Source: a virus
Strand: one strand, 5' to 3'
IMG/VR virus record: IMGVR_UViG_3300028391_000007
Span: 1 to 41,130 of that record
DNA: 41,130 nucleotides
This document shows positions 1 to 41,130 of the stretch, piece after piece. Position 1 is the first letter of the stretch; every line of letters starts with the position of its first letter. Below the pieces are notes generated by a model that worked only from the letters and a program-made list of their open reading frames with translations, made no database searches and was not told the DNA's origin. The translations under genes and the position numbers were made by a program.

Positions 1-1874
1 GTGGTAATGGTAGATGGACTAGTTCTTACGCACAAGTTGCTTCAACAAATGGTAACTTACACTTAGATGCGAGAAGTGGAAGAAGTATGTACCTAAACTG
101 GTATACTGGTGGAACTGTTTATGTAAATGGTTCAATGCAAGCAGATATTTACTATGATAGAAATAGTACTTCTTATTATGGTAACTTTGCTTCTACATCT
201 TATATGAATGATGTAAGAGCTAACATTTTCTATGATAGAAGTAATACCGCATATTATTTTGGTAGTGGTTCTGGTGATTCTAGATTTAATAGAGTAACTG
301 GTAATTACTTCATCAATGATGGTTCAGTATCATCTAATGATAGATTTGGTATATTCTGGTCATCTGATAGAAGTGAAGCATATGCAATCTTTAGAGAAAG
401 TGGTGGTTGGTCTTATAGATATCCTGATTTAAGAATCGCATTCCATACTGGTATTAAGTTTGGGGCAAACGCATCTTACAATGGTATGCGTTTCTACAAC
501 GATTACAATATGGCAACGCAGGTGATGTCTGTTAACAACTCTACTGACCCATTAGGTGGAAATAACGTATATGTTAACTACAACCTACAAGCTGGAGATT
601 CATTAAGAGCACCAATCTTCTATGATTCAAATAACACTGGTTACTATATGAACCCAGCGTCTGGAAATAGTTCTAGATTTGAAGGTGTGAATAATAGAAC
701 AATGGCTTGGATGGGATTACCAGGTCATACGAGAAATAGTGGTGAATATTATAGAGCTAGACCTCGTCAAACTGGTGATACTAACTATTGGACTGGTGCT
801 TATGGTTGGGGTAGACAAGATATGAACGTTGTTTCAACTTGGGGTTCTGGTTTCATCGATTCTTGGAGTAATCCACCTAATCAACCATCAGGTACATCTC
901 ACTGGGTAGGAATGCAGGCATTCCACTATCGTAGTTCGAACACTGGTGGTTACGGATGGCAGATGGTTGGTGGACCAATTACTAACTTGAGATTTAGAAG
1001 TTCTTGGAGTGGATGGAGAAGTTGGAGAACTATTCCTGTTCTTGATGAGAATAGTGGTAATGGTGGTTCAATGTATGCTGGTAGATATTATGATTCAAAT
1101 AATACTGGATACTACACAGACCCTGCATCTACATCCAATATGAGTAGTATATATGTAAACAACTGGTTTAGAGCTAGAAGTTCAACAGGTCTTTACTTCC
1201 AAGATAGAGGATATGGATTACGTTCAGTTGCAGATGAAGGTGGACAGTATGGTACTGTAGCTACTTATGGTAGTATTAATGGATGGGAAGGATGGTCAAT
1301 GAATGGTCGTTCACTATTAATGCACAACAATAGTAGTTCAACTGGTTTATATAATGATGTAAACAATGAGTGGTTATGTGAAGCTATTCACAACTCTCAC
1401 TTCTACATTCACTATAATGGTAGTTGGAAAGCAAGAACTGAAAGTTGGGGTCTTAGAATTAACGATAACTTATACGCTGAGGGTAACGTAATAGCTTACT
1501 ACTCAGATATGAGATTAAAGGATAAAGAGGGTGATATTGAAAACGCTCTTGAAAAAGTTGGTAAACTTAATGGTTTCTATTATAGAAACAATAAGGAAGC
1601 TAATATGATTGGATGGAATGGAACTGAACTACAAGTCGGTGTATCTGCACAAGATGTTAAATCAGTTCTTCCTGAAATTGTACATCCTGCTCCAAAAGCT
1701 GAGAGATTGGGATATGATTATATGACTGTTGATTACGATAGGTTAACTCCATTATTAGTTAACGCAATCAACGAACAAAATGATATAGTTAAATCACAAA
1801 AAGAAGAAATTGAATATTTAAAGTCAGAACTCTCTGAATTAAAAGAGATGATGAAAGAATTATTAAAGAAATAA
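1..1874 (+). CDS. Tail fibre / structural protein with C-terminal S74 intramolecular chaperone (5' end missing)
   Basis: The reading frame is open from base 3, so the gene begins before the window; 623 residues are visible. The body is low-complexity and rich in Gly, Ser, Asn, Tyr and Trp. It repeats a motif of the type YDSNNTGYYxxPAS (near bases 145-260, 615-660 and 1085-1130), as many phage fibres do. The C-terminus has the S74 (endosialidase-type chaperone) signature SDMRLK at 1503-1520, with the Ser and Lys five residues apart as in the known catalytic dyad. It ends in a Lys/Glu-rich coiled coil. In this family the chaperone trimerises the fibre and then cuts itself off just before the Ser, here releasing about 123 residues. 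The receptor target is unknown. The S74 call is firm; the exact fibre type is not. Confidence 0.85.
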   Translation, partial: GNGRWTSSYAQVASTNGNLHLDARSGRSMYLNWYTGGTVYVNGSMQADIYYDRNSTSYYGNFASTSYMNDVRANIFYDRSNTAYYFGSGSGDSRFNRVTGNYFINDGSVSSNDRFGIFWSSDRSEAYAIFRESGGWSYRYPDLRIAFHTGIKFGANASYNGMRFYNDYNMATQVMSVNNSTDPLGGNNVYVNYNLQAGDSLRAPIFYDSNNTGYYMNPASGNSSRFEGVNNRTMAWMGLPGHTRNSGEYYRARPRQTGDTNYWTGAYGWGRQDMNVVSTWGSGFIDSWSNPPNQPSGTSHWVGMQAFHYRSSNTGGYGWQMVGGPITNLRFRSSWSGWRSWRTIPVLDENSGNGGSMYAGRYYDSNNTGYYTDPASTSNMSSIYVNNWFRARSSTGLYFQDRGYGLRSVADEGGQYGTVATYGSINGWEGWSMNGRSLLMHNNSSSTGLYNDVNNEWLCEAIHNSHFYIHYNGSWKARTESWGLRINDNLYAEGNVIAYYSDMRLKDKEGDIENALEKVGKLNGFYYRNNKEANMIGWNGTELQVGVSAQDVKSVLPEIVHPAPKAERLGYDYMTVDYDRLTPLLVNAINEQNDIVKSQKEEIEYLKSELSELKEMMKELLKK

Positions 1875-1878
1875 TAAA

Positions 1879-2121
1879 ATGGCATTAGAAAAATTAGTAG
1901 TTTTAAACAAATTAGAAATAAACGTACAAAATCCTTCAATAGATGTTGTAAAGAGAGTTTCTTTTATGGAAGATGGTGTTGAAATTAGTAGAAGGCATGA
2001 AGATGTTCACTACGATGGTTTCAATGAAGCACATTTGATAGCTAGTGAATCTGCATTCGTAATAGAAGCTTGGAATCACGTATCATCAAGTTTTGTAGAA
2101 ACTTCTGGAAGTATATCTTAA
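1879..2121 (+). CDS. Small hypothetical phage protein (80 aa)
   Basis: This 80-residue protein starts 4 bases after the fibre stop codon and is probably co-transcribed and co-translated with it. It is soluble and acidic, with no signal peptide or membrane segment. It carries a central SFMEDGVEISRRHEDVHYDG stretch and looks like a small beta-rich protein. No family was recognised. Its position suggests a fibre-associated or structural accessory role, which is inference only. Confidence 0.6.
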   Translation: MALEKLVVLNKLEINVQNPSIDVVKRVSFMEDGVEISRRHEDVHYDGFNEAHLIASESAFVIEAWNHVSSSFVETSGSIS

Positions 2122-2144
2122 TATTTGTGTTTAACTAAAAATGG

Positions 2145-2163
2145 TTATATTTATAGGTGATTG
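2145..2163 (+). promoter_or_regulatory. Possible late promoter element ATATTTATA, long form
   Basis: The 19 bases here are identical to 17264-17282, the only other long copy. The core TATATTTATA recurs in shorter form before several virion genes. There is no TTTG element 20 bases upstream, unlike the host-type promoters on the right side of the window. A late-promoter role is inferred from position. Confidence 0.4.
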
Positions 2164-2185
2164 TTTTCCGTTTGGGGAACAACCT

Positions 2186-2200
2186 ATATACTTATATATA
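2186..2200 (+). repeat. 15-base repeat ATATACTTATATATA, copy 1
   Basis: Identical to 5600-5614. Each copy sits 17-20 bases before a start codon (2217 and 5635). It could be a promoter-like or leader element; the sequence is simple enough that chance cannot be excluded. Confidence 0.3.
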
Positions 2201-2216
2201 TAAAAAGGAAAATAAA

Positions 2217-2609
2217 ATGGCAGTAACTTATTCTTGGGGTGTAACCCAAATGACTAAAAAAACGATAGGTGATCTTGAAAATGTAATTTTACACGTTAGA
2301 TGGACATGTATTGGTACTGAGGGAGCTACCGGAACTGAAGGTAGATTCGTTGGAGCAACTCCACTAGATTTCGAATCAGGTTCATCTGATGAATTTGTAG
2401 CTTTCGGAGATTTAACTGAAGAGTTAGTAGCTGGATGGGTATCAGCATCAGTAACAAACCCTAATGGGGGATATTGGGACCACATCTCAGAACAAATTCA
2501 AAATAAAATTGATGAGGTTGATGATGCTAGTGAAGAAATCGGTTCAGAGGACTTACCTTGGTCAACAGGTTCAGTAACACCAACACCAGTTAGTGGTTCT
2601 GGCGATTAA
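2217..2609 (+). CDS. Hypothetical phage protein upstream of tail sheath (130 aa)
   Basis: The start is placed at the ATG at 2217, after an A/G-rich leader (AAAAAGGAAAATAAA), giving MAVTYSWGVTQMTKK. An upstream in-frame GTG at 2157 would make translation begin inside the presumed promoter and add a low-complexity Tyr/Lys leader, so it was not used. The protein is acidic, has no membrane segment, and ends in a Ser/Thr/Pro/Gly-rich tail. Small proteins beginning like this occur in phage structural clusters, but I do not know a function. It stands alone between two late-type elements, directly before the sheath gene, which suggests high late expression as a virion or assembly protein. Confidence 0.65.
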   Translation: MAVTYSWGVTQMTKKTIGDLENVILHVRWTCIGTEGATGTEGRFVGATPLDFESGSSDEFVAFGDLTEELVAGWVSASVTNPNGGYWDHISEQIQNKIDEVDDASEEIGSEDLPWSTGSVTPTPVSGSGD

Positions 2610-2630
2610 TTAATGGTTTCAACGTTTTAG

Positions 2631-2645
2631 TTATATTTATATTAG
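2631..2645 (+). promoter_or_regulatory. Possible late promoter element before tail sheath
   Basis: TTATATTTATATTAG lies 38 bases before the sheath start codon. It shares the TATATTTATA core with 2145-2155 and 17264-17274 and has no host-type TTTG box 20 bases upstream. Confidence 0.4.
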
Positions 2646-2682
2646 TAATAACTAAATTGTTTATTTAATAAACGGAGATAAT

Positions 2683-4977
2683 ATGGCAGAAAGAATTGTA
2701 TCACCTGGAGTATTTACGAGAGAAAATGACCTTTCGTTCTTAGCACAAGGGGTTGGAGAAATCGGAGCAGCGTTCATTGGACCTTTCAAACAAGGACCAG
2801 CGTTTGTTCCCACAGTAGTTCGAACTCAAAGTGAGTTTGAAGATAAATTTGGTACACCTGACGGTACTTACTATACAGAATATGCAGTACAAAACTATCT
2901 AAGAGAAGCTGGTACTGTAACAATTGTTAGAGTAGCAGGTGTAGGTGGTTATAACCAAGCAAACCCTATTGGTATTGCAGTAAGTGGTTCAGCTGGAATT
3001 AAATTAATTTCAACACTTCATTCAACACACAATGGTGATGAAGAAGTTGGATTTAGTGGATTTAGTATATCTGATGGAAGTGCAACAGGTTCATTTGTTG
3101 TTAGTGGTAGTGGAATTGGAGAAATTTCTTCTTCTTTAGACTCAACTGATAATAACGATGTAACTGATGTATTCGGTTCTAACCCAAGAGGTTCGAAAGA
3201 TGCATACGCTTATTCTTACTTTAAGAATGCATATGATGGAATCGAAGATAAAAATGTAGTACAATCAGTTGTATTACCAACTCAGAACTTTACTTACGAT
3301 GCTAGTTCAGCAGCAACACCATTTGTAAAATCACAATTAATCTCCGGTGAAAGATATGACCTATTTAAGTTCCATACTTTAGGACATGGTAATGGTGAAA
3401 ACAAAAGATTTAAAATATCTATATCAAATGTAAAAGCAGCAGGTGAAGATGGTGGAACTGATTATTCAGTATTTACTGTAACTGTTCGTTCTTACTCTGA
3501 TACTGATAAGAGAAAAGTAGTATTAGAAACATTTAGTAATGTAAACTTAGACCCAGCATCTCCAAACTATATTGCGAGAGTAATTGGTGATAGATATAGT
3601 ACCATTGATTCAAATGGTAAGATTACTGAATGGGGTGATTGGTTAAACAATTCAAAATACATTAGAGTACAAGTTGGTGAACAAGGTTCATACCCTGTAT
3701 CAGCAGCACCATTTGGACATGGAGCATACTCTAACCCAATTAAAGCAACTGATGAAACTCAAGTTCCATCAGCTGTATTCCAAACCGGTTCTATTGCTAA
3801 CACAAGTGGTAACCCACAATTTTATGCTGGATTTGATTTTGAATCAGATGGTGTAAAAGATGATAACGCTAACTATATGAACCCACTACCTGAAAGTGTA
3901 GGAGTTGGTTCTAATGTAGTGTTTGGATTTGATGGAAATATAAGTGGAGTTGGATTATCATTAGAAATGACTGGTTCAGCAACCGCTGATATGATTAAGA
4001 GACAATTCTCATTAGGATTCCAAGGAGGATTTGATGGAATGAGCCCGAATAGAGAAATCGCTTTAGGTTCTTCAATCTCAGCTGGAAATTCACAAGGATT
4101 TGATTTAACTGATTCTACTGCTAGTGGTTCAGTTGGATACGCTAAAGCTGTGAACGCAATTTCAAACGCTGATGAATATGATATTAATATGGTAGCAACT
4201 CCGGGTATTGTAAGAAGATTACACCCAGCAGTTGTAACTGATGTATTGGATATGGTAGAAGCTAGACAAGATTGTTTCTACATCGCTGATTTAACTTCAG
4301 TAAACGATACAATAGCACAAGTAACTACTCAAGCTAACTCAATTGATTCGAACTATGTAGGTTCTTATTATCCTTGGGTTAAGACAGTAGATTCAAATAC
4401 AAACAAACTAATCTCAGTACCACCTTCAGTATTATTACCTGCTGTGTACGCAGCGAATGACGCTATTGCAGCTGAATGGTTCGCACCTGCTGGTTTAAAT
4501 AGAGGAGGTATTATTGGAGCAGTTTCAGTATTGAATAGATTAACACACTCTGAAAGAGATACTTTATATGAAAACAAAGTAAATCCAATCGCAACTTTCC
4601 CTGGACAAGGTATTGTAGCATTCGGACAAAAAACGTTGCAAGATAAAGCATCAGCATTGGATAGAATCAATGTAAGAAGATTGTTAATCAACGTTAAGAA
4701 ATTTGTAGCATCTACATCTCGATTCTTAGTATTCGAACAAAATACGGCATCGACTAGAGGTAGATTCATCAACACTGTACAACCTTACTTAGAAGGTATC
4801 CAACAAAGACAAGGATTGTACGCATTTAAAGTAGTTATGGATGAGACTAACAACACACCTGATGTTGTTGATAGAAACATATTAGCTGGACAGATTTTCC
4901 TACAACCTGCTAAGACCGCTGAATTCATTGTAATTGATTTCAACATCTTACCAACTGGAGCATCGTTCTCAGCATAA
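2683..4977 (+). CDS. 18: Tail sheath protein (T4 gp18-like)
   Basis: This 764-residue protein forms the contractile sheath around the tail tube. The N-terminus (SPGVFTRENDLSFLAQGVGE, then AFIGPFKQGPAF and a FEDKFG element) is the classical sheath start found from T4 to pyocins. The C-terminal part (about 560-760) contains AAEWFAPAGLNRG and RRLLINVKKFV, typical of the conserved sheath core that mediates subunit linkage. It is about 100 residues longer than T4 gp18 (659), the extra length lying in the Gly/Ser-rich central surface domains. The tube protein gene follows 52 bases downstream, the usual 18-19 order. Confidence 0.95.
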   Translation: MAERIVSPGVFTRENDLSFLAQGVGEIGAAFIGPFKQGPAFVPTVVRTQSEFEDKFGTPDGTYYTEYAVQNYLREAGTVTIVRVAGVGGYNQANPIGIAVSGSAGIKLISTLHSTHNGDEEVGFSGFSISDGSATGSFVVSGSGIGEISSSLDSTDNNDVTDVFGSNPRGSKDAYAYSYFKNAYDGIEDKNVVQSVVLPTQNFTYDASSAATPFVKSQLISGERYDLFKFHTLGHGNGENKRFKISISNVKAAGEDGGTDYSVFTVTVRSYSDTDKRKVVLETFSNVNLDPASPNYIARVIGDRYSTIDSNGKITEWGDWLNNSKYIRVQVGEQGSYPVSAAPFGHGAYSNPIKATDETQVPSAVFQTGSIANTSGNPQFYAGFDFESDGVKDDNANYMNPLPESVGVGSNVVFGFDGNISGVGLSLEMTGSATADMIKRQFSLGFQGGFDGMSPNREIALGSSISAGNSQGFDLTDSTASGSVGYAKAVNAISNADEYDINMVATPGIVRRLHPAVVTDVLDMVEARQDCFYIADLTSVNDTIAQVTTQANSIDSNYVGSYYPWVKTVDSNTNKLISVPPSVLLPAVYAANDAIAAEWFAPAGLNRGGIIGAVSVLNRLTHSERDTLYENKVNPIATFPGQGIVAFGQKTLQDKASALDRINVRRLLINVKKFVASTSRFLVFEQNTASTRGRFINTVQPYLEGIQQRQGLYAFKVVMDETNNTPDVVDRNILAGQIFLQPAKTAEFIVIDFNILPTGASFSA

Positions 4978-4997
4978 TATAAAAATTTGAACAACTA

Positions 4998-5007
4998 ATA
5001 TTTATTA
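4998..5007 (+). promoter_or_regulatory. Possible late promoter element before tail tube
   Basis: ATATTTATTA lies 22 bases before the tube gene start and resembles the ATATTTATA core before other virion genes, with one change. Confidence 0.3.
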
Positions 5008-5029
5008 GTATAAAGAGGAAAATAAAAAA

Positions 5030-5518
5030 ATGGCAGAAGTATTAGAATTTAACGAAATGATGTTCACCAACTTCGAACCGAAGATGAAGAACAGGTATAT
5101 CATGGAGATTGATGGAATTCAATCTTACTTGATAAAAGCCGCAGCTAGACCATCTATCAATTTCGAAACTGTGAAGTTAGACCACATCAACACTTATAGA
5201 AAACTACAAGGTAAAGGTGAATGGCAAGATATCTCAATTACATTATATGACCCAATTGTTCCAAGTGGAGCACAACAAGTGATGGAATGGGTGAGATTAG
5301 GATACGAATCTTTAACTGGTAGAAAAGGATACGCAGATTTCTACAAAAAAGATATTGATTTCTATATGTTAGGACCTGTTGGTGATAAAATCGAACAATG
5401 GAAGTTAAAAGGTGCATTTATTCAGGCAGCTAACTTTAATGATTTATCATTTGAATCTAATGACCCTGCTGATATCGAATTAACTTTATCATACGATTAC
5501 GCAATATTAGAATTTTAG
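5030..5518 (+). CDS. 19: Tail tube protein (T4 gp19-like)
   Basis: At 162 residues it is almost the same length as T4 gp19 (163). It polymerises into the inner tube through which DNA passes. Recognisable features are the N-terminal FEPKMKNRYIMEIDGI strand, the AARPSINFETVKLDHINTYR segment, and the WQDISITLYDPI and WVRLGYESLTGRKGYADFYK regions, all typical of the gp19 fold. It follows the sheath gene and ends just before a strong terminator at 5550-5576, which would isolate this highly expressed pair from downstream genes. Confidence 0.95.
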   Translation: MAEVLEFNEMMFTNFEPKMKNRYIMEIDGIQSYLIKAAARPSINFETVKLDHINTYRKLQGKGEWQDISITLYDPIVPSGAQQVMEWVRLGYESLTGRKGYADFYKKDIDFYMLGPVGDKIEQWKLKGAFIQAANFNDLSFESNDPADIELTLSYDYAILEF

Positions 5519-5549
5519 ATATTATCCACTACTATCTATTTATTTGAAG

Positions 5550-5576
5550 AAGGTTCTCTTAGTGAGAACCTTTTTT
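5550..5576 (+). terminator. Rho-independent terminator after tail tube gene
   Basis: A perfect 9-bp stem AAGGTTCTC / GAGAACCTT (5550-5558 with 5564-5572) with a 5-base loop TTAGT runs into a T stretch. It lies 31 bases after the tube stop codon. Confidence 0.9.
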
Positions 5577-5599
5577 CGTTTTATAACTTTTTAGTTTTG

Positions 5600-5614
5600 A
5601 TATACTTATATATA
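5600..5614 (+). repeat. 15-base repeat ATATACTTATATATA, copy 2
   Basis: Exact copy of 2186-2200. It lies between the terminator and the start at 5635, so it could contain the promoter for the tail chaperone gene. Confidence 0.3.
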
Positions 5615-5634
5615 CAAACAAATAAAGGTTAATT

Positions 5635-6408
5635 ATGAACGAAAATAAATTTGATTTCCCAACTGAGGTAGTGGATTTACCATCAAAAGGATTAGTTTAT
5701 CCAGAAGGACACCCACTAAGAAAGGGTAATATTGAGATTAAATATATGACAGCAAGAGAAGAAGATATTCTTGCATCTCAATCCCTAATTAAAAAAGGTG
5801 TAGTATTAGATAAGTTATTTGAATCAGTAGTTGTAGAACCAGGTGTAGATATCAATGATATCTTTATTGGTGATAAAAACGCAATCCTATTAGCAACTAG
5901 AGTAATGGGTTATGGTTCAGAATATAAAGTAGAAATAACTGACCCATCTACATTTGAAGAGCAGGAGGTAAGTATTGATTTATCTAAGGTAAAAACAAAA
6001 GATTTTAATGAATCATTATTAAATGGTGAAAATCTTTATAAATTTAAATTACCAAAAAGTGGGGCAGAGTTAGAATTCAAACTTCTAACACATGGTGATG
6101 AAACTGAAATCACAAAAGAAAACCAAGCATTAGCTAGATTATATAAAGGAAAGGGAGATACTACATTTGATGTAACAACTCGTTTGAAATATATGATTCA
6201 ATCGGTAGATGGTAATGAAGATAGGGGATTCATTACTAAGTGGGTATCAAACTCATTCTTAGCATTAGATACCAAAGCATTCAGAAAATATGTAAGAGAA
6301 ATCAGTCCAGATATGGATTTAAAATTCAACTTTGTATCAGAGTTGACGGGAGAAGAGGAGGCTCTCGATATCCCCTTTGGGGCCGGGTTTTTTTACCCTT
6401 CCGAGTGA
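5635..6408 (+). CDS. 26: Baseplate/tail assembly chaperone (T4 gp26-like), zero-frame product
   Basis: 257 residues in the zero frame. The N-terminus FDFPTEVVDLPSKGLVYPEG and the following IEIKYMTAREEDILASQ are typical of the T4 gp26 baseplate family. Such proteins probably act as tail assembly chaperones for the tape measure, whose gene lies two genes downstream. The frame closes at TGA 6406-6408 just after a run of seven Ts (6388-6394). A second frame, open from 6347 to 6601, continues with a well-formed protein sequence, so a longer product by frameshifting is likely (next entry). Base composition changes sharply near 6350-6400 (GC-rich in an AT-rich gene), as if the nucleotide sequence itself were constrained. 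Confidence 0.85.
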   Translation: MNENKFDFPTEVVDLPSKGLVYPEGHPLRKGNIEIKYMTAREEDILASQSLIKKGVVLDKLFESVVVEPGVDINDIFIGDKNAILLATRVMGYGSEYKVEITDPSTFEEQEVSIDLSKVKTKDFNESLLNGENLYKFKLPKSGAELEFKLLTHGDETEITKENQALARLYKGKGDTTFDVTTRLKYMIQSVDGNEDRGFITKWVSNSFLALDTKAFRKYVREISPDMDLKFNFVSELTGEEEALDIPFGAGFFYPSE

Positions 6409-6601
6409 TTACTCGATTCAATTACATAATCAAATTTGGGAGTTGGTTAACTTTGGTAATGGATTTACTTGGAGAGATGTTTACTTCATGCCAATACAAT
6501 GGAGAAAGTTTTACTTCAAAAAGTTATTAGACCTCAAAAAGAAAGAAGCAGACGAATACAAAAAAGCAGAACGTAAATCAAAAGTAAGGGTTAGAAAATA
6601 A
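6395..6601 (+). CDS. Frameshifted C-terminal extension of the gp26-like tail chaperone
   Basis: This frame (+1, equivalently -2, relative to the gp26-like gene) has no plausible start of its own: only a TTG at 6377 inside the upstream gene. It nevertheless encodes a compact protein segment: SDYSIQLHNQIWELVNFG, FTWRDVYFMPIQWRKFYFKK, then a Lys/Glu-rich helix. Such short extensions are typical of frameshifted tail chaperones (lambda G-GT type). Shifting on TTTTTTT at 6388-6394 lets tRNA-Phe re-pair fully in either direction and would give a fusion of about 321 residues (253 + 68). The tape measure gene downstream fits the known partner. A homopolymer sequencing error or a true mutation is the alternative. 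Confidence 0.7.
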   Translation, partial: TLPSDYSIQLHNQIWELVNFGNGFTWRDVYFMPIQWRKFYFKKLLDLKKKEADEYKKAERKSKVRVRK

Positions 6602-6617
6602 TCCTTACTTTTTTTTT
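6582..6617 (+). terminator. Terminator overlapping the end of the frameshift extension
   Basis: An 8-bp stem AAGTAAGG / CCTTACTT (6582-6589 with 6603-6610) is followed by a T run. The 5' arm lies in the coding sequence and the stop codon TAA (6599-6601) in the loop. Confidence 0.8.
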
Positions 6618-6621
6618 ATCC

Positions 6622-6631
6622 AATATTTATA
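6622..6631 (+). promoter_or_regulatory. Possible late promoter element AATATTTATA
   Basis: Lies just after the terminator and 28 bases before the start at 6660, so it is well placed to restart transcription of the tape measure operon. It shares the ATATTTATA core seen before other virion genes. Confidence 0.4.
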
Positions 6632-6659
6632 GTAGTATAAAACTATAAAGAAACTAATC

Positions 6660-6863
6660 ATGTCAAAAAAAGAAATAAATGAACTAAATATGGTTTCTCG
6701 ATTCATAGGAGACTTTTTCGATGGATTGCAAAAGGGTACTGCTAATAGAATAATTAAAAAAGCATCTGATAGAGGCTTACCAAAATCTTTTACAGATAAA
6801 ATGGAAAAAATTAGAAAAGAAAAAGCAGAATTAGATGACCTTATAAAGAAATATTCAAAATAA
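6660..6863 (+). CDS. Small helical protein before tape measure (67 aa)
   Basis: A 67-residue, strongly charged, predicted all-helical protein. Its N-terminal part (NMVSRFIGDFFDGLQKGTANRI) is amphipathic and its C-terminal part (MEKIRKEKAELDDLIKKYSK) looks like a short coiled coil. It ends 8 bases before the tape measure gene and probably shares its mRNA. A role in tail assembly is suggested only by position. No family was recognised. Confidence 0.65.
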   Translation: MSKKEINELNMVSRFIGDFFDGLQKGTANRIIKKASDRGLPKSFTDKMEKIRKEKAELDDLIKKYSK

Positions 6864-6871
6864 ACTACTAA

Positions 6872-9112
6872 ATGGCACAAAGTAGAGCTGATTTATTAAA
6901 AGAGATAAAATCTCTTCAATCTGAAATAAATAAGATTGAAGCTGCTGGTAGTGCCATTACTCAAGAACAAATAAAGCAATTAAAAGATTTAAAAAAGGCA
7001 ATAGTATCTAATGCTAAAGAACTTAAAAAAGTAAATGATACAAGACAACAATATTTTGCTGATGAAGAATCTTCAATAAAATCAATATCCGGTATTTATT
7101 CTGATTTTAAAGCTAAGCAAACTAGTAATTTAAATTTAATAGCTAGTGGTCAAGACAAAAATGTAAAAAAATCTTTAGAAATTCTTAGTCTAAATCGTGA
7201 TATAGCAAATTTAAGTTCAGAGGATGAACAACAACGATTGCTATTAGTGGGTAAAAGAGATGATATAATGGATTCTCTTGATAAACGAAGTAAAAGTTTA
7301 ATAGCTAGTTTAAAGCAAGAAAATGCAATAGCAGAGAGTTTATCAAACCTATCCGAAGCGGAAGAAGCATCTCTTGAAAGACAAAAAGCAGCACAAGAAG
7401 CATTAAAATCTTCAATGCAAGCCATAACAGAAACTGCTGAAACATTTGTTACTAATCTAAAAAGTGCAGAAGGTATAACTGGATTGCTATTAATAGGTGG
7501 TGGAAAGTTTTTTGGTAAACTATCCGAAGTAAATAAAGAATTAGGGCAAGTTGGTGAAGGTTTAAGTGGAGCAGCTGGTAGTGCAACTGTATTAAGTTTT
7601 GCATTTGGTGATTCTGCAGAAACTCTAAAATCATTATCTGCCGAAATGGGTGGATTGGAAGATGCTACATTTGGAGCACAACTTCAAACTAACTTAATGG
7701 CTAATAATTTAGGTATTAGTGGTGCCGAAGCAGCAACATTAAGTGGTTCTTTAGCTAGGTTAAATGGTGGTTCATTAGAAACTGCTGGTAATCTCGCAGC
7801 TGGTAGTAGAGAATTTGCTAGAATGAACAACATACCAGTTTCTCAATTAATGGGTGATGTTGCCGGAGCAACTGAGGAATTCGCATTATTTGGTAAAGAA
7901 GGTGGTAAAAATATTATAGAAGCAGCAGGATATGCTGCTAAACTTGGTACTAATATGAGTACCATTAGTGGTATAGCTGATAATCTCTTAGATTTTGAAA
8001 ACTCTATAAACAAAGAATTAGAGTTAGGTGCAATGCTCGGTAAGAATATCAATTTAGATAGAGCTAGGTCATTAGCTATGCAAGGGGATTTAACAGGTGC
8101 TACTGAAGAAACATTAAGAGCTTTAGGTGGAGTTGAATCTTTCAATAAAATGGATTACTTCCAAAAGAAAGCAACGGCTGATTTATTAGGAGTATCAGTT
8201 GCAGAACTTGGAAAGATGGCAGCAAACCAAGAAAAAGCACAAAAAATATCTAAACTAATGAGTGGAGATTTCTCCAACTTAGGAGAATCTTTAAAAATGG
8301 CTGTATCTGAATTAGGTCCTAAAATGATGAGTTGGGCTGGTGGATTCTTAACAATGTCAGCTCAGGCAGGTCAAACTTGGACAGCATTTGGTGGTGGCAT
8401 TTCAAAAACATTAGGTAAACTAAAAGGTATGGTTGGTTTAGGGAAGAAAGCAGCAGGAGCTGCAACTTCCGTAGCAGGTTCAGCAACCGAATCAGTAGCT
8501 AGTAACGTTGGTAAAGTATCTAAAGGTGGTGGAATTGGTGGAATGATGAAAGGAATGGGTGCTGGAATGAAAGGATTAGCAAAGGGTGTTAGTGCATTTG
8601 CTAGCCCAGCAGCTCTATTAGGATTAGCTGCAGTAACTGGAGCAATTATTGGTATTGGATTCGCACTTAAAATAGCAGCACCTGGTATTAAAGCATTTGG
8701 TGAAGCTATTGGTAACATTGTAGTATCAGTAGGTACAGCCGTTGCAAAAGTATTTGGTGGATTGGGAGATTTCTTTGGAAAGATAGCACAAGTAGCAACC
8801 CCAGAACTAGCATTATCCGTATTAGGATTAGCTGGTGGATTTGCTGCACTAACCGCATCTTTAGTAGGATTCTCAGTTGCTGGTATAGCGGCAATTCCAG
8901 CAATGATGGCTGTTTCAGCATTTGGAGCCGCAAGTTCCTTATTAGGTTTAGGTGGTGATGCTGGTGGAGGAGCTGAAGAAACTCCAGCTTGGGTAGAAGA
9001 ATTGAAAACAACATTTAGAGAAACAAAAGATGTTTATATAGATGGGGGAAAAGTTACATCAGCGATAGCAAGTAGAGTAAATAAGATAGGAAGTAATTCA
9101 TACGCAATATAA
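6872..9112 (+). CDS. 29: Tail tape measure protein (T4 gp29 functional equivalent)
   Basis: 746 residues. Residues 1-200 are coiled-coil-rich (many Lys, Glu, Gln and Leu, hardly any Pro). The middle is Gly/Ala-rich with helices. Residues about 550-690 form a hydrophobic, Gly/Ala-rich stretch with several membrane-like segments (for example AALLGLAAVTGAIIGIGFAL). This architecture, and its position right after a frameshifting chaperone gene, are characteristic of tape measure proteins, which set tail length and are later ejected with the DNA. T4 gp29 is shorter (590); if the usual relation of length to tail holds, this phage has a somewhat longer tail. The assignment rests on architecture and position rather than on diagnostic motifs. 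Confidence 0.8.
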   Translation: MAQSRADLLKEIKSLQSEINKIEAAGSAITQEQIKQLKDLKKAIVSNAKELKKVNDTRQQYFADEESSIKSISGIYSDFKAKQTSNLNLIASGQDKNVKKSLEILSLNRDIANLSSEDEQQRLLLVGKRDDIMDSLDKRSKSLIASLKQENAIAESLSNLSEAEEASLERQKAAQEALKSSMQAITETAETFVTNLKSAEGITGLLLIGGGKFFGKLSEVNKELGQVGEGLSGAAGSATVLSFAFGDSAETLKSLSAEMGGLEDATFGAQLQTNLMANNLGISGAEAATLSGSLARLNGGSLETAGNLAAGSREFARMNNIPVSQLMGDVAGATEEFALFGKEGGKNIIEAAGYAAKLGTNMSTISGIADNLLDFENSINKELELGAMLGKNINLDRARSLAMQGDLTGATEETLRALGGVESFNKMDYFQKKATADLLGVSVAELGKMAANQEKAQKISKLMSGDFSNLGESLKMAVSELGPKMMSWAGGFLTMSAQAGQTWTAFGGGISKTLGKLKGMVGLGKKAAGAATSVAGSATESVASNVGKVSKGGGIGGMMKGMGAGMKGLAKGVSAFASPAALLGLAAVTGAIIGIGFALKIAAPGIKAFGEAIGNIVVSVGTAVAKVFGGLGDFFGKIAQVATPELALSVLGLAGGFAALTASLVGFSVAGIAAIPAMMAVSAFGAASSLLGLGGDAGGGAEETPAWVEELKTTFRETKDVYIDGGKVTSAIASRVNKIGSNSYAI

Positions 9113-9118
9113 TATATT

Positions 9119-10894
9119 ATGCCAACATTAGAAGAATTATTTAAAAGTAAACAATTACCCTCACAAGGTGGTAAAACCGCTGAAGAAGCATATGCTATAC
9201 GAAACTCAAAAGATATTCGTATTTCAGCAGCTGACCCATTTGTGAATACTGTTGGTATGTCTTTAGCTAGATTAGCTAGAAAAAATTTAGGAGCTAGAGG
9301 AAGTGAAACTCTTTTAGAAGAAGAAGTAACAGGAGCTAGATTAATAAGAACGGCATCAATGCCATTCATTTATGGTACTGAATTACCAAGATTAACACTT
9401 AGAAGTACTCCACTTTTAGATAAGATGAGAGAAGGAACTGGTCCTGAAGGTAGTGTTGGTGGTGGTGGATTATTAGGTGGATTTATTTCTAAAGCTAGAG
9501 ATTTTGTAAATGATAAATTAGGTATTCCATCTGGAGTAATACCAACAAAAGTAATAGGATTTGATTCTATTTCTAAAAAAGGTGAAACTCAAAATAGAAT
9601 GATTGATTTAGCAGAAATCAAAAAATCAGGTGAAGGTAAACTATTAGGACAGTTATTAAAAGATGGTGGTGGTGGAAACCTAAAAACTATCGGAAAACAA
9701 GCATTAGGTAGTGCACTAAAATTAGGAAAAGATAAGTTAAGAGGAGCATTATTTGGAGGAGCTCCTACAACTGGATTCAATGGGGCATCATTAGCAGGTC
9801 TAAAAAATACAACGATAAATTATGGTAGTATTAGTAATGGTGCTGGTGATATCAATAGAACTGCTGATAACAATGGTATAATAGATGTAAAAGGTTTAAT
9901 GTATTCTAAGACATTTAATTTAAAATTACCACCAAAGTTAGAAATACCAATGTGGGGTATTGATTTCGATGGAGTTAACTCAGCAGGTACAGATACAAGA
10001 GTTGGTTTAGATAACAATAAACAAAATGACCCAAATCCTAACAAACTTGATTTTGTTGATATATCCGATGAAGGTGGTTTAGGTGGAAGATATTCAAAAG
10101 CCCTAGAAGATTTAGATACCCCAAATAAGATATTATTCAGTTCAAACCCTGATAGAAAAGGAAAATCATTTGCAAATAAGATTAAATCACCAATATCAAA
10201 AAATGATTTTATAGAAAAGAAAAGAGGTATGGGTCAGATATCTGATATTATAAATAGTACCAATATCTTTGAAGGTGAAACTCTTACATTAGGTGATGGA
10301 AAAACTTTAGATGAAAAAGATTTTGTACCATTAAAATTTACCTCAATACATAGAAATAAAACTGTACAATTTAGAGCAACATTAAGTGGATTGAGTGAAA
10401 CACTTTCTCCATCTTGGGATTCTCATAAGTTTATTGGTTCACCATTCAGTAATTACACATATAGTGGAATAGAAAGAAGTGTAACTTTTAATTTTAAAGT
10501 TTATTCATTAAACGCAGAAGAACATAAAATTGGATGGGATAAAATTAACTTTTTAAATTCATTAGTATTCCCACAAGGGTATTATGATTCATCTGCAGTA
10601 GTTCCACCATTTATTAGATTAACAATTGGTGATTTATATAAAGGTAAATTATCATTTATAGAATCTTTATCACATACATGGGATGATAATACTCCTTGGA
10701 ATGTAACTAATAAAGAAAGAAAAGTATTATCAGATGATGCAGGAATTATAACAGGTACTTCTGAAAAGGATATAGATATGAAAGGATATCGATTACCAAT
10801 GATTACTGATGTATCAATGACTGTTAAATTTTTAATAGGTAGAAATAATACATCAGGTAGAAAATTCTATTCATTTGAACCTCAAAGTAAATAA
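9119..10894 (+). CDS. Baseplate tail-tube cap/initiator-like protein (gp48/gp54 type, tentative)
   Basis: 591 residues, starting 6 bases after the tape measure. The middle part is Gly-rich and poorly structured. The C-terminal 190 residues contain a recognisable pattern: LKFTSIHRNKTVQFRATLSG, SPSWDSHKFIGSPF, YSGIERSVTFNFKVYSLNAE, KINFLNSLVFPQGY, IRLTIGDLYKG. This resembles the tube-initiator/cap proteins of contractile tails (T4 gp48/gp54), which join the baseplate hub to the first tube ring. Its location between the tape measure and gp53/hub-like genes fits. It is longer than T4 gp48 (364) or gp54 (320), so it may combine their roles; that is inference. Confidence 0.55.
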   Translation: MPTLEELFKSKQLPSQGGKTAEEAYAIRNSKDIRISAADPFVNTVGMSLARLARKNLGARGSETLLEEEVTGARLIRTASMPFIYGTELPRLTLRSTPLLDKMREGTGPEGSVGGGGLLGGFISKARDFVNDKLGIPSGVIPTKVIGFDSISKKGETQNRMIDLAEIKKSGEGKLLGQLLKDGGGGNLKTIGKQALGSALKLGKDKLRGALFGGAPTTGFNGASLAGLKNTTINYGSISNGAGDINRTADNNGIIDVKGLMYSKTFNLKLPPKLEIPMWGIDFDGVNSAGTDTRVGLDNNKQNDPNPNKLDFVDISDEGGLGGRYSKALEDLDTPNKILFSSNPDRKGKSFANKIKSPISKNDFIEKKRGMGQISDIINSTNIFEGETLTLGDGKTLDEKDFVPLKFTSIHRNKTVQFRATLSGLSETLSPSWDSHKFIGSPFSNYTYSGIERSVTFNFKVYSLNAEEHKIGWDKINFLNSLVFPQGYYDSSAVVPPFIRLTIGDLYKGKLSFIESLSHTWDDNTPWNVTNKERKVLSDDAGIITGTSEKDIDMKGYRLPMITDVSMTVKFLIGRNNTSGRKFYSFEPQSK

Positions 10895-10897
10895 TAG

Positions 10898-11188
10898 ATG
10901 GCAAGTAGATACGAAAATAACAAAAGTAAAAAAATAAATGATGGTAGAGTAGTATATCGTTCTAAGATATATCCTAACATACCATTACGAGATGATGATG
11001 TTTATGTAGCTACTGAAACTGGTGATAGATTAGATACTCTAGCATATCAGTACTATGAAGATGCATCCCTATGGTGGATAATTGCATCGGCAAATAATAT
11101 ACATAATGCTCCATTTGGTTTAAAAGATGGTACAATTTTAAGAATACCACAAAACTATATTGAGATATTAGTAAACTTTAGTGAATAA
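10898..11188 (+). CDS. 53: Baseplate wedge protein, gp53-like LysM domain
   Basis: This 96-residue protein contains the LysM-type pattern DRLDTLAYQYYEDASLWWII, then ASANNI and LKDGTILRIPQNY. The same pattern occurs in T4 gp53 and in small LysM proteins of other contractile tails. These proteins clamp wedges together around the central hub. It is half the length of T4 gp53 (196), keeping essentially the LysM core. It starts 3 bases after the upstream stop and ends 5 bases before the hub-like gene, inside a compact baseplate operon. Confidence 0.75.
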   Translation: MASRYENNKSKKINDGRVVYRSKIYPNIPLRDDDVYVATETGDRLDTLAYQYYEDASLWWIIASANNIHNAPFGLKDGTILRIPQNYIEILVNFSE

Positions 11189-11193
11189 CAGTT

Positions 11194-13500
11194 ATGGGAA
11201 CATTTCCAAAATTTTCAAATATTGCGGGATATGCTACGAAAACCTTAGAAAGTAGAAAACGTAGTGTATATAACGTATCTAAGTTAAATGCTTGGGTAAG
11301 AGTAACATCTGCCGTTTCTGGTAATAAGGGAGATGGATTAACAATAGTATCTAATCCAAATTTTAGATTATTTGGAGCTGCTGGTGTTTCTTCTATTTAT
11401 GGAATTAATAAACAAAGTGGTACTATTGGTGAAACTTGGGGAGGTTCCCCAATAAATCCATCAGAAGGGCAAGGTTATAAACCTTCTCCAATTATTGAAT
11501 CTATTGAAATAGATGAAGGTGCTGGTAATTTAAGTAGAAAAGCTAGTTTTACAATTAAATGTTTTTCTAAAGACCAAATGGAAGTAGTAACTCAATATTT
11601 TCAAGAACCAGGATTTACTGTATTTTTAGAATGGGGATGGAATACCCCAGAATCTATGAAAGGTTTAGTAAAAAAATTAAATGCAACTGAAATAGCTAAT
11701 TTTCAAAATTTCAAAAATCTAACAGATAGAAGAATAAAATCCAAAGGACAATATGATAATTATTTAGGATTTATAACTGGTGGTGGGATTGGAACTGAAG
11801 GTGAAAATTGGACTATTGAAGTAAAATGTACAGGTTTTACTGAACTACCTGCTTATTTGGTAAATGGTGATAATGCTGGTGATGATTCTGGAAAAAGTGC
11901 TAAAAAAGAACCTGATTATAAAAATTTAAGTCTTGAAACTGATTTAAATATAAAACGATGGATGTTTGCTTATAATGCATTACCATCTAATAGAAAAACT
12001 GCTGAAATAAAATCATTAGCTACTAAAACCGATGATTCCCTTAGAAAAGTACCAATGGCACAAGCGGTTAATTATGTAAACTTTGATGAAACGATTACTG
12101 ATACTTTAAATAATAAAGCAGATGGAACGGCTATTGGTAGGTTCTTTGGCTGGGGTGGTGCAAAAGAAAAAGGTAATGATGGAAAAGAACGTATAGATGT
12201 ACCCGGAGGTACTAAAATAGTTGGTAGTGAAAAATTTATAAGATTTGGTACTCTTATGAAGATAATGAACCAAATGATTATAAAGGGTTTAAAAATAGGA
12301 AAAAAGACAGTTTCTATGGAAATCCACTCAGAGCATACTATATGTTCAGCTTATCCAAATATATTTAGTACTGATAAAAGTAAGTTATTAATCCCAAATG
12401 TAAAAACACCAAAATTTAGTTTTCTTGATGCTAAAAATAATACAAAATCATTAGAAGCAATACCAACTGATTATGAAGATTGTTCAATAGAATATGGTGG
12501 TAGAAAAATACAATTTCCTTTTGAAAATAGTATTAATGGTGGTTCAGTTCAAGTTGGTGGAAAGTTTTATAATTTACAATATAAAGATGATACTACACCA
12601 CCGAGTGAATGTATAGACAAACCACAAGGTGAATGGGGATTTTTAGATGACTTATATGTAAACTTTGATTTCGCATCAGGTATTATGGGAACAAGTAACT
12701 TCACAGTAAAAGATGCTCTATATCAAATTCTAAATGGAATGTCCTCCGCTGTAAATGATTTATGGAATTTTCAGATTATGGAAACAACTTTGGAAAATGA
12801 TAAGGGAAATTTAAAAAAGGGAGACCAAATAATCACAATACAAGAAACTAATTTTACATATAAACCAAAAGTAAACCCATATACATTTAATTTAATAGGT
12901 ACTGATTCTATTTTCAAAGATGCTTCGTTAAATTTGGATATGAGTGCTGCTAAGATGAATCAAGTTATCGGTACAAGATTAGGAAAAAAGATTAATGGTG
13001 AAACTCAACCATTTATTGGTAAACTAAATGCAGTGGGTATGACTGATTTAGTTTTAAAAGAAATAGAATCTAAAAAAGAAGCACCGGTAGAACAAAAATC
13101 CGATACTGAAGAAACAGATGAAGAACTAAAAGAAAAAAATTACGCTAATTTTTTAGGTAAAATGGGTACATATCCTAAAGTACAATTTGAAAAAAAGGAT
13201 ATAAAAGATAAGTTTGTTGTGCAAGAAAAAACTTATGCATCTGTTTATGATGATAAGCAATTATTAAAAATGGCTAAATCTGATATGGAAGAGGAGAAAG
13301 GTGTATCTATTTTATTACCAATTAATTTTACATTTACTGTACATGGTGTTAGTGGTATAAAAAGAGGAGATAGGTTTAGAGTAACTGGAATCCCAAATAA
13401 ATATAAAGATGGATTTTTCCAAGTTTTAGGTGTAAAACATACTATTCAAAGAATGGAATGGACTACTGAAGTTGAAGGTGGATTTAGAAACAATACATAA
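11194..13500 (+). CDS. Large baseplate protein, hub-like C-terminus (gp27-type role, tentative)
   Basis: 768 residues. Residues about 85-160 carry SPIIESIEIDEGAGNLSRKA, CFSKDQMEVV and PGFTVFLEWGWN, apparently a beta-barrel domain. The C-terminus has HGVSGIKRGDRFRVTGIPN and a VLGVKHTIQRMEWTTEVEGG end, the pattern of contractile-tail hub proteins (phage late-control/gp27-like), where a barrel strand pair precedes a final W-T-V-G-like strand. It is larger than T4 gp27 (391). It sits among the tube-cap-like and gp53-like genes, as expected for a hub protein. The hub role is inferred from the C-terminal pattern and position; another baseplate role is possible. Confidence 0.5.
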   Translation: MGTFPKFSNIAGYATKTLESRKRSVYNVSKLNAWVRVTSAVSGNKGDGLTIVSNPNFRLFGAAGVSSIYGINKQSGTIGETWGGSPINPSEGQGYKPSPIIESIEIDEGAGNLSRKASFTIKCFSKDQMEVVTQYFQEPGFTVFLEWGWNTPESMKGLVKKLNATEIANFQNFKNLTDRRIKSKGQYDNYLGFITGGGIGTEGENWTIEVKCTGFTELPAYLVNGDNAGDDSGKSAKKEPDYKNLSLETDLNIKRWMFAYNALPSNRKTAEIKSLATKTDDSLRKVPMAQAVNYVNFDETITDTLNNKADGTAIGRFFGWGGAKEKGNDGKERIDVPGGTKIVGSEKFIRFGTLMKIMNQMIIKGLKIGKKTVSMEIHSEHTICSAYPNIFSTDKSKLLIPNVKTPKFSFLDAKNNTKSLEAIPTDYEDCSIEYGGRKIQFPFENSINGGSVQVGGKFYNLQYKDDTTPPSECIDKPQGEWGFLDDLYVNFDFASGIMGTSNFTVKDALYQILNGMSSAVNDLWNFQIMETTLENDKGNLKKGDQIITIQETNFTYKPKVNPYTFNLIGTDSIFKDASLNLDMSAAKMNQVIGTRLGKKINGETQPFIGKLNAVGMTDLVLKEIESKKEAPVEQKSDTEETDEELKEKNYANFLGKMGTYPKVQFEKKDIKDKFVVQEKTYASVYDDKQLLKMAKSDMEEEKGVSILLPINFTFTVHGVSGIKRGDRFRVTGIPNKYKDGFFQVLGVKHTIQRMEWTTEVEGGFRNNT

Positions 13501-13850
13501 TGGATAACGATAGATATAAAGAAATAGCAAGTGCACAATCTTATATTATTGGAGATGTAACAACATTTGTTCCAACTATAACGAATAGACAATATCAGAG
13601 AGGATATATTGAAAGATGTTTTGTACAAAAAGCTAACGATTCCTCATCTAATATATTTGAAGTTTCAGTAAGTGAAATTAATCGATACAAAGGTAATCCT
13701 TTTTATATTCAGACAAAATTAGATTGGAGAATAACTGGAGACCCTATTGAAGTGAAGAAATCTAACTCAATATCATTACAATTAGCATCTGAGGATATCC
13801 CTAAGATTGCATTGTACTTACCAAACCTTTTACAATTTCATAAAAAATAA
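13500..13850 (+). CDS. Hypothetical protein at end of baseplate operon (116 aa)
   Basis: The start codon shares its first base with the stop codon of the hub-like gene (TAATG), so translation is probably coupled. The 116-residue protein is soluble, mixed alpha/beta, with no recognised motif. Coupling and position suggest a baseplate or assembly component. A host-type promoter begins 1 base after its stop codon, marking the end of this operon. Confidence 0.6.
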   Translation: MDNDRYKEIASAQSYIIGDVTTFVPTITNRQYQRGYIERCFVQKANDSSSNIFEVSVSEINRYKGNPFYIQTKLDWRITGDPIEVKKSNSISLQLASEDIPKIALYLPNLLQFHKK

Positions 13851-13882
13851 TTTGGATATTACAAATATTTTTCTTATATTTG
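13851..13882 (+). promoter_or_regulatory. Bacteroidetes-type promoter for the polymerase-like gene
   Basis: TTTG at 13851-13854, exactly 20 bases, then TATATTTG at 13875-13882, matching the known Bacteroidetes consensus TTTG-N(17-23)-TAnnTTTG. The 22 bases at 13862-13883 are identical to 24488-24509 in the promoter before the replicative helicase. This is the only such promoter inside the virion gene block. Confidence 0.8.
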
Positions 13883-13886
13883 TTAG

Positions 13887-15170
13887 ATGATTGTAGTAGA
13901 ATCTAATAAAGAGAAGGAGAATTTTATGCAAATGTGGGAAAATAATCCCTCAATTGTAATTCCTATATGGTCTGATTTGGATAAACATCCAATGAACAAT
14001 GAACTTGCGTTCTTATTCGTAAGGGTGGGGAAAACTGACTTTATTCTCATATATAATCATATTGATGGTAAATCCCATCATTTAGACCTTTCAACATCAA
14101 CACAACCAAAATGGGTATGGAATAAGAAAGGTTTATTACAAACTGGTACAAATATACAAAATATTTTTGATATATCCAACTATTACTTCTTTGAAAAGAA
14201 TCAAACTATACCCAATGAGGTACAAAATCAATCATTTATTTCACATTATATCCGAATGGGTATAAGAGATAATTTAGGAAAGATAGCACCTATAATGAAA
14301 TGGGGAGAGTATTTAAAATCATTTGTTGACAATATAAGTAGTACTATTCCTCCTCCCGATTTATCTCCTAAAAGTTGGATTGATGATACTATGATTCCTC
14401 TATTATCTCAGATTGAACGATATGGGGTTCGGGTCGAAGGGGAAAAATTTTTTGATAGATATCCACAAGCTACTAAACATTTAAACAACAATATCGTATA
14501 TACCGAATATAACCCATATACGATTACATCCCGTCCTTCCAACCGATTTGGGGGAATCAACTTCTCTGCTTTAAATAAAAAGGATGGAACGAGAGAAGTA
14601 TTTATTCCCAAAGATGGGCACATATTCCTACAAATGGATTATGATGCCTATCACCCCCGAATCATAGGTAAGTTGATTGATTACGAATTACCCGATACTT
14701 CGGTTCACCAATGGTTAGCGGACCAATATGGTGTTGATTATGGTGAATCTAAAGGAATTACATTCCAACTCCTTTATGGTGGGATACCCGAAGAGTTCGA
14801 TTCTATTCCTTATTATAAGAAGGTTAGAGAGTACATCGATGAAATGTGGGGTAACGCATCCAAAAAAGGTTATGTATCGACTTACAATCGAAATATACCC
14901 CTTAGTTCGATAGAAGGTTTGAATCCACAAAAAGTATTCAACTATTTACTACAAGCAACTGAAACTGAGTTAAATATGGATACAATGAGGAAAGTGTTGG
15001 AGTTTATTGAACAAACCGACATTGAGTTAAGTTTATACACATATGATTCATTCTTATTTTCTTTTCCATTAGATACTCCTAAAGAACAAGCTCTTAAATT
15101 AAAAGAAATTGTAGAAAGTAATGGGTTTCCTATAAATGCTAGTTGGGGTTCGGATTACTCAAAACTTTAA
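13887..15170 (+). CDS. Family-A DNA polymerase-like protein with altered active-site motifs
   Basis: 427 residues. From residue 170 the order of Pol I motifs is visible: IPLLSQIERYGVRVE (thumb entry), TSRPSN with R216 (Klenow R668 position), motif A MDYDAYHPR with D251, motif B ESKGITFQLLYGG with K289, F293 and Y297 (K758, F762, Y766), NYLLQATETEL with Q356 (Q849), and motif C YTYDSFLF with D387. Both catalytic aspartates remain. The steric-gate Glu is His256, the R754 position is Tyr285, and motif C reads YDS instead of HDE. The N-terminal 160 residues show no exonuclease acids. The first ATG lies only 4 bases after the promoter box (leaderless?); M14 at 13926, behind AAGGAGA, is an alternative start. 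Family membership is firm; activity is unknown. Confidence 0.75.
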   Translation: MIVVESNKEKENFMQMWENNPSIVIPIWSDLDKHPMNNELAFLFVRVGKTDFILIYNHIDGKSHHLDLSTSTQPKWVWNKKGLLQTGTNIQNIFDISNYYFFEKNQTIPNEVQNQSFISHYIRMGIRDNLGKIAPIMKWGEYLKSFVDNISSTIPPPDLSPKSWIDDTMIPLLSQIERYGVRVEGEKFFDRYPQATKHLNNNIVYTEYNPYTITSRPSNRFGGINFSALNKKDGTREVFIPKDGHIFLQMDYDAYHPRIIGKLIDYELPDTSVHQWLADQYGVDYGESKGITFQLLYGGIPEEFDSIPYYKKVREYIDEMWGNASKKGYVSTYNRNIPLSSIEGLNPQKVFNYLLQATETELNMDTMRKVLEFIEQTDIELSLYTYDSFLFSFPLDTPKEQALKLKEIVESNGFPINASWGSDYSKL

Positions 15171-15178
15171 TATTTATA
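15169..15178 (+). promoter_or_regulatory. Possible late promoter element AATATTTATA
   Basis: Begins at the last bases of the polymerase-like gene, 22 bases before the start at 15201, with the same core as the other virion-gene elements. Confidence 0.4.
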
Positions 15179-15200
15179 AGATATAGGAAGATTTTAACAT

Positions 15201-17240
15201 ATGAATTACTTTAAACAATTTATAAACGATATATTAACTGAGGTTTCGTATAGAACTAACGAAGGAGTTGTTAATCTAAAAAACAAAGACCATATAAGTA
15301 TCTTATCTGAGGTATTGGATGAGATGGAACTAACAGAAATTAAAAACGAATTAATTCGAAACCTTTTAGAAGCTGGTGAACAAACCTTAGACCCAGACCA
15401 AAAAGAAAAAGCTAAGAAAATGGGATTAGTTTGGAAAGGTAAAGGTTGGGGTAAAGAAGAAGATGATTTTGTATCTTATAATGTTGAAAAGGGTAAATTA
15501 GTTAAAGTTGATAGAGGTGGAGAAAGTGGTGGTGAAGAGGAAGCCCCAAAAACTTCTTTAAGTCCGGGTACTAAATCAGGTGATTCTTATATAGATTCAT
15601 TACCAGATGGAGACCCAGCAAAAAAAGCAGTAGCTACTGATACTAAAAAGTTTTCATCAGAAGATAATAAAAAATCATTAGATTCTTTTATAAAAAATGG
15701 ATTTTCTAAATCAAAGGGAGCTCCGGGTAGTGCAGGTTCTATGTTAAATGAAATATTCTCATCAACAGGAGCTACAAATGCATTAAATTCAAATAGTGAT
15801 TTTAATTTTGATGAAACATTAGATTCTATTATAAATGAATTAAAGGGAACTGGATTAGCTAAAGAAAACAAAAGTAATAATTTACCAACAGGTATAAAAA
15901 AATCAGAAGCTCAACCAATTGCTGAAAAATATGGTATTTCATTGGGTGAGGCTGGTAAATCTATAATTGCTGCTAGAGCAGCTAAAAGTAAACACAATCA
16001 CGTATCTAAAAATATAATAGAAAAGAATAATATTTCAAATTCAAAATCAGAACCCTTTTTTGGTGATAAAGATGGTATGATGGCTCAACAAACTATGGTA
16101 TCTTCTACAACTGGTAAGGTTTTCTTAGGTAATACAGAAGTAACTAAAGAAGAAGCTATTAAAATTATAAAAAGTGGAGGTGGTGGTGAAAACCCATCAG
16201 ATACAGCAATATTTATCTTAAATGAAGATACTGGTGATTTACATATGACTTTTTATTCAGATAAAGATAATGTAAGTGCTATTGTTGCTCAATCTTCATT
16301 AAAAGCTGAATTTAAGTTAAAAAAGAATGAAGTTGATAATTTGGTTGAGAATGGTAAATTATCTAATGAAGAATCTGAAATAGCTAAAAAAATAATGGAT
16401 GAATCTGAATCAAAGCATAGTGATTTAGAATCTCAATTAGATAATGTAACAGCAGGACCTGGAAAACATTTAAATACAATTGAATCGGATAGATTGGTTA
16501 AACTTTCTAAATCTCTATCAAAGGGAGCCGATCCTGAAAAATATTGGAATAATAACATAAAAAAGAAAATGTTAAAATCAACATCATCACAATATTTACC
16601 CGATGGTTCAGATACTCCTCCAAATGATGTTCAAATAATGAGAGCATTTATAAATTATGCTAATGATAATCCGGGTAATTTAACAAAAGATGAACAACGT
16701 ATTATATCTGATTTATCAAATCAAACCGATGGACCAAGAATTGGTGCAGAAATTGGAAAGATAAGAAAAGCTACAGTTGCAACTGATTTAGATACTATTA
16801 ATAAGTTAAATGATACCAAAATTATGGTTAATGGTAAGGAAGTTGGATTAGGTAATTTATTAGAAGCAGAATCAGTAGCAGAAAAACTTCACTTAGGGAT
16901 GATGTTTGGAGGTGAAGGAGTATTCCAAGATTCAGATGCATTTTATCAAGAAAGTGGTGGTGTTAAAGTAGATAAAGAATCACTAGAAAATTGTTTACCT
17001 TTTGAAAACAAAGATGATATGATTGTTAATTTTGAAGTTGGTGAAGAAAAAGAACAAATTCAAAGAGGAGGTACAAATATAACAGGTGGTTCTAAGATTA
17101 TATATGCCGTAACAAAAGATGGTAAGAAATATGCTATGGGTGAAAAGAAACAACGTTCAAAAATGGGTGTTTTGGGTAAATTAGCAACTGTCTACAACTA
17201 TCATCCTGATTTACAAAAGTGTTTAAAATCCAAGTCTTAA
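15201..17240 (+). CDS. Large hydrophilic protein of unknown function (679 aa), probable virion protein
   Basis: The start follows a purine-rich AGGAAG sequence 12 bases upstream. The protein is very rich in Lys, Ser, Asp, Glu and Asn, with no signal peptide or membrane segment. Visible pieces are an N-terminal helical part (MNYFKQFINDILTEVSY), a KKMGLVWKGKGWGKEEDDFV segment (near residues 75-95), a Ser/Gly/Asp-rich linker, a long charged helical middle, and a compact end with MMFGGEGVFQDSDAFYQESG and GKKYAMGEKKQRSKMG. I do not recognise a family. It lies among late genes behind a late-type element. An internal (ejected) or structural virion protein is a reasonable guess but unproven. Confidence 0.6.
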   Translation: MNYFKQFINDILTEVSYRTNEGVVNLKNKDHISILSEVLDEMELTEIKNELIRNLLEAGEQTLDPDQKEKAKKMGLVWKGKGWGKEEDDFVSYNVEKGKLVKVDRGGESGGEEEAPKTSLSPGTKSGDSYIDSLPDGDPAKKAVATDTKKFSSEDNKKSLDSFIKNGFSKSKGAPGSAGSMLNEIFSSTGATNALNSNSDFNFDETLDSIINELKGTGLAKENKSNNLPTGIKKSEAQPIAEKYGISLGEAGKSIIAARAAKSKHNHVSKNIIEKNNISNSKSEPFFGDKDGMMAQQTMVSSTTGKVFLGNTEVTKEEAIKIIKSGGGGENPSDTAIFILNEDTGDLHMTFYSDKDNVSAIVAQSSLKAEFKLKKNEVDNLVENGKLSNEESEIAKKIMDESESKHSDLESQLDNVTAGPGKHLNTIESDRLVKLSKSLSKGADPEKYWNNNIKKKMLKSTSSQYLPDGSDTPPNDVQIMRAFINYANDNPGNLTKDEQRIISDLSNQTDGPRIGAEIGKIRKATVATDLDTINKLNDTKIMVNGKEVGLGNLLEAESVAEKLHLGMMFGGEGVFQDSDAFYQESGGVKVDKESLENCLPFENKDDMIVNFEVGEEKEQIQRGGTNITGGSKIIYAVTKDGKKYAMGEKKQRSKMGVLGKLATVYNYHPDLQKCLKSKS

Positions 17241-17263
17241 TAATTAACGCTAAAAATATTATA

Positions 17264-17282
17264 TTATATTTATAGGTGATTG
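17264..17282 (+). promoter_or_regulatory. Possible late promoter element, long form (second copy)
   Basis: Identical over 19 bases to 2145-2163. It sits in a 62-base gap 20 bases before the start at 17303 and probably drives the lysin/adhesin/halogenase block. Confidence 0.4.
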
Positions 17283-17302
17283 ATTAATATATAAAAAAAT
17301 TT

Positions 17303-17704
17303 ATGAAAACACAATTATTGTGTACATTTACTTCAAAGGATGGGTTACAAAAGACTCTGCAGGATATCAGAGAGACTTATGTGATAGTGTATAACTATAT
17401 CTATATCTTACAAAATAAGTCAAACTTAGATGAACTTTACGTTACCTATAATATTAATACGGAGTTCAAACCACCACAACCTTTAGAAGATACAATACTA
17501 ATACACAGAAAAAAAGAATCAAATACTTTATACACCATTAACGCATTAAACCAATTAGTGAGAGAAGAAAATGGTGGTGTATTAGATAAGACATTTGTAA
17601 TAGACTGGCAAAAATTTAGAAATTCAATAATACTTACAAATACTGAGGGTACGAAACGTATTCAGACTCGTATCTTTGAGGTTATAGAATTTAATCAAAA
17701 ATAA
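17303..17704 (+). CDS. Hypothetical protein (133 aa)
   Basis: A soluble mixed alpha/beta protein of 133 residues, with an N-terminal strand (MKTQLLCTFTSKDGL), a helical DIRETYVIVYNYIYILQN segment and a C-terminal KRIQTRIFEVIEFNQK strand. Nothing in it identifies a function. It is the first gene after the long late-type element and lies 10 bases before the transpeptidase-like gene, so it may take part in assembly or lysis. Confidence 0.6.
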   Translation: MKTQLLCTFTSKDGLQKTLQDIRETYVIVYNYIYILQNKSNLDELYVTYNINTEFKPPQPLEDTILIHRKKESNTLYTINALNQLVREENGGVLDKTFVIDWQKFRNSIILTNTEGTKRIQTRIFEVIEFNQK

Positions 17705-17714
17705 AAAATAACAA

Positions 17715-18326
17715 ATGGGAAAATTCACAAGAGAACAAATCGAAGAAGCATTAAATTGTAATGGGTATAAATACTTTACAAGTGATAAAGGATATGATGT
17801 TAACATTGTTGGTATCAGAAATTCAGACACATATGGTGAAGTAACAAATAAATTTGATGATACTCTCACGATATCCTACAAAGATTCAGATGGGAAGTGG
17901 ATTTACAACGAATATAAAGCAACAACTGATCCTGGTTCACATTGGGAAAAGAACTTGTTGAACAAAGATGGTGTTGCAATTCTTAAACCAGGTCAATACA
18001 GAGGTTCTCATAAAATTGGATTACACCAAGGTAAATATGAGGCACTAAGACAACAAAAACCTGTTAAGGTTTATAGAGATAATAACAAAGATGGTAAATA
18101 TGATATGATTGAAGAAAATGTACATGAAGGTATATTTGGAATCAATATTCATAAAGCTGGAAAGTTTGTAAATGGTTCAACTCAGATTGATAAATGGTCT
18201 GCAGGTTGCCAAGTATTCTCTAAAGAATCGGATTTCAACGAATTTATGGAAATTTGTAGAAAGGCTAGAGATATATGGGGAAATTCTTTCACATATACGT
18301 TGATAGAATCCAACGATATTTCGTAA
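17715..18326 (+). CDS. L,D-transpeptidase-like (YkuD-type) peptidoglycan enzyme, putative endolysin
   Basis: 203 residues. The core pattern GINIHKAG (H146) followed by DKWSAGCQVF (S162, C165) matches the HxnSxGC catalytic signature of L,D-transpeptidases, in which the Cys is the nucleophile. An upstream segment, GSHKIGLHQGKYEALRQQ then KVYRDNNKDG, is shared by a phage group of such proteins. There is no signal peptide, so export would need a holin or delivery in the virion. In phages these domains probably act as peptidoglycan hydrolases (L,D-carboxypeptidase/endopeptidase) rather than cross-linkers. It is the only lysin candidate in the window. The domain call is good; the direction of the reaction is not known. 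Confidence 0.7.
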   Translation: MGKFTREQIEEALNCNGYKYFTSDKGYDVNIVGIRNSDTYGEVTNKFDDTLTISYKDSDGKWIYNEYKATTDPGSHWEKNLLNKDGVAILKPGQYRGSHKIGLHQGKYEALRQQKPVKVYRDNNKDGKYDMIEENVHEGIFGINIHKAGKFVNGSTQIDKWSAGCQVFSKESDFNEFMEICRKARDIWGNSFTYTLIESNDIS

Positions 18327-18340
18327 AAAAATAAAAAGTT

Positions 18341-18889
18341 ATGACACTTACACTTTCTGGTACAATAGCGGCAGGTAATATAAGCCAAGAATTTGGTAGA
18401 GCATACTCTAGCTATATGTCTATTTGGCATGCAAGAAATGGTAGGTATGGTGCTATCAATGGTCAATCGGCAAGACATCCTACAAATGGAATTTCCAAAG
18501 CTAATAATGGATATGCATATTCTGATTGGTATGGATATAGACATAATGCAGTAAGTGCTACAATAAATCTTTTTCAATCCGAAAGAAGAGCTGATGCGGA
18601 TACTAGAGCTTGGGAATTTAGATACAATGGAACAGCTTTAGGTCAAAGTTGGCAATGGGGAACCACAAATATACGTGGTTGGCTTCGTATTCCATTTGGT
18701 AATAGAATGGATGTTTATTTTGATAATAGTATTAGTTGGGGTTCATCTTGGACAACTGCCTTTAGAGCTATATATTCAAATCAAAGAGGATGGTTGTTGC
18801 GTGTTAATGAAGCTGCAAGAACTTATAGAAATTATACTAATTTATTTGTTCAATCATCTGAAAATATTAGTATTTATAATCAAAGTTAA
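18341..18889 (+). CDS. Aromatic-rich adhesin/fibre-tip-like virion protein
   Basis: 182 residues. The N-terminus (LSGTIAAGNISQEFGR then MSIWHARNGRYGAING and a YSDWYGYRH element) follows a pattern common in short phage tail-fibre or receptor-binding modules, roughly 'GTI..s.I..EfG ... iSl ... dwyGY'. The rest is Trp, Tyr, Arg, Gly and Asn rich; I count 9 Trp and more than 10 Tyr. No membrane segment or signal peptide. Located among late genes, 565 bases before a halogenase gene, it is a candidate surface protein and a possible substrate of that enzyme; the latter is speculation. Confidence 0.55.
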   Translation: MTLTLSGTIAAGNISQEFGRAYSSYMSIWHARNGRYGAINGQSARHPTNGISKANNGYAYSDWYGYRHNAVSATINLFQSERRADADTRAWEFRYNGTALGQSWQWGTTNIRGWLRIPFGNRMDVYFDNSISWGSSWTTAFRAIYSNQRGWLLRVNEAARTYRNYTNLFVQSSENISIYNQS

Positions 18890-18900
18890 AAAAAGTTATT

Positions 18901-19149
18901 ATGGCAAATCATTATTTTAAAGAAAGAGATTCTTATTTTAAGTTAGTAGATGAAACACATGAGGTAATTTGTGTAACTACTAATTTTACAAATAAATGCA
19001 TAGCTATAAGTTTTGATAACGATGGTGGATATGAAAATATGAGAGATACATATATAGGTGGTGATGTGCCTGGTGTTGAACTTATATCTGAAGAACTCTT
19101 TGAGGCAAAGAGAGATGAGGTAAAAGATTACATAATTGAAAATCTATAA
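18901..19149 (+). CDS. Small protein, paralogue 1 of a tandem pair (82 aa)
   Basis: This protein and the next share a common plan. Here it is MANHYFKERDSYFKLVDE, then YENMRDTYI, then ISEELFEAKRDEVKDYIIENL. It is acidic and soluble, with no known motif. It lies 11 bases after the adhesin-like gene and 2 bases before its paralogue, so the four genes from 18341 to 20987 form one unit. Function unknown; a small partner or chaperone of a neighbouring virion protein is conceivable. Confidence 0.6.
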   Translation: MANHYFKERDSYFKLVDETHEVICVTTNFTNKCIAISFDNDGGYENMRDTYIGGDVPGVELISEELFEAKRDEVKDYIIENL

Positions 19150-19151
19150 AA

Positions 19152-19454
19152 ATGGGTAATTGGTTTGTAAAATCTTTTGATAACTACTTTAAATTTATAG
19201 ATGAAGATTCATCTATGATAGTACTAACATCAGGTAGTTTAAATGAAAGTGGTAGTGTAGATAATGTAATTTCTTACAATTTTTTATCTGAGAGTGTACC
19301 TAAATATGAAAATATTAGAGACTCTTTCATATCATCATCATTTTTTACATCATCATATACGGGTTCATCTGAACCAATACCACAAATTATTAGTGAATCC
19401 CTTTGGGAAGAAAAGAAAACAGAATTAAAAAGTTATATAATAAACAGTTTATAA
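19152..19454 (+). CDS. Small protein, paralogue 2 of a tandem pair (100 aa)
   Basis: It repeats the plan of the preceding gene: MGNWFVKSFDNYFKFIDE, then YENIRDSFI, then ISESLWEEKKTELKSYIINSL. It is longer by a Ser-rich insertion of about 18 residues in the middle (SSSFFTSSYTGSSEP). The two probably arose by tandem duplication and diverged a good deal. The stop codon directly abuts the ATG of the halogenase gene (19455), implying coupled translation. Confidence 0.6.
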   Translation: MGNWFVKSFDNYFKFIDEDSSMIVLTSGSLNESGSVDNVISYNFLSESVPKYENIRDSFISSSFFTSSYTGSSEPIPQIISESLWEEKKTELKSYIINSL

Positions 19455-20987
19455 ATGAAAATAGTTATAGCGGGTGGAGGAACTGCTGGTTGGTTATCAG
19501 CATTATTCCTAGCCAAACAAAATCTACATAGAGATGAACCAGCATACGATATCACTGTAATAGAAAGTGAAGATATTCCTATAATCGGAGCTGGAGAAGG
19601 TTCAACTGGAGTACTACAAAAAGTACTTTTATCAACACTAACACAATTAGAAGGATTTGGAGAGCAAGAGTTTTTCCAACATTGTAATACTACATTTAAA
19701 TTAGGAATTGATTGTATAGATTGGAATGGAGTAGGTGATAGATTCTTTGAATCGTTATCTGGAACACAAACTTCATTATGGCCATTGGATAGAGATTTTA
19801 CCCTTTGTTCAAAATATGGAGTAGCTGCAGAATCTAGTCCTAACAAATATCTTTGGGAAAAAAATCTAACACCATTTTTAAAAGCCGAAAGTAGTGATAA
19901 TTACGAAACTGGATATGCGTATCACTTTGATGCACATAAAGTTGGTGAATGGTTCAAAAAGATTGCATTAGAAAATGGAATCAAACTTCAAACAGGTACA
20001 ATAACTAATACAAATCTAAATCCTAAAAATGGTGAATTACAAAAGGTAATTTTAAAAGATGGAACTGAAATAGAATCTGATTTTTGGATTGATTGTACTG
20101 GATTCAATAGAGTACTAAGTAATGCAGTAGGTGCAGAGTGGGTTTCATACTCAGAATACCTTCCAATTAATTCAGCATTAGTTTATACACATCAATATGA
20201 AGAAAATGAACAAATTCCAAATGTAACAACCGCATGGGCAATGCCAAATGGTTGGATGTGGCAAATACCAACACAAGAAAGATTAGGATGTGGATATTGT
20301 TATTCTGATAAGTTTGTATCTGAGGAACAAGCCCTAAAAGAAATGCAAGAAATAACTGGTAGAAAGATTGAACCACTTAGAAATATAAAGTTCGATAGTG
20401 GTAGGTTGAAAGAAGTTTGGAAAAAGAATGTACTTTCAATAGGATTATCATCTTCCTTCTTAGAACCATTAGAAGCAACATCAATACATTCATCAATTAT
20501 TCAGTTAGTAGAATTAACACAACATCACTTATCTCCTTATAAAGAAGATATGATGAGAGAATCAAACATCAAAGCAAATAACGAACACTTCAATATGATG
20601 TTAGATGAATTTAGAGCGTTGATTCAAATTCACTATATCACAAAACGAAATGATACACCATTTTGGAAATATGTACACAATGACTTGAAAAGAGACCCAT
20701 TAGTTGAGAGTATTTTAGAAGTGTGTAAATGGAGAGTTCCAAACGCTAATGATTTTCCACATTACAATGGTTCAGCTGGTTGGGGTGTGTTTAATTGGAT
20801 ATTGGCAGGTAATGATTTAATTAGTAAAGAGGTATTAGATAAATCCTTACATACTCATAATTTTGAAAAATCATCTGAACAAATTTATAAACATATGGTA
20901 AAACAGTATACATTTGATAGTAAACAACACTTTCCACATACTGATTTTATCAAATGGACAAAAGATTTTGCAAAAAATCCAAAATAA
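19455..20987 (+). CDS. Flavin-dependent (tryptophan-type) halogenase
   Basis: 510 residues, the usual family length. N-terminal FAD-binding GGGTAGW (residues 7-13), GAGEGSTG (45-52), FKLGIDCIDW with the catalytic Lys (K82, PrnA K79 position), the hallmark WMWQIP (267-272), and SSSFLEPLEATSIH with E340 at the PrnA E346 position. The residue after E340, Ser in PrnA's halide site, is Ala here. Enzymes of this class use FADH2 and O2 to make hypohalous acid and halogenate aromatic rings. A phage relative, VirX1 of cyanophage Syn10, is known and prefers iodide. No flavin reductase is encoded in the window, so a host enzyme would supply FADH2. It is the last gene of a late-type unit beside Trp/Tyr-rich virion-type proteins. 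Confidence 0.9.
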   Translation: MKIVIAGGGTAGWLSALFLAKQNLHRDEPAYDITVIESEDIPIIGAGEGSTGVLQKVLLSTLTQLEGFGEQEFFQHCNTTFKLGIDCIDWNGVGDRFFESLSGTQTSLWPLDRDFTLCSKYGVAAESSPNKYLWEKNLTPFLKAESSDNYETGYAYHFDAHKVGEWFKKIALENGIKLQTGTITNTNLNPKNGELQKVILKDGTEIESDFWIDCTGFNRVLSNAVGAEWVSYSEYLPINSALVYTHQYEENEQIPNVTTAWAMPNGWMWQIPTQERLGCGYCYSDKFVSEEQALKEMQEITGRKIEPLRNIKFDSGRLKEVWKKNVLSIGLSSSFLEPLEATSIHSSIIQLVELTQHHLSPYKEDMMRESNIKANNEHFNMMLDEFRALIQIHYITKRNDTPFWKYVHNDLKRDPLVESILEVCKWRVPNANDFPHYNGSAGWGVFNWILAGNDLISKEVLDKSLHTHNFEKSSEQIYKHMVKQYTFDSKQHFPHTDFIKWTKDFAKNPK

Positions 20988-20988
20988 A

Positions 20989-21020
20989 TTTGGTAATCTC
21001 AAAATAATTTCTTATATTTG
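20989..21020 (+). promoter_or_regulatory. Bacteroidetes-type promoter, first of two before gp32
   Basis: TTTG 20989-20992, 20-base spacer, TATATTTG 21013-21020. It begins 1 base after the halogenase stop codon. Confidence 0.75.
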
Positions 21021-21068
21021 TATCAACAAATGAGAAAAATCAGCGTTTCAAAAAAAAATCAAAAAACA

Positions 21069-21100
21069 TTTGGAATTGTTAAAAACTTTTCGTATATTTG
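21069..21100 (+). promoter_or_regulatory. Bacteroidetes-type promoter, second of two before gp32
   Basis: TTTG 21069-21072, 20-base spacer, TATATTTG 21093-21100. Two promoters 80 bases apart suggest strong or staged expression of the single-strand binding protein. Confidence 0.75.
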
Positions 21101-21119
21101 TATAAATAAATGGAGATAG

Positions 21120-21142
21120 ACCCTCTTAAAATTGGGTTTTTT
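21120..21142 (+). terminator. Weak terminator-like hairpin in the gp32 leader
   Basis: ACCC (21120-21123) can pair with GGGT (21134-21137), followed by a T run to 21142. The stem is only 4 bp and lies between the promoters and the gene, so it may attenuate rather than end transcription. Confidence 0.3.
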
Positions 21143-21152
21143 GATATTTATA
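21143..21152 (+). promoter_or_regulatory. Possible late-type element GATATTTATA before gp32
   Basis: Carries the ATATTTATA core used before virion genes and lies after the weak hairpin, 68 bases before the gp32 start. It could add late transcription of this gene. Confidence 0.3.
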
Positions 21153-21220
21153 TAAGGTGTAGGAAAGACACCAAAATAAAACCTAAATAATAAATAATAA
21201 ACCTTTAAAATTTAAAAATT

Positions 21221-22045
21221 ATGGCACTGGATTTAAGCGCAATCAGAGGTAGACTGAACAAACTACAAAACACTTCAAACAGAACATCTAACCTATGGAA
21301 ACCCACACCTGGTAAACACCAAGTGAGAATCGTTCCTTACAAATTCTCTCCTGAGAATCCTTTTATTGAATTATTCTTCCATTACAACATCAACAACAAA
21401 ACGTATTTGTCTCCTTCTTCTTTTGGAAGACCAGACCCTATCGTTGAGTTCGCTGAAAAGTTGAAAAGAATGGGTGATAAAGAAGATTGGAAAGCAGCTA
21501 AGAAGATGGAACCGAAATTAAGAACTTTTGTACCTGTACTTGTAAGAGGAGAGGAATCAGAAGGAGTTAAGTTCTGGGGATTCGGAAAAACTGTCTACCA
21601 AGAAATCTTAGGTTATATTGCTGATCCTGATTATGGAGATATTACTGACCCTACTAATGGTAGAGATATTACTATCGAATATACATCAGCTGAAGATGCA
21701 GGAACTTCTTATCCTGTAACTACTATCCGTGTTAAACCTAATGTAACTCCATTAGGGGAAGATGCAACGGCAAATCAAAACTTTATGGAAACTCAAAGTA
21801 ACATTACTGATATCTATTCAGAATTATCTTACGATGAGTTGAAATCAGTATTAGAAGGTTGGTTAAACCCAACAGCTGAAGAAGCTGAAGAGAGTGTTTC
21901 ACAACAAACTCTAGCAACTCCATCAGCACCGAAAACTGAAGCTAAAGCAGCACCAGCTGCAGCACCTTCAAACGCGGTAAGTACTGAAGAGAAAAAGAAA
22001 ATGGATGATGTTGCATCAGCATTTGATGATTTGTTTAACGGATAA
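21221..22045 (+). CDS. 32: Single-stranded DNA-binding protein (T4 gp32-like)
   Basis: 274 residues (T4 gp32: 301). A basic N-terminus (IRGRLNKLQNTSNRTSNLW) corresponds to the self-association region, followed by an OB-fold core with GKHQVRIVPYKFSPENPFIE, then a Pro/Ala linker and the acidic tail DDVASAFDDLFNG that recruits replication partners. It coats single-stranded DNA at the fork and during recombination, working with UvsX, gp43 and gp41, all encoded nearby. The T4 zinc site (one His, three Cys) is absent: the matching region reads HYNINNKTYLSPSSFGRPDP and I see no Cys in the protein. Confidence 0.92.
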   Translation: MALDLSAIRGRLNKLQNTSNRTSNLWKPTPGKHQVRIVPYKFSPENPFIELFFHYNINNKTYLSPSSFGRPDPIVEFAEKLKRMGDKEDWKAAKKMEPKLRTFVPVLVRGEESEGVKFWGFGKTVYQEILGYIADPDYGDITDPTNGRDITIEYTSAEDAGTSYPVTTIRVKPNVTPLGEDATANQNFMETQSNITDIYSELSYDELKSVLEGWLNPTAEEAEESVSQQTLATPSAPKTEAKAAPAAAPSNAVSTEEKKKMDDVASAFDDLFNG

Positions 22046-22055
22046 TATATAATAA

Positions 22056-23177
22056 ATGGCAAAAAAAGAAATGGACTTAGCAGCGGAACTAGCTTCCGAG
22101 CTAAACAAAACAAACAAAGACCAGAAGGTTGCCTTCTTCTTAGGAGAGGATGATGCACCCACAAATGTGGATGGATGGATATCAACTGGATGTGCTATGT
22201 TGGATGTTGCCATTTCGAATCGCCCTTATGGTGGACTTCCTGTTGGAAGGATTACTGAAGTAACTGGTTTAGAACAAAGTGGAAAATCATTAGTATCTGC
22301 ACACCTCCTTGCTGAAACACAAAAGCAAGGTGGTGTTGCGGTTCTAATCGATACTGAAACTGCGGTAAGTAGAGAATTCTTAGAAGCAATTGGTGTAGAT
22401 GTAGCAAAGCTACTTTATGTATCAGCTGATTCAGTAGAACAAATTTTCGAATTTACCGAAACAATCATTGAAAAAGTAAGAACCACACAAAAGGATAAAT
22501 TAGTTACAATCGTAGTAGATTCAGTTGCAGCAGCTTCAACTAAGAATGAGTTAGCAGCTGATTATGGCAAAGATGGATATGCTACTGATAAAGCTATTAT
22601 TATCTCAAAAGCGATGAGAAAGATTACCAATCTAATTGGTAGGCAAAAAATTACCTTAGTATTCACTAATCAATTAAGACAAAAGATGAATGCTATGTTT
22701 GGTGACCCTTGGACTACTTCTGGAGGAAAAGCTCTTGCATTCCATGCATCAGTTAGACTTCGTTTGAAGAATATGGGACAAATCAAACAAAAGGTAAATG
22801 GTAAAGATAAAACCATTGGTATGAAAGTAAGATGTCAGGTTATCAAAAACCGAATGGGACCACCTCTTCGAGCAGCTGATTTCGAAATATTCTTTGATAG
22901 AGGAATCGATAACTTCGGTTCTTGGTTAGGAGTAATGAAAGAAAATAAGTTGTTGAAGCAAGCTGGTGCTTGGTACACTTACATTGATACGGATACTGGA
23001 GAAGAAATAAAGTTCCAATCTAAGGATTTTATTGATTTGATGGAAGATAGAGAAGATGTTAAAGAACAAATCTATAAAAAGATTTGTGAAGCAACTATCT
23101 TACAATACAAATCAGATTCAAAAGATATCGAAGCACATAAGTTAGATACTGAAGGTGCTGAAGTGGTAGAAGATTAA
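22056..23177 (+). CDS. uvsX: UvsX RecA-like recombinase
   Basis: 373 residues (T4 UvsX: 391). Walker A GLEQSGKS (71-78), Walker B-type TIVVDSVAA, and FTNQLRQKMNAMFGDPWTTS followed by GGKALAFHAS (DNA-binding loop region) are typical of phage RecA proteins. It catalyses ATP-dependent strand exchange for recombination-dependent replication and repair. It lies 10 bases after gp32, its functional partner. The C-terminus is acidic, as is common for RecA-type proteins. I see no UvsY or UvsW in the window. Confidence 0.93.
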   Translation: MAKKEMDLAAELASELNKTNKDQKVAFFLGEDDAPTNVDGWISTGCAMLDVAISNRPYGGLPVGRITEVTGLEQSGKSLVSAHLLAETQKQGGVAVLIDTETAVSREFLEAIGVDVAKLLYVSADSVEQIFEFTETIIEKVRTTQKDKLVTIVVDSVAAASTKNELAADYGKDGYATDKAIIISKAMRKITNLIGRQKITLVFTNQLRQKMNAMFGDPWTTSGGKALAFHASVRLRLKNMGQIKQKVNGKDKTIGMKVRCQVIKNRMGPPLRAADFEIFFDRGIDNFGSWLGVMKENKLLKQAGAWYTYIDTDTGEEIKFQSKDFIDLMEDREDVKEQIYKKICEATILQYKSDSKDIEAHKLDTEGAEVVED

Positions 23178-23192
23178 AAAAAATAATAAGTT

Positions 23193-23429
23193 ATGAGTAA
23201 ATTAAAAGAAATGTTAAAAGCATCTGCGCAAGCAGATAGAGCGAAAGCACTCCTTACTTTGGAGTTGTTGGAAAAGCATCCTGCTGGAATTGGAGACCAC
23301 TCAACTGGTGATTTCTATGAAAATGCAGAATCAGCATTACAAATGTTGGTAGATGCAAATGATAGATTAGAAACCATTGAAGAATATTTTGGTGGTGAAG
23401 GTATCACTTATACAACAACAACTACATAA
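23193..23429 (+). CDS. Small protein between uvsX and rnh (78 aa)
   Basis: 78 residues, helical (MSKLKEMLKASAQADRAKAL then LELLEKHPAGIGDHS), ending in a run of five Thr. Its last base overlaps the next gene (TAATG at 23427-23431), so translation is coupled to the nuclease gene. The start follows an AATAAGTT leader seen before other genes here. No family was recognised; the place where T4 encodes recombination mediators is suggestive but there is no sequence support for UvsY. Confidence 0.6.
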   Translation: MSKLKEMLKASAQADRAKALLTLELLEKHPAGIGDHSTGDFYENAESALQMLVDANDRLETIEEYFGGEGITYTTTTT

Positions 23430-24475
23430 TGAAAGGACTCTACAAAGATATCCTCAACGAAGTGAGTGAGGAACATAAGACTAATCATCTTCGAGAAAGG
23501 AATAGTAGGGTTTTAATTATTGATGGACTAAACACCTTCATCCGAAGTTGGACAACCAACCCCACAATGAATGAGGATGGTGACCATACGGGTGGGGTGA
23601 TTGGCTCCCTCAAATCTATTGGATACCAAATTAGAGAATTCAATCCAACCCGATGTATTGTAACTTTTGATGGTAAAGATGGTTCCAAATCCAGAAAGAA
23701 AATCCACGAAGGATATAAAGCTGGTAGAGAAAAGAACCGATTTAGAGTAAACCGTCAATATCAAGGTATGATGGATGAGGAAGAGGAGAGATTATCTATG
23801 AAACAACAATTTGTTTGGTTAAATGATATATTAGATTATCTTCCAGTATCAACAATGATTTATGATGGTATTGAAGCAGATGATACAATCGCATATTTAA
23901 CTAAACATAATGAATCAGATTTAGGTAATGAAGTTGTTATTGTTTCAACTGATAAAGATTTTCTTCAATTGGTTTCTGATAAAGTAAAGGTATTCTCACC
24001 AACTAAAAAGAAATTATACAATAGACAGATGGTATTTGATGAGTATGGTATTTGGCCTGAAAATCTTTTATTATATAGAACATTGGATGGTGATAAATCA
24101 GATAACATACCAGGCATCAGAGGATGTGGTATTAAAACTCTTTTAAAGAGGTTTCCTGAACTTTCTGAGGATAGAAAGATAACACATGAGGAATTCTTTC
24201 AAATGTGTGAGGAGAAGCAAGGTAAAATCAAATTATATGATGATATCTTAAAATCAAAAGACCAACTTCTTATGAATAAAAGGTTGATGGAGTTAGATGA
24301 ACCCCATATCCCAACAAATCAGAAGTTGAAAATCTTAGATAGATTCAATGAGAATGATATTGAATTTAAGAAGTTAGATTTCCTTAGAGTAGGTCAGAAA
24401 TATAAGGTACTCCAAAATTGGAGAGACATTAACGATTGGTTACATTCAACCTTTCATAATATTATTACAAAATAA
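23429..24475 (+). CDS. rnh: RNase H / 5'-3' flap exonuclease (T4 Rnh-like)
   Basis: 348 residues (T4 RNase H: 305). FEN-family acidic motifs appear in order: RVLIIDGLNTFIRSW, VTFDGKDGSKSRKKIHEGYK, GIEADDTIAYL, VSTDKDFLQLV, and the helix-hairpin-helix entry LDGDKSDNIPGIRGCGIKTL. It removes RNA primers and flaps during lagging-strand synthesis. An N-terminal extension of about 25 residues before the first motif carries ILNEVSEEHKTNH. A host-type promoter follows immediately after its stop, separating it from the helicase gene. Confidence 0.92.
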   Translation: MKGLYKDILNEVSEEHKTNHLRERNSRVLIIDGLNTFIRSWTTNPTMNEDGDHTGGVIGSLKSIGYQIREFNPTRCIVTFDGKDGSKSRKKIHEGYKAGREKNRFRVNRQYQGMMDEEEERLSMKQQFVWLNDILDYLPVSTMIYDGIEADDTIAYLTKHNESDLGNEVVIVSTDKDFLQLVSDKVKVFSPTKKKLYNRQMVFDEYGIWPENLLLYRTLDGDKSDNIPGIRGCGIKTLLKRFPELSEDRKITHEEFFQMCEEKQGKIKLYDDILKSKDQLLMNKRLMELDEPHIPTNQKLKILDRFNENDIEFKKLDFLRVGQKYKVLQNWRDINDWLHSTFHNIITK

Positions 24476-24476
24476 A

Positions 24477-24508
24477 TTAGGTTTATTCAAATATTTTTCT
24501 TATATTTG
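24477..24508 (+). promoter_or_regulatory. Bacteroidetes-type promoter for the replicative helicase
   Basis: TTAG (24477-24480; one base off TTTG), 20-base spacer, TATATTTG 24501-24508, 20 bases before the start codon. The 22 bases 24488-24509 are identical to those in the promoter before the family-A polymerase-like gene. Confidence 0.75.
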
Positions 24509-24528
24509 TAAATCAAATTAGGTTATAG

Positions 24529-25887
24529 ATGCAGAACATAGATACTCTTTCCAAATACGGGCAATCATTTCAAACAAAGGTTTTATCATCTTTGATTACT
24601 GATGTTCGTTTATTGGATACTCTTAGTGAGATTATACATCCAAAGTTTTTTGAAGCTGAAGCAAACAAATGGATAGCAGAAGAGATAATTACTTATTACG
24701 ATGAGTTTAAGAAATCTCCAACGTTAGATGTTTTCAAATCAGAAGTTTCAAAGTTAGAAGATAGAGGGTTTCAGAAAAGTATAGTAGAGCAACTAAAATC
24801 AGTATTCACCAAAGTTGGTGATTCTGACTTAGATTATGTAAAGAAAGAGTTTTCTTCGTTTTGTATCAACCAAAACCTAAAACAAGCTATCGTTAGTTCA
24901 GTTGATTTACTAAAAGCTGGTAACTATGATAGAATCAAAGATTTAGTAGATAAGGCAATGAAGGTAGGAGTGGATTCAGATATGGGACACGATTACCTTT
25001 TAGATTTTGAAGAAAGAACTAATGAAGTTGATAGAAGTACAGTTCCAACTGGTTGGGATTGTATTAATGAACTTATGGATGGTGGTTTGGGACCTGGCGA
25101 ATTAGGAGTAGCAGTAGCACCTTCTGGTGTTGGTAAAACTTGGGTACTATGTGCATTAGGAGCAGCAGCTGTTAAGCAAGGATTAAATGTAGTACATTAC
25201 TCTTTGGAATTATCAGAACATTATGTGGGACAGAGATACGATACTGTATTTACACAAATCCCATCAACTGATGTGAAGGAAAAGAAAGAAGTAGTATTAG
25301 AGAAAATCAATAGATTGAGTGGAAAACTTCTTATTAAGTATTTCCCACCTAAAGGTATATCTGCTAAAAAATTAGAATCCCATATTGAGAAGATGACAGC
25401 AGCAGGAAATAAACCTGATTTGATAATTATTGACTATGCTGATTTGTTATTATCTCACACTAATAAATCTGATTCAACTTATGGTGAGCAAGGTGGAGTT
25501 TACATTGAGTTGAGAGGTATTAGTGGTGAATTGGGTATTCCTATTTGGACAGCATCCCAAACCAATCGTTCAGCAATTGATTCTGAAGTTATTGAAGCTG
25601 ATAAAGTAGCAGATTCTTACGCTAAAGTAATGAACGCAGATTTCATTATGAGTATCAGTAGAAAAGCTAAAGATAAATTAAACAATACTGCAAGGTTCCA
25701 TATTATGAAAAATAGATTTGGACCTGATGGTATTACCTTCCCTTCTAAAATGGATACAAATACTGGATTCATTGAGGTGTATGATGGTAACTCTTCAGAT
25801 GGAATCATCACACAAAAAGAATCTGCTAATGGAGAGCAGATGGAAAAAAAGTTACTCCATAAAAAATATGTAGAGAATTTTGGATAG
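24529..25887 (+). CDS. 41: Replicative DNA helicase (T4 gp41, DnaB family)
   Basis: 452 residues (T4 gp41: 475). The N-terminal helical domain (1-150) is followed by the RecA-fold motor: PTGWDCINELMDGGLGPGE, Walker A APSGVGKT (197-204), VVHYSLELSEHYVGQRYD, Walker B LIIIDYADLLLS, and IPIWTASQTNRSA (motif H3). It forms the hexamer that unwinds the fork ahead of gp43. No primase (gp61) gene is in the window. Its transcript ends at the strong hairpin at 26027-26056. Confidence 0.92.
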   Translation: MQNIDTLSKYGQSFQTKVLSSLITDVRLLDTLSEIIHPKFFEAEANKWIAEEIITYYDEFKKSPTLDVFKSEVSKLEDRGFQKSIVEQLKSVFTKVGDSDLDYVKKEFSSFCINQNLKQAIVSSVDLLKAGNYDRIKDLVDKAMKVGVDSDMGHDYLLDFEERTNEVDRSTVPTGWDCINELMDGGLGPGELGVAVAPSGVGKTWVLCALGAAAVKQGLNVVHYSLELSEHYVGQRYDTVFTQIPSTDVKEKKEVVLEKINRLSGKLLIKYFPPKGISAKKLESHIEKMTAAGNKPDLIIIDYADLLLSHTNKSDSTYGEQGGVYIELRGISGELGIPIWTASQTNRSAIDSEVIEADKVADSYAKVMNADFIMSISRKAKDKLNNTARFHIMKNRFGPDGITFPSKMDTNTGFIEVYDGNSSDGIITQKESANGEQMEKKLLHKKYVENFG

Positions 25888-26026
25888 TACTATCAAAATT
25901 GGTAAACTCTATAAAAAATATTTTAACAGTCAATTTAAAAGTTGATTAAAAAATATCAAAAACAAAAAAGTACTAAAAATCATATTGGAAATATATTTTT
26001 TTTCAATATATACAATAGTTATAAAC

Positions 26027-26056
26027 ACCGAACAACATTCGAGTGTTCGGTTTTTT
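26027..26056 (+). terminator. Rho-independent terminator after helicase gene
   Basis: An 8-bp stem ACCGAACA / TGTTCGGT (26027-26034 with 26044-26051) followed by T6. The 199-base gap 25888-26086 also has an AT-only-type hairpin at 25982-26009, but no promoter I can name. Confidence 0.9.
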
Positions 26057-26086
26057 AATTTAATTAATTTATAAAAAATAAAATTT

Positions 26087-26257
26087 ATGGCAAATTCACA
26101 ACAAATTTTCGAAGAAATCACAGAACTATTTTCTCAGTTTGAGGAAAATCACAACTCACCAACTAAAGCTGGTAAATCAAGAGCTAGAAAAGCAATTGGT
26201 GAAATCAAAAAATTAGTAACTGATTATAGAAAAGCATCTGTAGAAGAAAATAAGTAA
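26087..26257 (+). CDS. Histone H1/Hc1-like small basic protein (56 aa)
   Basis: A 56-residue ORF, starting MANSQQIFEEITELF and containing KAGKSRARKAIGEIKKL before a DYRKASVEENK end. This closely follows the short Hc1-like histones found across Bacteroidetes (an N-terminal acidic helix, then K-A-G-[TK]-x-[AG]-R-K-A-hx-E-I-K-K-L). Those proteins bind DNA and compact the chromosome. The start at 26087 follows an AAATTT leader after the terminator, so this gene opens a new unit. Its stop codon lies 5 bases before the SET-domain gene, which makes a functional pair plausible. A role in packaging or silencing DNA is inference. Confidence 0.7.
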   Translation: MANSQQIFEEITELFSQFEENHNSPTKAGKSRARKAIGEIKKLVTDYRKASVEENK

Positions 26258-26262
26258 TTAGA

Positions 26263-26673
26263 ATGGAAGTTCTTGAATATCTCAAACATCATTTAAAAAC
26301 AGACATTGCACCATCTCCAATACATGGAATTGGTACATTTGCACTAACTGATATTAAAGTTGGTGAGCCGGTTTTTATGTTATGGCCTAACGAAAGTAGA
26401 GTTTATACGATTGATAGAAGTGAGTTTGAAGAACTTCCAGACTTTACTAAAAGGTTAATTCTAAAATCGTATCTGAATAAATCAGATTATCCTCTCGTTT
26501 GGTTTAGATTATTTAGGGATTGTTATTTTAATTTAGCAAACCCATTAGTTTATACAAATACAGCTGAAAAAGATGGTAACTTTGATTCGATGAAACGGGT
26601 AGCAGTAAAACCGATAAAAGCAGGTGAAGAGATTTTAGGTAATTATAAATTAGAAGATACAATATTAAAATGA
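26263..26673 (+). CDS. SET-domain protein (putative protein lysine methyltransferase)
   Basis: 136 residues, the size of minimal viral SET enzymes. IHGIGTFALTDIKVGEPVF (20-38) matches the N-terminal SET motif; FNLANPLVYTN (89-99) matches the N-H/L-x-x-x-N cofactor region; and AVKPIKAGEEILGNYKLED (114-132) matches the GEEL-x-Y-x-Y motif that closes the active site. SET enzymes transfer methyl groups from S-adenosylmethionine to lysines. The directly preceding gene encodes a Lys-rich Hc1-like histone, an obvious candidate substrate; a chlamydial SET protein is reported to methylate Hc1. The last base pair step overlaps mazG (ATGA). Confidence 0.75.
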   Translation: MEVLEYLKHHLKTDIAPSPIHGIGTFALTDIKVGEPVFMLWPNESRVYTIDRSEFEELPDFTKRLILKSYLNKSDYPLVWFRLFRDCYFNLANPLVYTNTAEKDGNFDSMKRVAVKPIKAGEEILGNYKLEDTILK

Positions 26674-26981
26674 CATTTGATGAATTGATTAATAACATCA
26701 CCCAATGGGCTGATGATAAGGGAATACTTGTTTCTGATAATATCCCACAACAAACTATGAAAGTTATGGAAGAGTTGGGAGAAACGGCAGGAGCAATTTT
26801 AAAACATAAAAAAACAGATGAGGTTATCGATGGAATCGGAGATATCCTTGTTACAGTTATAATTTTAAGTAAACAATTAGGGTTAGACCCAACCGAATGT
26901 TTGGAATCAGCATGGAATGAAATCAAAGATAGGAAAGGTAAAACAGTAAACGGCACATTTATTAAAGAAGAAGAACTATGA
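26670..26981 (+). CDS. mazG: MazG-like nucleoside triphosphate pyrophosphohydrolase
   Basis: 103 residues. The Mg-binding pattern is clear: KVMEELGETAGAIL (E34, E35, E38) and EVIDGIGDILVTVIIL (E51, D54, D58), the EExxE...ExxD signature of MazG/all-alpha NTP pyrophosphohydrolases. Such phage enzymes hydrolyse (d)NTPs or possibly (p)ppGpp, and could prune unwanted nucleotides or damp the stringent response. Its start overlaps the SET stop (ATGA), and its stop overlaps the nrdB start in the same way, placing it within a nucleotide-metabolism operon. Confidence 0.85.
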   Translation: MTFDELINNITQWADDKGILVSDNIPQQTMKVMEELGETAGAILKHKKTDEVIDGIGDILVTVIILSKQLGLDPTECLESAWNEIKDRKGKTVNGTFIKEEEL

Positions 26982-28255
26982 GTAACTTTGTAGATACAAC
27001 AGCGGAAAACGTAAGATTCGTAATTAAGAGAAATGGTGAAAAAGTTTCATTTGAATTAAGTAAAATGAAAAGTGCAATTACCAAAGCTATGGAAAGCATC
27101 GATAAGGTAGATGTAGAAATGGTTGAAAAGATTGCAAGAAGTAGTGAAATAACTATTTATAGAAATCCAAATCATATCCCTCATGTAGATGAGATTCACG
27201 ATATAGTGGAAAATAAACTGATGGATAGTGGTTTGAATGATGTAGCAAAAGAATACATCATCTATCGTTCAAAAAATAAACCAAATATCTTTAAGAAAAG
27301 AGTAAATCTTAAACCTTACGAATATCCTCAGTTAGTAGAATACGTTGATGCTATTAGACACTCATATTGGGTTCATACTGAGTTCAACTTTACATCAGAT
27401 GTTCAAGACTTCAAAGTTCACTTGAACGAAAAAGAAAGAACTGCAGTACAAAGAGCTATGTTAGCAATCTCACAAATTGAAATCGCTGTTAAATCATTTT
27501 GGGGAGATATCTACAAAAAAATGCCAAAACCTGAGATTGGAGCAGTTGGTGCAACTTTCGCTGAATCGGAAGTTAGACATGCTGATGCATATTCCAACCT
27601 AATTCAAGTATTAGGATTAAACTCAGAGTTTGAAAATCTTTTACAGGTACCAGGTATCAGAAAAAGAATTAAATATTTAGATAAAACAATGAATGCTAGT
27701 AGGGCAATTGAAAACAAAGATTACTTTGAATCAGTTGTTTTATTTTCTATGTTTATCGAAAATGTATCGTTGTTTTCACAATTTTTAGTTATTATGTCTT
27801 TCAACAAATATAAGAATGTATTGAAAGGTATGAGTAATGCAGTTGAGGCAACATCAAAAGAAGAAAAGATTCATGCAGAATTTGGATTTGATTTAGTAAA
27901 TACAATCAAACAAGAAAACCCATCTTGGTGGACTGATGAATTAAAAGAAGATTTAGTTGATGCAACTTTAGATGCTTATGATGCAGAAGCAGATATTGTT
28001 GAGTGGATATTTGAAAAAGGAGATTTAGATTTCCTTACTAAAGAACAAACTTTAGAATTCATTAAACATAGATTCAACGAATCATTGAACGCTATTGGAA
28101 TCGATAGTGTATTTAGTGTAGATGAAAAATCATTAGAAACTACTGAGTGGTTTGATGATGAAATTCTAACTACAAAACATACCGATTTCTTTAACAAACG
28201 AAGTATTAATTATAGTAAAAAGCAAAAGTCAATTACGGAAGATGACTTATTTTAA
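26978..28255 (+). CDS. nrdB: Ribonucleotide reductase beta subunit with N-terminal ATP-cone
   Basis: 425 residues. Residues about 12-100 form an ATP-cone (FVIKRNGEKVSFELSKMKSA ... VDEIHDIVENKLMDSG ... KEYIIYRSK), a regulatory domain normally on the alpha subunit. The di-metal core follows: acidic D141/D144 region, E198-x-x-H201 with Tyr205 at the radical-Tyr position (EVRHADAY), E261, and E296-x-x-H299 (EEKIH). The C-terminal ITEDDLF tail would dock to NrdA. The beta subunit supplies the oxidant for NrdA; the ATP-cone probably switches activity by oligomerisation in response to dATP, as shown for the flavobacterium Leeuwenhoekiella blandensis. Its start overlaps mazG; nrdA follows 18 bases later. 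Confidence 0.92.
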   Translation: MSNFVDTTAENVRFVIKRNGEKVSFELSKMKSAITKAMESIDKVDVEMVEKIARSSEITIYRNPNHIPHVDEIHDIVENKLMDSGLNDVAKEYIIYRSKNKPNIFKKRVNLKPYEYPQLVEYVDAIRHSYWVHTEFNFTSDVQDFKVHLNEKERTAVQRAMLAISQIEIAVKSFWGDIYKKMPKPEIGAVGATFAESEVRHADAYSNLIQVLGLNSEFENLLQVPGIRKRIKYLDKTMNASRAIENKDYFESVVLFSMFIENVSLFSQFLVIMSFNKYKNVLKGMSNAVEATSKEEKIHAEFGFDLVNTIKQENPSWWTDELKEDLVDATLDAYDAEADIVEWIFEKGDLDFLTKEQTLEFIKHRFNESLNAIGIDSVFSVDEKSLETTEWFDDEILTTKHTDFFNKRSINYSKKQKSITEDDLF

Positions 28256-28273
28256 ACAGTTATAGATAAAATT

Positions 28274-29980
28274 ATGAACGATAGACAACCCTTTGAGTGG
28301 ATTAATGAGGAATCCATTACCTTTCTTAGAAGAGGATACCTAAGTGAAGGAGAAGAACCCTTAGAAAGAATTAAAATTATTGCAGACCATGCTGAGAAAC
28401 TATTAGGAATCGATGGATTCGCTGATAAGTTTTATGGATATATGAGTAAAGGATGGTATTCCTTATCATCACCAGTTTGGGCAAACTTTGGAAAAAAGAG
28501 AGGTTTACCTGTAAGTTGTTTTGGTTCAAATGTTGCTGACAATATTGAATCAATTCTTTTTACACAAGCTGAAGTTGGTGAAATGAGTAAAATGGGAGGT
28601 GGTACTTCTGGTTACTTTGGAAACCTAAGAGGTAGAGGAGCACCAATTACTGATAATGGTCATGCACCAGGCGCTGTTCACTTTATGAACTTATTCCAAA
28701 GTGTTGTTGATAATATTTCACAAGGTTCAACTCGAAGAGGTAGATTCTCACCTTACTTACCAATAGAACATCCAGATATTATGGAGTTCTTAGAAATTGG
28801 AACTGAAGGAGCTACAATCCAAGACTTAACTCATGCCGTAACTGTAACTGATGAGTTTATGGAATCTATGATTGCTGGTGATAAAGATAAAAGAGCTGCT
28901 TGGGCAAAGGTAATTCAAAGAAGAGGAGAAATAGGATATCCTTATATTATGTTCCACGATACTATGAACAAAAACACTGTTGATGTTTATAAAGAAAAGG
29001 GAGCAAAAATCTATAATTCAAATCTATGTTCAGAAATCGCTCTTCATAACTCAGAAGAAGAATCATTTGTATGTGTACTTTCTTCAATGAACGTACTACA
29101 TTATGATGAGTGGAAAGATACTGATGCAGTAGAAACTCTAACTTATTTCTTAGATGCAGTTGTAACTGAATTTTGTACTAAGATTGAAGCATATAGAGAT
29201 AATGGTACTATTGAAGGTAAAAGAGCTTTTATGTATATGGAAAAAGCTTACAACTTCGCTAAAAGACAAAGAGCATTAGGTTTAGGTGTTTTAGGATGGC
29301 ATTCACTTTTACAATCTAAAGGATTGGCATTCGATACTAAAGATAGTGCAAAATTAAATGTTGAAGTATTCAAACTAATCAAAGATAAATCATATAAAGC
29401 ATCCGAAGAGATGGCACAAAAATATGGTGAACCTGAATACTTAGTTGGATATGGTAGAAGAAACGTTACTCTTAATGCAGTAGCACCAACAACATCTTCA
29501 GCATTTATATTAGGACAAGTTTCACAATCAATTGAACCTATTTGGTCAAATTGTTATGTGAAGGATGTTGCCAAAATGAAGGTAACAATCAAAAACCCAG
29601 TTCTTCAAAAATTATTAGAAGAATTAGGAAAGGATACTAAATCAACTTGGGATAGTATCAAAAAAGCAGATGGTTCAGTACAACATTTGGAATTCTTAAC
29701 CGATGAACAAAAAGATGTATTTAGAACATTTGCAGAAATCAATCAAGCATCTATTATTAACCAAGCAGCAATCAGACAAGATTTCATTGACCAATCACAA
29801 TCATTGAATATAATGGTATCACCTGATATGCCAACTAAGGATATTAATAAGTTATTGATTGATGCATGGAAGTTAGGAGTTAAAACTCTTTACTACCAAC
29901 ATTCGATGAATTCAGCACAAGCGTTTGCTAGAAAGAAACTAAATCTTAACGATTTAGCATGTGTAGCTTGTGAAGGTTAA
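28274..29980 (+). CDS. nrdA: Ribonucleotide reductase alpha subunit, lacking ATP-cone
   Basis: 568 residues, well below the usual 700-850. The protein begins almost at the catalytic barrel and has no ATP-cone. Active-site residues are in place: PVSCFGSN (C82), NLCSEIA (N250, C252, E254), CVLSSMNV (C267), the radical-relay pair YY (540-541), and a C-terminal CVAC (563-566) that accepts electrons from thioredoxin. It reduces ribonucleoside diphosphates to deoxy forms for phage DNA synthesis. The overall-activity control missing here is carried on NrdB. A thioredoxin gene follows 23 bases downstream. Confidence 0.95.
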   Translation: MNDRQPFEWINEESITFLRRGYLSEGEEPLERIKIIADHAEKLLGIDGFADKFYGYMSKGWYSLSSPVWANFGKKRGLPVSCFGSNVADNIESILFTQAEVGEMSKMGGGTSGYFGNLRGRGAPITDNGHAPGAVHFMNLFQSVVDNISQGSTRRGRFSPYLPIEHPDIMEFLEIGTEGATIQDLTHAVTVTDEFMESMIAGDKDKRAAWAKVIQRRGEIGYPYIMFHDTMNKNTVDVYKEKGAKIYNSNLCSEIALHNSEEESFVCVLSSMNVLHYDEWKDTDAVETLTYFLDAVVTEFCTKIEAYRDNGTIEGKRAFMYMEKAYNFAKRQRALGLGVLGWHSLLQSKGLAFDTKDSAKLNVEVFKLIKDKSYKASEEMAQKYGEPEYLVGYGRRNVTLNAVAPTTSSAFILGQVSQSIEPIWSNCYVKDVAKMKVTIKNPVLQKLLEELGKDTKSTWDSIKKADGSVQHLEFLTDEQKDVFRTFAEINQASIINQAAIRQDFIDQSQSLNIMVSPDMPTKDINKLLIDAWKLGVKTLYYQHSMNSAQAFARKKLNLNDLACVACEG

Positions 29981-30003
29981 ATTAAAAATTAAATTATAAA
30001 GTT

Positions 30004-30267
30004 ATGGTAGAAATCAAAAAATTCGAAGCAGATTGGTGTGGTCCTTGTAGGATGTTAAAACCAACATTTGAAAAATTAGAAGAATCATTTGGAAATTCGG
30101 TAAAATTTTCGTATATTAACGTAGATGAAAACCAAGATGAAGCAGCTAAGTATTCAGTTCGTTCAATCCCAACAGTCATTATTGAAAAAAATGGGGAGAT
30201 TACTGAAAGACTTACAGGCGCACAATCAGAGTTAGCATATAAAAATGCGTTAAACGAATCTTTATAA
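30004..30267 (+). CDS. Thioredoxin
   Basis: 87 residues, a minimal thioredoxin: FEADWCGPCRMLKP with the redox pair C12/C15, YINVDENQDEAAKY, and the cis-Pro element RSIPTVII (P56). It most likely reduces NrdA (its neighbour) by disulfide exchange. It begins after an ATAAAGTT leader and ends 3 bases before the HTH gene, all in one operon. Confidence 0.92.
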   Translation: MVEIKKFEADWCGPCRMLKPTFEKLEESFGNSVKFSYINVDENQDEAAKYSVRSIPTVIIEKNGEITERLTGAQSELAYKNALNESL

Positions 30268-30270
30268 AGA

Positions 30271-30474
30271 ATGCCAATACTAAGGGGACAGACTCATCCT
30301 TCCGCAAAATTAACGGATGAGCAAGTTTTAAATATCAGAAAACTATGGAAAATGGGACACCGAAATGTTCGAGTTATGGCTCGTAACAATAAGTGTTCTT
30401 CAGCCAACATCATTAAGATTGTTAAGAATAAGACTTGGACACATTTGAATGAATTTTGGTCTGGTAGTTTATGA
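30271..30474 (+). CDS. Small HTH DNA-binding protein, homing-endonuclease-type recognition domain
   Basis: 67 residues with the pattern HPSAKLTDEQVLNIRKLW, then VRVMARNNKCSSANIIKIVK and NKTWTHL. This is the helix-turn-helix module usually found at the C-terminus of phage HNH homing endonucleases, but no nuclease domain is attached. It could be a regulator, or the remnant of an endonuclease. Its stop codon overlaps the start of the first Mom-like gene (ATGA at 30471-30474), so the two are translated together, hinting at a regulatory link. Confidence 0.7.
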   Translation: MPILRGQTHPSAKLTDEQVLNIRKLWKMGHRNVRVMARNNKCSSANIIKIVKNKTWTHLNEFWSGSL

Positions 30475-31238
30475 AAGAAGAAAAAACATATTGTGATACT
30501 TCTAAACTTTCTATACGTCTTATCACAAAATCAGTAGCTAAAGATATTATTGTAAACAATCATTATAGTGGATTGTGGACAAAGGTATCTTACGCAATTG
30601 GTTTGTTTACTTCGGATGTTGAAGAACATCCTTTTTTTGATAACGTAGAAGATAAACTAATTGGAGTAGCTTGTTATGGAGACCCGATTGGTAGAAGTGC
30701 TGGGCAATCTATTTCCCCTTTATTGGAAAGAACTGAAGTTTTAGAACTAACTAGATTATTTGTATTTGATGATTATGGTTCAAATATAGAGAGTTGGTTT
30801 TTAGGTCAAACATTTAATTGGTTAAGAGAGAACGTACCTCATATAAAAGGATTGATATCTTACTCAGACCCTAAAGAAGGTCATTGTGGTACGATTTACC
30901 AAGCAACTAATTGGTTGTATCAGGGTAATAAACTAAGGTTCAATGATAGTTGGGATTTCAAATGGGAAGAAGGTGGTGAATGGCACCACGGAAGAACTTC
31001 CTATGTAAAATTTGGAACAAATAATCCCAAAGAAATACAAAAAATAACATCATCTACATTTTGGATAAAGAAAAATCCAAGAAAACATAGATATGTGTAC
31101 ATTTTATCAAAAGGTGGGGAAAGAAGAAAGTTAATGAAGAACATTAAACACCCAATATTCCCTTATCCTAAAGAAAATGAAGAATTTGTGGAAGAAATTC
31201 ATAGAATGGACCCAATAAATTTGGAAATTACAAAATAA
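30471..31238 (+). CDS. Mom-like DNA-modification protein (GNAT fold), copy 1
   Basis: 255 residues. Motifs are an N-terminal AKDIIVNNHYSG (23-34), LIGVACYGDPIG (63-74), LELTRLFVFDDYGSN (91-105), and SYSDPKEGHCGTIYQATNW (130-148) with LYQG. This combination is the pattern of the Mom family ('adenine methylcarbamoylation' proteins of phage Mu and relatives), GNAT-fold enzymes that modify adenine to hide phage DNA from restriction. The C-terminal KHRYVYILSKGGERRKLMK is shared with the second copy at 31405. It lies at the end of the nrd operon, translationally coupled to the HTH gene. The substrate and exact modification cannot be read from sequence. Confidence 0.65.
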   Translation: MKEEKTYCDTSKLSIRLITKSVAKDIIVNNHYSGLWTKVSYAIGLFTSDVEEHPFFDNVEDKLIGVACYGDPIGRSAGQSISPLLERTEVLELTRLFVFDDYGSNIESWFLGQTFNWLRENVPHIKGLISYSDPKEGHCGTIYQATNWLYQGNKLRFNDSWDFKWEEGGEWHHGRTSYVKFGTNNPKEIQKITSSTFWIKKNPRKHRYVYILSKGGERRKLMKNIKHPIFPYPKENEEFVEEIHRMDPINLEITK

Positions 31239-31251
31239 TTTATTATATTAG
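31220..31251 (+). promoter_or_regulatory. Bacteroidetes-type promoter between the two Mom-like genes
   Basis: TTTG 31220-31223, 20-base spacer, TATATTAG 31244-31251 (one base off consensus). It begins inside the 3' end of the first Mom-like gene, and the 52-aa ORF starts only 7 bases after it, implying a leaderless or near-leaderless mRNA. Confidence 0.65.
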
Positions 31252-31258
31252 TAAAATT

Positions 31259-31417
31259 ATGACAGAAGAAAGAGAAATAGAAGAAATTCTAATGGAATCT
31301 CACTCATTTGGGTTGAGAAACGAAGTGATGAAAACTGCTTCTGAAATTATGGGTAATAATCCTAAGATAAGAAGAGTAGATGCGTATCACCAAGCTTTTA
31401 AAGAATGGGTAAAGTAG
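31259..31417 (+). CDS. Small acidic ORF upstream of second Mom-like gene (52 aa)
   Basis: A 52-residue ORF (MTEEREIEEILMESHSFGLR ... RRVDAYHQAFKEWVK), mostly acidic and helical with a short basic part in the middle. It starts right after a promoter and overlaps the second Mom-like gene by 13 bases in another frame, so translation is likely coupled. No family was recognised. A regulator or partner of the Mom-like protein is possible; in phage Mu, mom is preceded by the small overlapping gene com, which controls its translation. No Com-type zinc motif (Cys) is visible here. Confidence 0.55.
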   Translation: MTEEREIEEILMESHSFGLRNEVMKTASEIMGNNPKIRRVDAYHQAFKEWVK

Positions 31418-32211
31418 ACGGAAAACATTATGTAGATGCAACTAAGGTAAGTGTAGCTCCTATTGCTAAATCTATCGCTAAAGATATGATTATCAAAAAG
31501 CACTATACTCACGCTTGGACTGCTTGTAGATACGCATTGGGTATCTATCACACAATGGATGAAAATGATATATTCGGAAATGACCAAGAATTAGTTGGTG
31601 TAGCTGTATATGGATTTCCAGTTGGTGCAAAAGCATCCACTTCAGTTTGTGAAGGGTTAACCAAAGATAACATATTAGAACTTACTCGTTTATATGTAGA
31701 TGATGGTTATGGTTCAAATATTGAAAGTTGTGCATTAGGTAAAACCTTTCAATGGTTAAAGGATAATGATAAGAATATTAAAGTTCTTTTATCTTATGCT
31801 AATAATGGACAAGGACATGTTGGTGGAATATACAAAGCAACTAATTGGATTTATCAGGGTTTGAATACTGATATCGCTTTGATGCCAAATTGGGGTATTT
31901 CACTATCTAATGACCCATTTGATTGGATTCACTCAAGAACTGTATTTAATAATTGGGGAAGTGGTAACTTAGAACACCTTAGAAAAGAAATCGGTAAGCA
32001 GGGTTACAAAGAATTTTGGAGAAGAGAAGAACCACCAAAACATAGATACATTCAGATTCTTGCTCAAAATAAAAAAGAGAAAAAAGATTTAATCAAAAGG
32101 TTAAAGCATGAGATAAGACCTTATCCAAAAGATTTAAATGATTATAATACTGAAGTGGTACATCATACAACATATCCACCTGAAGAAAGTAATGAAATAA
32201 ATTTTTGGTAA
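31405..32211 (+). CDS. Mom-like DNA-modification protein (GNAT fold), copy 2
   Basis: 268 residues, homologous along its length to the protein at 30471: AKDMIIKKHYTHAW (25-38), LVGVAVYGFPVG (63-74), LELTRLYVDDGYGSN (91-105), SYANNGQGHVGGIYKATNW (130-148) and the C-terminal KHRYIQILAQNKKEKKDLIK. The Asp of SYSD in copy 1 is Asn here (SYAN), close to the presumed active site, so the two may differ in substrate or activity. The start overlaps the 52-aa ORF. It is followed by a promoter for the nuclease-like gene. Confidence 0.65.
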   Translation: MGKVDGKHYVDATKVSVAPIAKSIAKDMIIKKHYTHAWTACRYALGIYHTMDENDIFGNDQELVGVAVYGFPVGAKASTSVCEGLTKDNILELTRLYVDDGYGSNIESCALGKTFQWLKDNDKNIKVLLSYANNGQGHVGGIYKATNWIYQGLNTDIALMPNWGISLSNDPFDWIHSRTVFNNWGSGNLEHLRKEIGKQGYKEFWRREEPPKHRYIQILAQNKKEKKDLIKRLKHEIRPYPKDLNDYNTEVVHHTTYPPEESNEINFW

Positions 32212-32215
32212 AATA

Positions 32216-32247
32216 TTTGGATAATTAAAATATTATTCGTATATTTG
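32216..32247 (+). promoter_or_regulatory. Bacteroidetes-type promoter before the DGQHR/HNH gene
   Basis: TTTG 32216-32219, 20-base spacer, TATATTTG 32240-32247. The roughly 95-base leader downstream carries two similar hairpins (32263-32284 and 32307-32329). Confidence 0.8.
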
Positions 32248-32262
32248 TAAAACAAAAGAGTT

Positions 32263-32284
32263 GATATCACTCTATAACGATATC
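32263..32284 (+). promoter_or_regulatory. Leader hairpin / operator, copy 1
   Basis: GATATC at 32263-32268 pairs with GATATC at 32279-32284, enclosing the loop ACTCTATAAC. Closely related to copy 2, 44 bases downstream, with a compensating base-pair change in the stem. Likely an RNA element or operator in the mRNA leader. Confidence 0.55.
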
Positions 32285-32306
32285 GAAACTGTTAAATATG
32301 GGGTAA

Positions 32307-32329
32307 GGTATCACCTCAATAACGATACC
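32307..32329 (+). promoter_or_regulatory. Leader hairpin / operator, copy 2
   Basis: GGTATC at 32307-32312 pairs with GATACC at 32324-32329, enclosing ACCTCAATAAC. Compared with copy 1 the second stem pair changes from A-T to G-C on both sides, which favours selection for structure. It ends 17 bases before the start codon at 32347. Confidence 0.55.
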
Positions 32330-32346
32330 ACTTAAATTATTATATT

Positions 32347-33867
32347 ATGGCATTTAAAAAATCAATTGATGCAAAAGTTCTAACGGGTGGAACTCTAAAC
32401 AAACTCAGAGAATTATTTCCCTACATTCATGTAGATAAACACCAACTTCAAAGACTATTATCAGAGTGGGATGACCAAACCAAAGCTGAACATATGAGAG
32501 CTTGTTTCGAAGGTCATTCTAACATCTATACAATAGTTCTTATTAGTATAGAGGGTTGTTTAAATTATTGTAATGAAATTATTTCAGATTATGATAAAGA
32601 AGATACTCAATATGCAGCTGTAAAAGAGACTATTGATTACCTATCTGACTTAAAATCTAAAGGTAAAAAATACTTAAATATTGATGGTCAACATAGGGTA
32701 AAGACATATGAAGATTTTCTTAAATCTAAGTTTACATTAGATAAGAATGTAATTGATTACATTGAAAGAGATGGAAAAACTCCAATTGCTTATGATATGA
32801 AGGGTAAGGTGTTTAAAGATATGCCCGAAGAAACTCAAAAAGCAGTATTGGAAACACCATTAACATTGGTTATGATAAATAAAGCAACTCTACAAGATAT
32901 GGTAGATGTAACTATTTATACCAATATTGGTGAACCTTGGAATAATCACGAAAGACGAATTATCGTACCATCTAAATTCAATAGATTTTTGATGAGTTAT
33001 ATGAATGATAATCCTCTATTGGAGGCAATGTTTAATAATACAAAAAATCTATCTAGTGCATACTCTCTTTTAAAGAAAGGTGATTCATTGATAATTGCTG
33101 AGTGGATTACTTATTACTATAATGTTTTGAAGAACGATATCTATAAGTGGCCAAAAGAATCTCAATTAGATTTACAATCATCTGTGGTTGGATTAGATGG
33201 ACAATCTACTTCAAAATTAAAAAAATCTACAAAAGTAGTATCTAAAGTGGTGGATATGACAAACACAATTTCAAGTGTAAAATTTGAAAGAACACTTTTA
33301 GATAATTTATTCATATTACTTACTATATTGGAAACTTCATCGCATCCATTAAATTCTTTCCAAAAGAAAGTTAAGATTGGTAATCTAAGTAAATTTATGG
33401 ATTGGTTTATGAAAATGGAATCCAAATTAAGAGAAGCTGATTATTACATTAAAGATACTGATGGTAATATTGTTGTAGAACCAATTACAGGTAAAAAAAT
33501 GACAAATTCAGAATCATTTAAAAGAAAATGTGGAGCTAAAAAAGTAGATGATATTCAACTTAGAAGTAATCTGATGATTGAAGAATTCAACAATGATTAT
33601 GATAACTTATTTGCATCTGGTGTTGTATCTTTAGTTGATACCAAAAATTATACTAAAAAGGATAAGTTAGAAGCTGCTATCGAAAATGATTGGATAGATG
33701 CTAGTGGTGAGGAGTTTACTTTTGAAGAACTTATGGGGTCTGATTCAATAATTGAAGGAGACCATCAAGAAGCTAGAGATGCTGGTAATGATACTTCAAA
33801 AGAAAATTTGGTTCTTAGAAACAAAAGAGCAAATATTAGAAAATCAAATAAACAAATAATAAATTAA
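32347..33867 (+). CDS. DGQHR/DUF262-like protein with C-terminal HNH-type nuclease motif
   Basis: 506 residues. NIDGQHRVKTYEDFL (111-125) is the DGQHR motif shared by DUF262/ParB-like domains of GmrSD and SspE nucleases and of DndB-type regulators. The middle is mostly helical. The C-terminus has IEGDHQEARDAGNDTSKENL (469-488), then a LRNKRANIRKSNK end (490-502), matching the HNH layout DH...GG...N...N..K. Proteins joining these two domains restrict modified or unmodified foreign DNA, often sensing modification through the DGQHR part. Here the gene sits between Mom-like modification genes and a glycosyltransferase, with its own promoter and hairpin leader. Its stop overlaps the next start (TAATG). 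Whether it cuts host, rival-phage or unmodified DNA is unknown. Confidence 0.6.
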   Translation: MAFKKSIDAKVLTGGTLNKLRELFPYIHVDKHQLQRLLSEWDDQTKAEHMRACFEGHSNIYTIVLISIEGCLNYCNEIISDYDKEDTQYAAVKETIDYLSDLKSKGKKYLNIDGQHRVKTYEDFLKSKFTLDKNVIDYIERDGKTPIAYDMKGKVFKDMPEETQKAVLETPLTLVMINKATLQDMVDVTIYTNIGEPWNNHERRIIVPSKFNRFLMSYMNDNPLLEAMFNNTKNLSSAYSLLKKGDSLIIAEWITYYYNVLKNDIYKWPKESQLDLQSSVVGLDGQSTSKLKKSTKVVSKVVDMTNTISSVKFERTLLDNLFILLTILETSSHPLNSFQKKVKIGNLSKFMDWFMKMESKLREADYYIKDTDGNIVVEPITGKKMTNSESFKRKCGAKKVDDIQLRSNLMIEEFNNDYDNLFASGVVSLVDTKNYTKKDKLEAAIENDWIDASGEEFTFEELMGSDSIIEGDHQEARDAGNDTSKENLVLRNKRANIRKSNKQIIN

Positions 33868-34997
33868 TGAGAGTATTAGTAATACCTAATTATACAAATT
33901 TTGGACAAGTAAAGGATATCAATAGGGATTCGTTCCTATTGGTATTCAAATCTTTTTTAGATAACACACAAATTGGTAAAGAATGGGAGTGGGTTTTACC
34001 TTATCCAGGTGGTGGAATGCATAATCATCCTGGTATTATAAACACCTTTGAATACCCGAATGTAACGATGTTACAAATGGACCCGATAGATTGTTTCCCA
34101 GCTAAGATGCGAGTTGATTATCCTCATAAATTTTTTGAGAAAACTATTGAGAAATATGAAGGAGAATTCAATTTAGTATGGTCACACCTACCAGAATGGA
34201 CTAATTTATATAAGATATCAAGAATATATAATAAATTACAACCAATAATTGGGTACTGTCATTGGAGTGAAATACCTGAAAATGGTGCAAGAACTGAAAA
34301 CTCATTTTGGACAAACATTAGAGGTATTTTACAAATGGAAGTTTGTGGTGTAAACTCAAATTATCAGAAAAGTGTTATTCTTAAAAACGCAGCTAAAGAT
34401 TTCCAACCACATATCGTTGAAAAGTTGGATAAGATTATTCAGCCTTGGTATTTAGGATGTGATTCAGCTACTCCATCAAATGGGTATGATGATAAAACAA
34501 TCGTATTCAATCATAGAGAAGGTGTTTATACTGGTTCTAAGTGGTTTTGGGAAACTATGGATGAGTTATGGAAAGAAAGACAAGATTTCAAAGTTTATAC
34601 TACCTTAAAAGAAATGGGTAAATCATACACTAAATATATTGGAGCAGCTGATAGAAAAGTATATCTAAATCAGTTATCAAAAGCACATTTTGGTGTAGGT
34701 ACGTTTCAAGGTTATTCAGCTTGGAGTATGAGTACAACTGATGGATTTTCAGTAGGTGTACCATATTTACTACCAAATGATTTTTGTTATCCTGAAATGG
34801 TGGGTAATGATTATCCACTTCTTTATAATGGCAAGAAAGAATTTAAGGAAATGGTAATTAAGTTATTAGATGGTGATATTAAAAGACCTGATGTAACCCA
34901 TCTTGCCCAATCTCTTTTATGGGAATCACAAATTGAAAAATATTGGAATGTAGATAAAAACTTTATTAATACTGCTAGAAAAGAATTTAATGTATAA
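33867..34997 (+). CDS. GT-B-like glycosyltransferase, possibly acting on DNA
   Basis: 376 residues. It begins with a Rossmann strand MRVLVIPNYTNFGQV and has the two-domain GT-B look: TIVFNHREGVYTGSKWFWET (start of the second domain), FKVYTTLKEMG, then LSKAHFGVGTFQGYSAWSMS and TDGFSVGVPYLLPND with YPEMVG, the usual sugar-nucleotide-binding region (E-G-x-G/S... P). The substrate cannot be told from sequence. T4 uses GT-B enzymes to glucosylate DNA bases, and this gene is coupled on both sides (TAATG with the DGQHR/HNH gene, 8-base overlap with gp43), which favours a DNA-related role over a surface-sugar one. Confidence 0.6.
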   Translation: MRVLVIPNYTNFGQVKDINRDSFLLVFKSFLDNTQIGKEWEWVLPYPGGGMHNHPGIINTFEYPNVTMLQMDPIDCFPAKMRVDYPHKFFEKTIEKYEGEFNLVWSHLPEWTNLYKISRIYNKLQPIIGYCHWSEIPENGARTENSFWTNIRGILQMEVCGVNSNYQKSVILKNAAKDFQPHIVEKLDKIIQPWYLGCDSATPSNGYDDKTIVFNHREGVYTGSKWFWETMDELWKERQDFKVYTTLKEMGKSYTKYIGAADRKVYLNQLSKAHFGVGTFQGYSAWSMSTTDGFSVGVPYLLPNDFCYPEMVGNDYPLLYNGKKEFKEMVIKLLDGDIKRPDVTHLAQSLLWESQIEKYWNVDKNFINTARKEFNV

Positions 34998-37512
34998 AAA
35001 TTGTTATTACCAACGAGAAAAGAATCTCGTTCACATTTGGGATGATAAACAAGGATATAGAGCATTTCCTTATACTCGATACGCTTATGAAAAAGCAGTA
35101 AATGGCCCATTCACCACTTTATATGGTGATAAAGTAAGTAAGATTTACAAATTCAAAAAGGATGATCCTGATTTATTCGAAAGTGATGTACCTGAAACTA
35201 CAAGAGTATTAGTAGATACTTATACTGATTCGGATTTACCATCAGAAGGACACGTTATTCTTACATACGATATTGAGTGTGAAATGGAGAGTGGTTTACC
35301 AAATCCAGAAGAAGCAGAAAATGAATTAACTTCAATAGCATTACATGATTCTGCTACCAATCAATATTGGGTGTTGGTTATGGATAAAGATGGTATCTTA
35401 GAAGAGAAAACAACGGATAAATGTATTGTACTTCCTTTCAGAACTGAAGAGGATATGTTAATGAAGTATTTGGAGTTATATGAGATGATAAATCCATCTA
35501 TTGTAACTGGTTGGAATATCGATTACTTTGATACACCAATGTTGTATAATCGTATCAAACGATTATTAGGTAAAAGACACGCTAATAGATTATCACCAAT
35601 CGGTGAGTGTTTTTGGTCACCTTATCGTAAGAGATACTTTATGGCGGGTGTATCTTATTTAGATTATCTCTCACTTTATAAAAACTTTACATACTCAGAA
35701 TTAGATTCATATCGATTAGATTCTATTGCACAAAAAGAGTTAGGTAGAGGTAAGATTGAATATGATGGAAATTTGGATATTCTTTTCAAAGAAGATATTG
35801 AGAAGTTTATTGAATATAACTTAGTGGATGTTGAGTTAGTAGTTGAGTTTGATAAAAAACTTCAATTCATTGATACTGCAAGAGGTATTTGTCACGCTGG
35901 ACATGTTCCTTATGAAGATTTCGTTTATTCATCAAAATACTTAGAAGGTGCACTTTTAACTTATTTGAAAAGAAAAAGTATTGTAGCACCTAACAAACCT
36001 GCTGATAGAAGAGAACGAATGGAAGCTCTTAAAGAAAATAAGCAAGAGAAGTTTATCGGAGCTTATGTAAAAGCACCAATCGTTGGAAAGTATGATTGGA
36101 TATATGATTTGGATTTAACTTCACTATATCCATCAATTATTATGACAATTAATATTTCACCTGAAACAAAGATGGGTAAGATTGCTGATTGGAGTGCTGA
36201 GGATTTCGTAAAAGATAAGAGAGATAGTTGGGAAATTAATGGTGATAAAATCACACAAGAAAATCTAAAGAAGTTTTTTGAAAGAAGTAAATTTTCAGTT
36301 GCATCAAATGGTGTTTTATATAGAACTGATAAAGTAGGTTGTATTCCTGATATTTTGGATTTATGGTTCTCTCAGAGAGTTGAGTTCAAAAACAAAATGA
36401 AAGAATATGGAAAAAGTGGAGAAAAAGAAAAATACGAATGGTATAAAAAACGTCAGTTGGTTCAGAAAATTTTACTTAACTCTTTATATGGTGTGCTTGG
36501 CCTTCCTGCCTTTAGGTTCTATGATGTTGATAATGCTACCGCTGTTACCACAACGGGACAGACAGTTATTAAATCAACTGCGGATATGGCTAACATCAAA
36601 TATAATAAGGAGCTTAATACTCCTGATGCTGACTCTAATATATACATTGATACTGATTCAGTATTTTTCTCAGCAGCACCTCTTTTAGACCATAGGATTC
36701 CTAATTGGAAAGATAATGACCAACAAACAATAGCTGGGTTTGTAAATGATATTGCTGGTGAGATGCAAGATTATCTCAATGATTTTTATGATATTCTTGC
36801 TGAAAAGGTATTCAACGTAGATAAGGATAAACACCGATTTGAGATTAAGAAAGAATATGTTTCAAAAGCCGGTATTTGGATTGCTAAGAAACGATATGCA
36901 CAATGGATTATATCAGATAATGGTGTACCTGTTGATAAGTTAGATGTAAAGGGATTGGATGTTGTACGTTCTTCATATCCAGCAGCATTTAGAAAGTTTA
37001 TGAGTGAGGTTCTTATTGAAATTCTTAGAGGTGATACTGAAGAACAACTTACAAATAGAGTTTACGATTTCAAAAATGATTTGGTAAATATGGATGTTGT
37101 TAAGATTGCTAAAGCAGGGGCTGTAAAAAACTTAAATAAATACATGCCTAAAAAGAAAGACCAAACGGCAATGTTCCAATTCATTAGTGGAACACCAGCA
37201 CACGTAAAAGCATCAATTGCATACAATCAATTGTTAAAACACTTCAAAGTGGAAAATCAATACGAACCTTTGAAGGGTGGTGATAAAATTAAATGGGTAT
37301 ATTTGAAACAAAATCAATATGGGTTAGATGCAGTAGCTATGAATGGTTACAATGACCCACCTCAGATTATGGAGTTAATAAAAACTCATATCAACCACGA
37401 TAAAATCTTCGAAAGAGAACTTCTAAAGAAATTAGAAGATTTCTACGGAGCATTAGGGTGGGGAGAAGTTCTCTCTTCCAAAAAGACAGCTGAAAAGTTT
37501 TTCTCTTTTTAG
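34990..37512 (+). CDS. 43: Replicative DNA polymerase, family B (T4 gp43)
   Basis: 840 residues (T4: 898). Proofreading motifs: YDIECEME (D94, E96), VTGWNIDYFDTPML, and YNLVDVELVVEFD. Polymerase motifs: A DLDLTSLYPSII (about 373), B KILLNSLYGVLGLPAFRF (about 490), C YIDTDSVFF (D554, D556). All catalytic acids are present, so this is the working replicase, held by clamp gp45 (next gene) and loaded by gp44/62. The C-terminal KTAEKFFSF resembles the clamp-binding tail of phage polymerases. Its start overlaps the glycosyltransferase gene by 8 bases, so expression is linked to the modification block. Confidence 0.95.
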   Translation: MYKNCYYQREKNLVHIWDDKQGYRAFPYTRYAYEKAVNGPFTTLYGDKVSKIYKFKKDDPDLFESDVPETTRVLVDTYTDSDLPSEGHVILTYDIECEMESGLPNPEEAENELTSIALHDSATNQYWVLVMDKDGILEEKTTDKCIVLPFRTEEDMLMKYLELYEMINPSIVTGWNIDYFDTPMLYNRIKRLLGKRHANRLSPIGECFWSPYRKRYFMAGVSYLDYLSLYKNFTYSELDSYRLDSIAQKELGRGKIEYDGNLDILFKEDIEKFIEYNLVDVELVVEFDKKLQFIDTARGICHAGHVPYEDFVYSSKYLEGALLTYLKRKSIVAPNKPADRRERMEALKENKQEKFIGAYVKAPIVGKYDWIYDLDLTSLYPSIIMTINISPETKMGKIADWSAEDFVKDKRDSWEINGDKITQENLKKFFERSKFSVASNGVLYRTDKVGCIPDILDLWFSQRVEFKNKMKEYGKSGEKEKYEWYKKRQLVQKILLNSLYGVLGLPAFRFYDVDNATAVTTTGQTVIKSTADMANIKYNKELNTPDADSNIYIDTDSVFFSAAPLLDHRIPNWKDNDQQTIAGFVNDIAGEMQDYLNDFYDILAEKVFNVDKDKHRFEIKKEYVSKAGIWIAKKRYAQWIISDNGVPVDKLDVKGLDVVRSSYPAAFRKFMSEVLIEILRGDTEEQLTNRVYDFKNDLVNMDVVKIAKAGAVKNLNKYMPKKKDQTAMFQFISGTPAHVKASIAYNQLLKHFKVENQYEPLKGGDKIKWVYLKQNQYGLDAVAMNGYNDPPQIMELIKTHINHDKIFERELLKKLEDFYGALGWGEVLSSKKTAEKFFSF

Positions 37513-37543
37513 TTGGATAATTAAAAATAAATTCGTATATTAG
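37512..37543 (+). promoter_or_regulatory. Bacteroidetes-type promoter before sliding clamp
   Basis: GTTG (37512-37515), 20-base spacer, TATATTAG 37536-37543; each box is one base off consensus. It starts at the last base of the gp43 stop codon, 32 bases before the clamp start. Confidence 0.65.
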
Positions 37544-37574
37544 TAAACATTAAAATAAATCTTAAAAGTAAATT

Positions 37575-38270
37575 ATGGAAAAAGCAAAATTTGATGGTTT
37601 CATCAATCGATACAATCTCGGTGGAGAGGTTGAATCAGTAATGGTAAAATCTGAAGGTTCTAACCTTTCAGTTAGAATGATTTCAGATGATAAAACTCTT
37701 TTAGGGGATGTAACAGTAACAGGCGCAGATTTTCCTGATGGTGAATTTGGTATCTATACTACATCTCAATTAAAGGGGTTATTAAGTGTATTAGATAATA
37801 CAATCGATGTAGAAGAAGTAACAGGTGCACTAAAGTTCTCAGATAAAGGAACTAAGATGCAATATATGTTAGCAGCACCTTCAGTTATCCCAGCGGTACC
37901 TGATTTGAAAGCACTTCCTCCATTCAATGTAGATATTACATTAGATAATGAGTTTGTAAACAAATTCATCAAATCTAAGGGAGCATTAGCAGATGCTGAT
38001 ACATTCACATTCACTTGTAAAAACAACAAAGGAGAAATCATCTTAGGATATTCTTCTATTAACTCAAATAGAATCTCTATTTCAGTTGATTGTAAGTGTG
38101 ATGGTGATGTAGAACCAATCGCATTCTCAGCAAAATATCTAAAAGCTATCTTATTAGCAAACAAAGGTTCATCAACTTCATCTCTACAAATTTCTTCGCA
38201 GGGATTATCTAAAGTTGCATTTACCGAAGGAGAGTATGTATCAAATTACTATTTGGTAGAGATTAAGTAA
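37575..38270 (+). CDS. 45: Sliding clamp (T4 gp45)
   Basis: 231 residues (T4 gp45: 228). It shows the repeated beta-alpha-beta arrangement of clamps: VMVKSEGSNLSVRMISDD in the first part and NKGEIILGYSSINSNRISIS then FSAKYLKAILLANKG in the second. It encircles DNA as a trimer, tethers gp43, and in T4 also activates late transcription. Gene order 43-45-(DruA-like)-44-62 is close to T4's 43-62-44-45 cluster but rearranged. Confidence 0.9.
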   Translation: MEKAKFDGFINRYNLGGEVESVMVKSEGSNLSVRMISDDKTLLGDVTVTGADFPDGEFGIYTTSQLKGLLSVLDNTIDVEEVTGALKFSDKGTKMQYMLAAPSVIPAVPDLKALPPFNVDITLDNEFVNKFIKSKGALADADTFTFTCKNNKGEIILGYSSINSNRISISVDCKCDGDVEPIAFSAKYLKAILLANKGSSTSSLQISSQGLSKVAFTEGEYVSNYYLVEIK

Positions 38271-38290
38271 TAACCATTAAAAAAGTAACT

Positions 38291-39508
38291 ATGAGTTTTT
38301 GGGATACCGAACCAGCAAAACCTGAATTTATATTCGAAGATGAGAAAAGAAAACTCATTGAGAATATGGACTACCTTATGACAATGAGTGTAGAAGAACA
38401 AACACTTTATAAAAAGTGGGTTGAGTTGCAAGAGGATTCTATGATTAGAGATAAATCCCAAATCGCTACTCTTTATGATGCACAATGGAAACCAACTGAT
38501 ATCAACAATAAGGAACTAACAATCAAAGAAATTGAAGAGTTAGAACCTTATGTTGAAATCGTAGAGGATTCAACTGAAGCTACAAAGTGGACTTATCTTA
38601 GAAAGATGATTCACACTATGAGTTGGACAGCTAATCCTGGTAGAAATGTGAAATTGTTTATCAAAGATAAAAAGAGTGGTAAACTTTTAGGTTTAGTATC
38701 TTTAGCATCAGATGTAACATCTATGAAAGTAAGAGATGATTATATCGGATGGAATAAAGAGAACAAATTCAAAGAGGGTAAGTTGAACTACACAACTATC
38801 GCATCCACCATTGTTTGTACCCAACCTTTAGGTTACAACTTTTTAGGTGGTAAACTCACCGCAATGATGACTACTGTTCCAGAAGTTAGAGAGTATTGGA
38901 AAAAGAAGTATGGGCAAACATTGATAGGTGTAGGAACAACTTCCCTTTATGGAATTCATTCACAATATAATGGTATTCCACATTTTAAAACGTTAGGAGA
39001 ATCAGCTGGTAAGATTGCATTGAAACCTGATGATGAGTTCTATGACCCTTGGCATCAATGGATTAAGGAAAATAGAGCTGATTGGTATGAAAATGCTATT
39101 ACTAATGAAAGAATCCGAAATGGTAAATCTATGGGAACTGGTAAAGGAGCTAGTGGACCTGTGAGTGGTATCAAACAAAAGATACTTTCTCAGATTTTCA
39201 AAGAATGTGGTATTAGAGCATCCGATTATCATCACGGATTCAAAAGAGGAGTATATCTTGCTATGATGTATGAAAATGGACCTGAGTTCCTTCGTTCAGA
39301 AATTGAGGAATCAGAACTTAAAATGAAAAAGAAGTTTGTTGAGGGTGTTGATTACATTAATAATTGGTGGAAAAGACAAGCAATTAAAAGATACTCAAAG
39401 TTACATGATTCTGGTAGATTGAAACCTGAAGATTTATTCTATATCGATGGTATAGGTAAAGATTGGGAAACTTTCAAATCAGATAGATTAAACGAAGTAG
39501 GTAGATAA
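38291..39508 (+). CDS. DruA-like (DUF4338-type) protein in the clamp/clamp-loader cluster
   Basis: 405 residues. GKLLGLVSLASDVTSMKVRD then YIGWNKE (148-156), FLGGKLTAMM (184-193), WKKKYGQTLIGVGTTSLYG (203-221), and YNGIPHFKTLGESAGK (226-241) follow the DUF4338 pattern (L-x-G-...-RDxxIGW ... YG ... T-T-S-L-Y-G ... Y-N ... LGES/T-x-G). That family includes DruA, the signature protein of the Druantia anti-phage system. The molecular role of DruA is not firmly known; the fold may be GNAT-like. Here it lies between sliding clamp and clamp loader, 20 bases from gp45 and 10 from gp44, so it is probably expressed with the replication machinery. Family assignment is by eye. Confidence 0.6.
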   Translation: MSFWDTEPAKPEFIFEDEKRKLIENMDYLMTMSVEEQTLYKKWVELQEDSMIRDKSQIATLYDAQWKPTDINNKELTIKEIEELEPYVEIVEDSTEATKWTYLRKMIHTMSWTANPGRNVKLFIKDKKSGKLLGLVSLASDVTSMKVRDDYIGWNKENKFKEGKLNYTTIASTIVCTQPLGYNFLGGKLTAMMTTVPEVREYWKKKYGQTLIGVGTTSLYGIHSQYNGIPHFKTLGESAGKIALKPDDEFYDPWHQWIKENRADWYENAITNERIRNGKSMGTGKGASGPVSGIKQKILSQIFKECGIRASDYHHGFKRGVYLAMMYENGPEFLRSEIEESELKMKKKFVEGVDYINNWWKRQAIKRYSKLHDSGRLKPEDLFYIDGIGKDWETFKSDRLNEVGR

Positions 39509-39518
39509 AATATAAAAT

Positions 39519-40466
39519 ATGGGATTTTTCGAAGAAACAAATAATGAACAAGTTGATAATAGTTTATGGGTAGAATCATATAGACCTGTAACATTAGAAA
39601 ACTATGTAGGTAATGAACACCTAAAAGAAAAAGTAAGTGGTTATTTAGAAACTGGTGATGTACCACACCTTCTACTTTATGGTAGAGCTGGTACTGGTAA
39701 GACAACTCTTGCTAAACTAATTGTAAAATCAATGGATTGTGATTATATGGTAATCAATGCATCTGATGAAAACAATGTAGAAACTGTAAGAAATAAAGTA
39801 AAAGGATTCGCATCATCAATGGGATTCAAAAAATATAAGATTGTTATTTTAGATGAGTTTGATTATATGTCTCAAAACGCACAAGCTATTTTGAGAAACT
39901 TAATGGAAACATTTTCACAACATTGTAGATTTATATTAACTTGTAACTATGTTGAGAAAGTTATTGACCCTATCCAAAGTAGATGTCAAACTTTTCAAAT
40001 CATACCTCCAACTAAAAAGGATGTAGCAGTTCAAATATCAAAGATTTTGACTAGTGAAGAAGTAAAGTTTGAACCAAAAGATTTAGTTCCAATTATTGAT
40101 GCTGGATATCCTGATATTAGAAAGATTATCAATACTTGTCAATTAAACTCAATCAAAGGTGAGTTAAAAGTAGATACTCAAAACCTTTTAGAGAATGATT
40201 ATAAAATGAAGGTATTAGATATCCTAAAATCTTCAGATGATAAAAGAAATAAATATGTGAAAATGAGACAAGCTATTATTGATAGTAGAGTAACTGATTT
40301 CTCAGAATTATTCACATTATTGTATGAAAAAGTTGATGAGTACGCTCCACAAAATACAGCGAATGTAGTTATTGCTCTTTCCGAAGGACAGAACAAACAC
40401 TTTAACGCTATTGATAAAGAGATTCCAACTGCAGCAACTTTGATTGAAATTTTAAATTTAATATAA
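39519..40466 (+). CDS. 44: Clamp loader large subunit (T4 gp44)
   Basis: 315 residues (T4 gp44: 319). AAA+ motifs: LWVESYRPVTLENYVGNEHL, Walker A GRAGTGKT (55-62), Walker B variant ILDEFDYM (DEFD 112-115), sensor 1 LTCNYV (140-145), and the arginine-finger SRC motif (154-156). With gp62 it opens gp45 using ATP and loads it at primer ends. The stop overlaps the next start (TAATG). Confidence 0.95.
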   Translation: MGFFEETNNEQVDNSLWVESYRPVTLENYVGNEHLKEKVSGYLETGDVPHLLLYGRAGTGKTTLAKLIVKSMDCDYMVINASDENNVETVRNKVKGFASSMGFKKYKIVILDEFDYMSQNAQAILRNLMETFSQHCRFILTCNYVEKVIDPIQSRCQTFQIIPPTKKDVAVQISKILTSEEVKFEPKDLVPIIDAGYPDIRKIINTCQLNSIKGELKVDTQNLLENDYKMKVLDILKSSDDKRNKYVKMRQAIIDSRVTDFSELFTLLYEKVDEYAPQNTANVVIALSEGQNKHFNAIDKEIPTAATLIEILNLI

Positions 40467-40777
40467 TGGCAAATATAATTGGTAAAGGTGGTAGTAAACC
40501 ACAAAAAGCATCAGAGCAAAGTACACAACAACCAAAGTTAGATTTAGGTAAATCAACTCCTATTGTATGTGCTCATTGTGGGTATGATGTATTCATCGAT
40601 GGTTCTAAGTTTAGAAAAATTTCAAAACTAATTACTGGTACTCCGCAAGATGTGATTGTACCAATCGAAGTAATGATGTGTGGTAATTGTGGTGAGATTT
40701 GTGAAGAGTTACTACCAGAACAAATGAAAGTATTAGCAGAGATTGATAGAAAAAACGCTGAAGAAACAAATGGCTAA
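40466..40777 (+). CDS. Zinc-ribbon protein between clamp loader subunits (103 aa)
   Basis: 103 residues. After a disordered Gln/Ser/Lys-rich start, two CxxC pairs (CAHC 35-38 and CGNC 72-75), 33 residues apart, form a probable zinc ribbon; a further Cys is at 79. It is translationally coupled to gp44 (1-base overlap) and to gp62 (8-base overlap), so it may be part of the clamp loader or a regulator. Function unknown. Confidence 0.7.
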   Translation: MANIIGKGGSKPQKASEQSTQQPKLDLGKSTPIVCAHCGYDVFIDGSKFRKISKLITGTPQDVIVPIEVMMCGNCGEICEELLPEQMKVLAEIDRKNAEETNG

Positions 40778-41130
40778 ATCACTATTCGACCATATTAAAC
40801 AAATTACTAACGTTCAAAATCCAAAGTATTGGGATACGTTAGAAGAAGCAGATAAAAAGACTTGGAGTAACTATATGGTACTTCGTTTTTTATCTATGAA
40901 ATATGAGTGGGTAGAAACTATTGCTGCTGTACAACCTTATCTACAAGAAGTTCCTCCTAAAGCAATGTATTTAGCTATGATTGATTTACTTCCAAAAGGT
41001 AGACACTTTATGAAGTATATGAAAGCTAAGGGAGCTGATAAATACGAAGGTTGGTTAGTAGAGTTAGTAGCTAAACATTATGAAACCTCAAAGTTGGAAG
41101 CTGAAGATTACTTAAAGATTCTATATGCTA
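40770..41130 (+). CDS. 62: Clamp loader small subunit (T4 gp62), 3' end missing
   Basis: 120 residues are visible before the window ends; T4 gp62 has 187. MAKSLFDHIKQITNVQNPKY, TWSNYMVLRFLSMKYEWVET, LPKGRHFMKYMKAKG and VELVAKHYETSKLEAEDYLK follow the pattern of gp62 proteins (Y-x-x-[FY]-[MV]-[VN]-x-x-L-S, LP[KR]G[KR], A-K-[HR]-Y). It completes the gp44/62 loader. The start overlaps the zinc-ribbon gene by 8 bases. Confidence 0.85.
   Translation, partial: MAKSLFDHIKQITNVQNPKYWDTLEEADKKTWSNYMVLRFLSMKYEWVETIAAVQPYLQEVPPKAMYLAMIDLLPKGRHFMKYMKAKGADKYEGWLVELVAKHYETSKLEAEDYLKILYA

What the first reader, a model, noticed from the sequence alone, without database searches (positions are those of the whole stretch)
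30471..34997. Possible DNA-modification-and-nuclease island: two Mom-like genes, DGQHR-HNH, glycosyltransferase
Seen: two homologous Mom-pattern GNAT proteins, a DGQHR protein with an HNH-type end, and a GT-B-like enzyme lie in a row, with the last coupled by overlap to gp43. Known: Mom proteins modify adenine; DUF262/DGQHR-HNH proteins (GmrSD, SspE) restrict DNA according to modification; T4 glucosylates bases with GT-B enzymes. Inference: the phage marks its own DNA and may carry a nuclease that destroys unmarked host or rival DNA. I know of no described phage system with this set.
Basis: partly seen in the sequence, partly recalled or inferred. Interest (0 to 1): 0.85.

Follow-up and report, generated by a model that had tools for sequence, protein, structure and literature searches.

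The report
Swappable nuclease slot beside DNA-modification genes
Uncultured T4-like phages, probably of Bacteroidota, keep the same DNA-modifying genes next to their DNA polymerase but exchange, like a plug-in, the restriction-like nuclease gene between them, which in the window's type is preceded by two tiny RNA knots.

Summary
The four genes are real. Two are strong Mom-family members. The 506-aa protein is a divergent GmrSD/SspE-type protein: ParB/Srx fold with an HNH-like tail. The last is conserved; its glycosyltransferase identity is only weakly supported. The main result lies beyond the finding. In related viral contigs the order orf67-Mom-Mom-[slot]-GT-polymerase persists, but the slot is exchanged cleanly. 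Three close relatives (93-96% identical GT) match the window on both sides (86-93% DNA identity), with no match between MomB's 3' end and the last 20-30 bp before GT. Of 47 distinct slots, 42 hold a large protein of five sequence families with, at graded strength, ParB-type N-termini and HNH-like or PD-(D/E)XK-like tails; one holds a small HNH-like gene; four hold neither. Slot type is uncoupled from the GT tree (18 changes; shuffles 19.4). The window's slot has a Bacteroidota-type promoter. In its family, 11 of 12 leaders carry H-type RNA pseudoknots with covarying stems (20 found, 0.3 expected). Best reading: a stable modification core plus interchangeable, RNA-controlled nucleases aimed at competing DNA. 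Activity is untested; homing is the main rival.

The parts
30271..30474 (+). orf67, small HTH-like protein resembling the C-terminal end of HNH endonucleases; overlaps the MomA start by 4 bp
   Evidence: phrog_20467 E 9e-5; present upstream of the first Mom in 39 of 39 distinct slot loci that reach far enough
30471..31238 (+). MomA, Mom-family GNAT
   Evidence: PF25680 E 7.5e-45, 153.5 bits; dN/dS 0.04-0.14 in 8 comparisons, 0.28 in a ninth (L063, which has a single Mom gene)
31220..31251 (+). relaxed form of a Bacteroidota-type promoter-like element (TTTG-N20-TATATTAG), partly inside the end of MomA, upstream of orf52/MomB
31259..31417 (+). orf52, small ORF overlapping the MomB start
   Evidence: conserved in part of the relatives
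31405..32211 (+). MomB, second Mom-family GNAT, 42% identical to MomA
   Evidence: PF25680 E 3e-45, 154.8 bits; dN/dS 0.05-0.10 in 8 comparisons, 0.19 in L063
32213..33845 (+). the swap slot: stretch with no DNA match in the close relatives L093, L094 and L095 while both sides match at 86-93% (left ends 32213-32257, right ends 33836-33846 by relative)
32216..32247 (+). Bacteroidota-type promoter-like element TTTGG...CGTATATTTG of the slot gene
   Evidence: 12 matches in the window, 6 on each strand, against 3.1 expected; relaxed pattern in 22 of 47 slots against 59 of 2106 control segments
32257..32284 (+). H-type RNA pseudoknot unit 1 (AGAGT|T|GATATC|ACTCT|ATAAC|GATATC)
32299..32329 (+). H-type RNA pseudoknot unit 2 (TGGGGT|AA|GGTATC|ACCTCA|ATAAC|GATACC), one G-U pair
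32347..33867 (+). slot gene: 506-aa GmrSD/SspE-like protein (QR, DGQHR, N motifs; HNH-like end)
   Evidence: alignment A5; AF2 model pLDDT 77.7; BFVD GmrSD_N/DUF262 E 4e-9 and 8.4e-9; VIA BrxU Z 7.2, SspE Z 6.8; PADLOC NsnA 1.1e-8
32374..32940 (+). ParB/Srx-type N-terminal domain of the slot protein (residues 10-198)
   Evidence: VIA: SspE 3.6 A over 147, ParB-CDP 3.4 A over 94
33739..33855 (+). HNH-like C-terminal motif (H473, G480, N496; residues about 465-503), low model confidence
33867..34997 (+). conserved putative glycosyltransferase; its ATG overlaps the slot gene's stop (TAATG)
   Evidence: 315 viral stretches encode a relative; only one relative of 20 matches Glycos_transf_1, below cut-off
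34990..37512 (+). DNA polymerase (T4 gp43-like; name from a DNA match to PolB of a Microcystis phage)
38291..39508 (+). DruA-like protein (DUF4338, a GNAT by PMC10853773), next to GT in L065, L066, L067 and L073; possible further part of the modification module
   Evidence: PF14236 76.8 bits against 27

Best explanation
The locus is a two-layer conflict module of T4-like phages, probably of Bacteroidota. Layer 1 is a stable modification core beside the replication genes: MomA and MomB add an acyl-type group to DNA bases, and a putative glycosyltransferase and perhaps the DruA-like GNAT act with them (Mom identity shown; chemistry inferred). Layer 2 is an exchangeable cassette between MomB and GT: often its own promoter, plus one large protein with a ParB/Srx-type sensor/NTPase domain and a nuclease-like tail; in the window, a GmrSD/SspE-like DGQHR-HNH protein. 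Cassettes are replaced as units bounded by the conserved MomB end and GT start (shown). The most likely use is interference: the sensor domain reads the modification state of DNA, NTP turnover licenses the nuclease, and DNA lacking the core's mark or bearing a rival's mark (host chromosome, co-infecting phage) is cut, while the core's broad mark lets the phage carry any of several nucleases (inferred). In the window's family the mRNA leader carries H-type pseudoknots, mostly in tandem, most likely an RNA brake that the protein binds to repress its own translation (structure supported by covariation; role inferred).
For: Mom pair. GmrSD-type fold: invariant QR, DG[QK]HR and N in 15 of 15 aligned sequences; relative L083 passes the Pfam GmrSD_N cut-off (35.2 against 33.2 bits); 11 BFVD hits at or below 1e-3, of which 7 are named GmrSD_N or DUF262 (best 4e-9); BrxU, SspE, ParB and Srx lead the VIA list. 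Alternative occupants: the 'DRGH' family model (pLDDT 85.3) has SspE as best PDB hit (E 0.016, prob 0.75) and ParB and SspE matches over residues 12-223; c17 and c8 link to it by profile (probability 95% and 58%, against 0.1-0.2% for the pairs without a link); c7 has a weak ParB_N match (E 0.0029) and an EVK motif after a D (by eye). Swap. Slot gene under purifying selection (dN/dS 0.05-0.22) and with lower dS (0.56) than its flanks (MomB and GT 0.87) between the window and L004/L098, as expected of later transfer. A related nuclease next to a GT without a Mom in the fetched stretch: L080, L081, L082, L086, 4 of the 7 records L080-L086. Pseudoknots.
Against: No activity data. The HNH-like end of the window protein is the least confident part of the model and matches no Pfam family; the middle N of the triad is N in 8 of 15. 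In the DRGH family 7 of 21 have Q or R for the catalytic-type H, the modelled L020 included, so part of them may be dead as nucleases. The window protein itself does not reach Pfam GmrSD_N. In the PDB no Foldseek hit of either model reaches E 0.001 and TM-scores are low; the BrxU match has rmsd 14 A; VIA Z values under 8 can mean only a common arrangement, and for the DRGH model a single-helix match ranks above ParB. The core exists without such a gene (L055, L102, L137, L139), and a related nuclease without Mom nearby, so they are not an obligate pair; in record G010 (locus L130) the Mom pair lies about 14 kb from the GT. Modification chemistry is inferred; Tet/JBP was found in 0 of 10 related records, but that search had no positive control.
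Confidence: 0.5

Rival explanations
1. The slot genes are homing-type selfish genes: each cuts the allele that lacks it near the MomB-GT junction and spreads by repair, so replacement reflects drive rather than any use to the phage.
For: Clean replacement at one site, slot type uncoupled from flank phylogeny, alleles without such a gene (L139 with 7 bp between MomB and GT, L102 with 52 bp), HNH-like ends, a small endonuclease-like slot gene in L018 (PHROG endonuclease E 6.4e-5), and true GIY-YIG/NUMOD3 homing-type endonucleases in the same place in 2 of 47 slots (L043, L047).
Against: Size (about 400-676 aa) and GmrSD/SspE/ParB-type domains are not those of known homing enzymes (recalled); none of the large slot proteins tested matched a homing-enzyme Pfam family; purifying selection; linkage to GT where no Mom is seen and the gene order differs, which a fixed-site homing gene would not need.
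Confidence: 0.22
2. The slot proteins are regulators of the modification enzymes, like DndB, binding NTPs and nucleic acid without cutting DNA.
For: DGQHR is the DndB signature (PMC4619093 passages); 7 of 21 DRGH proteins lack the H; structured leader and own promoter suggest autoregulation.
Against: A regulator of a conserved core should be conserved, yet it is replaced by other sequence families or missing; the HNH-type H and last N are invariant in 15 of 15 of the window's family; c7 carries a PD-(D/E)XK-like tail instead.
Confidence: 0.13
3. The nuclease mainly degrades the host chromosome for nucleotides, the mark sparing the phage genome, as T4 does with its own enzymes (T4 recalled).
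For: T4-like phage with its own ribonucleotide-reductase-like genes (names recalled); marked self and unmarked host is the simplest use of such a pair.
Against: A housekeeping role does not explain replacement and absence in close relatives.
Confidence: 0.1
4. The leader pseudoknots plus nuclease form a type III-like toxin-antitoxin pair: the RNA units bind and silence the nuclease until transcription stops.
For: H-type pseudoknots of 26-32 nt upstream of a nuclease-like gene in 11 of 12 leaders, two in tandem in 9 of them, as ToxI 36-nt pseudoknots go with ToxN (PMC12373285 passages).
Against: No terminator-like site between units and gene in the window; the protein showed no match to a ToxN/AbiQ-type enzyme in the libraries searched; DRGH-family leaders have none (0 of 22).
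Confidence: 0.1

Closest known systems
Mom-nuclease systems predicted in jumbo phages (Iyer et al. 2021, PMC7824862; passages, one other section)
   Same: Phage-borne Mom with a nuclease, proposed to mark self and attack host or superinfecting phage.
   Different: There a REase-fold domain is fused to Mom; here a separate, exchangeable slot gene of mainly GmrSD/ParB type lies between a Mom pair and a GT, in the window with its own promoter and RNA pseudoknots.
GmrSD / BrxU / SspE / DndI (DUF262 + DUF1524)
   Same: ParB/Srx-type N-domain with QR, DGQ[QH]R, N motifs; HNH-type end; overall model.
   Different: Window protein has no Pfam GmrSD_N match; it lies in a phage, beside modification genes, in a swap slot; target unknown.
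Menshen NsnA (the NsnA-Menshen link is recalled; DUF262 in Menshen from PMC10952713 passages)
   Same: Best PADLOC match (E 1.1e-8, residues 107-233).
   Different: Menshen has no DUF1524 by that paper; here an HNH-like tail is present. An OLD-type partner was not searched for.
Free-standing homing endonucleases of T4-like phages (recalled)
   Same: Endonuclease-like genes at one site, presence/absence polymorphism.
   Different: Large sensor-type N-domains, linkage to modification genes.
T4 gene 32 leader pseudoknot (PMC3014915 passages)
   Same: Pseudoknot in a T4-like mRNA leader upstream of the start codon.
   Different: Two units in tandem, before a nuclease-like gene; that review (2010) thought gene 32 might be the only viral case of translational autoregulation by a pseudoknot.
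Type III toxin-antitoxin (ToxIN; PMC12373285 passages)
   Same: RNA pseudoknot repeats upstream of a nuclease-type gene.
   Different: Other protein family, no terminator seen.

Membership tests
Mom (PF25680) | match over the curated cut-off | tested here: met
   153.5 and 154.8 bits against 27.1
Mom (PF25680) | modification of adenine N6 in DNA | not testable with these tools
   needs mass spectrometry or nanopore of virion DNA
GmrSD (DUF262 + DUF1524) | QR, DGQ[QH]R and FxxxN motifs of the N-domain | tested here: met
   Q35 R36, D113 G114 H116 R117, N193 in 15 of 15; position 115 Q in 9, K in 6 (the F of FxxxN was not counted); motifs as in PMC4619093 (passages)
GmrSD (DUF262 + DUF1524) | Pfam GmrSD_N (PF03235) over cut-off | tested here: inconclusive
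   window protein no match; one relative of the same alignment, L083, 35.2 bits against 33.2; L023 and L080 none
GmrSD (DUF262 + DUF1524) | ParB/Srx fold of the N-domain | tested here: met
   BFVD GmrSD_N/DUF262 E 4e-9 and 8.4e-9; SspE, BrxU, ParB, Srx in the VIA list, Z 4.4-7.2; no PDB Foldseek hit at E 0.001
GmrSD (DUF262 + DUF1524) | HNH nuclease C-domain (D/E-H-N-N) | tested here: inconclusive
   H473 15/15, N496 15/15, D472 8/15, N487 8/15; no Pfam match; pLDDT under 50 over most of it
GmrSD (DUF262 + DUF1524) | cleavage that depends on DNA modification | not testable with these tools
   biochemistry needed
GT-B glycosyltransferase | Pfam glycosyltransferase match | tested here: inconclusive
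   window protein none; 1 of 20 relatives (L082) E 2.7e-4, below cut-off; profile comparison no link
GT-B glycosyltransferase | two Rossmann-like domains | not tested
Homing endonuclease | GIY-YIG, LAGLIDADG or small HNH with NUMOD-type domains | tested here: not met
   no such Pfam match in the window's slot protein; the extra ORFs in L043 and L047 do match
Homing endonuclease | cuts the empty allele and is copied into it | not testable with these tools
   alleles without a slot gene exist
Type III toxin-antitoxin | tandem pseudoknot RNA repeats upstream of the toxin gene | tested here: met
   two units in the window; at least one in 11 of 12 leaders of the family, two in 9
Type III toxin-antitoxin | terminator between repeats and toxin gene (feature recalled) | tested here: not met
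   none of the 4 terminator-like sites found lies there
Druantia DruA | PF14236 over cut-off | tested here: met
   76.8 bits against 27; PADLOC DruA 2.8e-18
Druantia DruA | Druantia partner genes | not tested
   -

The most novel reading that the evidence does not exclude
T4-like phages carry a dedicated 'weapon slot': a fixed, generic DNA mark (Mom pair, GT, possibly DruA) frees them to exchange ParB-sensor nucleases, and the window's type is held in check by tandem RNA pseudoknots that bind the nuclease or act in its mRNA, so that phage-phage competition runs through swappable, RNA-restrained restriction enzymes.
Probability: 0.3. Interest if true: 0.9.

Novelty: new variant of a known kind. 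Interest (0 to 1): 0.72.

Why it matters
It turns a vague 'modification and nuclease island' into a testable arrangement: one conserved mark, many interchangeable nucleases, defined exchange borders, a known type of promoter and a compact RNA element. If right, restriction-like enzymes of the GmrSD/SspE type are used by phages as exchangeable weapons, and their cost is managed at the RNA level. The DRGH family (26 of 47 slots) is a large set without a known name: the five members scanned had no Pfam match over a cut-off and only weak PHROG matches of unknown function (best 0.004), yet the modelled member resembles SspE in structure.

Tried and rejected
Sequence search of the slot families in PDB chains found nothing useful, nor did tblastn of three slot families and of the GT in 50,697 phage records. 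The one genome-contig scan, with A5, confirmed no relative among 19 pattern matches (one short peptide pattern, so weak evidence of absence). Profile comparison of the DGQHR family with the DRGH family gave no sequence link; only the folds agree. Identification of the GT by PDB profile, PHROGs (1 of 20 matches a glycosyltransferase PHROG at 0.071), Pfam Glycos_transf_1 in the window (none) and comparison with 9 ORFs around GT4-type matches failed. Thymidylate-synthase-type genes occur in 5 of 10 long related records, but synthase and hydroxymethylase cannot be told apart by that model, so they were not used. A recent duplication of Mom was rejected: 42% identity, each copy with its own orthologues. 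An E. coli-type promoter scan gave no more than chance (27 against 29.0); the Bacteroidota-type pattern did, though 6 of its 12 matches lie on the - strand. Rfam had no match above a cut-off. 'Nuclease requires Mom' was dropped because of L080-L086. Polaribacter phage P12002L, the nearest named Mom, has a DNA methylase and no such slot beside it. The MAFFT alignment of pseudoknot units put stems with different loop lengths out of register and was not used; arms were compared directly: all 8 distinct S1 and 7 distinct S2 arm pairs are complementary, against means of 2.75 and 1.47 (largest 7 and 7) after dealing the 3' arms anew. Units were chosen for pairing, so the count against shuffles is the main evidence. 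VIA lists do not show every family; absence there is not used. PMC8670742 was searched for Mom and glycosyltransferase terms without result; passages of PMC3874153 were seen and not used.

Full report
WHAT IS THERE. The window is a 41-kb virus record from a T4-like phage: tail, recombination and replication genes, large ORFs on one strand, about 32% G+C (gene names other than those with a cited match are recalled from the look of the translations). Between a thioredoxin-like gene and the DNA polymerase lie orf67, MomA (30471-31238), orf52, MomB (31405-32211), a 506-aa protein (32347-33867) and a 376-aa protein (33867-34997) that overlaps the polymerase by 8 bp. Both Mom proteins are certain by family score. 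The 376-aa protein is conserved, but its name 'glycosyltransferase' rests on one relative of 20, below the Pfam cut-off; 6 of 20 match DUF3473 weakly instead, and other routes failed.

THE 506-aa PROTEIN. Fifteen aligned sequences (A5) keep QR, DG[QK]HR and the later N, signatures listed for GmrS in PMC4619093 (passages), and an H and N near the C-terminus. One relative passes the Pfam GmrSD_N cut-off, while the window protein does not. PADLOC gives NsnA at 1.1e-8. The AlphaFold2 model (pLDDT 77.7, pTM 0.74) has 11 BFVD hits at or below 1e-3, 7 of them named GmrSD_N or DUF262, best 4e-9 and 8.4e-9. In the PDB no Foldseek hit is significant, but BrxU is first (E 0.24) and DndI third. On VIA, BrxU (Z 7.2, but rmsd 14 A over 281), SspE (Z 6.8, 3.6 A over 147), ParB (5.4), Noc, KorB and sulfiredoxin make up most of the first 16 rows. 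So the ParB/Srx-type N-domain is well supported; the HNH tail rests on motif alone, as its model confidence is mostly under 50.

THE SLOT. Fetching relatives of the 506-aa protein and of the GT gave 163 loci; with the window and two pieces of it, 166 records. In 136 of them a Mom gene precedes a GT gene within 7 kb; many are repeat fetches of one contig and collapse to 47 distinct slot sequences. Where the fragment reaches, orf67 is there in 39 of 39, two Mom genes in 37 of 39 (L014 has one, L057 three), and the polymerase follows in 40 of 40. Slot content: 26 'DRGH' proteins (586-676 aa), 12 DGQHR-HNH (one of them, L006, broken), 2 of a 398-399-aa type (c7), one c8, one c17, one small HNH-like gene (L018), and 4 without such a gene (L055, L102, L139; L137 holds only a small ORF and a member of the GT_PLOD-type cluster). 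L093, L094 and L095 match the window left of 32213, 32257 and 32249 (91.4, 85.7 and 93.3%) and again from 33845, 33846 and 33836 (89.8, 88.3 and 90.7%), with no match between. The right border is the last 20-30 bp of the slot gene, where the GT ribosome-binding region should lie. In L139 the MomB stop is followed by the GT start after 7 bp. On a GT protein tree of 47 tips the slot type needs 18 changes; 200 label shuffles need 19.4 on average (sd 1.2; 39 of 200 at or below 18), so slot type carries almost no memory of the flank phylogeny. Pairs with 99-100% identical GT carry different slot types (L041/L043, L046/L048, L101/L102). Caveats: identical slots were merged before the count, 'none' counts as a type, and the GT search kept the best 80 of 315 relatives. 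Exceptions to the order exist: in G010 (L130) the Mom pair lies about 14 kb from the GT.

WHAT THE OTHER OCCUPANTS ARE. Five of 26 DRGH proteins were scanned and have no Pfam, PHROG or PADLOC identity worth the name. The family's model (L020, pLDDT 85.3) has SspE as best PDB match (E 0.016, probability 0.75, low TM-score). On VIA, ParB-CDP (3.0 A over 94), SspE (4.1 A over 128) and ParB-N domains cover residues 12-247; most other rows, the first included, are matches of one long helix. Landmarks come in the same order as in GmrS: NR, D-x-G, then N. The C-terminal H is H in 14 and Q or R in 7 of 21. c17 and c8 link to the DRGH family by profile over its N-terminal part (95% and 58%; pairs without a link 0.1-0.2%). 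c7 has a ParB-like N-terminus (ParB_N E 0.0029 in L159, below cut-off; none in L150) and a C-terminal D...GGIEVK stretch like PD-(D/E)XK (by eye). Common theme: a ParB-type front, of graded support, with exchangeable nuclease-like ends. Two slots also hold GIY-YIG/NUMOD3 homing-type genes, and some a GT_PLOD-type glycosyltransferase.

SELECTION AND TRANSFER. The slot gene is under purifying selection (dN/dS 0.05-0.22 in 6 comparisons, two pairs of which are near duplicates); MomA 0.04-0.28, MomB 0.05-0.19, GT 0.06-0.17 in 9 comparisons; the highest Mom values are from L063, whose single Mom gene was compared with both. Against L004/L098 the slot gene has dS 0.56 while MomB and GT have 0.87 and the polymerase 1.17, as expected if the slot moved later than its flanks; against L063, L076, L068 and L071 its dS (0.96-1.29) is not lower than that of GT (0.76-1.01). 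In L080, L081, L082 and L086 a divergent DGQHR-HNH gene sits next to a divergent GT with no Mom found on the fragment; L083-L085 show no GT. In L065, L066, L067 and L073 the DruA-like gene lies between GT and polymerase, and DruA-like matches also lie on the fragments of L082 and L083. DUF4338 is called a GNAT in PMC10853773 (passages). So GT, DruA-like gene and slot nuclease tend to travel together when the surroundings change.

EXPRESSION SIGNALS. A Bacteroidota-type promoter pattern (consensus recalled) occurs 12 times in the window against 3.1 expected (0 of 100 shuffles reach 12). Six of the 12 are on the - strand; four on the + strand with TTTGG...TATATTTG lie in gaps between genes. One of these, 32216-32247, lies directly after MomB. 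A relaxed form lies between MomB and the first slot ORF in 22 of 47 slots, against 59 of 2106 control segments; 25 of 47 do not show it. The window's leader then holds two interlocked stem pairs, H-type pseudoknots, at 32257-32284 and 32299-32329. With strict Watson-Crick stems, 11 of 12 distinct leaders of the DGQHR family carry at least one and 9 carry two (20 in all; 0.3 expected from dinucleotide shuffles), 1 of 2 of c7, 0 of 22 of DRGH, and 0 of 3 others. Several of the 12 leaders are near-identical, so they are not 12 independent cases. For the window the strict scan chose a shifted second unit; the G-U-tolerant scan gives the one listed. That tolerant scan also gives 17 other hits on the + strand and 5 on the - strand of the window, so a single hit means little; tandem, position-conserved units with changing arms are the evidence. 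Arms vary in concert: 8 distinct S1 and 7 distinct S2 arm pairs all pair. The divergent relatives L023, L080, L082, L083, L085 and L086 have no such unit. Rfam has no match above cut-off.

HOW IT MOST LIKELY WORKS. Shown: Mom pair, GmrSD-type N-domain of the slot protein, clean and frequent exchange, selection, structured leader. Inferred: a broad base modification by the core; a sensor domain that reads DNA modification and uses NTP, as in BrxU and SspE (PMC10952713 passages); cutting of DNA that lacks the core mark or carries a rival's; restraint by the leader RNA. Since the same core sits with several nuclease types and with none, the mark is unlikely to be a custom antidote to one enzyme. 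Frequent exchange fits conflict with changing opponents better than a fixed task such as host-DNA breakdown; homing drive explains the exchange equally well and is the chief rival.

NOVELTY. Phage Mom plus nuclease is predicted in PMC7824862 (passages), and phage-borne GmrSD_N proteins exist in databases, so the kind is known. I saw no description of the exchange slot, the DRGH family or the pseudoknot leader in the listings of ten searches of the paper library; that library lacks most subscription journals and bioRxiv.

Noticed in passing
38291-39508: DruA-like (DUF4338) protein between clamp and clamp-loader genes; conserved in relatives and also, at about 30%, in Pelagibacter phages; one cyanophage homologue is annotated 'methylcarbamoylase mom'.
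   Followed up: partly
19455-20987: 510-aa protein that looks like a flavin-dependent tryptophan halogenase (recalled from the sequence pattern, no search).
   Followed up: no
13887-15170: 427-aa ORF that looks like the palm part of a family A DNA polymerase, besides the polymerase at 34990 (recalled pattern, no search).
   Followed up: no
26263-26673: 136-aa protein that looks like a SET-type domain (recalled pattern; no NCBIfam or PADLOC match).
   Followed up: no
13851-13882, 20989-21020, 21069-21100: Further Bacteroidota-type promoter-like elements TTTGG...TATATTTG in gaps between genes.
   Followed up: partly
L043:1075-1965 and L047:2625-3554: GIY-YIG endonucleases with NUMOD3 repeats inserted between MomB and the slot gene.
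   Followed up: partly
L012:5312-6001, L023:5273-6001, L082:494-1303: GT_PLOD-type glycosyltransferases near slot gene and GT (PF25342 E 3.6e-11 to 2.9e-29).
   Followed up: partly
L083:2278-2937: 219-aa protein right after the GmrSD_N-positive gene that looks like a PD-(D/E)XK enzyme (by eye).
   Followed up: no
G005:C1:100475-100903 and G006:C1:130525-131100: Third Mom-family gene elsewhere in two long related records.
   Followed up: no
L006:984-2503: Slot gene broken into two ORFs of 346 and 156 aa while MomB and GT beside it are full length.
   Followed up: no
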